Shown here: piece by piece, positions 1-64,000 of the stretch | How the letters are laid out: the number at the start of each line of letters is the position of its first letter | Position numbering within the stretch: position 1 is the stretch's first letter | DNA from: Candidatus Coatesiibacteriota bacterium | GTDB taxonomy: Bacteria > RBG-13-66-14 > B26-G2 > JAUVZD01 | Reading direction: 5' to 3' | Assembly: GCA_030602715.1 (NCBI GenBank) | Contig: JAUVZD010000003.1 | Span: forward strand, 62,001 to 126,000 | DNA length: 64,000 nucleotides | Notes under the pieces: model-generated | Seen by the model: the letters and a program-made list of their open reading frames with translations, nothing else | What the model was told of the DNA's origin: nothing | Database searches by the model: none | Position numbers and translations under genes: made by a program

Positions 1-184
1 CCAGGGAGAGGGCGAGATGGTGGTAGTGAAAGGCGTCGCTTTCCGGTGGGGCGCCCAGCCCGATATGCATTACCCAGGATAGGCGAACGAGAGCAGAAGC
101 TATCAAGATGGCGATGAGCACCGTCCACAGGATGGTCGGTGGGGGTTGGGGAAGAGGGCTCCTCTTTAGGTTGAATCCAGCCAT
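1..184 (-). CDS. N-terminal fragment of a membrane protein, possibly a GT-C glycosyltransferase
   Basis: The window edge cuts this gene, leaving about 61 residues. It starts with ATG at 184, 10 bases after the Rel stop codon, so it is probably co-transcribed with rel. A short basic, proline-rich head is followed by one hydrophobic helix (TILWTVLIAILIASALV). Next comes a loop with ESDAFHYHHLALSL, which resembles the first periplasmic loop of ArnT/PMT-type GT-C glycosyltransferases, where an acidic residue and an aromatic cluster follow TM1. The glycosyltransferase reading is an inference from this short motif. Any polytopic membrane protein is possible. Confidence 0.45.
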   Translation of the reverse strand, partial: MAGFNLKRSPLPQPPPTILWTVLIAILIASALVRLSWVMHIGLGAPPESDAFHYHHLALSL

Positions 185-194
185 AATCTGAAAA

Positions 195-2348
195 TCAGCT
201 TAAGCGGGTCCTTTCCACCTGTGGGACTTCCTCTATCTTGGTAAGCATTGCTCGGGTGTCGAAGTCCGGGGCGAAAGAGAGCACGAATTTGAAGCGGGAC
301 TTGGACTTTCCCTCAAGCACAAAAGCCTCCGCCTTTACTATATCCACGCCGAAGGAGGCGATGGTTGCGGAAAGTTCGGCAAGCAACCCTCGCCAATCCA
401 GAGCCTCCACCGTAAGCCGAGCCATCTTCCGAGTTACGGTAATATCTCCCACCCAGCGGGCTTTGAGTCGGCGCTCCTTCGGCGCCCGGAGGATATTGGG
501 ACAGCTTGTGCTGTGGACGGAGACACCTCGGCTCTTGGTGGTGAAGCCGACGATAGCCTGCGGAGGAGAAGGAAGACAACAGCCGGCTATCCGATAGTCA
601 AAATCGCCGCTTCCCTCAATCTCCACCCGGCATATCTCTGTTGTGGGAACGATGGTGGGCGGGGGTGCAACTTTGCTCTTCAGCAGTCTGTCCAGGAAAC
701 CCACCGCATTGATGCGTCCGTCCCCAATTGCGACCAGGAAACTGTCCTCATCGGTAAATCCGTATTGCTTTATGAGCTTTTTATAATTATCCTCCTTGTG
801 CAGAGCGGAGAGCTTCTTGCGCCGTCGGCGGGCTTCCTCATCCAGTTGCCTCTGACCGTCACTGTGGTAGGTCTCCTGCTGGGTCTCTCGTAAATGTTGA
901 CGGATTCTGGAGCGAGCCCTTGAAGTTACCACAATATCCAGCCAGTCCCGGCTGGGAGCGGCGTTGGGGTTGGTCAAAATCTCCACCACATCCCCGGTTC
1001 GCAACCTGTAATTGAAGGGCACTATCCGTCCGTTTACCTTAGCCCCAACCGCCCGTCTGCCCACCTCGGTGTGGACGGCGAAGGCAAAATCCAGGGGGGT
1101 GGCGCCTAAGGGAAATTCCTTGACCTGTCCTTTCGGGGTGAAGACGAAGACCTCCTCCTCAAAGAGCCCCCTGCGCAGGGCGTCCATTATCTGTCCCGGC
1201 TCCACCAGATCGGTCTGCCATTCCAGAACTCTGTCCAGAAATGCCAGGGAGGTATCGTCGTGCAGTCCCGGCTTGGTCCTCTCTTTATAGCGCCAGTGGG
1301 CGGCAACCCCCACCTCGGCCCGGCGGTGCATCTCCTTGGTGCGTATCTGAAATTCAAAGAGCTGGCCTGCCTTGTCCACCACCACGGTGTGGATGGACTT
1401 GTAGCCGTTGGTCTTGGGCAGGGCAATGTAGTCCTTGAAGCGCCCGGGTATAGGGGTGAAGGCGGTGTGGATTAAGCCCAAGACGGTGTAACACTGTCTA
1501 ATTGAGCCCAGAACGATGCGGATGCCGTGCAGGTCGGTTACCTCCTCAAAGGACCTGCCCTCCTGCATCTTACGCCAGATGCTGAAGAAGTGTTTGGGGC
1601 GACCGGCAATCTTCGCCTTGATGTTGGCTTTGGTAGATACTCCCTCAACCGATGCAATAGCGGAGGCGATTATATCCTCCCTTTCGGCGAGCTTTTTTGC
1701 CACCCGCCTTTCAATGTCGGCATAAGCCTCCGGCTCCAGATAGCGAAAGCAGAGGTCCTCCATCTCCCAGCGGATACTGCCGATGCCCATTCGGTTCGCC
1801 AGTGGGGCGAATATGTCCATACTCTCTTGGGCGATGCGTCTCTGGTCCTCTTGGTTTTTGTGATGGAGGGTGCGTAGATTGTGCAAGCGGTCTGCCAGCT
1901 TGATGAGCACCACGCGCACGTCCTTAGCCATAGCCAGCAACATCCGCCGTAGATTGTGAGCCTCGGCAAGAGCCGGGTCCGGGGAGAACTTGGACAGCTT
2001 GGATGCGCCCTCCACTAGATTTGCTATCTCCTCGCCGAACTCATCGCTAAGTTTCCCTTTGGTTAGGGGGGTGTCCTCCAGAGAATCGTGGAGCATTGAT
2101 GCGCTCACCGTCACCACATCCAGGCGCAACTCAGCTAAAATCTCTGCCACCGCAAGCAGATGGTGGATGTAGGGCTCCCCGCTCTTGCGTATTTGGTCGG
2201 AGTGCAGTTCACACGCACGCTTGAAGGCACTGCGGAGTTTCTTCAGATCTCCCCGGGGGTCGTTTCGCCTGACCAGCCTGTAGATGCGCTCAAAGACCTT
2301 ATCGGCGGAGTCTTGCATTTTCGGCTTTTCCTGGATTCTTTTTTCCAT
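195..2348 (-). CDS. rel: bifunctional (p)ppGpp synthetase/hydrolase, Rel/SpoT family
   Basis: This 717-residue protein has the usual length and order of long RSH enzymes. The N-terminal hydrolase domain carries the HD motif HDSLEDT at residues 87-93. The synthetase domain follows at about 250-360, with RFKDYIALPKTNGYKS at 303-318 and EFQIRTKEMHRRAE after it. A TGS domain lies near 390-455 and a C-terminal ACT domain at about 640-717. The synthetase loop reads RFKD, the RxKD form associated with bifunctional Rel, not the ExDD form of synthetase-only RelA. Both active sites look intact, so it should make and degrade the stringent alarmone in the cytoplasm. The start is ATG at 2348. It is transcribed away from the VWA gene. 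Confidence 0.96.
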   Translation of the reverse strand: MEKRIQEKPKMQDSADKVFERIYRLVRRNDPRGDLKKLRSAFKRACELHSDQIRKSGEPYIHHLLAVAEILAELRLDVVTVSASMLHDSLEDTPLTKGKLSDEFGEEIANLVEGASKLSKFSPDPALAEAHNLRRMLLAMAKDVRVVLIKLADRLHNLRTLHHKNQEDQRRIAQESMDIFAPLANRMGIGSIRWEMEDLCFRYLEPEAYADIERRVAKKLAEREDIIASAIASVEGVSTKANIKAKIAGRPKHFFSIWRKMQEGRSFEEVTDLHGIRIVLGSIRQCYTVLGLIHTAFTPIPGRFKDYIALPKTNGYKSIHTVVVDKAGQLFEFQIRTKEMHRRAEVGVAAHWRYKERTKPGLHDDTSLAFLDRVLEWQTDLVEPGQIMDALRRGLFEEEVFVFTPKGQVKEFPLGATPLDFAFAVHTEVGRRAVGAKVNGRIVPFNYRLRTGDVVEILTNPNAAPSRDWLDIVVTSRARSRIRQHLRETQQETYHSDGQRQLDEEARRRRKKLSALHKEDNYKKLIKQYGFTDEDSFLVAIGDGRINAVGFLDRLLKSKVAPPPTIVPTTEICRVEIEGSGDFDYRIAGCCLPSPPQAIVGFTTKSRGVSVHSTSCPNILRAPKERRLKARWVGDITVTRKMARLTVEALDWRGLLAELSATIASFGVDIVKAEAFVLEGKSKSRFKFVLSFAPDFDTRAMLTKIEEVPQVERTRLS

Positions 2349-2543
2349 TACCTAAACAGGTCGTCTTTTGATTATATTTTAACACAAGAGGAGAGGCGCC
2401 GATATTTAAAATCAGCAAATAATCCTTGTGGGTTGAGCCAATTTATCTTATTTTTGATTTGCCTGAACAAAAGGGGTTTTCCAGACCTTTTCAGATTGAC
2501 AAGTAGTAATTAGAGAAGCGGTAGAGGGAGGTAATTGAGCCCG

Positions 2544-4631
2544 ATGGGTGTTGAGCTTGTATGGCTCCTCCCCTGGGGGATGGTTGTAGCTATCTTCATT
2601 ATCAGTTGGGGGATAACCCTGTGGGGGTATCTCCGTAGGGGGATGGCTTCCCCCCGCTGGTTTCGCCCGGTGGTCATCGTCCTGCGCTCGGCATCGCTTC
2701 TGGGTCTGGTTCTGCTTCTGTCCGCACCGGTATTCAGCTGGTTCTCAACCCGGGGAAAGAAGCCGGTCCTTGCGGTGCTTGTGGATACCTCCGCATCTAT
2801 GGGGCTGGGGAAGGAGAAAAGCCGTCTGGATGAGGCTGGGGAGTTAGCCCGCCAGTTGGTTGATGAGGGAGAGCTGAACGATAGGTTCCAACTTCTCTTC
2901 TATGGCTTCAACACCTCCCTCTCTCCGCTCAGTCCGGCGCAGTTTGAGGGGGATGGTGAACTCTCTGCCGCCGGGGGCACCCACCTGGAAGCTTGCCTGT
3001 GGGAACTGTCCACCATCCACCCGCCTGACGATATCGCCGGGGTGCTGGTGCTCACCGACGGGAGGCAGAGTATAGACGCTCCCCAGCCCACAGCCGATGG
3101 TCTTTCCCTGCCGGTCAAATATATCATCCTCGGCGAGCCGCCGGAGCGTGACCTTGCGGTTACCTTTTTTGAGGTGGACAGTCCCCTTCTTGCCGAAAGT
3201 CGCAGTCTGGCTCGGGTGGGTTTGCGGGCTCTGGGCATGGCTGGCGTCGCGTTAACCGTTACTTTACTGCAGGGGGAGGACATCCTCGCCAGCAAGACGG
3301 TTACACCCCAGGGGGATGAGGATTCCTTCACCGTAAGTCTGTCCTTCACTCCCCGGATGGATAGGGGCATCTTTCGGGTGGAGCTGACCTCTTTTCCTGG
3401 CGACGAACTCCCGGACAATGACTCCGCAGTTGCGGTGAGCGGTATTATCACCGATAAGATAAGGGTTCTGCTAATAAGCTCAGCGCCTTCGTTGGACTAT
3501 GCCTTCCTCAAGCGGGCAATGGAGGAAGACCTGGCGCTCAACTTGACCACCGTCTGTTATTCAGCGGGGACAATCCTCCCCGAGGAGGGAGTAGCCCTTC
3601 CCCCGCCGGCAACGCCCCTTGAGCTGGCTCAGTATGACGCCGTCGTCTTGCTGAACCCCACCGAGCAAACTGCCCCCCAGCTATGTCCTTTGCTCGCTGA
3701 CTATGTGAGCGGAGGAGGAGGGTTGCTTTTGCTCTTCACCGAATATCAGCCCTATCCGGCAGAGCTTGGCGAACTGGCTCCGCTCCTGCCCCAGTACGGC
3801 GGAGTGGTGGAGTTTCGTCCCCGGGCAAGTGCACAGTCCCGCACCCACACCCTGGGCTCCTCCTGGATACCAGTTGACGGCTCCTCCTTGCCTCCTCTGC
3901 GGGGACCGAGGATTATGGTCCTTGCTACCGGGGCGACGCCCCTTGCTATGCGGGATAGCGACGGTGAGGTGATTATGGCGGAAAGCCAGAGGGGCTTTGG
4001 TCGCACGCTGTCAATGGGCATGGGGGAGATGTGGGCTTGGGCTATGGCTGGTTACGAGGAACTCTATCCAGCCCTCTTCGGCAGAGTCCTGCGTTGGCTG
4101 GCGATTCCCCACATAGGCGGTCCCTTCGTGATTGAGGTTGAGGAGGGCGCCCCCCCCGGTCAGTTGGTTGACCTGCGGGTGCTTCCTAAGAGTCCTGGGG
4201 AGATTGGGGAGCGAGCTACGGTGACCATCTCGTATATTGAAGAAGGTAGGGAGGATATCATCGTAAGCGAGGATTTTGATACCTCCGAGGGAGTGCTCGC
4301 CCTGCAGTTCACCCCACAAAGGGAGGGGATCTATGACATCACTGCTCAGGGCGTTGGCGGGGCGGTAAGCTCCCGGCTCTTTCTCGTCGCACCGGTCAAT
4401 GAACTGGACGACCCCCGCCCGGATGAGGGTTTTCTTGCCGCCAGTGCCGGCGAGGAGAACCACCTGTCCACCGAGAATGTGGTTTTAGAACTGATGCATC
4501 TTGGTGATGATTACCAGCCCCGAGCCGAGCTTCACAGCCTTATGGTTATCAGTCATCCCTTGCCCTACCTTCTGGTCGCTTTTCTGCTCTGTGGGGAGTG
4601 GCTCATCCGCAGGAGGTGGGGAGCTTGGTAA
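2544..4631 (+). CDS. membrane-anchored VWA-domain protein with GATase1-like domain
   Basis: Two hydrophobic helices at about residues 5-30 and 45-65 lead into a von Willebrand A domain with a complete MIDAS: VDTSASM near residue 80, a Thr in GGTHLEA, and VLTDGRQ. A central alpha/beta segment begins at IRVLLISSAPSLDYAFLKRA. It resembles the glutamine-amidotransferase-like fold found in such proteins, without a recognisable Cys-His pair. A C-terminal helix ends the protein. The domain order resembles BatA-like and planctomycete-type VWA membrane proteins with a large periplasmic part. An in-frame TTG lies at 2535, but the GGAGG at 2527-2531 is only 3 bases from it; ATG at 2544 is preferred, though its spacing is long. 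The stop overlaps the next gene, so the two are probably coupled. Confidence 0.8.
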   Translation: MGVELVWLLPWGMVVAIFIISWGITLWGYLRRGMASPRWFRPVVIVLRSASLLGLVLLLSAPVFSWFSTRGKKPVLAVLVDTSASMGLGKEKSRLDEAGELARQLVDEGELNDRFQLLFYGFNTSLSPLSPAQFEGDGELSAAGGTHLEACLWELSTIHPPDDIAGVLVLTDGRQSIDAPQPTADGLSLPVKYIILGEPPERDLAVTFFEVDSPLLAESRSLARVGLRALGMAGVALTVTLLQGEDILASKTVTPQGDEDSFTVSLSFTPRMDRGIFRVELTSFPGDELPDNDSAVAVSGIITDKIRVLLISSAPSLDYAFLKRAMEEDLALNLTTVCYSAGTILPEEGVALPPPATPLELAQYDAVVLLNPTEQTAPQLCPLLADYVSGGGGLLLLFTEYQPYPAELGELAPLLPQYGGVVEFRPRASAQSRTHTLGSSWIPVDGSSLPPLRGPRIMVLATGATPLAMRDSDGEVIMAESQRGFGRTLSMGMGEMWAWAMAGYEELYPALFGRVLRWLAIPHIGGPFVIEVEEGAPPGQLVDLRVLPKSPGEIGERATVTISYIEEGREDIIVSEDFDTSEGVLALQFTPQREGIYDITAQGVGGAVSSRLFLVAPVNELDDPRPDEGFLAASAGEENHLSTENVVLELMHLGDDYQPRAELHSLMVISHPLPYLLVAFLLCGEWLIRRRWGAW

Positions 4632-6922
4632 GGTGGACGGGAAAGGGCAGGGTTTTTTCCAGAAACATCGCCCTCGTCGGTGTTGGGATGGTGGCAATTC
4701 TCGCTCAGGTGGCTTGCTTTCGCACCCTCTTTTCTCTGGCAGGTGGCAATGAGCTCTCCTTCGGTATCGCTTTGGGTATCTGGCTCTTCTTTGGGGCTAT
4801 CGGTTCACTGGCAGCCGTCCCCCTGACCAAATCCTCCATCTCCCCTCAGAGCCAGCTGGCGTTCATCTTTCTGCTCACTTGCGTTACCGTTCCTCTCTCC
4901 ATCTTTCTCTTGCAGTATTTCCCCTTCCTCTGGGGTTTCTTGCCCGGGCAGGTGGCTTCTCTTGGGGCGATACTGCTCGCCTCGGTGGTGAGCTTGGCTC
5001 CGGTGGCAACCCCCCTTGGTGCCGCCTTCACCGTCTGTTGTCGGGGGGACTTTCCCGGCAGATTGGGCATCAGTTGGGTCTATATCACCGAAGCCATCGG
5101 GTCGGGAATCGGGGGGCTACTGGGCAGTCTTGCCCTGAGTCCCTTTCTGGAGTCCTTCCAGCTCGGGGCTTTAACCGTTGGGCTTTCGGCGATATTTGCC
5201 CTGTTTGCCCTCTCCCTCGGCGCAAGGGCGCTTTATAGATATATCGCCCTGATATCCGCAGTGATATTTGTCACCGCTTGTGCTGTGGGCTTCTTCAACC
5301 ATAACCTGAATCGTTTGCACCAAAAGGTCAAGGAAATGCGCTCCTATCCCGGCTTTGAGGTGCTCAAGCTGGCGCCGTCACGGCTGGGGGAGCTGATAGC
5401 CGTCCGTCAGGGGGAGATAGTGAGCCTTTATGCCAATGCAGACCTCGTCGCCTCCTATCCCAACCAGTTATCTGCTGAGGAGTCCGCCCACCTTCCCCTG
5501 CTCGCTCACCCCAATCCCAAGAGGGTGCTTCTGGTAGGCGGGGGGCTATCCGGGGAATTGGGGGAGATGCTCAAACATCCCATTGAACAGCTGGTCTATC
5601 TGGAAAATGACTACAAGACCATTGAGATGGGGGAGGATTACCTGGGCTCCATTCCCGAGGATGAGCGCCTGAAGATAAAGATAATGGATATGCGCCGTAT
5701 GTTTGTAAGCGAAGAGGTAGGTCTCCAACCTGGCGGCTTTGATGTCATTCTCCTGAATATGGGCGACCCTTCCACCGCCCAGGTCAACCGCAACTACACC
5801 CAGGAGTCTATGCTTCAGATAAAGGAGGCGCTGGCTTCCAACGGCATTCTAGCCTTCTTCGCCTCCGCCGATGAGAACTATATCGGCAGGGAGATGGCTG
5901 GCTACCTGGCAAATCTGCGGGCTTGCGCCGAAAGCGTCTTTCCCCAGGTGAAGTTTATGCCCGGAGCACGAACGCTCTTCCTTGCCGGTGGTGAGGAGGC
6001 TTCCATAGCCACTGATGCCCCCACCCTGGCACAAAGGCTCTCGGAGCGGGGTCTTGACCTAACTTATCACGACGCCCGTTATCTACAGATACGATTGATG
6101 CCAGACCGTTTTCGGTTGCTTACCGAGGCAATGGATTCGGCTCCACCCTCACCAATAAACGAGGACGAGCGCCCCATAGCCTACTATTACGACCTGGTGC
6201 TTTTCGCCGGGATGACCTCCCCTACGGTCAAGAACTTTTTGGTGGGAGCTTATCGCCTTTCCGGGTGGTGGTGGGTTTTAATTCCGTTGATTGTCGCCGT
6301 ACCTGCCATATCCGCATTGGGGCGTGGTGGCGCTAGAAGGACCCTAAACTCGCTGGTCTTTTTGGTCGGAGGGGTGAATATCTCCATGACCGTGGTGTAT
6401 ATCATCGCCTACCAAACTTTGGTCGGCTATGTCTATCAGCAGGTGGCGATACTCTTCGCCGTCTTCATGGTCGGTTTGACCATCGGAGGTCTTATTCCCC
6501 CGCTACTTTTACGCCTGGGTAGGGGGGGGATGCGTCGCCTGCTCCTGCTTCTGGGGTTCAGTCTGTTGGCAATGTCTGCAGCTTGTATCGTGGGACCTCT
6601 GTTACTCTTTGCAAAGAACAGTACCCTGGCGGGAGGGACGGCGGTCTTCGCTCTTCTGGGGATTCAGGCGCTGTTGGGTGGGATGGTCTTCTCCTCCGCC
6701 TCCATGGCTGCGGTGGGTAAAGACCGGGATAGCGGGCGAGCCGGAGGATTCCTCCACGCCGCCGATTCCTTGGGGGCTATGGTCGGTTCTCTTGCCACCT
6801 CTGTGCTATTTCTTCCCTTAATAGGAATGCGCAACACGTCCTACCTCCTTTCAGCGGTCCTGCTGGGAGGGTTGGTCATCCTGTTTCTGCTCTCACCCCG
6901 TTTTTTTACCGGTTCTAAATGA
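4625..6922 (+). CDS. polytopic membrane protein with internal spermidine-synthase-like domain
   Basis: About six N-terminal membrane helices precede a soluble Rossmann-like domain with the spermidine synthase hallmarks RVLLVGGGLSGELGE and QLVYLENDYKTI, then NMGDPSTAQVNRNYT. About seven C-terminal helices follow. This is the layout of SpeE-like/transporter fusions common in uncultured bacteria. The substrate is unknown, and polyamine synthesis should not be assumed. The open frame runs from a GTG at 4598, but AGGAGG at 4611-4616 sits 8 bases before TTG at 4625, so that start is chosen. It overlaps the VWA stop by 7 bases, indicating translational coupling. Confidence 0.8.
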   Translation: MVRWTGKGRVFSRNIALVGVGMVAILAQVACFRTLFSLAGGNELSFGIALGIWLFFGAIGSLAAVPLTKSSISPQSQLAFIFLLTCVTVPLSIFLLQYFPFLWGFLPGQVASLGAILLASVVSLAPVATPLGAAFTVCCRGDFPGRLGISWVYITEAIGSGIGGLLGSLALSPFLESFQLGALTVGLSAIFALFALSLGARALYRYIALISAVIFVTACAVGFFNHNLNRLHQKVKEMRSYPGFEVLKLAPSRLGELIAVRQGEIVSLYANADLVASYPNQLSAEESAHLPLLAHPNPKRVLLVGGGLSGELGEMLKHPIEQLVYLENDYKTIEMGEDYLGSIPEDERLKIKIMDMRRMFVSEEVGLQPGGFDVILLNMGDPSTAQVNRNYTQESMLQIKEALASNGILAFFASADENYIGREMAGYLANLRACAESVFPQVKFMPGARTLFLAGGEEASIATDAPTLAQRLSERGLDLTYHDARYLQIRLMPDRFRLLTEAMDSAPPSPINEDERPIAYYYDLVLFAGMTSPTVKNFLVGAYRLSGWWWVLIPLIVAVPAISALGRGGARRTLNSLVFLVGGVNISMTVVYIIAYQTLVGYVYQQVAILFAVFMVGLTIGGLIPPLLLRLGRGGMRRLLLLLGFSLLAMSAACIVGPLLLFAKNSTLAGGTAVFALLGIQALLGGMVFSSASMAAVGKDRDSGRAGGFLHAADSLGAMVGSLATSVLFLPLIGMRNTSYLLSAVLLGGLVILFLLSPRFFTGSK

Positions 6923-7034
6923 GTGTCAGTTGGTTCCCCGGGATTCCTGAATGGGCTTGCTTTATCCCGGGGATTGATATATTATTGGATGGTAAATATT
7001 CGTTATTAGAACACAGTGTGCATTGGAGGAAGCC

Positions 7035-9509
7035 GTGAGCCCACACCGCTCCAGAATACTTCATTCAGTCCTGGTATCCATCGCTTGTTCGCTTTTATTT
7101 CCCGCTTTCGTTTTTTCCCAGCAACTCATCTTCTCCCTGCCGGTGGAACCCGGTGCGGTGTCCAAAGATGAAGGTGGGGTCTATTATCTGGGCAAGATGG
7201 GTGATGTGAGCCTGATAATAGCCCACCAGTCCAAATCGCAGAAGCTCTCCGCTTTGGGTGGGCAGATGCTTGGTGAATACCATGCGGATAAAGTTTATTA
7301 TCTGGTCTATGGTGACAGACAGGCATGGATGGATGAACTTCCGGCAGGGGCAGAGATAATAGCCGAACAGGGGAATCTCTCACTGGTGGTATGTAGTGAT
7401 CACCTGCCTCCAATGGTGCACGGAAGGTTGGTCCTTTTGAATGTCAAGCCGCTGCCGGAACATGTTCCCAGCTCGCCCCTTGTGGAACCTCTGTTGTATG
7501 CCGACCCTGACATACAGGAGCTGGTGGATGGGGTGAGTGAGGATAATCTCTATGACACCGTCTTGGATCTGGTGAACTTCGGGACTCGCTACTCATTTAC
7601 CCCGGAATGCCATATGGCGGCGACCTATCTGGCTACCAAGTTTAATTCGTATGGAGCGGTGGTGGAGAAACAGCCTTTCCTTCCCGGCAGTCTGGAGGAT
7701 GTCTTTTTCACCGAAGAGGGTCTGAACGGGTGGGCGGTGGGCCGTTACGGCGTGATACTGCACACCAACGACGGCGGCGCAATGTGGGAAGAGCAGGGGA
7801 ACCTCGCTGAGAGGAACCTAAAAGGGGTTTATTTCTACGATGCCGACCACGGTTGGGTGTGTGGTCTCAGTGGAATATTGATCAAAACCGAGGACGGCGG
7901 CGACATCTGGGTTGAAGTGGACTGTGGATTCGACAACTCCTTTATGGATATCTGGGCTGATGAGAACGGCTTGGTCTTAGCCTGTGGTGGTTGGGGCGTC
8001 ATCATCCGCTCCACCGATTTCGGGGCTACTTGGTCCTGCTACACTATCTCCTCCGAGGAATTCCTGTGGGGTATAGACATGCAGGAGGGCGGGGACCGGG
8101 GCGTCTGCGTGGGGAACTGGGGCGAGGCTTACCTGACCAATGACGGGGGACAAAGTTGGCAGAAGATTCAGACCGGGGTTTCTGAGTATTTGAGGGATGT
8201 ATATTTTGAGGAGGACGGCACCTGCTGGGTCTGCGGAGATTTTGGCACCATCATCAGGTCGGATGACGGAGGTAGCAGTTGGTCGTCGGTGGACGGGGCG
8301 AGTCAGGATTCCATGTATAGGATTGTGGTAGAGGACGAGTACGGCTGGGTGGGCGGTGAGGTGGGGACCCTGTGGAGCACAAGCGACGGCGGAGACCACT
8401 GGGAGACGGTGCAGATAGAGACCGAAAGGAGCATCAAAGGCTTGTGTCAACCGCATCAGAATCTGGCATACCTGGTCGGCGTTCAAGGAATCATATTTAA
8501 ATACATCGGTCCCAATCCGGAAGACTGGGAGGACCAGTCCAGCCATCTCTCACCGGATGGCACCCATACTTTATATAATGTAATTGGGCGCATAGACGGA
8601 CAACTGTATCCCCACCAGGTCTATGCCATCAGCGCCCACTACGATTCCACCGCCTTGGGCTCGGGTGATGACCCTTACACCTATGCCCCCGGCGCGGACG
8701 ACAATGCCACCGGTGTCTCAGCTGTATTGGAGACCTGTCGTCTTCTGTCCGACCAGGAGCCCGCTTACACCCTGAAGTTCATCTGCTTCAGCGGGGAGGA
8801 ACTGGGCCTTTTAGGCTCCAGCTACTATGCGGGGAATATCAAATATACCGGCGACACTTTCCTGGCTGTGCTCAATTTTGACATGATCGGTTGCACGGAG
8901 GGGCAGGGGCTGAATGAGGATTTGGAGCTGATATCAAATGAGCAGTCGGTGCCATTTATGGATTTCATCATCTCCTCTCGCAACAACTATGTTCCCAACT
9001 TGAGGATTGACCGGCGAGTGGAGCCTGATATGGTGTTAAGCGACCACGCTTCATTCTGGGGGGTTGGCGTTCCCGCACTTTTAGGGATTGAGGATTTCCC
9101 TCTCTCCCACAACCGGGGAAATACCAGTAAGGATACCATTGAGTGGGTGGAATTTGACTATGTTGCATTATGTACCAAAGGGGGGGTGGCGGCGCTGGCG
9201 GAACTCAGCCAGATAGGCTCTCTTGACTTGCCCGGCGGTCTTGCCGACTTGAAAGTCTATCCCAATCCACTGAATTTGGCGACAAGCGTAAGCAGAGCCT
9301 TCTGCTTTGACGGTCTTCCCCAGGACAGTAAGGTGAGGATATACAATATCGCCGGTGAACTGGTTGCCGAGCTTAATCCTCCCACATCCGGGCGCTCTTT
9401 CTGGTATGCCCGAAACCAAGAGGGTTCCCTCTGTTCCAGTGGGATATATCTGTATGTGGTGGAGTGCTCAGCGGGAACCACCATCGGTAAACTGGCATTG
9501 GTCAGATAA
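7035..9509 (+). CDS. secreted M28-family metallopeptidase with inserted YCF48-like propeller and C-terminal sorting-type domain
   Basis: GTG at 7035 follows GGAGGA at 7025-7030 and gives a clear signal peptide. The first part of an M28 domain (VLDLVNFGTRYSF) begins near residue 180. It is interrupted by about six repeats of the type W-x-x-G-x-x-G-x-I-x-x-T-x-D-G-G-x-x-W at about 225-500, typical of YCF48/Hcf136 propellers. The M28 core then resumes with all expected zinc ligands: AHYDS, GADDNATG, GEELGLLGS, NFDMIG and DHASFW. The last 85 residues (LKVYPNPLN to the end) look like a FlgD/type-IX-secretion sorting domain. It is probably an extracellular or surface aminopeptidase-like enzyme. The ORF extends to a TTG at 7023, which overlaps the ribosome-binding site. 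Confidence 0.88.
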   Translation: MSPHRSRILHSVLVSIACSLLFPAFVFSQQLIFSLPVEPGAVSKDEGGVYYLGKMGDVSLIIAHQSKSQKLSALGGQMLGEYHADKVYYLVYGDRQAWMDELPAGAEIIAEQGNLSLVVCSDHLPPMVHGRLVLLNVKPLPEHVPSSPLVEPLLYADPDIQELVDGVSEDNLYDTVLDLVNFGTRYSFTPECHMAATYLATKFNSYGAVVEKQPFLPGSLEDVFFTEEGLNGWAVGRYGVILHTNDGGAMWEEQGNLAERNLKGVYFYDADHGWVCGLSGILIKTEDGGDIWVEVDCGFDNSFMDIWADENGLVLACGGWGVIIRSTDFGATWSCYTISSEEFLWGIDMQEGGDRGVCVGNWGEAYLTNDGGQSWQKIQTGVSEYLRDVYFEEDGTCWVCGDFGTIIRSDDGGSSWSSVDGASQDSMYRIVVEDEYGWVGGEVGTLWSTSDGGDHWETVQIETERSIKGLCQPHQNLAYLVGVQGIIFKYIGPNPEDWEDQSSHLSPDGTHTLYNVIGRIDGQLYPHQVYAISAHYDSTALGSGDDPYTYAPGADDNATGVSAVLETCRLLSDQEPAYTLKFICFSGEELGLLGSSYYAGNIKYTGDTFLAVLNFDMIGCTEGQGLNEDLELISNEQSVPFMDFIISSRNNYVPNLRIDRRVEPDMVLSDHASFWGVGVPALLGIEDFPLSHNRGNTSKDTIEWVEFDYVALCTKGGVAALAELSQIGSLDLPGGLADLKVYPNPLNLATSVSRAFCFDGLPQDSKVRIYNIAGELVAELNPPTSGRSFWYARNQEGSLCSSGIYLYVVECSAGTTIGKLALVR

Positions 9510-9626
9510 TCAAACGGGTCCACCTTTCACGGTGGATTAACCGGGGGGATATAGGTGAGACTGTAGCTATTATCTCCCCATTCTTTTTGATAGTTGTCGG
9601 ATTCCGACCTGTATGGATGGTTAGAA

Positions 9627-12365
9627 ATGGGTCAAAATGAACCACCGAAAGCCGAAGAGGGCTGGCATACCTTAGAGCAGTATGAGACCGCCGACCTTCT
9701 GGGAAGTGACATCAAACTGGGACTTACCCCGGAGGTGGCGCGCGGTCGTCTGGAGCTCTATGGCTCCAATGTGATCGGGTTGGAGTCCCGAATAAGCCCA
9801 ATAAAGATACTATTCTCCCAGTTTCTGGATGTGATAGTGCTGGTGCTTATCGGTGCTCTGGTGGTAGCCGCCCTGCTCGGCGAATGGGTGGATTCTTTGG
9901 CTATTCTAATCATCGTCATTCTTAATGCGGTGCTGGGTTTTACTCAGGAGTTTAAGGCGGAGAAGGCTTTGGCAAAACTGCGGGAGATGGCTGCCCCCAG
10001 AGCCATAGTGATTCGGGGGGGAGCGGAGATGGATGTCCCCTCCGCCGACTTGGTAGCGGGCGACCTCATCCTTCTGGAAGCCGGGGATGCCATACCGGCT
10101 GACGGGAGGCTGATTGAGGAGGCGGGACTGCGCACCCAGGAAGCGGCTCTGACCGGGGAATCGCACACGGTGGAGAAGGATATTTCTGTGCTCGCCGACC
10201 CCAGGTTACCTCTGGGCGACAAATTTAACATGTTATATCAGGGGACCACCATTGCCGGCGGTCGGGGGAAGGCAATGGTGGTGGCTACCGGTCTTTCAAC
10301 CGAGCTGGGGAAGATTGCCCGTATGGTTCGGGAGGTGGAAAGGGAACCCACACCCTTGCAGAAGCGGCTTAATTCGCTGGGAAAGAGGTTGTTGGTCATT
10401 ATCCTTTCCATCTGCGGGGTAATCTTCCTCCTCGGCTTGCTGCACCAAACCGATACATCCCTGGTCTTCCTCACTGCGGTCAGTCTGGCGGTAGCCGCCA
10501 TCCCCGAGGGTCTGCCCGCTGTGGTTACTATCGCTATGGCTCTTGGCGTCCAACGGATGGCGGTCCGCAATGCCCTCATCCGCAAACTCACCTCGGTGGA
10601 AACCCTGGGCTCCACCACCTTCATCTGTTCGGACAAGACCGGCACGCTGACCCAGAATAAGATGGAGATTACCAAGGTTTATTGTTTGGGTATCGGCGAG
10701 GTGGATATTGGCGACTTAAAAAGGGAAGCACAGCCTTTGGTCAAACATATCCTCAGGACCGGAGCTTTGGCTAACAACATTTACCTTAAGTCGTTGACCT
10801 TGGAGCGGTCAATCTTTGAGATGGCAGAGAACGGTCTTATCGGCGACCCCATGGAGGTAGCGCTGGTGGAGGCGGCGCTAGCCACCGAGTCCCTGGATGA
10901 AATTCCCAAAGGGGAGAAGCTGAAGCTGATAGCTGAGATTCCCTTTGATTCTACACGCAAGCGGATGAGTGTGATTTTCGGCTCTGCCAAGGGATGTATC
11001 AGCATGGTTAAGGGAGCGCCGGAGATAATCCTCCCCCGCTGTAGTAGCGCCTATAAAGACGACCGGGTCATCCCCTTGAACCCTAAACTGGCAGAGAACA
11101 TCGCCTCGGTCAACGAGGGGCTGGCGGAACAAGCCCTCAGGGTTATAGCGTTGGCGGAGAAGAGGTGCGCCGGCGTCCCAAGAGGCGGGGATGATGTCTT
11201 TGAGGAAGGATTGACCTTTCTGGGGTTAATCGCTATGCGGGACCCCCCCCGACCGGAGGTCTATGAGGCGGTGGAGAAGTGCCGATCTGCCGGCATCACC
11301 CCGGTTATGGTTACCGGCGACCACATTGCCACCGCCGAGGCGATAGGTCGGGAGCTTGCCATCTTCGCCGATGGCGATATGGCTATTGACGGGCGAACGC
11401 TGGATGAGATGAGCGATGATGAATTGTTCAATAAGGTTGAGCAGGTGCGCTTGTTCGCCCGGGTCAGTCCGGAACATAAACTGCGTGTGGTAAGGGCGCT
11501 GAAAGCCCGTGGTCAGGTGGTGGCTATGACCGGAGACGGGGTGAACGACGCTCCAGCGATAACCGAAGCAAACATCGGGGTGGCTATGGGCATGAAGGGC
11601 ACCGATGTCACCCGAGAAGCATCGGATATGATCCTCCTTGATGATAACTTCGCCACCATCGTAGCCGCCGTGGAGGAGGGGCGGCGCATCTACGACAATC
11701 TGGCAAAGTTTATCCATTACCTGCTCTCATGCAACACCGGCGAGGTGCTGGTAATGCTTGCCTCATCCATCGCCGGTCTTCCACTTCCCCTGTTTCCCAT
11801 CCAACTATTGTGGATCAACCTGGTCACCGACGGTATTCCCGCATTAGCCCTGGGAGTGGAGCCTGCGGAACCGGACCTGATAAAGCGTCCCCCTCGCAGC
11901 CCCAAGGAGGGTTTCCTGAGGGGTCGTGAACTGGTGGATATCCTCATTGAGGGAAGCACCATTGCAGTAGCTACCCTGGCGGTCTTCATCTTTGAGCTTT
12001 TCTGGCGGGCGCCTTCCCTGGGCTTGGGAGCGGAGTTGGCCTACACCTATGCTCGAACCGCCGCCTTCTCCGTGCTGGTCTTCTCCCAGCTGTTTCATTC
12101 GCTCAACTGCCGGTCGCTCACCCTCCCCCTCCATCAGATGGGTCTCTTCGGAAACCGATACCTAATCCTGGCTTTCTTCGGCTCCATGGCAATCCATTTT
12201 TTAGTTATATACACCCCCTTTATGCAAACCATCTTCAAGGTAACACCCCTTGCGGCAATTGATATTTTAATGGTCACGCTCTTTGCCCTCACCCCCCTCT
12301 TCGGGGTGCAGGCGATGCGCATAATCCGTCAATATTTGGTGAGGAGGAGAGAACAAAATGGATAA
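9627..12365 (+). CDS. P-type Ca2+-transporting ATPase
   Basis: It is a P2-type ATPase of about 912 residues in the inner membrane. It has the N-terminal cation-ATPase domain, the actuator motif LTGES near residue 175, PEGLP in M4 near 293, the phosphorylation site SDKTGTLT near 335, and TGDGVNDAP in the P domain near 634. M6 carries NLVTDG near 731. PEGLP together with N-x-x-T-D in M6 is the calcium-site signature of SERCA/PMCA-like pumps; manganese is possible. The frame extends upstream to TTG at 9594 without a clear ribosome-binding site. ATG at 9627, preceded by a weak purine stretch, is chosen, so the start is uncertain. The stop overlaps the following lipoprotein gene. Confidence 0.93.
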   Translation: MGQNEPPKAEEGWHTLEQYETADLLGSDIKLGLTPEVARGRLELYGSNVIGLESRISPIKILFSQFLDVIVLVLIGALVVAALLGEWVDSLAILIIVILNAVLGFTQEFKAEKALAKLREMAAPRAIVIRGGAEMDVPSADLVAGDLILLEAGDAIPADGRLIEEAGLRTQEAALTGESHTVEKDISVLADPRLPLGDKFNMLYQGTTIAGGRGKAMVVATGLSTELGKIARMVREVEREPTPLQKRLNSLGKRLLVIILSICGVIFLLGLLHQTDTSLVFLTAVSLAVAAIPEGLPAVVTIAMALGVQRMAVRNALIRKLTSVETLGSTTFICSDKTGTLTQNKMEITKVYCLGIGEVDIGDLKREAQPLVKHILRTGALANNIYLKSLTLERSIFEMAENGLIGDPMEVALVEAALATESLDEIPKGEKLKLIAEIPFDSTRKRMSVIFGSAKGCISMVKGAPEIILPRCSSAYKDDRVIPLNPKLAENIASVNEGLAEQALRVIALAEKRCAGVPRGGDDVFEEGLTFLGLIAMRDPPRPEVYEAVEKCRSAGITPVMVTGDHIATAEAIGRELAIFADGDMAIDGRTLDEMSDDELFNKVEQVRLFARVSPEHKLRVVRALKARGQVVAMTGDGVNDAPAITEANIGVAMGMKGTDVTREASDMILLDDNFATIVAAVEEGRRIYDNLAKFIHYLLSCNTGEVLVMLASSIAGLPLPLFPIQLLWINLVTDGIPALALGVEPAEPDLIKRPPRSPKEGFLRGRELVDILIEGSTIAVATLAVFIFELFWRAPSLGLGAELAYTYARTAAFSVLVFSQLFHSLNCRSLTLPLHQMGLFGNRYLILAFFGSMAIHFLVIYTPFMQTIFKVTPLAAIDILMVTLFALTPLFGVQAMRIIRQYLVRRREQNG

Positions 12366-12741
12366 GGATAGACTGGGACGGAGATGGCTCCTTTTGGTGT
12401 CCGCTATCTTCCTGGTCCTGCTGTTGGTCACTTTGGCTTGTGAGGAAGAGGTCTCCCCTTTTACCGGTGTGCCCGACCTATACCAGCCGATTAATGGAGA
12501 GATACTTGCGGTTCAATCTCCCTACTTTGACTGGAGCGATGTGGATGAAGCCACACGCTATCATCTGTTGGTCAGGTCATCAGATGATTATACGCCCTGG
12601 ATTGACAAAGATAAACTGACCGAATCGGATTACCAGGCGATTGAAGTGCTGGCTGGTGGCAACTATCAGTGGAAGGTGCGGGCAGGGGATAATACCTACT
12701 GGGGTCATTGGTCGGCAACCTGGGAGTTCACCATCCAGTGA
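12358..12741 (+). CDS. small predicted lipoprotein with fibronectin-like fold
   Basis: This 127-residue protein starts 8 bases inside the end of the ATPase gene, with GAGGAGAG just upstream, so it is probably co-translated. A basic start, a hydrophobic stretch and LVTLAC at about residues 24-29 suggest a lipoprotein signal, although Thr at -3 is not ideal. The mature part has the pattern P-x-F-D-W-S-D-V-x-x-A-T-x-Y-x-L then YQWKVRA, as in fibronectin type III or Ig-like domains of secreted proteins. Its function is unknown. Linkage to the Ca2+ pump is by position only. Confidence 0.75.
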   Translation: MDKDRLGRRWLLLVSAIFLVLLLVTLACEEEVSPFTGVPDLYQPINGEILAVQSPYFDWSDVDEATRYHLLVRSSDDYTPWIDKDKLTESDYQAIEVLAGGNYQWKVRAGDNTYWGHWSATWEFTIQ

Positions 12742-12951
12742 GCTAATCTTTTAGTCGCTCTCTGGGCGAAGCAAACAAACACACCTGAAATCAAAAAGGC
12801 GATGATAATCAGTATAGTTTGCTGGTGTGCAAGGTTTACCCCGGGGGAGCTTTCAGACTCAACTTTGCGGCTGCTTGTGTTTTATCTTACCCTTTCCCCT
12901 TGTAAAAGGAGCAGGGGGATATTATTTTATGGCTGTTATTGGGGTTTCTTT

Positions 12952-13470
12952 ATGTTAAGAGTGGAGATGAAGGGAAAGACTGAGAGAAGACCGCGCCCCA
13001 AGCCCCCTCATAAGGTGGGTGTATGGAACCGCCTTAAACGGTGGGGGCGGTATGTATATCTGCGCACCGTCCGCCAGGACTCCACCCCGCCTCGCATAGC
13101 CTGGGGAACGGCGGTGGGGGTTTTTCTGGGCGTCTTTCCCACCTTCGGGCTGGGCATACCTGTAGCCTTGGGGCTGGCTTTCATCTTCCGCTTCAATCGG
13201 GCGGCAGCGGTTATCGGCTCAACCATAATGAATCCCCTGACCACTCCCTTCTTCTGGACGGTGAGCGCTCTCCTTGGAGCCTTCATCTTTGGCGAGGATG
13301 TCGCTCATCTGTGGATGCTTTTGAAGAGCGGTTCGGCTAAGGAGGCGATAATGACCTCCACCGTCGCCTATCTGACCGGCAATACCATCATAGCCGTCTT
13401 CTGCTCAGCATTATCCTGGACGCTGGTCTATTTCTCCGTTCGGGCTTTTAAGCGGGGTAGAGCGAGGTAG
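12952..13470 (+). CDS. DUF2062 domain membrane protein
   Basis: A basic N-terminus (RRPRPKPPHK) is followed by the DUF2062 core: WGTAVGVFLGVFPTFGLG, FRFNRAAAVIGSTIMNP and two or three hydrophobic helices. In other bacteria this family is often fused or adjacent to glycosyltransferases and cell-envelope genes, and its biochemical role is not established. The open frame extends back to 12802, but that segment has no family similarity. ATG at 12952 is chosen; ATG at 12967 is an alternative. The gene is convergent with the next one on the minus strand. Confidence 0.8.
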   Translation: MLRVEMKGKTERRPRPKPPHKVGVWNRLKRWGRYVYLRTVRQDSTPPRIAWGTAVGVFLGVFPTFGLGIPVALGLAFIFRFNRAAAVIGSTIMNPLTTPFFWTVSALLGAFIFGEDVAHLWMLLKSGSAKEAIMTSTVAYLTGNTIIAVFCSALSWTLVYFSVRAFKRGRAR

Positions 13471-13565
13471 GGGGGGTAACCGCGATTAAACATATGCTAT
13501 TTAATATTACCTTAGCGAACTAAGAACTCTTATAGAATGGCGAATGTTTACTACAACAATTAGAT

Positions 13566-14699
13566 TTACCGGGATAGTAATCTGTGGGTTTGTTCTAAAT
13601 AAGGTTGCCAAGGGCTTGAAATATCAATACCGTCAATATCTGTCCTTTTTCCATCTTTGAATTCTACTGGAGGACACCCATAGGACCTTATCCAGTCTAA
13701 AAACCCTTCCCATTTTAACTTGGGAACATAGAATAACCAAACATTTTCTCTTACACTACTATAAGCTTTCTCAATAGAGTCCAGGAGCGTTTTAATATCG
13801 GTCTGGTTTTGAGACACCGCAAATTTGAAATAGGCTCTAATATCATTTATTACTCCTTTTAGTTTTGGTGCATTAAATTGCCGGTTAATCCAACTGTCGG
13901 ACCAAAGTCTTTGTAAAAAATCTTCTTCTAGTTTGTTACCTCCAAATTGCTTCAGGAGGTTAAATAGGAATTCGAACGCATGGTTTGGATTTCCGCAGAG
14001 TATTGCGTATTGGCAAATTATGAACGTCCACGCTGTCGGGTTTTTGGGTAGGGCACTCTTTGGCATGTAGCGCGTGATTATATCGTGTAGGCATGTATAA
14101 TAGAACTCGTTTGGTTTTTCGCGGTATTTGTCGATAATGGAAGTATCACCGTTGTTGTTATGTATCAAGTAATTCCTTTGCACTTGCCTTGCCATATTAT
14201 CGAAGACTACCCTCTCTGTTAACGGGACAGAGAACTGTTTATTATTCATTTTCCCCTTAACAAATACATAATTTTCTAATAAATCCTTGCCTACTATTAT
14301 ATTTCTTTTTTCAAAAGGAGCGGATATATCTACTATAGCCCTGTCCTCAAGGTTAACGATATTCATAGTAAATTGTAATTGGTCCCATATATCTTTGTAT
14401 TGGTCAAATAAACCCTTATCAGTAATATCCTCACTATTCGCATTTCTCAAAGCATTCAAGACATCAATCTTTGGGACTATTATAGAATCCCTAGTATAGC
14501 CGCGAACAATTCCCGCAACGGCGATTGATAACCTTAGTAACTCAGCTAATATTACTCGCCCCAAAGTTCCCATTAACGATTGTATATAATGTATGTATTC
14601 ATGAACGAATTTTGCTTGCACAACTGGGTTTGTTGTCAAAGCTTCGTAAGTTTCATCTTTCATATTTATTTTCCACTGTATGAGATCGAAGTCTGCCAT
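13566..14699 (-). CDS. HExxH-motif protein of unknown function, AT-rich
   Basis: This 377-residue protein starts at ATG 14699 behind GGAGAT. Near residue 33 it has HEYIHYIQ, a perfect HExxH zinc-peptidase motif within a helix-like stretch, followed by a long hydrophobic helix. No signal peptide is evident. A third zinc ligand cannot be assigned by eye. Hypothetical proteins with HEY-hydrophobic-H-Y-h-Q exist in scattered bacteria, but I know no function for them. The gene is clearly more AT-rich than both flanking genes and stands alone between genes of different strand or type, which suggests recent acquisition. Protease activity is an inference from the motif alone. Confidence 0.7.
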   Translation of the reverse strand: MADFDLIQWKINMKDETYEALTTNPVVQAKFVHEYIHYIQSLMGTLGRVILAELLRLSIAVAGIVRGYTRDSIIVPKIDVLNALRNANSEDITDKGLFDQYKDIWDQLQFTMNIVNLEDRAIVDISAPFEKRNIIVGKDLLENYVFVKGKMNNKQFSVPLTERVVFDNMARQVQRNYLIHNNNGDTSIIDKYREKPNEFYYTCLHDIITRYMPKSALPKNPTAWTFIICQYAILCGNPNHAFEFLFNLLKQFGGNKLEEDFLQRLWSDSWINRQFNAPKLKGVINDIRAYFKFAVSQNQTDIKTLLDSIEKAYSSVRENVWLFYVPKLKWEGFLDWIRSYGCPPVEFKDGKRTDIDGIDISSPWQPYLEQTHRLLSR

Positions 14700-14828
14700 A
14701 TTTATCTCCGTGTTATCGTCGGTTAAAAGTGAATTCCTTAAACTACAATTTCTATGAAACCTGTGTTTCCTATCAGTTAAAAAGTTTATAAGTCTAAGTT
14801 TGTCATTGCTATCCTCTTCTATCCCCTC

Positions 14829-15983
14829 CTACCTCAGTTTCGTCCAATAGGGCTTATATCTCCCGGTCAACAGTCCCACAAAGCCCCATAACTGTGCTAT
14901 GTTGGTGAGCATAAAATAGAGCGGGAAGTAGGTAAGGCGTCCTTGGGAGAGAGGGGAGAGCTCAATCGCCAAGCCTATTCCCGCCAGGGCGTAGAAGATG
15001 ACCTGGCAGAAGAGGGCTATCTCATAGCCCCGCCACGGCGGGGGGGGGGAGGTCGTCTGTAAGTAGATGTTGGCGGCGAGGAGCAGGAGCATAAGAAAGG
15101 GGCTTGCCCAGCGCAACAGCTTGTGACAGATTAGCTTGAGGGCGATGGGGCGGAAAAAGAGCCTTCCCAGCAGGCGCATGGAGCCGATGGAACCGGCCAG
15201 GATGCGCGCCTTGCGTTTGAACTCCAGGCTCAATGCGTGTGTGCCAGCCTCATAAGCACAAGCCTGGGGGCAGTAGGTGATGCGCGCACCCTCCCGCACC
15301 GCCCACAGGGAGATGAGCAGGTCGTCCATCACCAGCCAGGGGGGATTCTTTTTGCAGAAGAGCTCCCGGCGCAGGGCATATAGACTGCCGTCGGCACCGC
15401 AGACATTCCCCGACTTGCTCTCCGCCCGCTTGATGAAGGATTCGTATCTCCAGTAGAGTCCCTCCCCTGCCGATGAGCCCTCCTTGCCCCTAATAATCTG
15501 CTCTCCAGCCACACAGCCCACTGCAGGGTCGGAGAGGGGAGCAATCAACCGACGCAGAGCCTTCTTTTCTATGGTGGTGTTGGCGTCGGTGAAGACCAGT
15601 ATCTCCCCGCTTGCCGATTCAACTCCAGAAATCAATGCTCCCAACTTGCCCTGGCGCTTGGGGAGGCGCAGGAGACGCACCCCTTTGTCGGCGTGTTGCT
15701 TAACGATTTCGTCGGTGGCATCGTCGCTGGCGTCGGAGATTACTAATATCTCCAGTTTGTTCTTTTCCCAATCCAGGGATAGCGATTCCTCCAGCTTCTT
15801 GCGTATCACTTTTTCCTCGTTGTGCGCCGGGATGAGCAAGGTCAGGGTCGGAGTGTGTTCTTTGCTCTCAATCCTTCTGGGGAAGACGAGCGCCCATAGG
15901 GCGATCAGGATGGGATAGAGTATGTAGCAGAGGACCAGCAGACCCAGGGAAGACCAGAAGACTATGAGCGCAGAGGCAAGCAT
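14829..15983 (-). CDS. family 2 glycosyltransferase, membrane-bound
   Basis: One N-terminal helix is followed by a GT-A domain with LLIPAHNEEKVI, ILVISDASDDATDEI, VFTDANTTIEKKAL (the DxD-like site is DAN) and a GxDGSLYALRRELF segment. About four C-terminal membrane helices follow. This matches processive or polyisoprenyl GT2 enzymes such as IcaA/BcsA-like and dolichol-phosphate-mannose-like types that act on the cytoplasmic face of the inner membrane. No polysaccharide cluster surrounds it, so acceptor and sugar are unknown. The start is ATG at 15983. Confidence 0.88.
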   Translation of the reverse strand: MLASALIVFWSSLGLLVLCYILYPILIALWALVFPRRIESKEHTPTLTLLIPAHNEEKVIRKKLEESLSLDWEKNKLEILVISDASDDATDEIVKQHADKGVRLLRLPKRQGKLGALISGVESASGEILVFTDANTTIEKKALRRLIAPLSDPAVGCVAGEQIIRGKEGSSAGEGLYWRYESFIKRAESKSGNVCGADGSLYALRRELFCKKNPPWLVMDDLLISLWAVREGARITYCPQACAYEAGTHALSLEFKRKARILAGSIGSMRLLGRLFFRPIALKLICHKLLRWASPFLMLLLLAANIYLQTTSPPPPWRGYEIALFCQVIFYALAGIGLAIELSPLSQGRLTYFPLYFMLTNIAQLWGFVGLLTGRYKPYWTKLR

Positions 15984-16043
15984 CTCAGCTTGGGTGAGGG
16001 AGGGAAGGGGAGATAATCTTATGCCTGGACAACCGGAGAAAGC

Positions 16044-16286
16044 TCAATCACCGCTCTCCTTGCTGTTTTGGCTTCTTGTCGGCTTGTGGCACTCCACGCA
16101 GGATTTGGTCTGGTCGTAGTCGTGCTTGGGCTTGGGCATGTCCGGCTCATCCCTCAGGTGGCACTCCACACAGCCCTCTTCATCGTCTATATCCTGGTGG
16201 TCCTCATCATCGGGCAGGGGGGCGGCACAGGAGAGGAGGAAGAATATCATGATAGGGGAGATTAGGAAAGCGAAGCTCTTTTTCAC
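16044..16286 (-). CDS. small dihaem c-type cytochrome lipoprotein
   Basis: This 80-residue protein starts at GTG 16286; an in-frame stop just upstream rules out a longer form. It has a signal peptide ending in FLLSC (lipid Cys20), an acidic linker, and two identical CVECH haem-binding motifs at 39-43 and 63-67. Two CxxCH sites in such a short chain, with extra His residues that could be distal ligands, suggest a periplasmic electron carrier tethered to a membrane. There is no redox operon next to it, so its partner is unknown. It lies directly downstream of no other gene and is divergent from the kinase gene. Confidence 0.78.
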   Translation of the reverse strand: MKKSFAFLISPIMIFFLLSCAAPLPDDEDHQDIDDEEGCVECHLRDEPDMPKPKHDYDQTKSCVECHKPTRSQNSKESGD

Positions 16287-16382
16287 TTTTACTTATGAAA
16301 GATTGTGTTGGAGCGGTTAGTTGGCGATATGGTAACATACATTTGAGCACTTGACAATTGATAAATCCCGAAGGCTCCTCAC

Positions 16383-16411
16383 TTGACTTTCCCTTCCCTT
16401 TCAATTAAAAT
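16383..16411 (+). promoter_or_regulatory. sigma-70-type promoter for the kinase-GT9 genes
   Basis: TTGACT at 16383-16388 and TAAAAT at 16406-16411 are separated by exactly 17 bases, 34 bases upstream of the kinase start codon. The spacing and match make it a good candidate. Confidence 0.6.
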
Positions 16412-16444
16412 CGCTTAGTAATTCTCATCTGCCCGAAAGAGATT

Positions 16445-18055
16445 ATGCCCGAGAAAAAAATTGGTAAATATCAGGTCATCCGCCTGCTGGGGAGCGGGGG
16501 CTTCGGCGATGTCTTTCTGGTCCATGACCCCATCCTGGACCGCAAGTGGGCGCTGAAGGTCTCCTCCGGGGTGGGCGACAAGGGAGAAGCCCTCCTGAAG
16601 GAGGCGAAGCTTACCCTGAAGCTTACCCATCCCCACATCGTCCACCTGCACGATGCCTTCTTTGAGGGACTTAACTTCTGCATGGTCATGGAGTATTGCC
16701 CCGGGGGAAGTCTGGCACAGCGAATCAAGGCGGCGTCAGCGGAGGGTTCGGCTTATAAACCGGAGAGAGCGGCGTCTATCGCCCTGGTGATAGCTGAGGC
16801 TCTGGACTACGCTCACAGCCGGCGCGTCCTGCACCGGGATGTCAAACCGGGGAATATACTCTTCGGCGAGGAGGATATCCCCAAGCTCTCCGACTTCGGC
16901 ATCGCCCGCATCCTGGAAGATGTGCACGGAGCCGCCTCCACCCGCATCGGCTCGGTGCCCTATATGGCTCCGGAACACCTGCTGGGCAGAGCCACCTTCC
17001 AGAGCGATATCTTCTCCGCCGGGGCGGTGCTCTACGAGATGCTCACCTCAAAGCGAGCCTTCCCCGGCTCAAGTGACTATATCGTGATGAAGAGTATAGA
17101 GAGCGGTTTTCTTACCCCACCCCGTCAGATAAACGCCTCCATCCCAAAGTGGCTTGAGGCGGTGACCCTCAAGGCGCTTGCCCAGGACCCCGCCGACCGC
17201 TTCGCAGGCGCCGGGAAGATGGCTGAGGCATTAAGAACCGGGCTTGGGGGTAAACCGGTGCAGGTTACCCCTCCTCCTGAACGTAAAGAGCCGATCCTCG
17301 TCCCCGCTCCATCCTATGCAGAAGGGGATGCTTTGGAGGAGGCTCCCTCAAAGGAGATTGCGCCAAAGCCAAAGAAGAAGCGCGGAGTGGGGTGGTTCTT
17401 TGCGGTTATGCTGCTCATCGCTGCGCTGACTGGTCTTGGAGTGGGGGGAAAGTATCTGCTGGAGTATCTCGGATATCTGGGCGGGAAGGAGGAGCCGGTG
17501 GTGGTAACCGAGGTGCCCATAGAAAAGGATTCCAAGCTGGACTCTCTGAAGGCGAAGGATGACCTGGAATCCAGGATACGAGAAGCGAAGGAGAAGCCTC
17601 TAACCATCAACAAAGTAACCTGGTATAAATACTTCACCAAGGATGTTGGCGGGTTGTTCAAGAAGGGGACCAGGAAGGAGATAGGGGATAGCTTTCTGGA
17701 TCTGGTATTTCTGCGCTTCGGCTTCTATCAGATAGTCGCTCAGGTGGAGGCGACCAACAACCTCTTCAACCTGGAGAGCTTCTCCGGGACACTGACCTTT
17801 GAGCTGCCCCGCTTTGAATCCTCCGGCACCGTCTCTCAGGAGATGCCCTTTACTCTGAAGAAGAATGTGCAGGAGTTTACCCAGGAGTTATACCTGGATT
17901 TCACCTATCTTACCGGGAAAGATTTCATTATGGATAAGGAGTATCAGGGGCTGATCAAGATAAAGTTCAAGGACCAGGAGCTTTACCGCATACTCCTGAA
18001 TTTCAAAGCCGCCAGGGGCTATGAGGAAGAGGGTGAGAAAAGTATTAACCCATAG
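16445..18055 (+). CDS. transmembrane serine/threonine protein kinase (Hanks type)
   Basis: The kinase domain fills residues 1-270. It has a glycine loop LGSGGFG near 16, a lysine in WALKVS, the catalytic loop HRDVKPGNIL near 130, DFGIA near 153 and APEHL of the activation segment. All catalytic residues are present. A proline-rich linker leads to one membrane helix at about 317-340. A periplasmic domain of about 195 residues follows that I do not recognise. It lacks PASTA repeats, so it is not a muropeptide-sensing PknB. It probably senses an envelope signal and phosphorylates cytoplasmic targets. Its last 35 bases overlap the GT9 gene. Confidence 0.93.
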   Translation: MPEKKIGKYQVIRLLGSGGFGDVFLVHDPILDRKWALKVSSGVGDKGEALLKEAKLTLKLTHPHIVHLHDAFFEGLNFCMVMEYCPGGSLAQRIKAASAEGSAYKPERAASIALVIAEALDYAHSRRVLHRDVKPGNILFGEEDIPKLSDFGIARILEDVHGAASTRIGSVPYMAPEHLLGRATFQSDIFSAGAVLYEMLTSKRAFPGSSDYIVMKSIESGFLTPPRQINASIPKWLEAVTLKALAQDPADRFAGAGKMAEALRTGLGGKPVQVTPPPERKEPILVPAPSYAEGDALEEAPSKEIAPKPKKKRGVGWFFAVMLLIAALTGLGVGGKYLLEYLGYLGGKEEPVVVTEVPIEKDSKLDSLKAKDDLESRIREAKEKPLTINKVTWYKYFTKDVGGLFKKGTRKEIGDSFLDLVFLRFGFYQIVAQVEATNNLFNLESFSGTLTFELPRFESSGTVSQEMPFTLKKNVQEFTQELYLDFTYLTGKDFIMDKEYQGLIKIKFKDQELYRILLNFKAARGYEEEGEKSINP

Positions 18056-19085
18056 CCGACCGGCAAAGCTCGTTGTCCTGCGCCTGTCACATCTGGGCGA
18101 CCTGTTGCTCATCATCCCCGCCTTGAGGGCACTCAGAGCCCTCCATTCTCACGCTGAAATAGTTCTGGTCACCGAGGAGGAGTATGTTCCTCTATTTTCG
18201 CTGGTCTCGGCGGTGGATGGTGTCGTTGGCATAAAGCCACGAGAGCTCCGCTCCCGCAAAGCCCGGCAGAGGGCGGTGCAGAGAATAAATGGGCTCGGTC
18301 CTTATGACCTTATGTTAGATCTTCATAATGTGAGCAGAACTCGGGTTCTGCGTAATTCCATCCATGCCCGGCAGGTGCTGGTTACCAATAAACATACCTT
18401 GGGGCGGTGGCTTTTAGTGCTGTTGAAGAAGGACATGCTTCCCCGCCCCTGGCAGGTGGCTTACGGTCACCTGATGCCTTTAAGGGCGCTGGGCTTTGCC
18501 GGGGAGATGCCCGACCACCGCCTGGAGGTTGACAACGAAAGGGGACTGCGGTTGGCTGGTGAGCTGGGCATCCAGATGCATGCGCCCCCTCTGGCTTTTG
18601 CCCCCTTCGCCACCGGGTGCACCAAGGAGTGGCCCGGCGAAAATTACATTGAGCTTGCTCGTTCGGCGGTGGAGAGATTCGGGGGAGTGGTGCTTATCTT
18701 GGGCTCACCAGCTGAGGGCGAGCGGGGGGAGGCTCTGGCGTCTGCGCTCAGGGATGATGGGATAACGGCGGTAAGCCTGGCGGGGAGGATTGGCTTGGGC
18801 GAACTACCCCATCTGCTCTCCTGTTGTTGTACCCTGGTTGGTGGGGATACGGGATTAGCTCATCTAGCTTCAGCATGCGGGATTGCAAATGTGGCTATTT
18901 TTGGACCTACCACCCCCCGGCTGGGATTTTCCCCTCTGGGGGAGAGGAGTACAGTGGTGGAACGGGAGCTCACCTGCCGACCCTGCAGTCGCCACGGGGG
19001 GGAGCGCTGTCCCCTGGGGACCCTGGAGTGTATGCGGGAGATTAGACCACAGATGGTGCTTGAGGTACTTGAGGATTTGATATAA
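18021..19085 (+). CDS. family 9 glycosyltransferase (heptosyltransferase-like)
   Basis: This 354-residue GT9 protein has the N-terminal pattern VVLRLSHLGDLLLIIPALRAL and the C-terminal donor-binding pattern LVGGDTGLAHLASA then IFGPTTP. It ends with the Cys cluster CRPCSRHGGERCPLGTLECM seen in many ADP-heptose:LPS heptosyltransferases. It probably acts at the inner face of the cytoplasmic membrane on lipopolysaccharide core. It begins inside the kinase gene (ATG 18021 after AGGGG; GTG at 18033 is also possible), so translation is probably coupled. That is an unusual partner for a kinase. Confidence 0.9.
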   Translation: MRKRVRKVLTHSRPAKLVVLRLSHLGDLLLIIPALRALRALHSHAEIVLVTEEEYVPLFSLVSAVDGVVGIKPRELRSRKARQRAVQRINGLGPYDLMLDLHNVSRTRVLRNSIHARQVLVTNKHTLGRWLLVLLKKDMLPRPWQVAYGHLMPLRALGFAGEMPDHRLEVDNERGLRLAGELGIQMHAPPLAFAPFATGCTKEWPGENYIELARSAVERFGGVVLILGSPAEGERGEALASALRDDGITAVSLAGRIGLGELPHLLSCCCTLVGGDTGLAHLASACGIANVAIFGPTTPRLGFSPLGERSTVVERELTCRPCSRHGGERCPLGTLECMREIRPQMVLEVLEDLI

Positions 19086-19183
19086 CAGTTTAGCAGGGAG
19101 CGGGGTTGGCGAGAATTGGTATGAGGATATATAGGTTCAATGGGGTATAGGGGAGGTAGAGGAATAATCTCAGGGAGAGATTC

Positions 19184-20062
19184 ATGAACAAGGGCAAGAT
19201 AATCGTTCCCGTAGTAATTGGAGTTGTGATTTTGGTTTTAGTTTCCTGGTATGTCCTCACCCGCCACAGGGAACGGGCTGGGGTGATAGAGGCTTCCGGC
19301 GTCTTTGAGGCTAAGGAAGTTGTCGTCTCCGCCGAGGTGGTCGGCAAGGTCCTCGCCGTCTATCATGACAGCGGGGATATGGTGGTGCAGGGTGAAGCTC
19401 TAGCGGATATTGACACCACGGATATACTCCTGCAGATAGCCCGGGCTCGGGCTGGTCTGGCTGGCGCGGATGTGGGCGTCGTCCAGGCACAGACCCGGCT
19501 CTCCCAGGCACGGAGCAACTATGAGCGGGTGAAGGCGCTGTATGAGGACGGTGCCACCTCCGAGTCCCTGCTTGAGGAGGCGGTTACCGCACTCAAGCTG
19601 GCGAAGAGCGCTTTGGAAGCGGCGCGTGAGGCGAAACGCCAGGCGCAAGCCCAGGTGAACATACTCACCCATCAACTTTCCAAGGCGAAGATAGACTCCC
19701 CCATCTCCGGTCAGGTGCTGGAGCGCTTTATTTCCGCCGGAGAGATGGCTGGGGTGGGCACAAAGCTATTCTCCGTCGCCGACCTCTCCCATCTGTGGCT
19801 GGATGTCTATGTGCCCGAAGGTAAGCTGGGTCTGGTGGAGGTGGGTCAGGAGGTGGAGATTAGCGTGGACTCCTTCCCCGACCAGACCTTCCCCGGTCGG
19901 GTCTCGTTTATAAGCGGTGAGGCGGAGTTCACCCCCAAAAATATTCAGACCAAAGAGGAGCGCTCCAAGCTGGTCTTTCGGGTGCGGGTGGAGGTGCCTA
20001 ACCCGGAGGGTAAGCTCAAGATTGGCATGCCCGCAGATGCGGTCATCCTGGTGGGGGAATGA
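19184..20062 (+). CDS. HlyD-family membrane fusion protein of an ABC exporter (YbhG-like)
   Basis: One N-terminal membrane helix (residues 6-25) is followed by a biotinyl-lipoyl-like half (ASGVFEAKEVVVSAEVVG). A long coiled-coil hairpin spans about 90-170, then the second lipoyl half (KIDSPISGQVLERFISAGE) and a beta-barrel with the classic LWLDVYVPE. It is the periplasmic adaptor of the exporter encoded by the next four genes, linking the inner-membrane ABC complex to an outer-membrane channel. No TolC homologue is present in the window. ATG at 19184 follows AGGGAGA. Confidence 0.92.
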   Translation: MNKGKIIVPVVIGVVILVLVSWYVLTRHRERAGVIEASGVFEAKEVVVSAEVVGKVLAVYHDSGDMVVQGEALADIDTTDILLQIARARAGLAGADVGVVQAQTRLSQARSNYERVKALYEDGATSESLLEEAVTALKLAKSALEAAREAKRQAQAQVNILTHQLSKAKIDSPISGQVLERFISAGEMAGVGTKLFSVADLSHLWLDVYVPEGKLGLVEVGQEVEISVDSFPDQTFPGRVSFISGEAEFTPKNIQTKEERSKLVFRVRVEVPNPEGKLKIGMPADAVILVGE

Positions 20063-20092
20063 GCCCCCACACTTTTTTATCGGAGTAAGCCG

Positions 20093-21049
20093 GTGAATGA
20101 GGATAACCGAAGGACGATAGTCTCCGCCGAGGGGCTGGTCAAGTCCTATGGTGAAATCAAAGCGGTGCGGGGTATCTCCCTTTCCATAAGTGAGGGGGAG
20201 ATATTTGGTTTCATCGGTCCCGACGGCGCCGGCAAGACCACCACCGTGCAGATGCTGGTGGGGGTGCTCCCACCCGAAAGCGGCACCGTCTCCGTTCTGG
20301 GAAACGATGTGGTGAGTGATGCGGAATCCATCAAAGCTCACATCGGTTATATGCCCCAACAGTTCTCCCTCTATGAGGACCTGACCGTCTGGGAGAACAT
20401 TCGCTTCTTCGGGATGTTATATAAGTTGCGCCTTCGCCCAACCGACGATTGGGTGGACCGTCTGCTCTCCTTCAGTCGGCTCTCCCCGTTCCTCAAGCGT
20501 CCCGCAGGCAAGCTCTCCGGGGGGATGAAGAAGAAACTGGCTCTGTGCTGTGCCCTCATCCACCGCCCCCCGCTACTCTTCCTGGATGAACCCACCACCG
20601 GCGTTGACCCTATAAGTAGAGTTGAGCTGTGGGAGATACTCTATCAATTGGTGGAGGAGGGGCTGGTCACCATATTCTTCACCTCACCATATATGGACGA
20701 AGCCGAGCGCGCCGGTCGTATCGCCCTGCTCTCTGCCGGGCGGATACTTACCTGCGACCGACCGCGGGCGGTGCGGGACTCGGTTGCGGGGGTGATACTT
20801 GAGTTTAAGGTGGACGACCTGCTCAAGGCAAGGGATGTCTTGCGCAAACACTTCGGCGAGGTGCGGGTCAATGTCTGGAGTATTTATCTCCATCTTTTAG
20901 TGGAAAAGCCGAAAGAGGACGGTGCGCAGGCCAGAAAGATACTGAAAAAGGAGGGCATAAAGCTGGTATCCCTGCGGGAGAAGCATATCAGCCTGGAGGA
21001 CGCCTTCATAGCCCGCATCGGCGCCGAGAGGGGAGGAGAGGGAGAATGA
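20093..21049 (+). CDS. ABC exporter ATP-binding protein 1 (N-terminal half of YbhF)
   Basis: This is a full nucleotide-binding domain. It has Walker A GPDGAGKTTT, Q-loop YMPQQFSLYEDLTVWENI, signature LSGGMKKKL, Walker B LLFLDEPTTGVDP, and a switch position reading TSPYMDEAERA, where the usual H-loop histidine is replaced by Pro. The second ATPase (21046) keeps a His (TTHFMDEAEH), so the pair may have one standard and one altered site, as in asymmetric heterodimeric exporters. The start is GTG at 20093. Its stop overlaps the next start (ATGA). Confidence 0.93.
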   Translation: MNEDNRRTIVSAEGLVKSYGEIKAVRGISLSISEGEIFGFIGPDGAGKTTTVQMLVGVLPPESGTVSVLGNDVVSDAESIKAHIGYMPQQFSLYEDLTVWENIRFFGMLYKLRLRPTDDWVDRLLSFSRLSPFLKRPAGKLSGGMKKKLALCCALIHRPPLLFLDEPTTGVDPISRVELWEILYQLVEEGLVTIFFTSPYMDEAERAGRIALLSAGRILTCDRPRAVRDSVAGVILEFKVDDLLKARDVLRKHFGEVRVNVWSIYLHLLVEKPKEDGAQARKILKKEGIKLVSLREKHISLEDAFIARIGAERGGEGE

Positions 21050-21990
21050 TGGGTTCCACCCAGAGTAATGCAGAATTTGCCATAGAGGTGGAGGGTCTGG
21101 TGCGCCGTTTCGGCTCCTTCACCGCAGTGGACGGCGTGAGTTTCAAGGTGAGGCGTGGTGAGGTCTTCGGCTTCCTGGGTCCCAACGGCGCCGGCAAGAC
21201 CACTACCATTCGTATGCTCTGCGGTCTGCTTCTGCCCACCGAGGGAAGTGGTCGTGTGAGCGGATATGACATCCGCACCCAGAGCCAGAGTATTCGGGGA
21301 ATAATCGGCTACATGTCCCAGAAATTCTCCCTTTACACCGACCTGAGCGTGGCTGAGAATATCAGATTTTACGGTGGGGTTTACGGCATGAGCAGGGAGG
21401 AGATAGAGGAGCGTCTGCCGCAGATTTTAGAGCTTTCTGGGCTACGCGGTCGGGAGAATGAGCTTACCGCCAATCTTGCCGGCGGTTTTCGCCAGCGTTT
21501 GGCTTTGGGCTGCGCCATTATCCACAGCCCGCAGATTATATTTCTGGACGAACCAACCGCCGGTGTGGACCCCATCAGCAGGAGGGATTTCTGGGACCTG
21601 ATCTATAACCTATCGGAGGAAGGGGTGACCATTCTGGTCACCACCCATTTTATGGACGAAGCCGAGCACTGCCATACGGTAGCCCTTATTCACGAAGGAC
21701 ATCTCATCGCCATCGGAAGCCCGGAGGAGCTTAAGCGTCAGCATCTCGCAGATGTGCTCTGGGAGATAGAATGCACTCCCCTTTTTGAGGCTTATCGCCT
21801 GCTTTCCAGTGAGCCTGCGGTGGAGAGGTTATCCCTTTACGGCTCCGCCATCCAGGTTTTGGGCAAAGACCACCGCAAGATGGCTGGCTTTCTCCCCAGG
21901 TTTTGCCGAAAGCACAACATAGAGCTATTGCGAATGGAGGAGGTCACCCCCACTATGGAGAACCTCTTCCTCACCCTTATGGAGCGGTAG
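21046..21990 (+). CDS. ABC exporter ATP-binding protein 2 (C-terminal half of YbhF)
   Basis: It has Walker A GPNGAGKTTTIR, Q-loop YMSQKFSLYTDLSVAENI, Walker B IIFLDEPTAGVDPISRRDFW and an intact H-loop TTHFMDEAEH. The signature reads LAGGF in place of LSGGQ, complementing the first subunit, whose signature is intact but whose H-loop is changed. In E. coli YbhF the two domains are one chain; here they are separate genes overlapping by 4 bases. The subunits probably pair asymmetrically beneath the two permeases. ATG at 21046 follows GGAGAGGGAGA. Confidence 0.93.
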   Translation: MMGSTQSNAEFAIEVEGLVRRFGSFTAVDGVSFKVRRGEVFGFLGPNGAGKTTTIRMLCGLLLPTEGSGRVSGYDIRTQSQSIRGIIGYMSQKFSLYTDLSVAENIRFYGGVYGMSREEIEERLPQILELSGLRGRENELTANLAGGFRQRLALGCAIIHSPQIIFLDEPTAGVDPISRRDFWDLIYNLSEEGVTILVTTHFMDEAEHCHTVALIHEGHLIAIGSPEELKRQHLADVLWEIECTPLFEAYRLLSSEPAVERLSLYGSAIQVLGKDHRKMAGFLPRFCRKHNIELLRMEEVTPTMENLFLTLMER

Positions 21991-21992
21991 CT

Positions 21993-23114
21993 ATGCGCCT
22001 GTGGGCGATGATTTCCAAGGAGTTCATCCACATCCTGAGGGACCCACGAACCCTGTGGCTGGCTGTCGGCATGCCCCTGCTCTTTCTGGTTGCCTTCGGA
22101 TATATCATCTCCTTTGACTTCTACGATTTGGGTGTGGCTGTCTATCAACCTAAACCGTCGCCCATTGCAACCGACTATCTTGCTGGGCTTGGTGAAAGCC
22201 CCTATTTTGAGATTGAATATTGGGCACAGAGCTACGAACAGTTGGTGGAGTTGATTGACCGCAACCGGGTCAAGATAGGGATAGTCATGCCCACCGGGAT
22301 GGGGCGGGATGCGGTCAGGGGGGAGGAGGTGCCCATTCAGATTATCGCCGACGGGAGCGATAATCTCACCACCACGGTGGCTATCGGTTATCTTTTGGGC
22401 TACAGCGCCGATTTCACCATGAAATATCTGCAGGGGCAACTTCCCTTCGGTTACTTTGATAGAATCCCCCGCATAGAGGTGTTGGAGAAGGCTTGGTACA
22501 ACCCAGCGCTTTCCAGCCCGGTCTTCATCGTCCCCGGGCTCTTCGTGGTCATAATGATGTTGCTGGGGGTCATCCTCACCTCGCTCACTGTGGCAAGGGA
22601 GTGGGAGAAAGGGACCATGGAACAGCTCATCTCCACACCCATCCATCCTCTGGAGATTATAGTCGGCAAGATATCGCCCTATATGCTCATCTGCCTGCTG
22701 GATGTAGCCCTGACGGTGATTGTGGGGATACTACTCTTTGGCGTCCCCTTCAACGGCAGTGTGCTCCTCTTCTTGCTCATTACCTTCATCTTTCTTTTCG
22801 GGGTGCTCTGTCTGGGGCTGTTCATCTCCACCGCCACCAAGAGCCAGCAGCTGGCTATGATGATCTCCTTCCTAAGTTCTATGCTGCCTGCCTTCCTTCT
22901 CTCCGGCTTCATCTTTCCTATCAACTCTATGCCTCGCATCATCCAGTGGTTCACCTATCTGGTGCCGGCTCGCTATTATGTTACCGTCAGCCGAGCCATC
23001 TTGCTCAAGGGGGCGGGACTTTCTGCGTTGTGGGAGCCGACCCTCTTTCTGGTGGGATTCTGCCTGGTCTTTGTGGCTCTTTCCCTCTTCCGCTTCCGCA
23101 AATCTCTGGAGTAG
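21993..23114 (+). CDS. ABC-2 type permease (YbhS/YbhR-like)
   Basis: This 373-residue ABC2_membrane_3 protein begins MRLWAMISKEFIHILRDPRTL, the typical cytoplasmic elbow of this family. A first helix is followed by a large periplasmic domain (about residues 50-165) and five further helices, including the conserved REWEKGTMEQLISTPIHPLE loop. The frame extends 90 bases upstream into the ATPase gene, but ATG at 21993, 3 bases after that stop, begins the family similarity. It forms half of the membrane channel with the next gene. Confidence 0.93.
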   Translation: MRLWAMISKEFIHILRDPRTLWLAVGMPLLFLVAFGYIISFDFYDLGVAVYQPKPSPIATDYLAGLGESPYFEIEYWAQSYEQLVELIDRNRVKIGIVMPTGMGRDAVRGEEVPIQIIADGSDNLTTTVAIGYLLGYSADFTMKYLQGQLPFGYFDRIPRIEVLEKAWYNPALSSPVFIVPGLFVVIMMLLGVILTSLTVAREWEKGTMEQLISTPIHPLEIIVGKISPYMLICLLDVALTVIVGILLFGVPFNGSVLLFLLITFIFLFGVLCLGLFISTATKSQQLAMMISFLSSMLPAFLLSGFIFPINSMPRIIQWFTYLVPARYYVTVSRAILLKGAGLSALWEPTLFLVGFCLVFVALSLFRFRKSLE

Positions 23115-23117
23115 AGT

Positions 23118-24266
23118 GTGTTAAGTGGCAAAGACAAAGCCGGCTATTTCCGCAGGGGCTTATCCGCCCTGATGCGCAAGGAGTTCATCCAGGTTCTGCG
23201 GGATAGGCGAATGCGCTTCATCGTCTTCGGCGCCCCAATTGTGCAACTTTTAGTCTTCGGCTTTGCGGTAACATTTGACATTCAGCACATACCCCTGGCG
23301 GTGGTGGACTATGACCGTAGCCCCGCCTCCCGCAAGTTAGCCTCCTCCCTGTCTAATACAGTCTACTTTGATACAGTCGGTTATCCGGAAAGTGAAAGTG
23401 AAGCTCTGGCGTTGATGGATGCGGGAAAGGTGAGCGCAGTGTTGGTCATCCCGGCGGGGCTATATCGCCATCTGGGGCGGGGGGAGACCGCCCAGGTGGG
23501 GGTGTGGGTGGATGGAAGCGACGCCAACACCGCCAATGTAGCCGCAAAATACGCAGAAGCCATCATCTACAACTATTCCGCCGATATCGCCCTGGAGCAA
23601 TACTCGGTGGTCGGACCGATGACCACATTTGTGCCCCGCTTTCAAGTATGGTATAACCCCGAGCTGAAGAGCACGGTATTTATGATACCCGGAGTCATCT
23701 GCCTCATCCTCACCGTCATCACCATCATCCTCACCTCCACGGCAATCGTCCGTGAGCGGGAGATGGGAACTCTGGAGCAGGTGATGGTCACCCCGCTCTC
23801 CCGCCTGCAGTTTATGCTGGGCAAACTCATCCCCTACACCATCATCAGCTTTATTGATGTCACCCTGGTCATCGCTCTGAGCTACCTCATCTTCTCGGTG
23901 CCTATCCGGGGAAATATCTTCCTGCTCTATTTTTGCTCCGCCCTCTTCCTTCTGACCAGCCTGGGGATCGGCTTGCTCATCTCCACCGTCTCCCGCACCC
24001 AACAGCAGGCGATGCTCTCCACTATGTTCTACGCCTTCCCGGCCATAATCCTCTCCGGCTTTATGTATCCCATAGCCAATATGCCCAGGTTCTTCCAATA
24101 CATCACCTACGCCAACCCCTTGCGCTACTTTCTGGAGATTATCCGGGGAATAATGCTCAAGGGGAACGGCATTGATGTGCTCTGGCTGCAGGCGCTGATG
24201 CTGGCGGTGATTGGGATTGTCACCATTACTCTCTCCTCCCTGCGCTTCCAGAAGCGGGTGGGATAG
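23118..24266 (+). CDS. ABC-2 type permease (second subunit)
   Basis: This paralogue of the preceding gene has the same topology: LMRKEFIQVLRDRRMRF at the N-terminus, one helix, a periplasmic domain, then five helices around REREMGTLEQVMVTPLSRLQ. It starts at GTG 23118, 3 bases after the previous stop, completing a five-gene MFP-ATPase-ATPase-permease-permease unit. YbhGFSR-like and related systems export hydrophobic drugs or cations; the substrate here is unknown. A 29-base palindrome lies just after the stop. Confidence 0.93.
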   Translation: MLSGKDKAGYFRRGLSALMRKEFIQVLRDRRMRFIVFGAPIVQLLVFGFAVTFDIQHIPLAVVDYDRSPASRKLASSLSNTVYFDTVGYPESESEALALMDAGKVSAVLVIPAGLYRHLGRGETAQVGVWVDGSDANTANVAAKYAEAIIYNYSADIALEQYSVVGPMTTFVPRFQVWYNPELKSTVFMIPGVICLILTVITIILTSTAIVREREMGTLEQVMVTPLSRLQFMLGKLIPYTIISFIDVTLVIALSYLIFSVPIRGNIFLLYFCSALFLLTSLGIGLLISTVSRTQQQAMLSTMFYAFPAIILSGFMYPIANMPRFFQYITYANPLRYFLEIIRGIMLKGNGIDVLWLQALMLAVIGIVTITLSSLRFQKRVG

Positions 24267-24269
24267 GCT

Positions 24270-24298
24270 TGTAGCGGAGAGTTAAACTCTCCGCTACA
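24270..24298. repeat. 29-base palindrome, copy A of a dispersed family
   Basis: Arms of 14 bases (TGTAGCGGAGAGTT and its complement) surround a single central base. A second copy at 38074-38102 differs by paired changes. It starts 3 bases after the exporter operon and has no T-run, so it is not a standard intrinsic terminator. Confidence 0.85.
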
Positions 24299-24383
24299 TT
24301 ATGAAAAAACGCCAAATTAAAGGGGTTTTTATTGATTAAACCCTTTATGATGAGGGGCAGATGGTAAGCAATATCCCTCAAGA

Positions 24384-24620
24384 CTATTCTATCTTTCGCA
24401 TCCAAAAAGAGCTGGATGAGTAATAATCTTTAGAAGTAGAACCCTCCGGTAATGGAAAAGTCACCTTCAGCTTTTGGGGATATTTTCTGTTGATATAGCT
24501 GGCGCACCAGAGCACCTCAAAACTGCGATTGCAGGTCAAAAATGCTTGCAGGAGATATTGCTCCGACCAGAAGCGCAATTTTTCTGTCACCCAGTCTTTA
24601 GGATAATGTTTGGGGAAAAA
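24384..24620 (-). pseudogene. 3' part of a frameshifted SAM methyltransferase gene
   Basis: This frame reads HFFPKHYPKDWVTEKLRFW and then EQYLLQAFLTCNRSFEVLW, the normal continuation of the methyltransferase that ends prematurely at 24587. The junction is a run of six T residues on the coding strand near 24616-24621; one extra T would restore the frame. The piece encodes the C-terminal third of the fold and has no start signal of its own. It may be decay, an indel sequencing error at a homopolymer, or, less likely, slippage. Confidence 0.7.
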
Positions 24621-25303
24621 ATGTCGTGAATGTGGATGATGACCCCCTTTTTCAGCCGGGGTAATACTTCAAGATATAGATAAACTATATCTCCGCCGAT
24701 TCTGACCACATGGCTTGAATCAATAAATAATATATCTCCTTCCTCCAATTGATTAAAGAAATCAAGGTTCATCTCCTCCACCTTACGGGGGATCAACTCC
24801 GACAAACCAGGGAAGCCCTCCCTTAGGACTTTATCGGGATACGGCTCGATGGAGATGAGTTTGCAGGTTTTTCCTTCAGCTTGGTTATGCAAGACGGCTC
24901 TTGCGGAGACTAAGGTAGAATATCCGGAACCTACCTCTATAATTGTTTTAGGGGCAAAGTGACGAACCATACAATGCAATACAGCAGCGAAGAGAAAACC
25001 AAAGGCCCGATTGTTTGTATAGTATTCAAAGGGAGTAGAAGTTGGTTCATATGGAAAATTGCATTCCTGACTGAACTGGGGAAAAACCCTTTTCAGTAGG
25101 TTCAGTTGCCCTTCCAGATTAAGGTCAACACCTACCAGCTCCATTTCCCCTTCCCAAAGTTTATTATTGCTCTTTAGAAGCAGGGTGTCGGGGAGGGGGC
25201 TATAAAAATTTCGGCGTAAAATATGCCAACCCAACCGTTGAAAAAATTTAAAGATGACCTTGGAGGGTAACAGCTTGCTTAAAGTTCGCCTTAGAATTGA
25301 CAC
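24587..25303 (-). CDS. class I SAM methyltransferase (Methyltransf_24-like), 5' part of a frameshifted gene
   Basis: The protein has a Rossmann methyltransferase motif I (IIEVGSGYSTLVSAR) near residue 117, a motif II acidic residue in LISIEPYP, and GDILFIDSSHVVRIGGD for motif IV. It ends with VIIHIHDIFSPN followed by an abrupt stop. In this family HIHDIF is normally followed by about 70 more residues, which are present in another frame just downstream. AT content is higher than in the flanking exporter operon. Such enzymes often modify sugars or lipids in surface polysaccharide loci, but no such locus surrounds it. Confidence 0.75.
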   Translation of the reverse strand: MSILRRTLSKLLPSKVIFKFFQRLGWHILRRNFYSPLPDTLLLKSNNKLWEGEMELVGVDLNLEGQLNLLKRVFPQFSQECNFPYEPTSTPFEYYTNNRAFGFLFAAVLHCMVRHFAPKTIIEVGSGYSTLVSARAVLHNQAEGKTCKLISIEPYPDKVLREGFPGLSELIPRKVEEMNLDFFNQLEEGDILFIDSSHVVRIGGDIVYLYLEVLPRLKKGVIIHIHDIFSPNIILKTG

Positions 25304-25419
25304 AATTAGGACTCCTATCTCGTTAAGGTGATTGTTTCAGCAGATAGTTACAAGAATAAGCCAGCCGAAAATCCTCTAGTTGTAGTGAGAGGGAAAATTT
25401 TGGTTTTCTAATCCTTGCT

Positions 25420-25481
25420 CTACACCACTTCGCCGTAGCCCACCACCTGACTCTCATCCCCCGAAAAACTCGTCCCCGAGG
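25420..25481 (-). pseudogene. C-terminal remnant of a second Memo gene
   Basis: The minus strand reads GTS-FSGDESQVVGYGEVV followed by TAG. This matches the C-terminus of the intact Memo protein at 29673-30617 (GTSADFSGDESQVVGYAAVV). At DNA level about 50 bases match with roughly five differences. Nothing else of the gene remains; it directly abuts the DUF3160 stop. Confidence 0.75.
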
Positions 25482-25511
25482 ATTGGGGCGGTTCTCGGGT
25501 CAAATGGTTGC

Positions 25512-26945
25512 TTAGTAGTAATAGACGGTATCCCCTAGAAGCGGTGAGGCGGACATCTGCACATAGGGCTCACCATCCCAGCCCTCACGGAGGCATAACC
25601 AGCCGATGCTACTCTCCTGGTTCATCACCTTGATCCATTCGTAATGGGTGCTCCCGCCTTCGGGGTCGTCATACCACTGGTCTTCCTCTCGCCCTAGATA
25701 ATAGACCCACTCGCCCTTGGTTACGATTCCCAGGCGTTCACTCTCTATGTCCGGCATCGCACGCAGGTTGAGGGCCTCGGCTAAGACCTTGACCTGGGGA
25801 TAGACCAAGTAGCTCTCCATCCACGGTCCCGGGCTGGGTCCCTCTCCGGAATCAAGAAGCTCTCGCCACTGCTCATCATTTAAGGGCACATCATTTTCAA
25901 ACTCGTAGTGCATGTAAGCGGCGCCACTGCACAGTTGCTCCTTGCCCATCATCTCCACCACCACGGTCAGCACGGTGGGGTCTCCCACCGCCTCCAGCAG
26001 GAACTTGGGGGGGATACCCGGTGCGGAGCCTGAGGCGACATCGGCGATTAGAGCCACCCGCTGGTCGTTGATTTGAGCACCGGCATCGCTCCACTCCGCA
26101 GCCTCCCTGTCGTAGTTTATCAAGTTGACGGTGATTCTCTGCAGCTTGTAGCCGAAATCGTGGATGAAATCTTTCTCTTCCTCGGTGAACTCCTGCCCGG
26201 CGAACTCCTTATCGTTTATGGAGTTCAAGAAGTCCAGGGTGGTGAGTATTCTCTCGTAGGTCTCCCCCAGGGTATCAAAATCCCATTCATTTCCCTGGCG
26301 GTATTCACCAAGCCAAAGGTTGCGCCCTGCAAGCTCGTCGTGCAACTCCACCACCGCCTCTCTGAGGGCTTTGTATAACTGTGAGTGCGGCTCCACATAG
26401 CCCACCGGCTCGGGGATTATGGGCCACTCGTCTGGTCCGCCGCCGCTACCGTAGGCTCCCACCCCCTCGTTATAGAGTATAGTGTCGTGACGCAACTCAG
26501 TCCAGGTGGCAAGTCCGGTGGTCAGCAGTTTATCCTGCCAGGCAACCGTCTCCATGAAGCGCTGGATGGGCAATTCGCTATCAAAGAGCATCTTTATAGT
26601 TCCCAGCCAGCAGTTGTATATGTTGGCGGTGTAGAACTCGTCGCTGAAGGATTGGAACTGGTCAATCATCTCCCGCAGTTGGCTCTCGTAGTTGAGATAG
26701 CTGTCAAAATCAAAGACCTCGGTCAGATAATACAGCGCTTGTTCACTTCCCATCGCCGCTATCACCTCAGCGCCACAGGGAAGTAGGCGCAGATTGGTCA
26801 GGTCACTGACCTCAGGAAAGACCAGGTTCTGCATGATGTTGGTGTCCGGGGTGTAGCTCTGGGGCATCAGCTTGAAAGCTGGACGGAGGTCGGCTCCTAT
26901 CTTGGGCGGGGGGAGCTTGTCCAGCTCGGCGCGGAAGGCGGACAT
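25512..26945 (-). CDS. C-terminal part of a DUF3160 protein with SH3 domain (downstream of an in-frame TAG)
   Basis: This 477-residue ORF has no signal peptide and begins in mid-domain. Most of it is the second half of a DUF3160-type helical domain (YNCWLGTIKMLFD, TELRHDTILYNEG, PEPVGYVEPHSQLY). The end is a bacterial SH3-like domain (ALNLRAMPDIESERLGIVTKGEWV). It is in the same frame as the upstream 573-residue ORF. A single TAG at 26994-26996 and 16 codons without a stop separate the two. No ribosome-binding site precedes ATG 26945, so independent translation is doubtful. Confidence 0.8.
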   Translation of the reverse strand: MSAFRAELDKLPPPKIGADLRPAFKLMPQSYTPDTNIMQNLVFPEVSDLTNLRLLPCGAEVIAAMGSEQALYYLTEVFDFDSYLNYESQLREMIDQFQSFSDEFYTANIYNCWLGTIKMLFDSELPIQRFMETVAWQDKLLTTGLATWTELRHDTILYNEGVGAYGSGGGPDEWPIIPEPVGYVEPHSQLYKALREAVVELHDELAGRNLWLGEYRQGNEWDFDTLGETYERILTTLDFLNSINDKEFAGQEFTEEEKDFIHDFGYKLQRITVNLINYDREAAEWSDAGAQINDQRVALIADVASGSAPGIPPKFLLEAVGDPTVLTVVVEMMGKEQLCSGAAYMHYEFENDVPLNDEQWRELLDSGEGPSPGPWMESYLVYPQVKVLAEALNLRAMPDIESERLGIVTKGEWVYYLGREEDQWYDDPEGGSTHYEWIKVMNQESSIGWLCLREGWDGEPYVQMSASPLLGDTVYYY

Positions 26946-26993
26946 CTTGGCGGGGTCGTTGAAGGCGGAATAGTCGCTTGCCGAACCGTATAT

Positions 26994-28715
26994 CTACTCA
27001 ATCAAGTGGGTATAGATCTCTGGTCCAAAGTCGTCGGCTCGACCCACAAAGAGGCACTGGATGTCGTAGATATCCTTAAAGAGACTGAGGACGGTCTCAT
27101 CCTGCATCAGGCTGGTGATGTATAGGGAGGTCAGAAGTTCCTCGTCTTCCTCGGCGAGGAAGCTTCCCTGGGAGAGCCACATCATTCCCAGGAAGTAGTT
27201 GGTCAGCGTCTCGCTGGTGGTGTAGTGACCCCGGGGCAGGAAGACGGCGAAGTTGAACGGGGGCGTTTTCTCCGGGAAGAATATGGAGTAGCCGCTTTTT
27301 GCGGATATGCTGGCAAGCTCCTGGCTCACCCGGCTGGAATATGAGCCGGGCATATCCGGATTGAGCAGGGCGTAGGCAACGGTGAAGTAGTCACAGATGT
27401 ATTCCCAGCGCTCCTTCTCCTCAGGGGTGTCCGCTGCGGAGAGTTCCTCCTCAGCCGATGAGACCAAGAGGGTGACCATGGTGTTCAGTTTGTCGTAGAA
27501 GACCTCCTCCTCCAGCACCCGCAGGAGAAAATCAAAGTAGAGATGGAAGACCTCCAGGACGGAGTCGGAGGTGATGAAGTTGGGAATCTCATATTCGTCG
27601 CCATAACTGCCGTATTTGGAATAGTTATAGAGCTGATGGAAGAGGTTGGCAGTCTCGCCGGTGGCGATGAAGCCGTTCTTCTCCAGCTTTTCCAACTGGT
27701 TGGATGAGAAATTGGAGAACTCAAATAGATTCCACACCGAACTCATGGGGTTTTCCAGCGGTTGCTGATATAGTTTTCCGCCTTTGGAATAGACTAGCGA
27801 AGCACCGTCGGGAGCCCAGGCGATGTTGCTCTCCAGGCTCACTGTGCTGGCTACCAGGAGGGTGTCGTCGGCATACAGGTCATATATGTAGAGGTTATCC
27901 TGCGAGTCCACATAAGCTATCTGAGTGCCGTTGGGGGAGACGGAGAGGCGCTTTGCCTTCATCTTCACCTCGCTGAAGGGGGGTCCTCCCCAACCCCAGT
28001 CATATCGGATACGGAAGGTGTCGGCACCCGATGAGCCCTGAATGGAGCAGAGGGCGATCAGACCGCCATAGAACCAGTCGCCGTCGTTTACTGTGGAGTA
28101 GGGCTGGTAGGCATCCCCGGGATGGGAGTAGGACCATCCGTAATTCTCCTTGAACCAGTCCTCGTCGGGGGTTTGACCGCAGAAGGTGAATGCCCGGAAG
28201 AGGCTTGAGTTGGTGTTTACCGAGTAGAGGTCAAATTTTCCGTCGTGTTCTTTGATGAAAAGCACCTTGTAGAATTCGTCGCCGGTTTGGCTCTCATAGT
28301 CGTAAGATGACCATTTTATCGGCGAGACGCGGGGTCTGCGCTCATCGCTCGCTTCGCTGGTTATCTGCACCAGGTTGCCCCCCGCTGTGTCCATATTCCA
28401 TAGGTCAAAGCCTGCGCCGGTATCCCGGGCGAAGACGATGAAGTTGCCTTCGGGGGAGAAGGAGGGCTCCAGGTTGTCCCCGCCGGAAAAGATTTTTGAG
28501 GGTCCTACCGCACTTTTGAATTCGTAGGTCCATATGTCGTGGGCTCCGCTCTCTCCGGTGCAGAAGAGCAAGCCCTCGCCGTCGGGATAAAAAACTGGGT
28601 CCCGAGCGTCCTTATATTCTAATAGCAGTAAGGGCTCTCCTATGAGTGAGGGGAAGGAGAGGGCGAGGGAGGGGAGGGTAAGGGTTATAACGAACAGGAT
28701 ATAAAGCCTCTTCAT
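26994..28715 (-). CDS. secreted TolB-like propeller/DUF3160 protein, 5' part of a TAG-interrupted gene
   Basis: ATG at 28715 follows GGAGG and gives a signal peptide (MKRLYILFVITLTLPSLALS). Residues about 25-330 hold TolB/PD40-type propeller repeats (DPVFYPDGEGLLFCTGESG, EPSFSPEGNFIVFARD, AWAPDGASLVYS). From about 345 the first half of DUF3160 follows (LEKNGFIATGE, ITSDSVLEVFHLYFD). The ORF ends at TAG 26994 within the domain (YTHLIE), while the same frame continues into the next ORF. Joined, they would make about 1067 residues: propeller, DUF3160, SH3. This is probably a periplasmic or surface protein of unknown function. Confidence 0.85.
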   Translation of the reverse strand: MKRLYILFVITLTLPSLALSFPSLIGEPLLLLEYKDARDPVFYPDGEGLLFCTGESGAHDIWTYEFKSAVGPSKIFSGGDNLEPSFSPEGNFIVFARDTGAGFDLWNMDTAGGNLVQITSEASDERRPRVSPIKWSSYDYESQTGDEFYKVLFIKEHDGKFDLYSVNTNSSLFRAFTFCGQTPDEDWFKENYGWSYSHPGDAYQPYSTVNDGDWFYGGLIALCSIQGSSGADTFRIRYDWGWGGPPFSEVKMKAKRLSVSPNGTQIAYVDSQDNLYIYDLYADDTLLVASTVSLESNIAWAPDGASLVYSKGGKLYQQPLENPMSSVWNLFEFSNFSSNQLEKLEKNGFIATGETANLFHQLYNYSKYGSYGDEYEIPNFITSDSVLEVFHLYFDFLLRVLEEEVFYDKLNTMVTLLVSSAEEELSAADTPEEKERWEYICDYFTVAYALLNPDMPGSYSSRVSQELASISAKSGYSIFFPEKTPPFNFAVFLPRGHYTTSETLTNYFLGMMWLSQGSFLAEEDEELLTSLYITSLMQDETVLSLFKDIYDIQCLFVGRADDFGPEIYTHLIE

Positions 28716-28862
28716 TGCATACCTCCTATGAAGATGAATTGCCCGATGTTTCTATAGAGGCAATTATTATAGAAGTTATGAGAAAGGTCAAATGCAAAAG
28801 GTTTTATGCTTGGGTTTAGCGTGTAGGCTTTGAATTCCTATAAAAAGATAAACTTATTAGTC

Positions 28863-29618
28863 TTACTTTCTGCCCACAATAAGAATGCCGTTTCCAAGAC
28901 GGTTGTTATGCACTTTATCCAGAAGGCAAAGTAGGATTGTTAACGGGAACAGTAAGAGCTGGACCAATTTCAAGGGGAGGCTTTGGAATAATACGAGCGG
29001 AAGCTCCCAAGCAAAAGCACCTGCAGGACCGAAGGTATAAGCGACTTCAATGATTTGTAATCCAAACGAGGACAAATTTCCCTCAAGTTCGCTTCGGGTA
29101 AATCCGTCTATACAGTGACCGGGGTCTTCCCAGCGGGGATGTTCATTTTTTAGAAAGTATTTGGTCGGTATGTGAGGTGTATGGAGTAATAAATACCCTC
29201 CGGGTTTTAGTGACCGGGAAAACTTCCCTATAACTGCAAATGGTTCAGGGAGATGTTCCAAGGTATCTATGCAAAGTATCAGATCTAAATCGCGAGGTAA
29301 GTCGTATTGGGTAATATCTCCAATTTTAAGTGTGACATTGGGATAGGGGGCGCAGATTTTCCGTGCATATTCTATTTCCTCTGCATCCAAGTCTAAACCG
29401 TAGAGCTTAGCGATGGGCTTGCGCCGGGCAAGAAAGGAGAGGGTTATCCCCCTGCCACAGCCGATATCAAAGACTATCCCTTCCTTTGGAGCTAAAGCCG
29501 ACAACCTTGACCATACAGCAAGGCGACGTATTGTTTGTCCAGGATGATACGCAAACCGCCGTTCAAGGAATAGTCGTGAGAAGGTTATCAAACCGTATTT
29601 TTTAGCATATTGTTTCAA
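28863..29618 (-). CDS. class I SAM-dependent methyltransferase
   Basis: This 251-residue protein has motif I VFDIGCGRGITLSFL near residue 48, an acidic motif II in YGLDLDAEEIEYA, LILCIDTLEHLPEPF as motif IV, and SLKPGGYLLLHTPH after it. The pattern matches UbiE/Coq3-like or polysaccharide-associated methyltransferases. A hydrophobic C-terminal segment (LPLKLVQLLLFPLTILLCLL) may anchor it to the membrane. The start is TTG 29618 with a weak ribosome-binding site. Substrate unknown; it lies between the DUF3160 and Memo genes on the same strand. Confidence 0.85.
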   Translation of the reverse strand: MKQYAKKYGLITFSRLFLERRFAYHPGQTIRRLAVWSRLSALAPKEGIVFDIGCGRGITLSFLARRKPIAKLYGLDLDAEEIEYARKICAPYPNVTLKIGDITQYDLPRDLDLILCIDTLEHLPEPFAVIGKFSRSLKPGGYLLLHTPHIPTKYFLKNEHPRWEDPGHCIDGFTRSELEGNLSSFGLQIIEVAYTFGPAGAFAWELPLVLFQSLPLKLVQLLLFPLTILLCLLDKVHNNRLGNGILIVGRK

Positions 29619-29672
29619 TCAATCGCCTACTTATCCTGCCATCGTTGAAAAAGGGCAGCAATATCCTTTTCC

Positions 29673-30617
29673 TCATTCTTGTGTAAGGCTCCACACCACT
29701 GCGGCGTAGCCCACCACCTGGCTCTCATCCCCCGAAAAGTCCGCCGAGGTGCCGTAGCGCAGAACCGAAGGTTTCATCACCCCCAGCTCCCTGGCGGCGT
29801 AGTTGACCGCCCCGAAGACCAGAGGAGCATCCACTGCGGAGGTGCCCTTCTCGTTGGTCTCCACGATGTAGAGGGGATCGTCGTCGCAGAGTGCGGAGAG
29901 CGCCGCTTCGTCCAGCACCCTGGCCTGCTCTATGGGATAGTAGTGGGAGAGGTCCACGGTGGAGACGATGAGGACCTCCTTTCCGCTCTCTTGGATGAGG
30001 GCTAAAAGCCCCTCGCCCAACTCCTTTGCAAAGTCCTTATCCCCGCTGTTGAGGATGATGGGAACGATGGGGACATCGCCCCAGATGTGATGGATGAAGG
30101 GTAGCTGGTTCTCCAGGCTGTGCTCCTGATAGTGGGGAGCGGGATAGTCGTAGGCTCCGTCAACTTTGTCCATGAATAACTGGACCAGGTCTTCGTCTAT
30201 GACCGAGGCGCCCAATGGGGAGAGGAAAGTTCCTTTGCAGAAGACCGCCGCTCCGGTGAGCGGGGCGTAGTGATATGGTCCGATGAGGACGATGGTATCC
30301 GGCTGGGTGTGGCTTGCCGACTTGAAGGCTTCAGCGGCGATTTTTCCGGAATATACATAGCCGGCGTGGGGTGTGGTGATGGCGATAACCCCCTCCAGAG
30401 GCTTGCTCTTTGCCTCCACAAGAAAATTTTCCACCATCGCCTTAAGTTCTTCGGCGTCTCCGGGATAGAATTTGCCGGCGTGAGCCGGATGGCGGATGAC
30501 TAACTCCTCCTCCGTCTCTTTTTCCACCACTACCCGCTCCCTCTTCTCTCCGCCACAGGCGATTAGGAAGAGGGTTAAAGGCAAAACTACAATTATGCTG
30601 ACGAAACGTATTGCCAT
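29673..30617 (-). CDS. Memo-like protein (AmmeMemoRadiSam system protein B), predicted lipoprotein
   Basis: A signal with LFLIAC (lipid Cys21) precedes a complete Memo domain: RHPAHAGKFYPGD, TPHAGYVYSGK, VLIGPYHYAP, VSTVDLSHY and a C-terminus with SGDESQVVGYAAVVW. Memo proteins resemble class III extradiol dioxygenases and normally sit beside AMMECR1 and radical-SAM partners. Neither is present here, and the export signal would place this copy in the periplasm. Enzymatic activity has not been firmly established for bacterial members. A C-terminal fragment of a paralogue lies at 25420-25481. Confidence 0.88.
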   Translation of the reverse strand: MAIRFVSIIVVLPLTLFLIACGGEKRERVVVEKETEEELVIRHPAHAGKFYPGDAEELKAMVENFLVEAKSKPLEGVIAITTPHAGYVYSGKIAAEAFKSASHTQPDTIVLIGPYHYAPLTGAAVFCKGTFLSPLGASVIDEDLVQLFMDKVDGAYDYPAPHYQEHSLENQLPFIHHIWGDVPIVPIILNSGDKDFAKELGEGLLALIQESGKEVLIVSTVDLSHYYPIEQARVLDEAALSALCDDDPLYIVETNEKGTSAVDAPLVFGAVNYAARELGVMKPSVLRYGTSADFSGDESQVVGYAAVVWSLTQE

Positions 30618-30629
30618 TCTCCCGTATGT

Positions 30630-30719
30630 TCAATTAGGCAAAAAGCGATCTTCAATCTCTATGCGCAGTCCCCCAAAGGGAAGCAGGTATTTTCTGATTG
30701 TGGTATGAGGTCTCAGCCC
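30630..30719 (-). pseudogene. C-terminal remnant of a DUF6029-like barrel gene
   Basis: Just after the barrel gene stop, another frame reads RKYLLPFGGLRIEIEDRF and then LPN-stop. This mirrors the end of the intact protein (CRYELPFEGLRIRISSLF). It also terminates in aromatic and leucine residues typical of an outer-membrane barrel end. The DNA over this stretch is roughly three-quarters identical. It is probably the stub of a tandem duplicate. Confidence 0.6.
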
Positions 30720-30720
30720 A

Positions 30721-32190
30721 TCAGAACAGACTGCTAATCCTTATCCGCAAGCCCTCAAAGGGAAGCTCGTATCTACACACCCCACCGGAGCAGGTCTTTC
30801 CTCCCCGCAGTTGACCATAGCCCACACTTATCTCGTGTTCATTGGTCAGCTTATAGAGGAATTCTCCCCAAGTCCAACTGTCCCTCTCATCACCGGCCGG
30901 TTCTTGGTTGGTGTTCTCATACTTTAAGCTGGCGATGAAAAGCCCGCTCCAGGAGAAGGACAGCTCTCCTGTTAAATCTCTGAAGGTGCTCTCAACAGGA
31001 AAGGTCTCCCGGCGTCGTTCGTATTCAAAGCTGGTGATGATAGAATGATTGTCGGTCAGTTGGTAGCTGGTCTTTATCCGCCCGCGGTCATAATCGGTGA
31101 CATTCTCTTCGTGTTCCAACTCATAGAATACTTCCAGAACCGTTTTGGGGATAAACTCTTGCACCCGTATGGAGGCGACAGCTTCATCTATCACCTGTTT
31201 GGGAATCTCCGGACTGAATGTGGTGAGCTCCTCCTGATGGGCGTATCCGCCCCTCAAGCGCAAGAATTTTATGGGGTTGGAAATTATCTCTATAAGATAG
31301 CCCTTTTCATTCTGTGCATTGCTGATCGTTTGTTCAAAGAAGCTTACATACGGGGGAGCGAAGTAGTCCATCCCCCCAAGATGATTGTAGTTCTTATATT
31401 CAAAGTTGACCGAGAGGTTGGTGAACGGGGGGGTGGCTACAGCATTTATGTAATAGCCGTCCCCATAGCGTAGTTCACTCTGCACCGGAGTGTCCTGAAA
31501 AAAGAAATCAGTCTTTTTTGCGTAGATACCTGAGACGGTGAAGAAATCGGTTGTAAACTTGCCCCCACCGGCGTAATGGCGGATGTCACTTGTCGGCAGG
31601 TAGGGGGAGGTATAGCCTACGGAGCTTATTGCCCCGCTGAAAGAAAGCCCGTATATGCCCAGTGCGGAGAGAGGATAGGCGGTGAATTCACCACCATATA
31701 TATTGTCAGGGCTGTCGTCATCGGCTTCCCCCCTTCCGCCAAGAACTTTTATCTCCAAATCTTTCCAGGGTTTAATCTCTAGATAAGCTCCTTTAGCCAT
31801 CCAATTTCTATCTACATCAATATCCTCATAGGTGCGCAGGACCATACCCTTTGCCAGGGTGCTGGTGAAACTTCCTATGGTTGCCTTGAGTGGTTTGGCG
31901 TTGTATTTCAAAAAGATTTGGGAGAAGTCGGTCTGGTATTCGGCGATACCGCTGAAGGGGTTTAGCCGGGGTTGGTATATCAGGGCCACCACCCCTATGG
32001 TGAAGGGGTGGAGGTTTAGGTCCAGTTCCAGGCGGTCGGTGAAATACTCATCGCCCTCTTCGTCGGTCAGCAGATAGATGGCTTCATTACTGCCGTGAAT
32101 GGACAGGATTTCGGTCGTTGGAAGCAGGGCAAAGCAAGCCCCGGCGGCGACTAAAAGCAAAGTGGTGATGATGGGTATCTTCTTAAACAT
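30721..32190 (-). CDS. predicted outer-membrane beta-barrel protein, DUF6029-like
   Basis: ATG 32190 follows AAAGGTGAGAG and gives a signal peptide (FKKIPIITTLLLVAAGACFA). The remaining 460 residues are alternating amphipathic beta-strands with many aromatic residues, for example YTSPYLP, SVNFEYKNYNH and FIASLKYENTNQ, ending in SSLF as barrels do. This resembles DUF6029 family proteins. The gene lies 32 bases after the TlpA-like gene, the usual partner order for such pairs, which suggests a joint envelope function such as handling a metal or redox-sensitive ligand. That function is inference. Confidence 0.75.
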   Translation of the reverse strand: MFKKIPIITTLLLVAAGACFALLPTTEILSIHGSNEAIYLLTDEEGDEYFTDRLELDLNLHPFTIGVVALIYQPRLNPFSGIAEYQTDFSQIFLKYNAKPLKATIGSFTSTLAKGMVLRTYEDIDVDRNWMAKGAYLEIKPWKDLEIKVLGGRGEADDDSPDNIYGGEFTAYPLSALGIYGLSFSGAISSVGYTSPYLPTSDIRHYAGGGKFTTDFFTVSGIYAKKTDFFFQDTPVQSELRYGDGYYINAVATPPFTNLSVNFEYKNYNHLGGMDYFAPPYVSFFEQTISNAQNEKGYLIEIISNPIKFLRLRGGYAHQEELTTFSPEIPKQVIDEAVASIRVQEFIPKTVLEVFYELEHEENVTDYDRGRIKTSYQLTDNHSIITSFEYERRRETFPVESTFRDLTGELSFSWSGLFIASLKYENTNQEPAGDERDSWTWGEFLYKLTNEHEISVGYGQLRGGKTCSGGVCRYELPFEGLRIRISSLF

Positions 32191-32222
32191 ACTCTCACCT
32201 TTCCTTTGGCAATCTGTTTGGG

Positions 32223-32750
32223 TTATTTACCGCCGAAGAAGTCGCCGCCCTCACTTGCGCTCAAAGCGTCCTCTATCGCATCTTTAAAGACGGCTTCGGT
32301 TCCGGGGGTGAAACCGCTGTAGGAGAAGGGGATGTCGCCGTCCCAGTTAATTAGAAAGTAGTAGGGCTCCTGGTTCACATTGAAGGTGTCACGAACATAT
32401 TGGTCGGTGTCCAGAAGGACGGTGAAGGTGTAGCCCTGACCGCTGATGAAGGGTTTGACCCGATCGGAGGTTCGCTCGCTGTCCGTGGCGATGCAGATGA
32501 CCTTCAGTCCCTCGTAGTAGTAGTCGTCGTAGATATCCTGCAAGTAGGGCATGGAATCCTTACAAGCCTCGCAGTCTGTGGACCAGAACATGATGAAGAT
32601 GAGATAGTTGCCGTAGAGGTCGGAGGAATCCACCCATCTACCCTTAGTATCTTTGAGCGAAAAGTAGGGGGCGTTGCCGGCGTAGGCTAAACCGGCGAGA
32701 ATTGAAAGCAGGGACAACACAATCACGGAGTTGAGTAGAATTTTCTTCAT
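32223..32750 (-). CDS. TlpA-like secreted thioredoxin/peroxiredoxin-fold protein
   Basis: This 175-residue protein starts at ATG 32750; the longer frame to 32837 has no signal peptide. Residues 1-24 form a signal peptide (MKKILLNSVIVLSLLSILAG). The thioredoxin fold has FWSTDCEACKDSMPYL with Cys60 and Cys63 as the CxxC pair, a TlpA/AhpC-type insertion (VICIATDSERTSD) and the cis-Pro loop QEPYYFLI. It probably reduces or relays disulfides in the periplasm. Its gene precedes the barrel gene and is very likely in the same transcript. Confidence 0.87.
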   Translation of the reverse strand: MKKILLNSVIVLSLLSILAGLAYAGNAPYFSLKDTKGRWVDSSDLYGNYLIFIMFWSTDCEACKDSMPYLQDIYDDYYYEGLKVICIATDSERTSDRVKPFISGQGYTFTVLLDTDQYVRDTFNVNQEPYYFLINWDGDIPFSYSGFTPGTEAVFKDAIEDALSASEGGDFFGGK

Positions 32751-32947
32751 TTCATACCGCCTTGAGTTATTTGTGGTGAGACTCTCAGATAAAAGATTAA
32801 CTTTCTCAGATTTTAACATCCGGGAGGGGAAAAACAAAGGATAAATTACCCTTGATAGGTTGCCTGGACTTACCTAGCGGATTTATCTGATTTAACAATA
32901 AGAAGAGCGGAAGGGTTTCTGTTTTCAGGACGGATATTGTGGCTTGG

Positions 32948-33928
32948 TCAGTTCGCCGCCCCCAGATAAGCCTCAATGACCCTGGGGTTGTTGCGCACCT
33001 CGGCTGGTGATCCTTCGGCGATCTTTTCGCCGTGGTCCAGCACCACCACATGGTCGGAGATACCCATTACCACCTTCATGTCGTGCTCTATGAGCAGGAC
33101 GGTAATTCCCAGGTCGTGGATATTGTGGATGAGCTCCATCAGGTGGATGGTCTCTATGGGGTTCATTCCCGCAGCCGGCTCGTCCAGGAGGATGAAGGTC
33201 GGCTTGGCGGCAAGCGCCCTGGCAATCTCCAACCGCCGTTGGTCTCCATAGGAGAGGCTTGCGGCGTTCTCCAGAAATCCCACCTTCAAGCCCACGAAAT
33301 CCAGGAGTTGTTTCGCCTCCTGGAAACCCTCCCGTTCCTCCCTCTTCTTGCGGGGGGTGGAGAAGATGGAGTCAAAGAAGCCGGAGCGGGTCTGGGTGTA
33401 GCGCCCCACCAGTATGTTGTCCAGAACCGACATCTGGTTGAATAGGTGGATGGTCTGGAAGGTTCTGCTTATCCCCAGGGCGGCGACCTGGTCCGGTCTG
33501 AGGGAGGTGGGGGGAAGGCGAAGATAACCCACGACGGTGAAGGCGATAGCCACGGCGACAGAACCCAAGGTGCAGGTATACCATGTCCCTCCAAGGCAGG
33601 CTAGAGCTACCGCGGTTCCGATTATAGTCAGCACAGCAGTGATTATGAAGGGGGGAAGCCATCTTACCCGACCGCGGGTGCGGGTGACGGGACGGCCCAT
33701 GAACTTTACATTGCCCTCGGTGGGTTTGATTAAGCCGGTTACCAGGTTGAAGAAGGTGGTCTTGCCGGCGCCGTTGGGACCTATGAGGCTCACGATCTGT
33801 CCCTTATTGATATTGAAGGAGAGCGCATTCAGGGCGACCAAGCCCTCGAAATGCTTGGAGAGACCGTTGACCTCCAGGACGACATCGTCCAAAGCGAACC
33901 TCCGATAGCGGTTGGGGAAAATTAACAT
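32948..33928 (-). CDS. LivG-like ABC ATPase with a hydrophobic hairpin insertion, orphan
   Basis: It has Walker A GPNGAGKTTFFN (50-61), LivG-type Q-loop GISRTFQTIHLFNQMSV, signature LSYGDQRRLE, Walker B FILLDEPAAGMNP and an H-loop in LLIEHDMKVV. This is the pattern of branched-chain amino acid importer ATPases. Unusually, residues about 88-137 between the first beta-sheet and the Q-loop form two hydrophobic stretches that look like a membrane hairpin. No LivF, LivH, LivM or binding protein is adjacent. ATG 33928 has AAGGGAG upstream; TTG 33892 behind GGAGG is an equally good start. Confidence 0.85.
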   Translation of the reverse strand: MLIFPNRYRRFALDDVVLEVNGLSKHFEGLVALNALSFNINKGQIVSLIGPNGAGKTTFFNLVTGLIKPTEGNVKFMGRPVTRTRGRVRWLPPFIITAVLTIIGTAVALACLGGTWYTCTLGSVAVAIAFTVVGYLRLPPTSLRPDQVAALGISRTFQTIHLFNQMSVLDNILVGRYTQTRSGFFDSIFSTPRKKREEREGFQEAKQLLDFVGLKVGFLENAASLSYGDQRRLEIARALAAKPTFILLDEPAAGMNPIETIHLMELIHNIHDLGITVLLIEHDMKVVMGISDHVVVLDHGEKIAEGSPAEVRNNPRVIEAYLGAAN

Positions 33929-33940
33929 AATATTTCTCCC

Positions 33941-33969
33941 TTAGCAATCAAAATCTTTTTCGGTATAAT
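33941..33969 (+). promoter_or_regulatory. possible distal promoter of the SIMPL gene
   Basis: TTAGCA at 33941-33946 and a perfect TATAAT at 33964-33969 are 17 bases apart, in the divergent gap between the LivG-like and SIMPL genes. Confidence 0.4.
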
Positions 33970-34011
33970 GGGGGAATATCGGCAAAAACTTGCAGGTCTT
34001 TAAATTAAACC

Positions 34012-34039
34012 TTGCCTTTTTGGGGATGTCAAATATAAT
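34012..34039 (+). promoter_or_regulatory. possible proximal promoter of the SIMPL gene
   Basis: TTGCCT at 34012-34017 and TATAAT at 34034-34039 are 16 bases apart, about 43 bases before the start codon. It is nearer than the site at 33941; either or both may be used. Confidence 0.45.
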
Positions 34040-34082
34040 AGGATGTAGTGGTATAACAGATTCAATTCTTAAGGAGGATGTA

Positions 34083-34856
34083 ATGAGCAAGTTTACTGTT
34101 ATCTTGGCAATAATCTTCTCCCTGCTATTAGCTACTGAGGCGGTATGCGAGACCTTCACCTTCACCATTCCCGACCCCTATCTCTACCACCAGGATGAGG
34201 AGAAGAAGGAACCGGTGTTACTCTATGTGACCGGCACCGGCAATGTAAAAGCATTCCCCGAGCAGGTGGTCATCTCAGCCTATATCTACACCAAAGATAA
34301 GAAGGCGAGCGTCGCCTTTGAGGAGAATCAGTTCAAGATGGGCCGTTTGATGAGTATGCTTCTCTCTCTGGGAATTCCCAAGAGGAACGTAGCCACCGAG
34401 TCGCTTTCCATAGACACCATTTACAAGAAAGACTCTACCAAAGTGGATTACTTCTCCGTCTACCGCTCAATTAAAATTTTCCAGGACGATCTGGATGTCA
34501 TAAGCCCCATTCTGGACGCCCTGATTGATGCGGAGATAGAGGATATCGGCAGTATCCAGTTCGTGGTCAAGAATCTGGAGGAGAAGTATAGGGAGGCTCT
34601 ACAGAAGGCGGCGGAGGATTGCCGAAATACCGCCGAGATGTTGGCTACTTCCATGGGGGCGAGGATAGTTGACCTGCAGTCCATGAGCTATGATTACGGC
34701 GGATACGATTATCGTGTTATGGAGCGGTCGGTTTCGGGTGAAATGTACGGCGGAATAACGGAATATAGCCAGATGATCGTCCCTCGGGAGGTAACCACCA
34801 CGGTCAATGTCTACGCCACCTACGAGATTGTGTATGTGGGAAGTGGGACTTTTTAA
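34083..34856 (+). CDS. SIMPL-domain (DUF541) secreted protein
   Basis: ATG 34083 follows AAGGAGG, and a signal peptide covers residues 1-20. The domain has the usual pattern VTGTGNVKAFPEQVVISAYI, GIPKRNVATESLSI and the helix YREALQKAAEDCRNTAEMLA near the end. BP26/OMP28-like SIMPL proteins are periplasmic and form oligomers; their function is not settled. The upstream in-frame segment to 33990 lacks coding character. The gene stands alone, with its own promoters and a strong terminator. Confidence 0.88.
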   Translation: MSKFTVILAIIFSLLLATEAVCETFTFTIPDPYLYHQDEEKKEPVLLYVTGTGNVKAFPEQVVISAYIYTKDKKASVAFEENQFKMGRLMSMLLSLGIPKRNVATESLSIDTIYKKDSTKVDYFSVYRSIKIFQDDLDVISPILDALIDAEIEDIGSIQFVVKNLEEKYREALQKAAEDCRNTAEMLATSMGARIVDLQSMSYDYGGYDYRVMERSVSGEMYGGITEYSQMIVPREVTTTVNVYATYEIVYVGSGTF

Positions 34857-34894
34857 TGCCGGCGGTCTGGCTCTCATCCGTCAGCGACTAATAA

Positions 34895-34926
34895 ACCGGG
34901 CTTCAATACGAAGCCCGGTCTTTTTT
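34895..34926 (+). terminator. intrinsic terminator of the SIMPL gene
   Basis: A 10-base stem ACCGGGCTTC with its exact complement and a 5-base loop is followed by C and six T residues. Confidence 0.9.
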
Positions 34927-35018
34927 ACTGATTTTTTATACCCCCCTTAATGCTTCGTAGATAGCACACAGCTCACTGGTTTTATGGGGGGTAAACTGAG
35001 CCGGGTCTTCTGGAAAAA

Positions 35019-36074
35019 TTACTTATAGTTCGCACTCGGCTCTTTTTCAGCCGGCGAGCCCGCTGGGGTGCTCTTTATCTCTATTCCCAGGATATGCCCC
35101 AGAGAATAGATGAACAGCAGAAAGAAGATGGGGAAGGCGTCGTAGAAATCCCTGAGCTCGTCTATGAACGCAAAAAAGATGCTAGCCACGAAAAGAGGCA
35201 CCATTATCCACAGCCCCCGCTTGAGAAATGGGGGCTTCTCCCTCCATCTGTGGATTATAGAAGCGACCACCGCTATCCAGGCAACCAGGGTGGGAATTGA
35301 ATATGCGGTCAATACCTTATAGTTATGGACCAGAAGCTGGAACTCTACCAATCCCCCCCTGTTCTCTATGAAGATTATATTGATTATTGTCTTTATGACC
35401 ACGAAGACGGCGAGCTGGCAGAGCAGATGGACTGCCAGATGCGACTTATTCATCCCCTCTTTGTAGAAGTGGATGGCAAAGACCATGGACATAAGGATGG
35501 TGGTCTCTTTGTTTATACAACTGAGGGGAAAGATGATGTAAAACAGGTGAAATCTTTCCCTCACCATCAAACCCAACAATAGGGCGGAGAACATCAATGT
35601 GGGGAAGTCCCAGATATAGTTGGTGTATTTGAAGAAGGGCGGAAGGCAGACCAGCGCTATCAGGGGGGTTATGTTGGTGAATGTCTTGGTGCTGAGGTAA
35701 ACCCCCTTGAACAAGTATCTTATGGCATAACAGAAACCGAAGAGCGTAAGATACATTAGGACACATGAGATTATATACTCTATAAAATATTCAATCTCCC
35801 AATCAAGTTTATTGAATACTTTCATTACCAGGTTGTTCCCCCGCATCCTTTCAATTATAGACTCTCTGGTAGCTTCGGGGATGGAGAGGGTAAGCAATCG
35901 CACCGTTGCGGGAAGAAGGGTGCGGTAAACATAAGGTCTCTTGGCTTCCCCATAGACCATATCTTTGAGTAGAGCCTGACCGACATTGTTGAACCCCGGG
36001 TCTTGAACGAAGATGACCAGGATGACTGTGCTAAGAAGCGCATATAACAAGAACCATATCACCTTATCCCTCAT
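35019..36074 (-). CDS. polytopic membrane protein of unknown function
   Basis: ATG 36074 has AAGGAGG 6 bases upstream. The protein has about eight hydrophobic helices. After the first helix comes KRPYVYRTLLP, a motif seen in uncharacterised membrane proteins of GT-C-like architecture, where an Arg/Tyr loop follows TM1. PLSCINKETTILMS lies between helices further on. These features resemble the YRPLLP/NKET type of conserved hypothetical proteins common in candidate phyla. No transport or transferase motif is certain. Confidence 0.7.
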   Translation of the reverse strand: MRDKVIWFLLYALLSTVILVIFVQDPGFNNVGQALLKDMVYGEAKRPYVYRTLLPATVRLLTLSIPEATRESIIERMRGNNLVMKVFNKLDWEIEYFIEYIISCVLMYLTLFGFCYAIRYLFKGVYLSTKTFTNITPLIALVCLPPFFKYTNYIWDFPTLMFSALLLGLMVRERFHLFYIIFPLSCINKETTILMSMVFAIHFYKEGMNKSHLAVHLLCQLAVFVVIKTIINIIFIENRGGLVEFQLLVHNYKVLTAYSIPTLVAWIAVVASIIHRWREKPPFLKRGLWIMVPLFVASIFFAFIDELRDFYDAFPIFFLLFIYSLGHILGIEIKSTPAGSPAEKEPSANYK

Positions 36075-36154
36075 TCAGTCCTCCTTCCGGCGAGGGCTTG
36101 TATTGAGCTCGGTAAAAGGCTACCGATGAAAACATCCTCCACCTCAATTTTCAC

Positions 36155-37990
36155 TCACCTTCCCTTGGTCCTCTTCTCTACCAACTTCCTCAAACTGGCT
36201 ACCTCGCCGGTCAATCTCTTCAAGTTGTCCCCCTCATCCCACATCCTCACCTCCGAGAGGACATGAGTCAACAGCGGTGCTATTACCTCGGCGAAGTTAT
36301 GGAGCGCATCCACCTCCTGCGGTGAATATTTCCTGCCATCCTCCCGCCCGGTGAGCATTATCCAAGCTATATTGTCGTCGCCGATGCGCAGGGGCACCAC
36401 CAGCTCAACCTCCAGTTCCTTGAGCCTGCCTGCCTCCTCTTCGGTGAGGTGACCTTCAAGCTCCTCCCCTTCCTCGGGGAGATAGACCGCACGGGGTTTG
36501 ACCTCCAAGGAGACCGCAAGTCCCCCATCGGCGGGGAGAGCGGGCTTTTCCTTCTTACCGATGAAGCGCATAACCTCTCCCTCCACTCTGTAAAGGTAAC
36601 AGTTCACCGCACCGTATAGTTTTTCAAGACGTGTGGTGAAAATCTGAGCCATGCGGTCTGTATTCTTGAAGAGGGGCAGTTCCCGGGAAAGCTCCTTCAA
36701 ACCTCTCTTTAGGCGAAACTTCTCACGGAAGACGGATAGTTCTACGAACTTCTCCACCGCCCGGCGCAGGGGAGGGAAGCCCAGGGCGACGATTGCGGTT
36801 ACAGACAATATGAGGATGATATTGTGTCCCCAACCGACCCACTCCACCAGATAAAGCTCCAGAAGCCACTCAATGGAGACGGCGACAGCTATGACCGGGG
36901 CTATCGCCAGTCCATAGACCAGCCCCCGGCTTATCACCACGGTTACATCCTGCACCCGGCGGTGGACGATGGCGTATCCGAAGGAGAGCGGGACCAGAAT
37001 GAGGGGGTAGATGAAGGCGGACGAGTAGCGCAGTATGTGGGATAGAGCGTAGAAATTGCTCAGGAGGAGGATGATATTGTATGTCAACAGGGGAAGGACT
37101 CCCAACACAGTCCCCCAGATGAGATACCGGAGTCGCCTGCGCTGGGCGGGATTCTCCTCGGTGAAGTGGCTGTGCAGAAAGGCGAAGATGGCGCAGAGCA
37201 CCAGGATGGTGCCCAATGGATAGTTGAGGGAGTGGATGGGCAGAAGCAGATGGGACAGCTCTGGCGACTGGGTGATGTGGGCGTATTTAAATGTGGCGAA
37301 AATAATAGCCCCCGCCAGGCAGAACATGATGACCGTCGCCGGAAGCCAGGGGGCTTTATCTATTACCCTCTTCTGCTTGGGGAAGTGGAGGGAGAGGAGC
37401 AGGATGAACATACCGAAGAGGAAGCCTGCGGCGGTTGACAGGGGAATGTATAGTCTGTCTATGAGATTGAGGGCACTGGGTAGTCTGAGCTCAACCGGGA
37501 TGGGAGAAAGGGCGGTGGCGGCGGAGATACACAGCAGGAGAAATATGGCGGGGATGCGACCGGTGGTGGTGGAGAGGTAGACGATGAGCCCAGACAGTAG
37601 AAAGATGGTCGCCACCACGGTCAATGCTGAATCCTGGAGGAATTTCAGGGGGGAGGGTGGCTCCAGCAGGATACTAAACTCCAGCAGTTCCCCTTCCCTT
37701 TCTACCGTAAGGTCCAGGGTCTTGCCGAAGAGACGGTCCTCCCAGAGTTGGTCGGCGGCTTGGGGCTCTTGCCCCTCCACGCTGATTAGCTTATCCCCTA
37801 CCTGTAATCCGGCGGACTCGGCGTTTCCTCCCTCCTCCACGGCGGTGATGAAGAAGCCGGGGCTTTCGCCGGCAAGATATTCAATGGTCAACCCCTGGTC
37901 GCATTTAACCAGCTCCAAAACATTACGATAGACGCCGTAGAGGGGGATGATGATAAGGACGATGAGAAGCCAACGGGTGAGGGTTTTCAT
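36155..37990 (-). CDS. PDZ-multi-TM-GAF membrane protein, sensor-like, without output domain
   Basis: The first helix is followed by a periplasmic PDZ domain (AVEEGGNAESAGLQVGDKLI and SVEGQEP). About nine membrane helices span 120-420. A cytoplasmic linker (VFREKFRLKRGLKELSREL) leads to a GAF-like domain from about 440, then a short C-terminal coiled coil (LKRLTGEVASLRKLVEKR). Proteins of this layout normally continue into a histidine kinase or phosphatase; here the chain ends after the GAF domain. It may be a receptor working with a separate kinase, but none is adjacent. Start ATG 37990. Confidence 0.8.
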   Translation of the reverse strand: MKTLTRWLLIVLIIIPLYGVYRNVLELVKCDQGLTIEYLAGESPGFFITAVEEGGNAESAGLQVGDKLISVEGQEPQAADQLWEDRLFGKTLDLTVEREGELLEFSILLEPPSPLKFLQDSALTVVATIFLLSGLIVYLSTTTGRIPAIFLLLCISAATALSPIPVELRLPSALNLIDRLYIPLSTAAGFLFGMFILLLSLHFPKQKRVIDKAPWLPATVIMFCLAGAIIFATFKYAHITQSPELSHLLLPIHSLNYPLGTILVLCAIFAFLHSHFTEENPAQRRRLRYLIWGTVLGVLPLLTYNIILLLSNFYALSHILRYSSAFIYPLILVPLSFGYAIVHRRVQDVTVVISRGLVYGLAIAPVIAVAVSIEWLLELYLVEWVGWGHNIILILSVTAIVALGFPPLRRAVEKFVELSVFREKFRLKRGLKELSRELPLFKNTDRMAQIFTTRLEKLYGAVNCYLYRVEGEVMRFIGKKEKPALPADGGLAVSLEVKPRAVYLPEEGEELEGHLTEEEAGRLKELEVELVVPLRIGDDNIAWIMLTGREDGRKYSPQEVDALHNFAEVIAPLLTHVLSEVRMWDEGDNLKRLTGEVASLRKLVEKRTKGR

Positions 37991-38073
37991 GACAGCCCTC
38001 TGGGGATGAGTTTATGGAAGATGGATTGATTGTTTTTTAATGCTAACATAAGGGAGGGAGGTGGGCAAGATAA

Positions 38074-38102
38074 TGTAGCGGAGATTTAGAATCTCCGCTA
38101 CA
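38074..38102. repeat. 29-base palindrome, copy B of a dispersed family
   Basis: It has the same length and outer arms as the palindrome at 24270-24298. Position 12 changes from G to T and its partner, position 18, from C to A, preserving the pair. Confidence 0.85.
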
Positions 38103-38104
38103 GA

Positions 38105-38142
38105 AAACCTACATAAAAAAAGACGGGCTTGGCGCCCGCCTT
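38105..38142. repeat. left direct repeat bracketing an AT-rich cassette
   Basis: It is nearly identical to 39891-39927 in the same orientation, including the A-run and the hairpin GACGGGC-TTGGC-GCCCGCC. The two differ by about two single-base changes or indels. Confidence 0.8.
38115..38142 (-). terminator. intrinsic terminator of the PLD-like gene
   Basis: On the minus strand the stem GGCGGGC/GCCCGTC with loop GCCAA is followed by seven T residues, 19 bases after the stop codon of the gene at 38161. Confidence 0.85.
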
Positions 38143-38160
38143 ATGTTATTTCTTAGAGAC

Positions 38161-38940
38161 TTAGATTTGTGTTGATTGTTTCCATCTTCTATTGAAATTT
38201 TCAACTAAGGCTTCAAATATGTCGTTATTTGTGTCTTTATTTAGTATTATTGCAAATGTTTCTCTTGTTCCCAAATCTTTGATACTATGTCCTAATATCA
38301 CCAGATTGTCTGATGAAATTATATATCTATCATGGATATCAGTATTAGGATAATTCCTAAACTCTATATTTGGATTTTCTTTTTTAAAATCTTTAAGTTC
38401 ACGTAAGAGCCGGTTTTTATTCTTCTCTTTAAGATTCTCTGTTCTTGTAATAAATTTTACAACATAATTTTTGACATTGGTTAGGATATCTAATGTTCTT
38501 TCACCGCAATATGGATCTACAATTTTCAATTCCCCTTTAAGATTGCTTAAAATATTTTTCACTAAGATTTTCTTGCTTGTGTATTCTTTTTCTGGCTTAA
38601 AATAATACACGTTTATAGACTCATCTTTTAATTGAGTAGCTAAATGTTCTTTTCCGGGTTTCATAATCTCGTAATAAACTTCTTCATTCTTATGGTATGT
38701 ATGAATTTTATCTCCTGCTCTATTGAATGTTCTAGTAATGGATTCTGCATTAATACTAATCTCTTTTACATCTATTATGATTAAAGCTATTTGCTCAGCA
38801 GTTAGCATTTTTATTTTTAATTTGTCCTTTGCTACCCATAGTACCCATAAACCTCTTTCAAGAGGTGTTATATATATGTTAAAGCTTGGAAAGTCAGATG
38901 TATCTACTTCTTTAAATCTTTTCGTTAAGTCATTTCCCAT
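38161..38940 (-). CDS. AT-rich protein with C-terminal phospholipase-D-like fold (HxR variant)
   Basis: This 259-residue protein starts at ATG 38940 with GAGG upstream, directly after the stop of the wHTH-like gene. The N-terminal half is unrecognised. The C-terminal half has LKGELKIVDPYCGERTLDIL and then DIHDRYIISSDNLVILGHSI followed by KDLGTRETFAI. The layout 'defined location, then HDR-x-hydrophobic, then G-x-S-hydrophobic-K-D' is seen in phospholipase-D-like domains of bacterial proteins where H-x-R replaces the HKD lysine. Nuclease activity is therefore uncertain. Base composition is far more AT-rich than the surrounding chromosome. Confidence 0.7.
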   Translation of the reverse strand: MGNDLTKRFKEVDTSDFPSFNIYITPLERGLWVLWVAKDKLKIKMLTAEQIALIIIDVKEISINAESITRTFNRAGDKIHTYHKNEEVYYEIMKPGKEHLATQLKDESINVYYFKPEKEYTSKKILVKNILSNLKGELKIVDPYCGERTLDILTNVKNYVVKFITRTENLKEKNKNRLLRELKDFKKENPNIEFRNYPNTDIHDRYIISSDNLVILGHSIKDLGTRETFAIILNKDTNNDIFEALVENFNRRWKQSTQI

Positions 38941-39354
38941 CTATTTTTCCTCTTCTTTGAATTTTTTTTCTACAAATTTTACTCCTGAATTGGTTAAGGT
39001 CCAGCTTTTAAATTTATCTTTTTTCTCTTTACGTTCCATCATGAAACCTTTTCTTATATTTCTATTAACACATTCGTTTATATTCGGAGGTTCTTTTTCT
39101 TTTGTCGATTGAAATCCATCTCTCAAGTCTAATAAATTAAAGGAGACGTAGCTTTCATATTTTTCAAGATAATAACCTATACCTAAAGTTTTTTGGTTAT
39201 CATCACTTGGTTTCTTTGATATAATAAATTCGTTTATTGAGATCTTCTTTTTTTTATTTGGTTTTTCTTCAATCAAAACCTCAATACTCGAAATCCTTCT
39301 TTCGAGGATATCTAATCTCTTCTTTATTTCGTTAATTGGTTCATCTACCTTCAT
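38941..39354 (-). CDS. AT-rich coiled-coil/winged-helix-like protein
   Basis: This 137-residue protein has an N-terminal coiled coil (INEIKKRLDILERRISSIEV). Its C-terminal helix-turn-helix-like region reads KTLGIGYYLEKYESYVSFNL, LDLRDGFQSTKEKEPPNINE and then IRKGFMMERKEKKDKFKSWT, ending with GVKFVEKKF. The latter resembles small winged-helix proteins of archaeal and bacterial accessory regions. The frame extends to 39474, but a good promoter (39413-39441) lies within that extension and AAGGA precedes ATG 39354, so the short form is chosen. It abuts the PLD-like gene, forming a two-gene operon. Confidence 0.7.
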   Translation of the reverse strand: MKVDEPINEIKKRLDILERRISSIEVLIEEKPNKKKKISINEFIISKKPSDDNQKTLGIGYYLEKYESYVSFNLLDLRDGFQSTKEKEPPNINECVNRNIRKGFMMERKEKKDKFKSWTLTNSGVKFVEKKFKEEEK

Positions 39355-39412
39355 TTCAAAATCCTTTTTCAAATTATAGTCCCAAACTATTTTGAATTCA
39401 TCATTGAGTATT

Positions 39413-39441
39413 AGTTTAATAAAAAATTTGCTATTTGTCAA
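39413..39441 (-). promoter_or_regulatory. promoter of the wHTH/PLD-like operon
   Basis: On the minus strand TTGACA (39441-39436) and TAAACT (39418-39413) are separated by 17 bases, about 58 bases before the chosen start at 39354. Confidence 0.6.
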
Positions 39442-39550
39442 TGGTTTTTTAGCTAATCTCACTATTTTTAACATGAATTTTTTTCAAAATTTAGAGTTAA
39501 TAATATTTATATTATTTACGAGCAACCCTTCTTTTTGTGACAGAATAAAA

Positions 39551-39580
39551 GGAAAGGACGGCACTTTAACCGTCCTCGTC
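39551..39580 (-). terminator. possible terminator of the small YjzC-like gene
   Basis: The stem AGGACGG/CCGTCCT with an 8-base loop (39555-39576) is followed on the minus strand by TTTCCTTTTATT. It lies about 25 bases after the stop codon. Confidence 0.6.
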
Positions 39581-39602
39581 CTTTATTAGCACAAACCTAT
39601 TT

Positions 39603-39767
39603 TTACGATTTGTGTTTAGTTTTGTCCACCAGCACATAATTTTGACCTGGTTTGGGTGTCGGTGGGAAAGGCTCTCCTTCAGTTACTGTTACTTCGTAGC
39701 CTGTTTTTGTGTTTTTATATTGTCCCGACTTCTGGCAAACTTGTCCAGATTTGTGTCTTTTAGGCAT
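39603..39767 (-). CDS. 54-residue YjzC-like small protein
   Basis: It begins MPKRHKSGQVCQKSGQYKNT, continues with VTVTEGEPFPPTPKPGQNYV and ends in HKS. The pattern 'S-G-x-x-C-x-x-S-G-x-Y ... G-E-x-F-P-P' is typical of tiny YjzC-type proteins of unknown function found in many phyla. An ideal AAGGAGGTGA lies 7 bases before ATG 39767, and the promoter at 39804-39832 is near consensus, so strong expression is likely. This gene is inside the AT-rich cassette but has its own promoter and terminator. Confidence 0.85.
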   Translation of the reverse strand: MPKRHKSGQVCQKSGQYKNTKTGYEVTVTEGEPFPPTPKPGQNYVLVDKTKHKS

Positions 39768-39803
39768 TTGTTCACCTCCTTTTGAGTTAGTTTAGATGTT
39801 ATA

Positions 39804-39832
39804 ATTGTAAATATAATTGCACTTTGTGTCAA
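39804..39832 (-). promoter_or_regulatory. near-consensus sigma-70 promoter of the YjzC-like gene
   Basis: On the minus strand TTGACA (39832-39827) and TACAAT (39809-39804) are separated by 17 bases, with the start codon 36 bases downstream. Confidence 0.8.
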
Positions 39833-39890
39833 GAAAAATCCTTCTTATTTCAACAATTTTTTGCAGAATTAAATTTTATAGAACACAAAA

Positions 39891-39927
39891 AAACCCTACA
39901 AAAAAAGACGGGCTTGGCGCCCGCCTT
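39891..39927. repeat. right direct repeat bracketing the AT-rich cassette
   Basis: It matches 38105-38142 almost exactly. The enclosed DNA holds the two-gene AT-rich operon and the YjzC-like gene. Confidence 0.8.
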
Positions 39928-39930
39928 TTT
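39900..39930. terminator. bidirectional terminator downstream of hisS
   Basis: The stem GACGGGC/GCCCGCC is flanked by seven A residues on one side and five T residues on the other, so it can end transcription on both strands. It is the first terminator downstream of hisS. Confidence 0.8.
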
Positions 39931-39949
39931 AGTTTGGGTTTTCTGCTTT

Positions 39950-40090
39950 CTTTAGTGCCACATTGCCTTCATTGTTCCCAGGCTCCGGGGCTGGATGTTG
40001 GTGGTGCCGGAGCCCGCCCCGAAAAACTCCAGGATTCCAGCCATCAGTGCACTGCGCAAGCCGGCGGAGTCCCTAGTCTCTTCATACGTT
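39950..40090 (-). other. GC-rich segment with short ORF and hairpin after hisS
   Basis: Between hisS and its terminator the minus strand holds an open frame of about 40 residues (DSAGLRSALMAGILEFF, then GAGSGTTNIQPRSLGTMKA, ending MWH). It has no ribosome-binding site; ATG near 40033 would give 29 residues. A GGCTCCGG/CCGGAGCC inverted repeat spans 39981-40014. I do not recognise it. It may be the tail of a lost gene, a dispersed repeat or a structured 3' UTR. Confidence 0.3.
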
Positions 40091-40095
40091 TATTG

Positions 40096-41529
40096 TCAAT
40101 CAAGCCTTTTCTCCTCTGGCAGTAGAAGCGATTTTATCTCCGCTATAAGGTCCTCAATGGGGACCGTCCTCTGACCGACTTTCCTCTCTACCCATTCTTC
40201 CCTGTCTTCAATCTTGATTTTCTCGGCTTTAATCACCCTCAAGTCTTTGATTGAAACTTGATTGCTGGAAAACTCATCAGGTCCAATTATCACCGCGATG
40301 GGGATCATCTGCCTGTCGGCATATTTCAATTGCTTGGTGAGGGTATTTTCCTTCCCCATATATAGCTCTGTCTTTATTTGACCCGCTCTGAGCTTTTGGG
40401 CTATCTTTTGGTATTCAATTATCTTGTCCTCCACCATCACCGTAACCAGAACATCAGCGGTGGAGGGTCTCTCATCTATCATCTCCAACTTTTGCATGGC
40501 TGAAAAGAGGCGGTCAACTCCGATGGAAGCTCCCGTAGCGGGCACTTTTTCACCGGCGAAATGCTCTATCAATTCATCAAAGCGCCCTCCAGCCATAACG
40601 CTTCCAAAGCCTATCACCCTTTCATCGGTGAGGATTGCCTCAAAGACCGGTCCGGTATAGTAGTCAAGACCTCTGGCTATGCTCAGGTCAACAATCGCCT
40701 CCTCGTCGGAGATATTCAGGGCATCAAGATATTCGGAAATCTCCCTTAGCTCGCCGATTCCCTCCTCCGCTCCCTTGATGCCCTTAAACAGCTCTTTTAA
40801 TAAATTTATGGTCTCCAGGCGATTTTGTGCGGGCAGATTGAGAAATTCCTCAATTTTGGATATTTGAGCATCGTTGAGCCCCAAGCCTGCTATTTCATCG
40901 CCGGATTCATCTATCCTGCCGTCACCGAGCTCCAGCATAACTTTTTCAAGTCCTTGCTTTTCCAATTTATCCATCACTCGGAAGACAACGAGCGAAAGTT
41001 GGGGTTCAATGTCGGCAAAGGCTATCAGACTGTTTAAAACTTTCCTGTTGCTAAACCTGATTTTGAAGGCGAGTCCAAGTTTAATGAGACAATCACGCAT
41101 GGCGGAGATGATCTCGGCATCCGCCACCATAGAATCCGTCCCCACGGTATCTATATCAAACTGGATGAACTCCCGAAACCTTCCCGGATCGGGCTTATCG
41201 TATCTCCATACCGGTTGAATCTGATACCTTTTGAAAGGTCTGGGAAGTTCCTTATATTGGGCAACCACCCTGGATAGAGGAACCGTCAGGTCAAACCTTA
41301 AGCCGACCTCGTTGCCCTCCGGTTCTTTGAAGAGGTATATCTGTTTGCTGGCTTCTTCCCCATACCCCAAAAGGACATCCTTGTATTCAAGAGCCGGTGT
41401 GGAAAGGGGCACGAAGCCGTAGGACTCGTAAACATCTCTGATTGCGGAGATAACCCTTTCACGGGCGATTATCTCCCCGGAGAGGAAATCTCTGAACCCT
41501 TTTAAGATTTTTGGTTCAACTTTCTTCAT
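40096..41529 (-). CDS. hisS: histidyl-tRNA synthetase
   Basis: This 477-residue class II synthetase has ILKGFRDFLSGE at the start, motif 1 around YGFVPLSTPALEY and motif 2 with GLRFDLTVPLSRVVAQ and RYQIQPVWRYDKPDPGRFREF. The HisA histidine-specific motif IARGLDYYTGPVFE and motif 3 GGRFDELIEHF follow. The C-terminal anticodon-binding domain follows from about 370. It is longer than the common 420-residue bacterial form, with an extended C-terminus. ATG 41529 has AAGGA upstream. tRNA-His ends 27 bases upstream on the same strand, so synthetase and substrate are probably co-transcribed. Confidence 0.97.
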   Translation of the reverse strand: MKKVEPKILKGFRDFLSGEIIARERVISAIRDVYESYGFVPLSTPALEYKDVLLGYGEEASKQIYLFKEPEGNEVGLRFDLTVPLSRVVAQYKELPRPFKRYQIQPVWRYDKPDPGRFREFIQFDIDTVGTDSMVADAEIISAMRDCLIKLGLAFKIRFSNRKVLNSLIAFADIEPQLSLVVFRVMDKLEKQGLEKVMLELGDGRIDESGDEIAGLGLNDAQISKIEEFLNLPAQNRLETINLLKELFKGIKGAEEGIGELREISEYLDALNISDEEAIVDLSIARGLDYYTGPVFEAILTDERVIGFGSVMAGGRFDELIEHFAGEKVPATGASIGVDRLFSAMQKLEMIDERPSTADVLVTVMVEDKIIEYQKIAQKLRAGQIKTELYMGKENTLTKQLKYADRQMIPIAVIIGPDEFSSNQVSIKDLRVIKAEKIKIEDREEWVERKVGQRTVPIEDLIAEIKSLLLPEEKRLD

Positions 41530-41556
41530 GGTTTATTCCTTTTAAAAATAAAAAAA

Positions 41557-41630
41557 TACCGGCGACGGGATTCGAACCCATGACCTTCTGATCCACAGTC
41601 AGACGCTCTAGCCATCTGAGCTACGCCGGC
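41557..41630 (-). tRNA. tRNA-His (GTG anticodon)
   Basis: A complete cloverleaf reads on the minus strand. The acceptor arms are GCCGGCG/CGCCGGT with a G1-T72 wobble, the D arm is GCTC/GAGC, the anticodon stem is TCTGA/TCAGA with loop CTGTGGA (anticodon at 41594-41596), and the T loop is TTCGAAT. No CCA is encoded. Position -1 is T and position 73 is A, unlike the usual G-1 and C73 of bacterial tRNA-His. Confidence 0.95.
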
Positions 41631-41640
41631 ATCTATAAGT

Positions 41641-41668
41641 AATTTAATTGATTTTTGAAAAAAGTCAA
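41641..41668 (-). promoter_or_regulatory. possible promoter of tRNA-His and hisS
   Basis: On the minus strand TTGACT (41668-41663) and TAAATT (41646-41641) are 16 bases apart, ending 10 bases before the tRNA. The same -10 hexamer serves tRNA-Asn at 46495-46500. Confidence 0.5.
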
Positions 41669-41934
41669 GCATTTTTTTCATCTTATGTCTTTGGGAGGCG
41701 CATCGCCAATAACTTGTTCAAATCCGAAGCCTGACACCACTTAACATCGCCAAATAGTATATAGCAAACATAGTCAAAAATCAAAGGCTTTATACAACTT
41801 GAGGCCTTGGTTGAGCGGATTTGGCATTCTCAATCTAGAATTGGGATAAGGGAGATATTTACTCCCGTATCCTTTCCATGTTTGTGGAAGTTGGAAGGAT
41901 ATTTGGGTCTGATCATCTGTTCCGGGAAGCTGAA

Positions 41935-42831
41935 TTAGCCGAAGGATACCAGAGCGGCGCCGATGAAGGCTAAGAGAATTCCTAGGACTCGGCGGGCGGT
42001 GATCGGCTCACGGAGGAGCAGGGCGGCTAAGATGAAGATGAAGATATTGCTGGTCTGGTTCAGCGCCGATGCTATGGAAGCCTGGGTATATTTCATTCCC
42101 GCCAACCAGAGGATCATAGAGAGATAGGTGCCCACAAAAGAACCTGAGACCGTGTAGCGCCATCCCCGCCTGGAGATGATGGAGGATAAGATGGCGCGCC
42201 GGGCGGGGTAAAAAAGCAGGATAATACCTATTATCATAACGCCACCGAAGAGGCGGATCTCTGTTACCCACAATAAAGGCGAACGCTCCAGCAGGGGTTT
42301 TATCATTATTATGCCTATCGCCATTGCGGCGTGGGCTAGGACACCCCAGAGAATCCCCCACGCCAGATCCCGCCTGCTAATCTGGCTCTTGCCTCTTTCA
42401 AGGGATGCAGTTAACACAGCCGAGACGACCAACGCCGCCCCCACCGCCTGTAGGGCGGTGAGCCCTTCTCCCAGCCATAGGATTGACAGACCGATGATAA
42501 AAGGGCTATAAAGGCAGTCCACAATGGCGGTAAGACCCGCCCCGAGTAGATTTAGACTTTTGAAGAAGAGGGTGTCACCTATTCCTATACCGATAACACC
42601 GCTTAAGAGAAGGAGTGCGTAGTCGGATGGTGGGGCGTTATGGGCAAGTGTTTCATGAAATATCCACATAGTGGGGAGGATAAGGATAAGTGCAAACAGG
42701 TTTTTGAAGAGGTTGAGGGCTAATGGATGGACCGTTTCCCCACTCTTCTTGAACAGTATGACCGCAAAAGCCCAAAATATAGCGGTAAGTAGTGAAAGGG
42801 CTTCACCGATGTGTGGTATGGTTCCGTCCAA
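41935..42831 (-). CDS. EamA-family (DMT superfamily) transporter
   Basis: This 298-residue protein has ten hydrophobic helices in two repeated halves of five, each ending in the EamA pattern: GLSILWLGEGLTALQAVGAA in the first half and ILAALLLREPITARRVLGIL in the second. It has the usual length and is an inner-membrane exporter of small metabolites; the substrate cannot be read from sequence. The start is TTG 42831 with GGGAG 7 bases upstream. The 295-base gap between it and tRNA-His (41640-41934) shows nothing else recognisable beyond the tRNA promoter. Confidence 0.9.
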   Translation of the reverse strand: MDGTIPHIGEALSLLTAIFWAFAVILFKKSGETVHPLALNLFKNLFALILILPTMWIFHETLAHNAPPSDYALLLLSGVIGIGIGDTLFFKSLNLLGAGLTAIVDCLYSPFIIGLSILWLGEGLTALQAVGAALVVSAVLTASLERGKSQISRRDLAWGILWGVLAHAAMAIGIIMIKPLLERSPLLWVTEIRLFGGVMIIGIILLFYPARRAILSSIISRRGWRYTVSGSFVGTYLSMILWLAGMKYTQASIASALNQTSNIFIFILAALLLREPITARRVLGILLAFIGAALVSFG

Positions 42832-43198
42832 TTGCGAGCTCCCTGTTCGTTCTCTTGCCGTTCTGCAGACGATATATCCGAGGGCAAGTGTGAGTTCTTT
42901 TCCGGGGGAAATTGGGTGGAAAAGTTTGGAATGGGCAACGGGGATTTTTGTAAAGAGGATATTATATCAACAATTCCTGCCTGTGCAACTGTTTCCGTCA
43001 ATGATTGATGATGCTCGCCTGGTGCAAATTTTCCGAGGTGCTTGACATCCAGCCCAACATACAAAAGGGGCTCTTAAGGCCGTCCTCAGCAGAGCTGTTT
43101 TTTCCGTGACAACATAGAAATAGCCGTATAATGTGCTTCCACGGGGTATATGGTTACATTCTATGTGTAAATTTGAGATGCCTTCTCAGACAGCGGGT
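42832..43198. other. intergenic region without a convincing gene
   Basis: Short open frames here lack ribosome-binding sites and family similarity. A TTGACA at 43042 has no suitable -10 partner, and a TATAAT at 43127 has no good -35, so no promoter is claimed. Confidence 0.5.
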
Positions 43199-43256
43199 TG
43201 GACCTCCGGGTAGGACTTAAACCTGCAACCAACCGTTTAACAGCCGGTTGCTCCCA
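43199..43256 (-). pseudogene. degraded 3' copy of tRNA-Asn (possible attachment-site remnant)
   Basis: The sequence follows the intact tRNA-Asn (46394-46468) in the same orientation from the acceptor 3' strand through the T arm and anticodon arm to the D-arm edge. It has about eight or nine differences, including a broken anticodon stem (CCGTT for CCGGT). The 5' acceptor strand and most of the D arm are missing. Confidence 0.8.
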
Positions 43257-43314
43257 TACTAATTATATTGTCCAGAGACACGGTTTGTGTTAAGTTAGAG
43301 TGTGAATTAACCGA

Positions 43315-46278
43315 TTGGTTTTAAGGGTGATTGCTATACCGAGACCAAAACCCAAGTTCCGACCGGGGGCGCCTAAGCCCCCCGGCGAGGCGGAGCTTTT
43401 CACGGACCGTGAGGAGTTGTTGACCGCCTTTGAAGAGGCGCTTTGGGGTATAGAGCCGGACTCAACCAGAGTTCTCGTCTTTCACGGTCCTGCCGGGATA
43501 GGCAAGAGCAGTATAAGGCGAGAGTTGATGAGGAGGCTTGAGGCGGAAAGATATAAGGATGTAGCCTGGGGCAGTTATCAATTTGATGCAGAGGTGCGAA
43601 ACGCTCCTGATGTGGCATTGGCGATAATATCGGGTTCCTTGGGGAGGACGGGAAAGGTTAGATTTCTGGCGTTTGAGATATCCTCGGCGATGTTTTGGAG
43701 GAAGAAATACCCTCATCTTAAGTTCACCCAGAAGGAGATGCCCTATTTTAAGGTGGGAAGTGTATTCGCCAATATTGCGGATGTGTTTGTTCCCGGCATG
43801 AAGCTCGCCTCTGTATTGTTGGACTTGATACATCCTGCATTCAAGAAACACATAAAGATGTGGTGGGACACCCGTGGCAAGGAATATTTACGGGGTTTGG
43901 AATATGAGGAGCCTGAGGACATTCTTGGGAAGTTGCCCTCTTTCTTCGGTGTGGACCTGGTGAAATCGCTTGAGAGCAATAAGATGAAGGCGGTAATTTT
44001 CCTTGATGGATATGAGAGCGTGTGGCAATCGGAGACCAGGGTAAGATTCAGCGACGATGCCTGGGTGAGGGAGATGGTCGCATCCTGTCCTGGGGTTTTA
44101 TTTGTGGTGGGCAGCAGGAGACCTCTTCCCTGGGGTGAGTTGGAGGGTGAGGAGGGGGAGGGATGGACTCAATGTATTGAGGATTATACGGTTGCCGATT
44201 TCGAGGATGTCTATTCCCGGGAGCTTTTAGGAAAGGCGGGGATAGAGGACGAAGGGGTGTTATCGGCGATCATCAAGGGTTCCGCCGGTTTACCCCTTTA
44301 TCTGGACCTGTGCATTGATATATGTTATCGGATGAAGGCTTCCGGGCGTGAGCCGTCAAAAGAGGACTTTCCGCCCAACTATCAGGAGATATTTGAGAGG
44401 TTCATTCGTGATGTGGGGCTGGCTGAAAAGACCGCACTTGAGGTCATGTCTTCGTCAAGGTTTTTCAACAGGGATATATTTGAGATGCTGATGGAGGAGT
44501 TTAAGAGCGGATATCCTGCAGGGGCGTTTGAGGACTTCGTTCGGTTTTCGTTTGTATCAGAGGGTGAAGAGGAGGGAACCTATCGCATCCATGATCTACT
44601 GAGAAGGCATCTTCAGGATTATATGGACCAGGATGTTCGCAAGGATGTTCACAGTTTTCTCTATGAGCACTACAGGCAGAGGGCTGAGGTGGAGGACCCG
44701 AAATCCATAGGCGAGGAGAATGTAAGAGCCCTGGGCGAGGGGCTCTACCACGGTTTGGAGACGGGTGACGTTTTAGAGGTGGCGGAATGGTTCAATAGAA
44801 CGCATAAACCTTACTACGAAGGAGCGTATTACAATGAGTTGAGGGTTCTATATGAGGTGTTGGCGGAATCCTGTGAGACAGCCCTTGGAGAGCATTCGGA
44901 GCTGGCAAAGACGCTTAATATTTTAGCAAAAGTTTACATGAGGCAGGGTTGTTATTCAGACGCCGAACCTCTCTTCCTGAAGAGCCTTGAGATGGGGGAG
45001 AGAGTACACGGGAAGGAACACCCGGATGTCGCAGAGACACTCAACAGCCTCGCTGAGCTTTACGATGATATTGGTCGCTACGAAGACGCCGAACCCCTCT
45101 TGCTGAGAAGTCTTGAGATAAGGGAGAAAGCCCTGGGGAAGGAACACCCGGAGGTCGCAAATACGCTTAACAATCTCGCATTGCATTACAGAAATGTAGG
45201 TCGTTACGGTGACGCCGAAATCCTCTACCTGAGAACTCTTGATATTGATGAAAAAGCCCTGGGGAAGGAACACCCGGAATTCGCAGTTACCCTCAACAAC
45301 CTCGCCTTGCTTTACATGGACATGGGTCGCTACGATGACGCCGAATCCCTCTACCTGAGAAGTCTTGAGATTGATGAAAAAGCCCTGGGGACAGAACACC
45401 CGAATGTCACAGCAACCCTCAACAACCTCGCCGTGCTTTACATGGAAATAGGCCGTTACGAAGACGCCGAACCCCTCTTGCTGAGAAGTCTTGAGATATG
45501 GGAAAAAGCCCTGGGGAAGGAACACCCGGAGGTCGCAAATACGCTTCACAATCTCGCTTGGCTTTACGGGAAAATAGGTTGCTACGAGGACGCAGAACCG
45601 CTCTTCCTGAGAAGTCTTGAGATAAGGGAGAAAGCTCTGGGGAAAGAACACCCGAAGGTCGCATCTACTCTCAACGGTCTCGCTGTGCTTTACAGGGAGA
45701 TAGGACGCTACGACGAAACTGAACCACTCTTCCTGAGAAGCCTTGAGATATATGAAAAAGCCTTGGGGATAGAACATCCTTCGGTCGCATTTACTCTCCA
45801 TGGTCTCGCTGTGCTTTATAGGGAAATGGAGCGCTACGACGAAGCCGAACCACTCTTCCTGAGAAGTCTTGAGATAAGGGAGAAAGCCCTGGGGACAGAA
45901 CACATATTTGTTGCAGATACCCTTAGCAACCTCGCTGTGCTTTACAGGGAAATAGGTCGCTACGACGATGCCGAACCCCTCTTTCTGAGAAGTCTTGAGA
46001 TAAGGGAAAAAGCCCTGGGGGGGGACCATCCAGATTTTACAGAGATCCTCTACGAATTTGGTATCCTTTTGTATAAAACCGATCGGCAAAAAGAGGCTTT
46101 AGAAAAATTGGAGCGCGCCCTGGCAATTTATTCCAAAGCCCTTCCCTCAAACCACCCAAAAACTATTAATACCCTTAAAAGTTTAAGTGAGGTGTATGCC
46201 AAGTCTGGAGAGACCGAGAAGGCTTCCCAGTGTGCCCAGCGCGCCGAGGAACTTGAGAGGTCCCGTGATGATGTATAG
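43315..46278 (+). CDS. STAND/AAA-type NTPase with C-terminal kinesin-light-chain-type TPR array (NLR-like)
   Basis: This 987-residue protein has a P-loop at residues 58-66 (GPAGIGKSS), a Walker B AVIFLDGYE near 227, and GSRRPLPW in a sensor-like position. A winged-helix-like segment (IHDLLRRHLQDYM) follows, then about 11 TPR units of 42 residues from about 520 to 975, each with the pattern L-x-x-x-x-x-x-G-R-Y-x-D-A-E-P-L-x-L-R-S-L-E-I. There is no effector nuclease or protease domain at the N-terminus. It is architecturally like bacterial NLR/STAND sensors, some of which act in phage defence. The start is TTG 43315 or GTG 43327; neither has a clear ribosome-binding site. Confidence 0.9.
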   Translation: MVLRVIAIPRPKPKFRPGAPKPPGEAELFTDREELLTAFEEALWGIEPDSTRVLVFHGPAGIGKSSIRRELMRRLEAERYKDVAWGSYQFDAEVRNAPDVALAIISGSLGRTGKVRFLAFEISSAMFWRKKYPHLKFTQKEMPYFKVGSVFANIADVFVPGMKLASVLLDLIHPAFKKHIKMWWDTRGKEYLRGLEYEEPEDILGKLPSFFGVDLVKSLESNKMKAVIFLDGYESVWQSETRVRFSDDAWVREMVASCPGVLFVVGSRRPLPWGELEGEEGEGWTQCIEDYTVADFEDVYSRELLGKAGIEDEGVLSAIIKGSAGLPLYLDLCIDICYRMKASGREPSKEDFPPNYQEIFERFIRDVGLAEKTALEVMSSSRFFNRDIFEMLMEEFKSGYPAGAFEDFVRFSFVSEGEEEGTYRIHDLLRRHLQDYMDQDVRKDVHSFLYEHYRQRAEVEDPKSIGEENVRALGEGLYHGLETGDVLEVAEWFNRTHKPYYEGAYYNELRVLYEVLAESCETALGEHSELAKTLNILAKVYMRQGCYSDAEPLFLKSLEMGERVHGKEHPDVAETLNSLAELYDDIGRYEDAEPLLLRSLEIREKALGKEHPEVANTLNNLALHYRNVGRYGDAEILYLRTLDIDEKALGKEHPEFAVTLNNLALLYMDMGRYDDAESLYLRSLEIDEKALGTEHPNVTATLNNLAVLYMEIGRYEDAEPLLLRSLEIWEKALGKEHPEVANTLHNLAWLYGKIGCYEDAEPLFLRSLEIREKALGKEHPKVASTLNGLAVLYREIGRYDETEPLFLRSLEIYEKALGIEHPSVAFTLHGLAVLYREMERYDEAEPLFLRSLEIREKALGTEHIFVADTLSNLAVLYREIGRYDDAEPLFLRSLEIREKALGGDHPDFTEILYEFGILLYKTDRQKEALEKLERALAIYSKALPSNHPKTINTLKSLSEVYAKSGETEKASQCAQRAEELERSRDDV
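44870..46230 (+). repeat. 126-base tandem repeats encoding the TPR array
   Basis: About 11 units of 126 bases encode the 42-residue TPRs. Neighbouring units share long identical stretches (for example CTGAGAAGTCTTGAGATA and GAACACCCG), so the array looks recently expanded or homogenised. It keeps even the antisense frame open over 1.1 kb. Confidence 0.9.
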
Positions 46279-46346
46279 GGCTTATCCGTGTGAATTGGAG
46301 CGCCTTATACAGAGTTGTTTTTAGAACCTATTATCCCCATAAAGAC

Positions 46347-46385
46347 AAAAAAGATAGAACCTCTTGAGAGGAGGTTCTATCTTTT
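46347..46385. terminator. bidirectional terminator between the STAND gene and tRNA-Asn
   Basis: A perfect 15-base stem (AAAAGATAGAACCTC and complement) with a 7-base loop has A/T tails on both sides, so it can end both convergent transcripts. Confidence 0.85.
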
Positions 46386-46393
46386 GTATGGGC

Positions 46394-46468
46394 TGGCTCC
46401 CCGGGCAGGACTTGAACCTGCAACCAACCGGTTAACAGCCGGTTGCTCTACCATTGAGCTACCGAGGA
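46394..46468 (-). tRNA. tRNA-Asn (GTT anticodon)
   Basis: The cloverleaf on the minus strand has acceptor arms TCCTCGG/CCGGGGA with G73 and an encoded CCA, anticodon stem ACCGG/CCGGT with loop CTGTTAA (anticodon at 46434-46436), and T loop TTCAAGT. A near-consensus promoter lies upstream. Confidence 0.96.
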
Positions 46469-46494
46469 GCAGATATATCAAAGTTTGATTTGGT

Positions 46495-46523
46495 AATTTA
46501 GCATATTACCACATAACTGTCAA
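46495..46523 (-). promoter_or_regulatory. promoter of tRNA-Asn
   Basis: On the minus strand TTGACA (46523-46518) and TAAATT (46500-46495) are 17 bases apart, 26 bases before the tRNA 5' end. Confidence 0.75.
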
Positions 46524-46592
46524 GCCCCATAATGCTTCATCTTTTCTTTACTCCGGTGTAAATTTCAAAATCTCATCTTCAGTGGCAATTCC

Positions 46593-47459
46593 CTACCGAT
46601 ACCGGATTATCCGCCCCCGATTGTAGGGGGTTTCGCCCTTCTCCGGTATGAAGAAGAGATAGACCGCCAGGGCCAGGCTCGCCAGCCAGCCGAAGGGGTG
46701 GATGCGGACCAGTTGGTGGAGCAGGAGGGGTGCGTGGAGGGAGGCGGTGCGCTCCCGGGCGAAGCCGTAGAAGAGACCGCCGACGAAGGCGAATAGTATC
46801 TGCAGCGCCAGTCCCCGCCAGTCGGCGCCTTCAATGACTATCCAGAAGGGGATGGACCAGACCACATAGAGCAGAGCGGTTACCAGCACCAGACCGGGGA
46901 GGTAGAACCGTCCTACCGCCACTCCCCGCTGGAACTTGCCCTTGGCTTTGTCCCAGAAGAAGCCCCGGAAGAGCATCTCCGTTAGCAGGGGGAAGGTTAG
47001 CCCAATCAGCCAATAGCCGGGCAGTGTGGCGGGTGCGAGGGTGAGGATGAGGGCTGTCAGGACAGTGGATACCACCAGCGCACAGAAACAGACGATGCGC
47101 TGGGGGGGGGAGAGTCTCCGCCAGAGTATCCTCAGGGTGCGTAGTTGTGGGGAAAGGGGGATGAGTATCATTCCTAAGGTGAAGGGGAGGTTGCAGGCGA
47201 CGAAGAGCACGGTGAAAAATGCCGGCTTCCCGCTCTGACCACGGATGGAGAAGCCCAGGGTGGACCTGGTCAGGCGGGCGCCGACGGCGACAAGAGCGGA
47301 GAGGAGCAGAACGCCGACTACCTTCAGAAGGAGTTGGACCGTGGGGTGGAGTTCGCCGAGTGGCGGTTGAGAGAGGTAGAAATGTAAAGCCCAAATAACA
47401 GCGATGGTTACAGCGATGATGACGGCAGTGTAGATGAAATAGTATATTCGGCGGTTCAT
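46593..47459 (-). CDS. CPBP-type membrane protein with degenerate protease motifs
   Basis: ATG 47459 follows AAAAAGGAGCAG; the longer frame to 47639 is not supported. The 288-residue protein has about eight helices and CPBP/Abi landmarks: LLTEMLFRGFFWD in place of EExxxR, and YVVWSIPFW where FxxxH is expected. It ends with HAPLLLHQLVRIHPFG. The first Glu of the EE pair and the histidine of motif 2 are both replaced, so Rce1-like proteolysis is doubtful. It may be a scaffold or transporter-like relative. It follows tRNA-Asn on the same strand orientation but has no operon partner. Confidence 0.75.
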   Translation of the reverse strand: MNRRIYYFIYTAVIIAVTIAVIWALHFYLSQPPLGELHPTVQLLLKVVGVLLLSALVAVGARLTRSTLGFSIRGQSGKPAFFTVLFVACNLPFTLGMILIPLSPQLRTLRILWRRLSPPQRIVCFCALVVSTVLTALILTLAPATLPGYWLIGLTFPLLTEMLFRGFFWDKAKGKFQRGVAVGRFYLPGLVLVTALLYVVWSIPFWIVIEGADWRGLALQILFAFVGGLFYGFARERTASLHAPLLLHQLVRIHPFGWLASLALAVYLFFIPEKGETPYNRGRIIRYR

Positions 47460-47996
47460 CTCTGCTCCTTTTTGGGGATTATAACACGGTGGAGTTCCAA
47501 AACAAGGGAAAAGGGTGAGAGGTTCTCCCGCCGCTATTGTAGTTTCTGTGGAGGCGACTCTTCGCCGAGCTGGGCTATGAGGGGGTGGTCTTCGGCAAAT
47601 CCTAGTGTGGTGGTGTTTGACGCCGGGTGACAGGAACATGAATTTTTGGGGCGGAGGGGTAGATTTTGGTTGTAAAGTCTGGTATAGTTACGATAAAATA
47701 GATAGCTGTCAATAATTTGTATGCAAATTCTGAGCTTTCTTATCCCTTCCAACCTATGAAGGGCAGGATTTGTCCAAGGCTTATCATTGTTTCGGTCTCC
47801 ACCGAACTGGCGGCAGTGGATGCAGACTATTGTGATGTAGCCTCCGCCTATCTGCTTTCGGCGGAAGAGCCGATGGATTACTTTCTTTTCCGGATTCTCG
47901 CCGTTAAACATTGTCAGCTTTCAGGTGTCTTTTAATCAAAGAACGCTTTTACCTTTTTTGAGAGATTATTCATCTTTTTTCAATAGGAGGTGTGAT
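47460..47996. other. intergenic region upstream of the alpha-2-macroglobulin gene
   Basis: Open frames on both strands (about 70 and 125 residues) lack ribosome-binding sites and resemble no family, so none is called. A small hairpin GGCGA-CTCT-TCGCC lies near 47554. A TTGTAA/TAAAAT pair with 18-base spacing at 47670-47699 is a weak promoter candidate for the downstream gene. Confidence 0.4.
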
Positions 47997-50900
47997 TTGC
48001 AAGCACCAAAAACTACCTTCATTCTGGGAATAGTTCTTCTGGCATTATCGGTGGTTATTCCCGCCGCTTCTTATGAAAGGGAGGAGGGGGCTTGGGAGGA
48101 GCCTCGGGAGGAAGAGGCAATATCCGAGGAAAGGATGGAGGAAGCCGAGGAGGTGGTAACCTACCGCACCGAGGTGCCGCTCATCGGTCCGGATTATGAG
48201 AGTAATCCACCGACAAGCGCCTATGCCCTCTTGCAGGACGTGCGTAATTACTACGATGAGGGCTCTTTTGTCTGGTCCCTTGCCGCCTGCGAGGAGTTTG
48301 ACAGGCGCTATCCGGGCGACAAGAACCGCCCGGAGGTGGATTTGGTCGCCATCCGTTGTATGCTTCGGTTGGGGTATTACCAGGATGCGATCAATGGTCT
48401 GGACGACTATCTGGATATGAAGATGGTCAAAGGCACCGATTGGGCAGCCGAGGCTATTGACCTCTATCTGAATCTCTACACCAGTGGAAGCGAAGCCTAC
48501 TACTACTACGATCTGGTGTATTACATCTACGAACTCCACGACGAGGGCTACTACGATTACCATCATCCCCGGACGGATAAGCGTCGGTATGAGCTTCTGG
48601 ATATGGCAAAGAAGATATACCGTGACTTGATGAAGAGGAGCGGTGTCGCCGCCCGCCTGCATTACGCCGACCGTCTGGTGCAGGATTACATGCTCATGTA
48701 TGACTATCTTGATTTTGCTCCTAAAGATGAAACTGTGGTGGAGGAGTTCAGAAATCGGTTGGAATACATAGAGATGGTCGTTGAGTTGGAGATGAGCCAA
48801 CAGATGGTTTCGCTGATAGAGTACCTGAAAGGCGAGCTCTATTTTGACTACTACGCCCCTACGGAGGAGGAGTGGGCAAGCGCTCTGGATGAGGATTACA
48901 ATGAATATCAACAGAGACGACAGATTGAGCTTGCCGAGGGGATTTGGAAGGAGTTGGTCTCAACCGGCGCCGAGTTGCCCGGGGGGGCTATGGCTCTGCT
49001 CTCCCTGACCAATCTTGATGTAGGCTACAACAACGACCCGGTCAGTGCCAGGGAGCGTTTGGAATATCTTATGGAAGAGATGGGGATGACCGGCGACTGG
49101 AGGGATTACTACCAGGGGATCATTGATGAATTGCAGGAGCCCTCACTGGGAATATTGAGCTCCAGCGCCGACTTCTACGAGAGTCCCCAGGTATCCCTGG
49201 AATTGGTAGTCAAAGTATATGAAGAGGTCAACTTCACCCTCTATCCGGTGGATCCCAATAAGGTGAACGAGATATTTGAGGAGTTTGGCGCTGTGGATAT
49301 GCCCGGTTCCAAAGCCGAGGCTCGGGAAGAGAAAGAGGTCATCACTCCGGAGATGCTGGTGGAGCTTAGGGGAATCCCCAAAGATGTTGAGGAGATAGAC
49401 GGGGTGGAGGAGGTTATCCGTGAATGGACCCTTACCACAAATGCTTCACCCGACGGCACCCCGAAAGTAGTCAATGTCACCCTGGACGACCTATCAGCCG
49501 GGTTGTATATCGTGGAAGCTTCCTCCGAAGATGACATTACCCGTTCTCTGCTGATGGTCTCGCCGGTTATAGTTATATCCGGCGCAGATGACCGTAGTAT
49601 GTTGATTCAGGCGATTGATGCCCGAAACGGGGAGAGCATTAAAATTGAAGACAGCAATCTCTATCGCTACTGGTGGGACTACGATGATGAGGGTTACTCA
49701 GAACAACGTAGCGAGAAGGTTAAACTTCCCGCCAAGAAACAGAAGGACGGCTGGATGATAAACATGGACAAGCTGGACCGGGATAGCTCATATTTCCTGG
49801 TCTTGGAGACCGAGGTCGGTCCGGCGCTGTTCAACTTTTACCCTTATTACTACCGTGAGCGGGATGACTATCAGGTGGGCATCATCTACACCGACCGACC
49901 GCTCTATCGCCCGCAGGATCTGGTCAGTTTTAAGGGCGTCGTCCGCGAGGTTGACTATGTGGAGAAGGTGCTCTCTCCCATCAAGGATAAGACTGTGCTG
50001 GTGACCCTCTACAGTCCCGACTATGAGGAGATGTGGACCGAGGAGTTTGCCACCAACGAGTTCGGCTCCTTCTGGGGGGAGGTGGAACTCCCCGCAGGAA
50101 CCATGTTGGGTTATCTGGAGTTGACTGCGGAGTGGGTGGATGAGAGCGAATATGAGTTCTATGCCTACACCTACTTCCAGCTGGAGGAGTATGAGAAGCC
50201 GGAGTATGAGATGACCGTGTTGCCCCAAAAGGACCGTTATCTCTCCGGCGAGGAGGTAAATGTGGAGGTGGTGGGCTACTACTACTTCGGTGGCCCGATG
50301 TCGGACAGCTATGTGGAGTATGAGGTTACACGCTCGGGCTATTATACCTCCGACTGGGATTATGAATACGACAAGCTGAAGAAGAAGGGCGACGGCTATA
50401 CCGACAGCGAGGGTCGCTTCCTGATAACCTTTGATTCCGACTACGCCAGGGAGTTTGACAACACCTATGAGGTCTATGTCAAGCTGACCGACCCCTCCAA
50501 CCATGTCATTGAGGATTGGATGTGGGTCTATACCTACCGCAGTGACCGTTATGTGGGGCTTTATCTGGACCAATATACCTACCACGAGGGCGACACCGTT
50601 GAGGCTACCGTCTACACCTACGATTGGTATAATGAGTATCTCTCCATGCCGGTAACGGTGAATGTCTATGAGCGGGAGTATGACCAGATGACATATTCCT
50701 ACAGGGATGTGGGAATCATCTACACCACCGAAGTCACCACCGGTGATGATGGTTATGCCACGGTGATGATAGACCTGGTGGACCCACCGCAGTATGTATT
50801 GGTGGAGGCGGTAATTGAGGATACCTGGGGAACCGAGGTAACTTCAGTCTACGACGCCGAGTTCGTCCGCAGAGCCGTTGAAACCGAGGAGACTGCACCC

Positions 50901-53900
50901 GAGCTTGCGCTATATCTGGATGAATACTACCCGGAACTGGGCGATGTGGTTACCCTCACCATTGAGTCCCGTTTTGACCATGCGGATGTTTTTCTGATCT
51001 ACCTCTCCAACTATATCGTTGAGTCCGAGATAGTGGAGCTTGAGCCGCAAGAGAGGGGGAGCAAGCTGGACATCGTCCTGGATGTGGGGCAGAAGTTCTT
51101 ACCTTATGCGGAGATATATGCCCGGCTGGTGAAGGATGACTACATCTACTACGACTACCAGTATCTCTATATCACCAACACCAACACGGAGATGAACATC
51201 ACGGTGGAGGCAGATGCCGAGGAATATACGCCCGGAGAAGAAGCGGAGGTGACCGTAACCTGCACCGATAATAATGACCGACCGGTCAAGGCGGAGCTCT
51301 CCCTGGTGGCGATTGACAACTCCCTTCTGGCTCTAGCCCCTGACGAGACCTACTACCTGCCCGATTCCCTGTCAAACAACCTGGGTCGTAATGTCTGGCT
51401 GGAGCAGGAAGAAAACTTCTATTACAGGGGAACTCTGGATACGGTGGTATTCTACTTCCAGTATTTCTACCCCTTCTCCACCTCCGGTGCCTATCATTTG
51501 CCCGTCCCGCAGGACTGGGATGTTGCCGGGGATATGCTTTACAAAATCTATCCCTCCTATTACATCCGCTCCGACCTGTATGACATTATCTACCTCTCCG
51601 GCACCAATCTTCTTTCCTATATTGGCGTGGAGGGAGAAAAGTGGGAGGCGACCAGTGATGTGTTCGGCTACGGTGGAGGGGAGAAGGGCGCTGGGGGTTA
51701 CTTTCGTGATGAGATGGCTTTAGGTAGCGCTGAAGACTTTGATGAGGGTGTGATGATGGCTGAGATGAAGACGCTGGAAGCGGAGGAAGGATATCCTCTT
51801 TCCGCCCCGGGCAAGGACTACATCGCCACAGATGGGGTGGGCACGATTACCATAGGGGGCGAGGAATTCACCCAAGCCGTCCTGCGCCAATATTTCACCG
51901 ACTCCCCGTTGTGGATTCCCGACCTCAAGACCGGAGGAGACGGAAAGGCTTTTGCCACCGTCAATGTCCCCGACAATCTGACCACCTGGAAGCTTTTTGC
52001 TCTGGGCGTGGATAAGGGTCAGCGCATAGGCTGGGGGGAAGCTTCCTTCGTCTCCACCAAGAATGTCATCATCCGTCTGAAAGCCCCTCGCCATATGGTG
52101 GTGGGCGATGTCTGCAAGCTGACCGCCATAGCCCACAACTACCTGCCCACTTCCAAGGATATATACATCTCCATAGATTTAGAAGGCTTGAGCCATGTGG
52201 GGGGTGACCAGAGCAAGACCATTAAAGTAGCCCCTGATGACAAGGGCATCATGGAGGAGTGGGTTCGTGCCGATGAGGTGGGGGATGCGTATATGCTCTC
52301 CGCCGCCCTGACCGATGAGGAATCCGACGCCACTGAGAAGTTCATTCCCATCTTTCCCCACGGAGCCATGCTGCGTCAAGCCTTCGCCGGGCGCCTGCGC
52401 GATTCAGTAACCCATACCCTGACCCTGGCGGATATGATTGACCCCGAGACCTTCAGCGGAGAGTTGATCCTCTCGCCTTCGCTTGCCGCCGCCCTCTCCT
52501 ACGGGTTGGACTTCTTCACCTACTATCCCTACGACTGCATAGAGCAGACCATAAACCGCTTCCTGCCCAATGCCGTGCTTGCCGCCTCGGCGGGTAAACT
52601 GGGCTTGGACCAGTATCAACTGTCAGAGGGACTTGCCGAAGCCATAGACGGCGGTATCGCACGCATCTACGAAGCCCAGACGGATAAAGGGGGATGGGCT
52701 TGGTGGAAGGGGGGCAAAGAATCGCCCTACATGACCGCTTATGCTGTTGACGCCCTTTACGCCATAATGGACAGCCCCTTCTTATCCGAAGAGTCCAGGG
52801 TTAAGGTTGACGAGATGTATCCCAGGGCACTGGAGTTCATTGAGGGTTGGCTTGTTGAGCTTTCCAACGACCAGACCCGTTACGACTGGGAGCTGGGGCT
52901 TTATGTAGGCGATGTAGCCCTCAGAGTGGGCATAAGCGATGAATATCTACCACTGATTCGGGATTCGGTTGACTATTACTTTGAGGTGCGTGACCCCATG
53001 TCAGATATGGGGCTGGTGCTACTGGGCTCTGCACTCCATCAGTTGGGCAACGACTATGAGGTGGGGGTGGTTCTGCGCAACCTGGACAACACCGCCAACT
53101 ACGGCTCCGATGATACCCTGTGGTGGGGCAAGGACCCCCAGCACTGCTGGTATTGGTGGGACGATTCGGTGGAGACCACCGCCAAGGTGCTGTCCTTTAA
53201 GATGGAGGTTTCGCCCGACAGCAAGCAGATACCGTTTATGATTGACTGGCTGGTTGACCAGCGCAGGGGTGCGGTATGGAAGTCCACCAAGGACAGCTCG
53301 GCGGCTATGCGCGCCATCATAGACTACCTGCTCAACTATCCGGAGATTTCGGCGCCGATAATCGCTGAATATGTGCTAAACGACGAGAAGGTTGGCGGGT
53401 TGGAACTTGACCCCACGGACTACGAGCATCCCGCCCGGGAGATTATCTTCCAGTTGGAGGACTTCGTCACCGGAGATAACACTTTGACGGTTGAACGCAC
53501 CTCAGGTGAGGGTCCGGTCTTCTACACCATAGCCCTTGAGTATTACACCACCGCCGACTACATCCCGGCGGTGGAGGGCTCCATCGGTCTGGAGCGCAAC
53601 TACTACCTGATAGACCGCCACTATGAGAAGGGGAAGCTGGTGGAGGAGCGCAAGCCCTTTGAGGGTGAGATAGAGGTGGGGGAGGAGCTGGAGGTGGAGA
53701 TAATCATCAATTCGCCGTATGACTTTGACTATGTGATATTGGAGGATCCCCGCCCGGCGGGCTTGATATTCACCCAGATAGAAAGCTACTACGACTGGTG
53801 GCTGGATGCCTATGTGGAACTGCGCACCGAGAAGCGAGCCATCCTCTTTGAGCGGCTGAACGCCGGGGAGACGAAGATAATCTACCGCCTGCGCGCCGAG

Positions 53901-54002
53901 GTGCCGGGAACCTACTCCGCCCTTCCCACCATCATCATTGGGATGTACTCGCCGGATATCGGCTCCTCCACTGCGGAGCTGAAGGTGGAGGTGGTGGAGT
54001 AG
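47997..54002 (+). CDS. alpha-2-macroglobulin family protein with thioester
   Basis: TTG 47997 lies 6 bases after AGGAGG (47985-47990) and starts a signal peptide (LGIVLLALSVVIPAAS); the 24 codons upstream are excluded. Residues about 50-370 form a helical, TPR-like region. Macroglobulin beta-domains follow, with the MG2 mark IIYTDRPLYRPQDLVSFKG. The A2M core comes next (DSPLWIPDLKTGGDGKAFAT). The thioester motif DCIEQT has Cys near residue 1514 and intact Gln, followed by the alpha/alpha thioester domain (GWAWWKGGKESPYMTAY). Bacterial members trap proteases in the periplasm. No pbpC neighbour is present. The protein is very rich in Asp, Glu and Tyr. Confidence 0.93.
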   Translation: MQAPKTTFILGIVLLALSVVIPAASYEREEGAWEEPREEEAISEERMEEAEEVVTYRTEVPLIGPDYESNPPTSAYALLQDVRNYYDEGSFVWSLAACEEFDRRYPGDKNRPEVDLVAIRCMLRLGYYQDAINGLDDYLDMKMVKGTDWAAEAIDLYLNLYTSGSEAYYYYDLVYYIYELHDEGYYDYHHPRTDKRRYELLDMAKKIYRDLMKRSGVAARLHYADRLVQDYMLMYDYLDFAPKDETVVEEFRNRLEYIEMVVELEMSQQMVSLIEYLKGELYFDYYAPTEEEWASALDEDYNEYQQRRQIELAEGIWKELVSTGAELPGGAMALLSLTNLDVGYNNDPVSARERLEYLMEEMGMTGDWRDYYQGIIDELQEPSLGILSSSADFYESPQVSLELVVKVYEEVNFTLYPVDPNKVNEIFEEFGAVDMPGSKAEAREEKEVITPEMLVELRGIPKDVEEIDGVEEVIREWTLTTNASPDGTPKVVNVTLDDLSAGLYIVEASSEDDITRSLLMVSPVIVISGADDRSMLIQAIDARNGESIKIEDSNLYRYWWDYDDEGYSEQRSEKVKLPAKKQKDGWMINMDKLDRDSSYFLVLETEVGPALFNFYPYYYRERDDYQVGIIYTDRPLYRPQDLVSFKGVVREVDYVEKVLSPIKDKTVLVTLYSPDYEEMWTEEFATNEFGSFWGEVELPAGTMLGYLELTAEWVDESEYEFYAYTYFQLEEYEKPEYEMTVLPQKDRYLSGEEVNVEVVGYYYFGGPMSDSYVEYEVTRSGYYTSDWDYEYDKLKKKGDGYTDSEGRFLITFDSDYAREFDNTYEVYVKLTDPSNHVIEDWMWVYTYRSDRYVGLYLDQYTYHEGDTVEATVYTYDWYNEYLSMPVTVNVYEREYDQMTYSYRDVGIIYTTEVTTGDDGYATVMIDLVDPPQYVLVEAVIEDTWGTEVTSVYDAEFVRRAVETEETAPELALYLDEYYPELGDVVTLTIESRFDHADVFLIYLSNYIVESEIVELEPQERGSKLDIVLDVGQKFLPYAEIYARLVKDDYIYYDYQYLYITNTNTEMNITVEADAEEYTPGEEAEVTVTCTDNNDRPVKAELSLVAIDNSLLALAPDETYYLPDSLSNNLGRNVWLEQEENFYYRGTLDTVVFYFQYFYPFSTSGAYHLPVPQDWDVAGDMLYKIYPSYYIRSDLYDIIYLSGTNLLSYIGVEGEKWEATSDVFGYGGGEKGAGGYFRDEMALGSAEDFDEGVMMAEMKTLEAEEGYPLSAPGKDYIATDGVGTITIGGEEFTQAVLRQYFTDSPLWIPDLKTGGDGKAFATVNVPDNLTTWKLFALGVDKGQRIGWGEASFVSTKNVIIRLKAPRHMVVGDVCKLTAIAHNYLPTSKDIYISIDLEGLSHVGGDQSKTIKVAPDDKGIMEEWVRADEVGDAYMLSAALTDEESDATEKFIPIFPHGAMLRQAFAGRLRDSVTHTLTLADMIDPETFSGELILSPSLAAALSYGLDFFTYYPYDCIEQTINRFLPNAVLAASAGKLGLDQYQLSEGLAEAIDGGIARIYEAQTDKGGWAWWKGGKESPYMTAYAVDALYAIMDSPFLSEESRVKVDEMYPRALEFIEGWLVELSNDQTRYDWELGLYVGDVALRVGISDEYLPLIRDSVDYYFEVRDPMSDMGLVLLGSALHQLGNDYEVGVVLRNLDNTANYGSDDTLWWGKDPQHCWYWWDDSVETTAKVLSFKMEVSPDSKQIPFMIDWLVDQRRGAVWKSTKDSSAAMRAIIDYLLNYPEISAPIIAEYVLNDEKVGGLELDPTDYEHPAREIIFQLEDFVTGDNTLTVERTSGEGPVFYTIALEYYTTADYIPAVEGSIGLERNYYLIDRHYEKGKLVEERKPFEGEIEVGEELEVEIIINSPYDFDYVILEDPRPAGLIFTQIESYYDWWLDAYVELRTEKRAILFERLNAGETKIIYRLRAEVPGTYSALPTIIIGMYSPDIGSSTAELKVEVVE

Positions 54003-54027
54003 GATAGGCATTACAGGATTAAACTAG

Positions 54028-54055
54028 AGCCGGGGTGAGAACCCCGGCTTTTTTT
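54028..54055 (+). terminator. intrinsic terminator of the alpha-2-macroglobulin gene
   Basis: A 9-base stem AGCCGGGGT with its exact complement, loop GAGA, is followed by seven T residues. Confidence 0.92.
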
Positions 54056-54153
54056 GCGCAGTTTACCCGCACACCTTTCAAAAACTCCCATAAAAGTAAT
54101 AAAATATGTTATATTCTTTCAAACAGTCCAATTGCCTTGCATCATAACCCCTT

Positions 54154-54933
54154 ATGCCCCAATACGATTGCAAAATCTGCGGTCGTGGGATGGAAGTTCC
54201 CGGCGACGGGGGGAGTGTCATCTGTCCCCACTGCAACTCCCGCTATAATGTGGAGAGGGATGAGTCCGGACTGCGCTTGAGGTTGGTGGATTTTGCCGGG
54301 CTTCCCTCTCCCGACGACTATCCCGGGGTGCTGGAGTTTTTCGCCGTGCCGGAAGCGGTAGCGAGCGCCGAGAGGAAACTCAAGTCTGAATCCGAAGTGG
54401 CAACTGCTACACTCCAGGAGGAGAGGGCAGTCGCTGAATATGAATTACCGGAGGCGGTTTCCCCTGTGGCAGCGACTCCTCTGGTTGTGGAACCCCCGGA
54501 TTTTAAAAAACCTTCCTCTGTAGGGGTGGATGAGGCGGAGGAAGTTACCACCACCGAGAGCGTCTCCCCCTGGCAGGTTAGGGCTATATCCGAAGAGGAG
54601 GAGGAACTTGCCCGCCAAAGAAAGCACTTCAAGCGTTTTCGTTCCAGGCTTAACCGACTTAAGGTGGGCTTTATCATCGGCTTCAGCTTCGCCGGTTTGA
54701 TGCTAATTTCCGGCATTATTGGAGTGTTTGCCCTGCTTGGGGGATATGAGGAGGTTTTATTTTACCTGTGCTTCGCCTTCCCCTCCATAGCCTTTCTTCT
54801 AAGCCTTGCCGGGGGCTTGTTTTTCTTCATCCGCTATCTGTCTAAAAAGCCCCTCCTGCGCACCCTGCAAGGGCTTTTGAGTGACCAGGAGAGGAAGGTT
54901 GCGGAGTTGCCAAGACTTAAGGAGAGCCCGTGA
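54154..54933 (+). CDS. zinc-ribbon membrane protein of unknown function
   Basis: An N-terminal zinc ribbon (Cys6, Cys9, Cys24, Cys27; CKIC and CPHC) is followed by an acidic, low-complexity linker. A basic stretch RQRKHFKRFRSRLNRLK and two membrane helices come next at about 175-225, with a short charged tail. Such single-ribbon membrane proteins are usually of unknown role. There is no ribosome-binding site before ATG 54154. The stop overlaps the next start by 4 bases, so the two genes are coupled. Confidence 0.8.
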   Translation: MPQYDCKICGRGMEVPGDGGSVICPHCNSRYNVERDESGLRLRLVDFAGLPSPDDYPGVLEFFAVPEAVASAERKLKSESEVATATLQEERAVAEYELPEAVSPVAATPLVVEPPDFKKPSSVGVDEAEEVTTTESVSPWQVRAISEEEEELARQRKHFKRFRSRLNRLKVGFIIGFSFAGLMLISGIIGVFALLGGYEEVLFYLCFAFPSIAFLLSLAGGLFFFIRYLSKKPLLRTLQGLLSDQERKVAELPRLKESP

Positions 54934-55907
54934 AAGCTATCATTCCCGTAGCCGGCGCCGGCATCCGTCTGCGTCCCCACACCCACACCACCCCCAAGCC
55001 CCTGTTGAATGTTGCCGGCAAGCCCATCATCGCCCACATCATAGATGAGCTGATGGATGTGGGGGTTGACGAACTGATCCTGGTCATCGGTCATCTGGGG
55101 GACAAGATTCGGGACTTTGTGGAGAGGGAGTATCGGATACCGGCTAAGTTTGTGGTCCAGGAGAGTATGGAGGGCATCGCCCATGCTATTCATCTTACAA
55201 GAGATTATATGGACGGCTCACCGGTGCTTATAATCCTGGGGGATACCATCTTTGACACCGACCTGAAGGCGGTGGTTAAGGCGGGGAAGAGCGCCTTAGG
55301 GGTGAAGGAGGTGGAGGATGCACGCCGTTTTGGGGTGGTGGAGACGGACGGCGCCAATATCCGCCGATTGGTGGAGAAGCCGGAGAAGCCCCCATCCAAT
55401 CTGGTGCTCACCGGTATCTATTATATCAAGGAGAGCGAGCAGTTATTTACAGCCATTGGGCAGTTGATTGAGAAGGGAAAGCGCACCAAAGGGGAGTTTC
55501 AAATTACCGACGCACTGCAGACGGTAATAGACCAGGGAATAGAGATTGGCACCTTCCCGGTCAGGGAGTGGTATGACTGCGGAAAGCCGGAGACCCTGCT
55601 GGAGTCCAACCGCAGACTCCTGGAGCGCTATGCCCGGTCCTTCAAGGGGGGAGAGGAATCCATCATCGTCCCTCCGGTGCATATTCATGAAGATGTGGGG
55701 ATATTTCGCTCCATCGTAGGTCCCAATGTGAGCATAGCCAGAGGGGCGAAGGTCGTAAACTCCATAATCACCGAGAGTATAATCGGTGAAGAGGCGACGG
55801 TGGAGTGCGCCGCTTTATCAAACTCCATCATCGGTCCAAATGCGGAGATAAAGGGAGCCTTCCACAGCTTGAATGTGGGAGATTCCTCAAGCGTTCATTT
55901 GGAATAG
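54930..55907 (+). CDS. nucleotidyltransferase, RmlA/UDP-glucose pyrophosphorylase-like, with C-terminal left-handed helix
   Basis: Residues 1-230 form an NTP-transferase domain with the signature AIIPVAGAGIRLRPHTHTTP, then KPLLNVAGKPIIAHII, a metal Asp in LGDTIFD, and TGIYYIKES. Hexapeptide-like turns follow (SIVGPNVSIARGAKVVNSII). It would join a sugar-1-phosphate to a nucleoside triphosphate for cell-envelope sugars. RmlA, GalU and GlmU-like types cannot be separated by eye; the short left-handed-helix tail favours RmlA-long or GMP-like forms. GTG start at 54930. Confidence 0.87.
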   Translation: MKAIIPVAGAGIRLRPHTHTTPKPLLNVAGKPIIAHIIDELMDVGVDELILVIGHLGDKIRDFVEREYRIPAKFVVQESMEGIAHAIHLTRDYMDGSPVLIILGDTIFDTDLKAVVKAGKSALGVKEVEDARRFGVVETDGANIRRLVEKPEKPPSNLVLTGIYYIKESEQLFTAIGQLIEKGKRTKGEFQITDALQTVIDQGIEIGTFPVREWYDCGKPETLLESNRRLLERYARSFKGGEESIIVPPVHIHEDVGIFRSIVGPNVSIARGAKVVNSIITESIIGEEATVECAALSNSIIGPNAEIKGAFHSLNVGDSSSVHLE

Positions 55908-55978
55908 AGTGGGCAACATAGACCGCTTATCTCGCCTGCCGACTGGTGGGCGTTTTGTTTTGCAGGCGTTGGTCAATT

Positions 55979-56011
55979 TTGTTTGACAGTAAAAAGGCTT
56001 TATAATATCAT
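55979..56011 (+). promoter_or_regulatory. promoter of the methylmalonyl-CoA operon
   Basis: TTGACA at 55983-55988 is 17 bases from TATCAT at 56006-56011. An overlapping alternative is TTGTTT at 55979 with TATAAT at 56001, 16 bases apart. Either would start transcription about 50 bases before the adenosyltransferase gene. Confidence 0.65.
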
Positions 56012-56070
56012 TGTAATTCTCCATAAGGACGGATATTTCCCCTTGGATTGCCAAAGGTTGGGAACATTTT

Positions 56071-56601
56071 ATGGGTAAGGAGAGCACCGGAACCATCCAG
56101 GTATATACCGGCGACGGCAAGGGAAAGACTACCGCCGCCCTGGGGCAGGCTCTGCGCGCCTGGGGGCACGACCAGCGCGTCCTGGTGCTTCAGTTTATGA
56201 AGGGGAGGATTAACTACGGCGAGCTCTCCGCCGCTGAACGACTGGAGGGGTTTGACATCGTCCAGTGCGGACGGGAGACCTTCGTCAATAAGGAGAACCC
56301 CGAACCGGAGGACATCAAACTGGCGCAGAAGGGCTTGAAGCTTGCCGGAAAGGAGATATCCGCTGGAAGATACGACGTCATCGTTCTGGATGAGCTGAAT
56401 GTGGCCTTGGATTATAATCTGGTGAGCCTCGATGAGGTGCTGGAGATTCTGTCCGCTAAACCCGAGAATATGGAGATAATCATCACCGGAAGATATGCAC
56501 CCCCGAAGATTATGGAGATAGCCGACCTGGTAAGTGAGGTGCGGGAGGTCAAGCACCATTATCAGGATGGTATCTCCGCCCGTGAGGGGGTTGAGTATTA
56601 G
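56071..56601 (+). CDS. cobO: cob(I)alamin adenosyltransferase, CobO/BtuR type
   Basis: This 176-residue protein has the P-loop TGDGKGKTTA at residues 10-19, FMKGRINYGEL, DVIVLDELNVALDYNLV and ITGRYAPPKIMEIADLV, all typical of CobA/CobO-type ATP:corrinoid adenosyltransferases. It makes adenosylcobalamin, the cofactor of the methylmalonyl-CoA mutase encoded downstream. Its position beside the mutase chaperone gene suggests delivery of cofactor to the mutase, a job done in many bacteria by the unrelated PduO type. ATG 56071 has a weak AGGTTGGG upstream. Confidence 0.92.
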   Translation: MGKESTGTIQVYTGDGKGKTTAALGQALRAWGHDQRVLVLQFMKGRINYGELSAAERLEGFDIVQCGRETFVNKENPEPEDIKLAQKGLKLAGKEISAGRYDVIVLDELNVALDYNLVSLDEVLEILSAKPENMEIIITGRYAPPKIMEIADLVSEVREVKHHYQDGISAREGVEY

Positions 56602-56602
56602 C

Positions 56603-57568
56603 ATGGCACCGGTCTCCTCCAATCGTCAGGAACTGCTCAAGAGGTTCTTCGGCGGAGACCGTCTGGCTCTGTCCCGGGTAATCTCCATCATAGAGAATGA
56701 GAGAGACGGCTATCGGGAGATTTTAGCCAGTCTGTATGCCAACAGCCACAAAGCCTTCCGCATCGGGGTGACCGGTCCTCCCGGGGCGGGAAAGTCCACC
56801 CTGGTCTCCCGCCTGGCACGGTACTACCTACAGAGTGAGTTGTCGGTGGGGATAATTGCGGTTGACCCCACCAGCCCTTTCAGCGGGGGAGCGCTACTCG
56901 GTGATAGGGTGCGTATGCAGGATGAGGGGGTGCAGAGTGGGGCTTTCATCCGCTCTATGGCTACCCGGGGGAGCGTCGGTGGTCTGGCGCAGGCAAGCCG
57001 TGGTGTGGCTTTAGCAATGGACGCTTTCGGCAAGGAGCCGATAATACTGGAGACGGTGGGGGTGGGGCAGAGCGAGCTGGACATCGCCAACTCCGCCGAT
57101 ACCACCGTTGTAGTATTGGTGCCGGAGTCGGGGGACGGCATCCAGGCGATGAAGGCTGGACTTATGGAGATTGCCGATGTCTTCTGCGTCAATAAAGCAG
57201 ACCGTGAGGGGGCGGAAGCCCTCTGTCGGGAGATAGCGGTTATATGTGAGATGCGGTCGGACCGCAGTTGGGAGATACCCATCGTGCAGACTGTTGCCAC
57301 CAGAAATGAGGGCACAGAGGAGCTGGTGAGGGCGATTGAGAGCCACCGTGAGTTCATAACCGAGGGGGAGCGGTATCACCTCCACCTGCGCCAGCAGATA
57401 CGCAGTGACCTCCAGGAGCTTCTGGAGAGGGAGATTTCCATGCGCCTTCAGTTCCGCAATGGGTTTGAGGAACTGCTTGAGAAACAGGTGGGACGGATAG
57501 AGTCCGGCGAGATATCGCCCTATGAGGCGGTGGACATTTTGCTTGGAAAGGAATTGAAGTTACAATAA
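56603..57568 (+). CDS. meaB: MeaB/ArgK-type methylmalonyl-CoA mutase chaperone GTPase
   Basis: This 321-residue G3E GTPase has Walker A GVTGPPGAGKSTL near residue 55, AVDPTSPFSGGALLGDRVRM (switch I), FIRSMATRGSVGGLAQ, ETVGVGQSELDIA (switch II) and NKAD for guanine specificity. It protects and gates cofactor loading of methylmalonyl-CoA mutase, present in the same operon. ATG 56603 comes one base after the cobO stop; the frame extends further back, overlapping cobO, without family similarity. The C-terminal dimerisation helices are complete. Confidence 0.95.
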   Translation: MAPVSSNRQELLKRFFGGDRLALSRVISIIENERDGYREILASLYANSHKAFRIGVTGPPGAGKSTLVSRLARYYLQSELSVGIIAVDPTSPFSGGALLGDRVRMQDEGVQSGAFIRSMATRGSVGGLAQASRGVALAMDAFGKEPIILETVGVGQSELDIANSADTTVVVLVPESGDGIQAMKAGLMEIADVFCVNKADREGAEALCREIAVICEMRSDRSWEIPIVQTVATRNEGTEELVRAIESHREFITEGERYHLHLRQQIRSDLQELLEREISMRLQFRNGFEELLEKQVGRIESGEISPYEAVDILLGKELKLQ

Positions 57569-57588
57569 ACAACTGAAGGAGCCTGCAG

Positions 57589-58743
57589 ATGACCTACAAT
57601 TTAGACCCCAAACAGCAGAAGGTTAGAGATGAGGTGCGCAAGTTTGCCGAAAAGCATGTTTTGCCTCGTTCGGTGGAGCTGGATAGGCGCCCGCCGGAGT
57701 TTCCCTACGACATCTTCAAGGAGATGGGAAAGGCGAAGTTTCTGGGATTTCCCACTTCAAAGGAGTATGGCGGTGAGGGGAGAAGCATCCTGGAACATTG
57801 CACACTGGTAGAGGAGATGTCCGTCGCCGATGCGGCGATCGCCATAGTCATGGCTGTCTCCGTTTTAACCTCCACCCCTATTGAGCTTTTCGGCAATGAG
57901 CAGCAGAAGAAGAAATATCTCCCCAAGATTGCCTCCGGGGAGTATATCGGAGCCTTCGCCTTGACCGAGCCGGGGGCTGGCTCCGATGCCGCAGCCCAGA
58001 AGACCACCGCGGTCCTTGACGGAGACCATTATGTGGTCAACGGCGAGAAGATATTCATCACCTCCGGAAATGTCGCCGATGTAGTGGTGCTGATATGCCG
58101 GATTTGTGAGGACTCTGAAGGTGAGGGAAAAGTATCCGCTCTAATCTTTGATGACCCCAAAGCCGAGGGTTTTAGGACGGAGACTTTGAAATATAAGATG
58201 GGCATCCGTGCATCCACCACCGGTCGGCTCTACTTCAAGAACGTGCGCATTCCTAAAGAAAACTTATTGGGTGAGGTGGGCAAGGGTTTCCGCATAACCA
58301 TGACCACCCTGGATTCAGCTCGCATTGGGGTGGCATCTCAGGCGGTGGGTATCGCTCAGAGGGCTTACAATGAGGCGGTGAAATATTCACTGGAGCGGGA
58401 GCAGTTCGGCAAGCCCATCTCCGCCAACCAGGCGATACAATGGATGCTTGCCGATATGTCCTGTCGTCTGGAGGCTTCCCGCCTGTTGACCTACAAAGCC
58501 GCCCAGATGGCTGATAATGGGGAGAAGTATGCCAAAGAAGCAGCCCAGGCAAAGCTGTATGCTTCCGAGAGTGCGGTTTTTTGTGCCGACCGAGCGGTGC
58601 AGATTCACGGCGGATACGGTTACATCGGAGATTTTTCCGAGATAGATAGACTCTATCGTGACGCTCGCATAACCCCCATCTACGAGGGCACCAGTGAGGT
58701 GCAGAGGTTGGTCATCGCCAACTATATCTTGAAGGGCAAGTGA
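57589..58743 (+). CDS. acyl-CoA dehydrogenase
   Basis: This 384-residue flavoenzyme has the usual length. It shows [20 protein letters not shown] for FAD/substrate binding, [11 protein letters not shown], the R-E[10 protein letters not shown] helix, [12 protein letters not shown], and the catalytic glutamate in [15 protein letters not shown] near residue 371. It should oxidise short or branched acyl-CoAs, passing electrons to ETF. No etfAB lies in the window. AGGAG lies 8 bases before ATG 57589. Context suggests butyryl-, isobutyryl- or 2-methylbutyryl-CoA from amino-acid breakdown feeding the propionyl-CoA branch; that is inference. Confidence 0.93.
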
Positions 58744-58758
58744 TATTGGGGAGGGACT

Positions 58759-59886
58759 TTGCGGGTTGAACTGACCGAGGTAGAGGAGGATATCGCCCTA
58801 ACCGCCGCTAAATTTGCCCAGAAAGAGGTAGCTCCCCTGGGCGGGGAGGTGGATGCCGGGGATAGGATTCCCCCAGCGCTCTTTGAGCTGATGGCTGGGC
58901 TTGATTATCTGGGGTTGTGTGTCCCCGCCAAATATGGGGGAGTCGGCTTGGGTCTTGTCGCCCGCACCCTGATTCTTGCCGAGATTTCCCAGAGACTTCC
59001 TGCGGTGGGCTTCGCCCTGCAGGTGTTTCAACTGGCGATAAGCCCCATCGTCAGGTGGGGGACGGAGGAGCAGAGGGGAAAATATGTTCCCCCTATGGCA
59101 TCCGGGAAGTCGTTCGGCACCATGACCTTGACCGAGCCCTCGGGGGGGAGCGACCCCAGGGGAATCAAGACCCGGGCGGAGAAAGACGGTGGTATATACC
59201 GATTGAGCGGAGCGAAGTGTTTCATCACCCATTCTCGCCTTGCTGATATTCATATTGTGCTTGCTAGAACCGGTGCAGGCGTTGACGACCTCTCCGCCTT
59301 CATAGTGGAGTCCTCAATGCCCGGGTTCAAGGTGGGACGGCTGGAGGAGAAACGGTCCCTTCGGGGTTGTGAATATGGTGAGGTGATATTTGACGGTTGC
59401 CAGGTGCCGGCGGAAAACCGCCTCGGTGAGGAGGGGGAGGGATTGAGGATAGTTATGGAGGCGGTAAGCGAATATGGCAGGAGCGGGGTGTCTGCGGTGG
59501 GATTGGGGATAATATCCGGCTGTTTGCAGGTGGCGACGGAATTTGCCCGGGAGAGGGTGGTGGGGGGAAAGCCGATTATTGAATATCGCCAAATCAAAGA
59601 ACATGTGCAGGAAATTGAGAAGATATGTCGGGGGGCGTTGGAGTTTCTTTTGGTCGCCTGTCGTATGGTGGACGAGGGAGGGCGCGCCGACCGGGAGCTG
59701 GCATTGGCAAAGAAGGAGTGCAGTGAGGGGGCTTTTCGGAGCGCTGGATTGGCGGGAGAGGTGCTTGGAGGGGCGGCTATCTGTGAGGATTTCCCCGTCG
59801 CTCGCTATCTGCGTGATTCGGCTGCACTTTTTGCCGCCGCAGGCACCAATGAGATTATGGAGTTGATAATCGGAAAGAAGGAATAA
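58759..59886 (+). CDS. acyl-CoA dehydrogenase paralogue lacking the usual catalytic Glu
   Basis: This 375-residue protein has the same fold (TMTLTEPSGGSDPRGIKTRA, ITHSRLADIHIVLA). At the C-terminus the catalytic position reads ALFAAAGTNEIMEL near residue 358, where the first dehydrogenase has YEGTSE; the Glu is replaced by Ala. The alternative Glu position of isovaleryl- and long-chain enzymes (helix G) reads SEYGRSGVSA and does not obviously supply one. The DNA-level similarity to the preceding gene is low, so it is an old paralogue. Start TTG 58759 with GGGGAGGG upstream. It may act as a specialised dehydrogenase or a partner subunit. Confidence 0.88.
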   Translation: MRVELTEVEEDIALTAAKFAQKEVAPLGGEVDAGDRIPPALFELMAGLDYLGLCVPAKYGGVGLGLVARTLILAEISQRLPAVGFALQVFQLAISPIVRWGTEEQRGKYVPPMASGKSFGTMTLTEPSGGSDPRGIKTRAEKDGGIYRLSGAKCFITHSRLADIHIVLARTGAGVDDLSAFIVESSMPGFKVGRLEEKRSLRGCEYGEVIFDGCQVPAENRLGEEGEGLRIVMEAVSEYGRSGVSAVGLGIISGCLQVATEFARERVVGGKPIIEYRQIKEHVQEIEKICRGALEFLLVACRMVDEGGRADRELALAKKECSEGAFRSAGLAGEVLGGAAICEDFPVARYLRDSAALFAAAGTNEIMELIIGKKE

Positions 59887-59900
59887 AAGGATGAGAGAAA

Positions 59901-61559
59901 ATGGCTAAGAAAACCGCAAGCCAAAGTGATCAGGAAGCCTTCCAGGAGAAAGTCAAGACCTGCAAATTTCGGGATGTGCTTTATGAGACTATCTCCGGTG
60001 ATGAGGTCAAGGTGTTATATACTCCAGAGGATTTGGAGGATTTTGACTACCAGCGGGATTTAGGCTATCCCGGCGAGTTTCCCTACACCAGAGGCGTTCA
60101 CACCGATATGTATCGTGGTCGGTTGTGGACCATGCGCCAGTTCTCCGGCTTCGGCACCCCTGAGGATACCAACAAGCGCTACAAGTTCCTGCTGGAGCAG
60201 GGACAGACCGGACTCTCCGTAGCCTTTGATATGGCTACCATTATGGGCTACGACTCCGACCATCCCCGTGCCCGGGGAGAGGTGGGGCGCTGTGGGGTTG
60301 CCGTCTCCAGCCTGGCGGACATGGAGACCATCTTTGACGGCATTCCTCTGGATAAGATATCCACCTCCATGACCATCAACGCCCCGGCGGCGATGTTGCT
60401 GTGTTTCTACATCGCTGTGGGGGAGAAGCAGGGTGTGGATTCCAAACTGCTGACCGGCACCATACAGAACGACATCCTCAAGGAATATATCGCCCAGAAA
60501 TCGTGGATATTCCCGCCGGAGCCCTCCATGCGCATTATCACCGACATAATGGCTTTCGCCGCCGAGGAGGTTCCCAGGTGGAATACCATATCCATCTCCG
60601 GTTATCACATCCGTGAAGCCGGCTCAACCGCCGCTCAGGAGCTTGCCTTTACCCTTGCCGACGGTTTCGCCTACGTGGAGGCAGGAATCGCCGCCGGGCT
60701 GGATGTGGATACCTTCGCCCCCCGCCTATCCCACTTCTTCAACGCCCATCTGGATTTCTTTGAGGAGATAGCCAAGTATCGGGCGGCGCGGCGGATATGG
60801 GCTAGGCACATGCGGGAAAAATATAAGGCAAAGAACCCCCGAAGCTGGCTCATGCGCTTCCACACCCAGACCGCAGGTTGTTCCCTGACCTCCCAACAGC
60901 CGGAGAACAATATCATCCGCACCGCCTACGAAGCCCTGTCGGCGGTTCTGGGCGGGACCCAGAGCCTGCACACCAACTCCATGGACGAGACCCTAGCCCT
61001 TCCCACGGAAAAGGCGGTGCTCATCGCCCTGCGCACCCAGCAGATAATCGCCAGTGAGAGTGGGGTGGCTAACACCATAGACCCCCTGGCCGGCTCTTAC
61101 TATGTGGAGTCGTTCACCAACCGATTGGAGGAGCAAGCCGAGGAGTATTTCCAGAAGATTGAGGATCTGGGCGGGGTGATTAAAGCCATAGAAGTCGGCT
61201 TCTTCCAGAAGGAGATAGCCGACGCCGCCTACCGCTATCAGAAGGAGATAGAGGAGAAGAGGCGTATCATCGTGGGGCTCAATGATTTCGTTTTGCCGGA
61301 TGAGAAGGTGGAGATAGATGTCCTCAGGATATCTCCGCAGGTGGAGAAGAGGCAGATTGAGAAGCTGGCAAAGCTTAGGGCGGAGAGGGACAACGGAGAG
61401 GTGGAACGGACCCTTAAAGAACTGCGCAAATCGGCGAATGAGGGTAGCAACCTCCTTCCCCGCATACTGGTATGCACACGCTGTTATGCCACCCTGGGAG
61501 AGATAATTCAGGTTCTGCGGGAGGAGTTCGGGGAGTATAAGGACCCGGCGTATTTCTAG
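59901..61559 (+). CDS. methylmalonyl-CoA mutase, catalytic (alpha N-terminal) subunit
   Basis: This 552-residue protein covers the TIM-barrel catalytic domain only. It has [20 protein letters not shown] then [42 protein letters not shown], and [20 protein letters not shown]. The cobalamin-binding domain is missing and is encoded by the gene at 61791, as in archaeal-type split mutases. Together they interconvert (R)-methylmalonyl-CoA and succinyl-CoA using adenosylcobalamin. Isobutyryl-CoA mutase-type specificity cannot be excluded by eye. ATG 59901 follows GGATGAGAG. Confidence 0.95.
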
Positions 61560-61595
61560 GCTGGGTTATCTTATTGGTTATGAGAGGGAGTTGAG

Positions 61596-61763
61596 ATGGA
61601 ACGGATATTCCTTGTTGGTGTAGTTTTGTTTGTAACATTATTTGGCTCTTCTGGGGTCTATGCCGAACAATTGGTCATAGTCACCCCCTCATCTATGAAC
61701 TTCCGCACCGAACCGTCGGCGAATTCGGAACAGGTGAGCGACTGTCCCAAGCAAGTTATCTAG
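61596..61763 (+). CDS. 55-residue secreted protein with truncated SH3 domain, probable gene remnant
   Basis: ATG 61596 has GGGAG nearby. A signal peptide (RIFLVGVVLFVTLFGSSGVYA) is followed by LVIVTPSSMNFRTEPSANSE, the first two strands of a bacterial SH3 domain, which is then cut short at QVSDCPKQVI-stop. A normal SH3 needs about 40 more residues. It sits between the two mutase subunit genes and is unrelated to their pathway. Most likely it is a decayed or deleted extracellular protein gene; a short expressed peptide is possible. Confidence 0.5.
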   Translation: MERIFLVGVVLFVTLFGSSGVYAEQLVIVTPSSMNFRTEPSANSEQVSDCPKQVI

Positions 61764-61790
61764 TCTTATTTGATATACAAGGAGCGCAAT

Positions 61791-62198
61791 ATGGCTGAGA
61801 AGATAAGGGTATTGGTGGGAAAGCCCGGCTTGGACGGTCACGACCGGGGCGCCAAGGTGGTCGCCCGGGCTCTGCGCGACGGTGGTATGGAGGTAATCTA
61901 CACCGGTCTGCACCAGACCCCGGAGATGATTGTGGAAGCCGCCCTGCAGGAGGATGTTGATGTGGTAGCTCTCTCCATCCTCTCCGGTGCGCATATGACC
62001 ATGTTCTCCCGCGTCCTTGAACTCCTCAAGGAGAACGGCGCCGACCATATATTGGTGACCGGCGGGGGCATCATCCCCGAGGAGGATATTAAGGCGCTGG
62101 GCGAGATGGGCGTTGGGCGTCTGTTCGGTCCCGGCACCCCCACGGATGAGATTGTGGAATACATCCGGGGCGCTGTGGAAGAGGCTCGGGCGAAATAA
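61791..62198 (+). CDS. methylmalonyl-CoA mutase, cobalamin-binding subunit
   Basis: This 135-residue protein has the B12-binding motif [20 protein letters not shown] (DxHxxG with His at about residue 15 giving the cobalt ligand), [13 protein letters not shown] (SxL), and [13 protein letters not shown] (GG). It is the size of free-standing B12 subunits and completes the catalytic subunit at 59901. ATG 61791 has AAGGAG 6 bases upstream; the frame to 61770 is not needed. An epimerase gene expected for this pathway is not seen in the window. Confidence 0.95.
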
Positions 62199-62230
62199 AC
62201 CAAACCATTTCTCACAGAACAGGAGCTGTC

Positions 62231-63781
62231 GTGTCCAATCAAGATAAATATCGCCTGTTGGAGAAGAAGCGCCAGCAAGCCCTGCTGGGAGGTGGTAAGG
62301 AGCGCATTGACGCCCAGCATAAGAAGGGCAAGCTGACCGCCAGGGAACGGATTGATATTCTCATGGATGAGGGCACATTTCAGGAGCTGGATGCGCTGGT
62401 GGAACACCGCTGTCATTATATGGGTATGGAGAAAAACCGCATCCCCGGCGACGGGGTGGTTACCGGTTACGGGAAGATAGGCGGACGGTTGACATTTATC
62501 TATGCCCAGGACTTCACCACCTTTGGAGGGTCCTTATCCAAAGCCAACAGTGAGAAGATAAACAAAGTGATGGATCTGGCAATCCGTCAGGGTGCGCCGG
62601 TGATTGGGTTGAACGACTCCGGCGGAGCTCGCATCCAGGAGGGGGTGGACAGTCTGGCCGGCTATGCGGAGTTCTTCCTGCGCAACGTGCTCGCCAGCGG
62701 GGTGGTCCCCCAGATTACCGCGGTAATGGGTCCCTGTGCCGGAGGGGCGGTCTATTCCCCGGCGCTCACCGACTTTACCCTGATGGTGGAGGAGACCAGC
62801 TATATGTTCCTCACCGGACCGGATGTGGTAAAGACCGTGCTTGCCGAGGAGGTCAGCTACGAAGAGCTGGGCGGTGCTGGGGTGCATGCCTCCATAACTG
62901 GCATCGCCCATTTCTCCTGCCAGGACGATGTGGAATGTCTTCAGACCATCCGCAAACTGCTCTCCTATCTTCCGCAAAACAATATGGAGGACCCTCCCAT
63001 TCTAGAAAGCGAAGACGACCCCCAGCGAATGGATATGGAGTTGGATGAGGTGGTCCCGGATTCTCCAACCAAGCCTTACGATGTCCGGGAGATAATATCC
63101 CGCATCGTGGATAAAGACTCATTTCTAGAGATTCATGCCGACTATGCTCAGTCCATGGTGGTGGGCTTCGCCCGCTTTGACGGGCGGGTGGTGGGTATTA
63201 TCGCCAATCAGCCGGCGGTGCTGGCTGGTTGCCTGGATTGCGACTCCTCCATCAAAGGGGCTCGCCTCATCCGCTTCTGCGACGCCTTCAATATTCCGGT
63301 TCTGACCCTGACCGATGTCCCCGGCTTTCTCCCCGGCACCGACCAGGAACACCGAGGAGTGATCAAGCAGGGGGCAAAGTTCCTCTATGCCTACTGTGAG
63401 TGCACCGTCCCCAAGATAAATATCATCACCCGCAAGGCTTACGGGGGAGCGTATGCGGTGATGTCCAACCGCCACCACCGGGGAGATATCGTCTATGCCT
63501 GGCCTACGGCGGAGATTGCGGTGATGGGAGCGCAAGGAGCGGTGAATGTCCTCTATCGCAAGGAGCTGGCTAAGGCGAAGGAGCCGGAGAAACTGCGCCG
63601 GAAGCTGGTGGATAAGTTCACTGACAAATTCTGCAATCCCTATATCGCCGCCGAGCTGGGTTATGTTGACGAGGTCATCATGCCCCACCAGTCTCGTCCG
63701 ATGGTAATTAAGGCTCTGAGGATGCTTGAGGGAAAGCGGGACTATAATCCTCCCAAAAAACACGGCAATCCACCCCTTTAA
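62231..63781 (+). CDS. propionyl-CoA carboxylase beta subunit / methylmalonyl-CoA decarboxylase alpha-type carboxyltransferase
   Basis: This 516-residue carboxyltransferase has the two crotonase-like halves. The N-half has LTARERIDILMDEGTFQELD, GLNDSGGARIQEGVDSLAGY and MGPCAGGAVYSPAL; the C-half has FARFDGRVVGIIANQP, TLTDVPGFLPGTDQEHRGVI and YGGAYAVMSNRHHRGD. With the biotin carboxylase that begins at 63889 it would carboxylate propionyl-CoA to methylmalonyl-CoA. Alternatively it could serve a membrane decarboxylase, but no decarboxylase membrane subunit is seen. GTG 62231 follows AGGAGC. Confidence 0.94.
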   Translation: MSNQDKYRLLEKKRQQALLGGGKERIDAQHKKGKLTARERIDILMDEGTFQELDALVEHRCHYMGMEKNRIPGDGVVTGYGKIGGRLTFIYAQDFTTFGGSLSKANSEKINKVMDLAIRQGAPVIGLNDSGGARIQEGVDSLAGYAEFFLRNVLASGVVPQITAVMGPCAGGAVYSPALTDFTLMVEETSYMFLTGPDVVKTVLAEEVSYEELGGAGVHASITGIAHFSCQDDVECLQTIRKLLSYLPQNNMEDPPILESEDDPQRMDMELDEVVPDSPTKPYDVREIISRIVDKDSFLEIHADYAQSMVVGFARFDGRVVGIIANQPAVLAGCLDCDSSIKGARLIRFCDAFNIPVLTLTDVPGFLPGTDQEHRGVIKQGAKFLYAYCECTVPKINIITRKAYGGAYAVMSNRHHRGDIVYAWPTAEIAVMGAQGAVNVLYRKELAKAKEPEKLRRKLVDKFTDKFCNPYIAAELGYVDEVIMPHQSRPMVIKALRMLEGKRDYNPPKKHGNPPL

Positions 63782-63888
63782 AATCGGTGAAAATTATGTT
63801 TATTTTTCTGGGATATTTTGATATAATTTTCACAAATGTCCCCTACTCATAACTGGAATGATTAAGAAAAGGAGCTTGAGCGAAGACC

Positions 63889-64000
63889 GTGGCTCGTCCG
63901 CCGTTTAAGAAGATTCTGATCGCCAACAGGGGCGAGATCGCCATGCGTGTCCTGCGCACCTGCCGGGAGATGGGCATTATAAGTGTGGCGGTCTATTCCG
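63889..64000 (+). CDS. biotin carboxylase, N-terminal fragment
   Basis: The window ends 37 codons into this gene. It begins with GTG 63889; an in-frame stop lies just upstream, and AAAAGGAG is 14 bases away, a long spacing. The residues [20 protein letters not shown] then [12 protein letters not shown] are the conserved start of acetyl-/propionyl-CoA carboxylase biotin carboxylase (AccC/PccA). It is 107 bases after the carboxyltransferase gene, with an AT-rich TATAAT at 63822-63827 between them that may be a weak internal promoter. Confidence 0.9.

Follow-up and report, generated by a model that had tools for sequence, protein, structure and literature searches.

How does a bacterium recognize its tRNA-His when the gene encodes neither the extra G at position −1 nor the C73 that stands opposite to it? 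The G at −1 of tRNA-His ranks among the most conserved features of tRNAs, and in the histidyl-tRNA synthetase (HisRS) of E. coli, Gln118 reads C73 and Arg123 reads G-1 (PMC10100707). The 64,000-nt stretch of Candidatus Coatesiibacteriota DNA analyzed here (hereafter, the window) contains a tRNA-His gene that lacks both bases and lies directly upstream of hisS. Here, we examined what the genome encodes for histidylation, whether the enzyme matches the tRNA, and where the pair came from.

The tRNA-His gene and its genomic setting

The tRNA-His gene (anticodon GTG) occupies positions 41557–41630 on the minus strand; it was identified by both ARAGORN and Rfam, with exact ends and a score of 70.6 bits in Rfam, and folds into a good cloverleaf. 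Read on this strand, its first acceptor pair is G1–U72 (G at 41630, T at 41558), and A73 (41557) is followed by TTT, such that CCA is not encoded. Position −1 (41631), which is G in canonical tRNA-His, is T. The bases at −1, 1, 72, and 73 had been given in a first-pass annotation of the sequence, which also remarked that such a combination is known mainly from a clade of Alphaproteobacteria and that nothing else in the window looks alphaproteobacterial; this description is correct, and the host is not an alphaproteobacterium. In the genome (a 2.31-Mb draft of 18 contigs, rated 100% complete with 0.78% contamination), 45 distinct tRNA genes were identified, and none of the other 44 has a GTG anticodon. 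A search of the rest of the genome for a second, canonical tRNA-His, as the annotation had proposed, found none; a loose pattern gave many chance matches, and the Rfam list was decisive. Therefore, all histidine codons of this bacterium are translated with the tRNA encoded in the window. A draft assembly might in principle contain a sequencing error, a pseudogene, or a foreign contig in the bin, but the contig is 190 kb long, the bin holds no other tRNA-His or HisRS, the cloverleaf scores well, and the same tRNA end occurs in independent assemblies with related HisRSs. An artefact is thus barely credible, and an error at 41557 or 41631, which had been raised as a concern, is very unlikely.

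The hisS gene (40096–41529, minus strand) encodes a HisRS of 477 amino acids that matches TIGR00442 with 372 bits (cut-off, 287); the genome encodes no other HisRS. As had been noted, it starts 27 bases downstream of the tRNA: exactly 27 nt (TTTTTTTATTTTTAAAAGGAATAAACC, 41530–41556, minus strand) separate A73 from the ATG, and they contain an AGGA sequence resembling a ribosome-binding site. Consensus matching found no promoter- or terminator-like site in this gap. The same approach matched a weak promoter-like sequence, TTGACT-16-TAAATT (9 of 12 positions; 41641–41668, minus strand), just upstream of the tRNA gene, and a terminator-like hairpin followed by a T run downstream of hisS (39906–39922, minus strand). 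From this layout, one transcript that starts at a promoter immediately in front of the tRNA gene probably covers both the tRNA and hisS. Elsewhere, the window encodes a 2025-aa bacterial alpha-2-macroglobulin-like protein with A2M, MG2, bait region, and bMG10 domains (47925–54002), and a 987-aa protein (43315–46278) that has a nucleotide-binding region at its start and roughly nine TPR_12 repeats.

Two alternatives would give the mature tRNA an extra nucleotide at −1. First, a Thg1-like enzyme could add G-1 after transcription, and A73 opposite an added G-1 is indeed the eukaryotic arrangement. However, a search of the whole genome for a Thg1-family protein (PF04446), also suggested in the first-pass annotation, gave no match at E ≤ 1, whereas the same search was positive in 3 of 14 control genomes; we regard this route as extremely improbable. 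Second, U-1 could be kept by RNase P and pair with A73, substituting for G-1:C73 in the mature tRNA. T-1 is present in 16 of the 18 tRNA-His genes with G1–U72 and A73, compared with 18 of 44 other tRNAs of the window genome (binomial p = 4 × 10−5, or 0.0025 against an assumed background of 55%, in both cases without correction for phylogeny), and the window enzyme retains the G-1-reading Arg of E. coli HisRS. Against this, U at −1 is a common preference of bacterial RNase P, some members of the Phycisphaerae have C-1 with A73 and so are unable to form the pair, and no extra nucleotide was reportedly found on the tRNA-His of Sinorhizobium and Caulobacter. Furthermore, 11 other tRNAs of the genome also have both T-1 and A73. 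The earlier remark that T-1 and A73 could pair is therefore right as to the bases, but the pair is probably incidental; we set it aside as an explanation, and a functional U-1 in the mature tRNA appears improbable.

Covariation of HisRS with its tRNA

The first-pass annotation had expected the HisRS to be changed to match the tRNA, and a comparison of motif 2 bore this out. In an alignment with E. coli HisRS, the place of the C73-reading Gln118 is taken by Asp114 (codon at 41188–41190, minus strand), which is followed by Pro115; Arg119, the equivalent of E. coli Arg123, is kept. When 67 genomes with data for both tRNA and enzyme were compared, the motif-2 Gln was replaced in all 31 genomes with a non-C73 tRNA-His, including that of the window, and was kept in 34 of the 36 with C73. 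Across 10 independent species pairs, defined by well-supported branches of an RpoB tree, the HisRS followed the tRNA in 9.6 on average and never went in the opposite direction (sign test, p = 0.002). The enzymes of the A73 clade described below also share two insertions. The first (residues 204–215, GRIDESGDEIAG; 40885–40920, minus strand) has the pattern G-R/Y/L-x-D-x-S-G...G and is predicted with high confidence to form a beta-hairpin (the GRxDxSG hairpin); the second, toward the C terminus (residues 439–454, KIEDREEWVERKVGQR; 40168–40215, minus strand), contains an invariant Gln453. Both were found in 33 of 33 members of this clade, including the window enzyme, and in none of 39 C73-type enzymes; the alignment shows that they are absent from the E. 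coli and human HisRSs. We found no solved structure of an A73-clade HisRS in the PDB, where the best sequence matches were human and other HisRSs and fold matches had at most 33% identity.

Experimental work on Alphaproteobacteria offers a model of how such a tRNA may be read. In Caulobacter, A73, U72, and the anticodon are identity elements in vitro (PMC9976931), and in vivo work on Consotaella identified G1:U72 and A73 as the critical elements (PMC7590224). The window tRNA has exactly these elements and, by analogy, is probably recognized in the same mode. In the proposed mechanism, a HisRS that has lost the C73-reading Gln from its motif-2 loop would recognize a tRNA-His without G-1 and C73 through G1–U72, A73, and the GUG anticodon; RNase P would trim the leader at +1, and CCA would then be added. 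The acceptor end is not the whole of this identity, because the genome also encodes tRNA-Arg (ACG, CCG, and TCT) and tRNA-Glu (CTC) species that end in G1–U72 and A73; the anticodon or other features must therefore keep HisRS off them. The Asp in motif 2, in place of the Gly of the tested alphaproteobacterial enzymes, counts against this explanation.

The alphaproteobacterial pair is the nearest known system. It occurs in the RRCH clade (Rhodobacteraceae, Rhizobiales, Caulobacterales, and Hyphomonadaceae) and in most SAR11, with Caulobacter crescentus as the biochemical type, and in motif 2 of the RRCH-type HisRS, ‘Gly123’ replaces the C73-reading Gln (PMC3937112). Like it, the window pair has no encoded G-1, has G1–U72 and A73, has lost the motif-2 Gln, and is the sole histidine system of the cell, and its HisRS belongs to the same clade and has the same two insertions. 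In contrast, the host belongs to a different phylum, the motif-2 residue is Asp rather than Gly, and the HisRS branches well outside the alphaproteobacterial enzymes within the wider clade, so the pair is not of the RRCH type proper; its tRNA also lies directly upstream of hisS, an arrangement found only in Pelagibacterales among the alphaproteobacterial loci read. With the canonical E. coli pair (Gln118/Arg123 and G-1:C73), it shares the class II HisRS fold, the motif-2 Arg, and the GUG anticodon, but it lacks G-1, C73, and the Gln, and has the two extra insertions. It resembles the eukaryotic Thg1-type system in A73 and in the absence of the motif-2 Gln; however, the genome has no Thg1, and in the tree, the human HisRS lies on the side of the C73 enzymes. 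G-1-independent HisRSs are also known from Trypanosoma brucei and Acanthamoeba (PMC9976931), which the window pair would resemble in functioning without G-1, in a genome with no Thg1. Those enzymes are eukaryotic and only distantly similar, with the T. brucei and T. cruzi structures being weak matches.

Distribution and phylogeny of non-C73 systems

The first-pass annotation had associated the trait mainly with a clade of Alphaproteobacteria, but it is not confined to them. We surveyed 290 genomes spread over the domain by pattern-matching the 3′ half of tRNA-His and followed up chosen genomes; at least 13 of the 290 have a non-C73 tRNA-His. Among the matches listed, nearly all end in C73, 12 genomes (including that of the window) have A73, and one, G048, has U73. 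In some genomes, the reading covered only the 3′ half of the tRNA, so that statements on position −1 refer to the others, and 10 genomes from which tRNA-His was not recovered stand outside these counts. A follow-up by HisRS similarity added Zixibacteriota (two loci, one with U73), UBA9088, Yes70-25, Phycisphaerae and other Planctomycetota (six loci), Cloacimonadota, Coatesbacteria, and Pelagibacterales. A non-Gln HisRS accompanies the non-C73 tRNA-His in the 13 genomes of the survey and in several named phyla beyond Alphaproteobacteria. We found no published report of a G-1-less tRNA-His outside Alphaproteobacteria, in a literature search from which subscription papers were missing. The commonest non-C73 form is that of the window (T-1, G1–U72, A73), and most Phycisphaerae have C-1, G1–C72, and A73.

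Several genomes depart from these forms. G029 has a tRNA-His with C1–G72 and A73 and an A73-clade HisRS with Glu in motif 2. In G048, the tRNA-His has A-1, G1–U72, and U73, and the HisRS, which lies outside the main clade, reads HKPGRF in motif 2; this is possibly a separate origin. In Zixibacteriota DeMMO3_3, a tRNA-His with G-1, G1–U72, and U73 is paired with an A73-clade enzyme whose motif-2 residue is Asp; this genome may represent an intermediate or a reversal. G176 has a tRNA-His with C-1, G1–U72, and A73 located 26 nt upstream of a hisS without the clade insertions; here, G-1 was possibly lost independently, although the genes are arranged as in the window. One further genome (G163) has three tRNA genes with a GTG anticodon, two of which have aberrant D arms.

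The relatives of the window genome are canonical. C73 was found in one genome of the same order, five of the same class, and two of the same phylum; G-1 was present in every one of their tRNA-His genes read at −1, and those with the HisRS read have a Gln-type motif 2. Only one other genome of the phylum (G012) has A73. In the RpoB tree, the window genome grouped with the member of its order (support 100) and then with its class (99), and was well separated from the genomes whose HisRSs are closest to its own. In the HisRS tree (about 80 enzymes, motif 2 removed), the window enzyme grouped with that of UBA9088 (99/86) and next with those of Zixibacteriota DeMMO3_3, Yes70-25, and a ‘Nitrospira’ bin (100/98), in subclades nested at 98/97 to 100/98; bins may be impure, and the ‘Nitrospira’ bin grouped with G291 and G292 in the RpoB tree. 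These enzymes lie inside a clade of 33 sequences (92/92), with 30 known tRNA states, none of them C73, that takes in all non-C73 genomes except two (G176, A73; G048, U73) and spans the window lineage, Zixibacteriota, Phycisphaerae, Cloacimonadota, Coatesbacteria, and others. The alphaproteobacterial HisRSs, sampled as one Pelagibacterales locus and members of the same class, are nested within it, and Coatesbacteria, Cloacimonadota, and further phyla branch outside them.

The earlier suggestion was that tRNA and synthetase may have co-evolved as one transcript; the tree tests speak against their having changed together in the line of this bacterium. Forcing the window HisRS to group with its own class gave a tree 236 log units worse, which was rejected (AU test, p = 9 × 10−5), indicating that the enzyme came from outside the class. 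A vertical joint change of tRNA and HisRS in the window lineage, convergent with that in Alphaproteobacteria, is also at odds with the two insertions shared by all clade members and absent from the C73 enzymes. The G176 and G048 enzymes may represent separate origins outside the main clade, which would lend such convergence some plausibility; for the window lineage itself, it remains very improbable. Grouping of the A73 clade with the human HisRS was also rejected (p = 0.014), which is a thin test of eukaryotic origin, with a single eukaryotic sequence, and a single origin for all non-C73 HisRSs was not rejected (p = 0.46). The state of position 73 changed twice on the HisRS tree and 14 times on the RpoB tree, with at least 10 of the latter changes forced by strong branches; either transfers between lineages or many losses of the pair must therefore have occurred.

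Probable transfer of the pair and its implications

Did the enzyme travel with its tRNA? In 11 of 31 non-C73 genomes, tRNA-His precedes hisS on the same strand at a distance of at most 200 nt, an arrangement found in none of about 41 C73 genomes (Fisher's exact test, p = 3 × 10−5); in one of the latter, the tRNA lies 290 nt from hisS. The tRNA-His of the window is closest in its body to a linked A73 tRNA of the Phycisphaerales (92%) and has the same acceptor stem, GCCGGCG, as the tRNA-His of G292, a genome with a HisRS close to the window enzyme, whereas the members of its class have other stems. The linkage enrichment, the tRNA body, and the acceptor stem together favor, short of proof, the view that tRNA and enzyme were transferred jointly. 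Alternatively, the synthetase gene alone may have been transferred and the resident tRNA-His then adapted in place, with the adjacency arising later or by chance. For Alphaproteobacteria, a proposal made in 2006 reportedly held that the resident tRNA-His changed in place to suit a transferred synthetase. The conservation of tRNA bodies is in keeping with this alternative: that of a canonical member of the class is 86% alike to the window's, so the tRNA alone is no proof of co-transfer. Several relatives, some of them A73 genomes, also have unlinked genes, namely Zixibacteriota DeMMO3_3, L046, four of the Phycisphaerae loci, and most Alphaproteobacteria; joint transfer is thus not universal. 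However, non-C73 genomes are strongly enriched in close linkage, the acceptor stem is shared with G292 rather than with the class, and a HisRS arriving without its own tRNA would meet a poorly read resident tRNA. We consider transfer of the synthetase alone unlikely, although it carries more weight than any other alternative above.

We therefore consider it very probable that a G-1-independent histidylation pair that moves horizontally, often probably as a linked cassette, replaced the canonical pair here. The HisRS would have reached an ancestor of this bacterium from beyond that ancestor's class, most likely accompanied by the neighboring tRNA gene, after which the canonical tRNA-His/HisRS pair would have been lost. 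What is new is the occurrence of the pair in a new phylum, the Asp in motif 2, and the linked genes.

The loss of G-1 in bacteria has been described as having ‘likely arisen only once’, in Alphaproteobacteria (PMC3937112), and debate on the alphaproteobacterial system has set transfer from eukaryotes against convergence (PMC5370408). Our data point to a third reading, in which an older bacterial clade takes in the alphaproteobacterial enzymes. More broadly, we lean toward the view that G-1-independent histidylation is an old mobile module of tRNA and synthetase that has repeatedly replaced the canonical rule across many phyla, and that Alphaproteobacteria obtained it in one such event, late and from other bacteria, rather than inventing it uniquely or importing it from eukaryotes. 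An essential tRNA identity would then be replaceable in nature, and a clade that spans many phyla and offers many independent species contrasts makes the movement of an identity rule together with its enzyme open to testing. Its deep-branching HisRSs may be used to study how G-1 became dispensable, and its members are candidate orthogonal HisRS/tRNA pairs for genetic-code work in laboratory strains.
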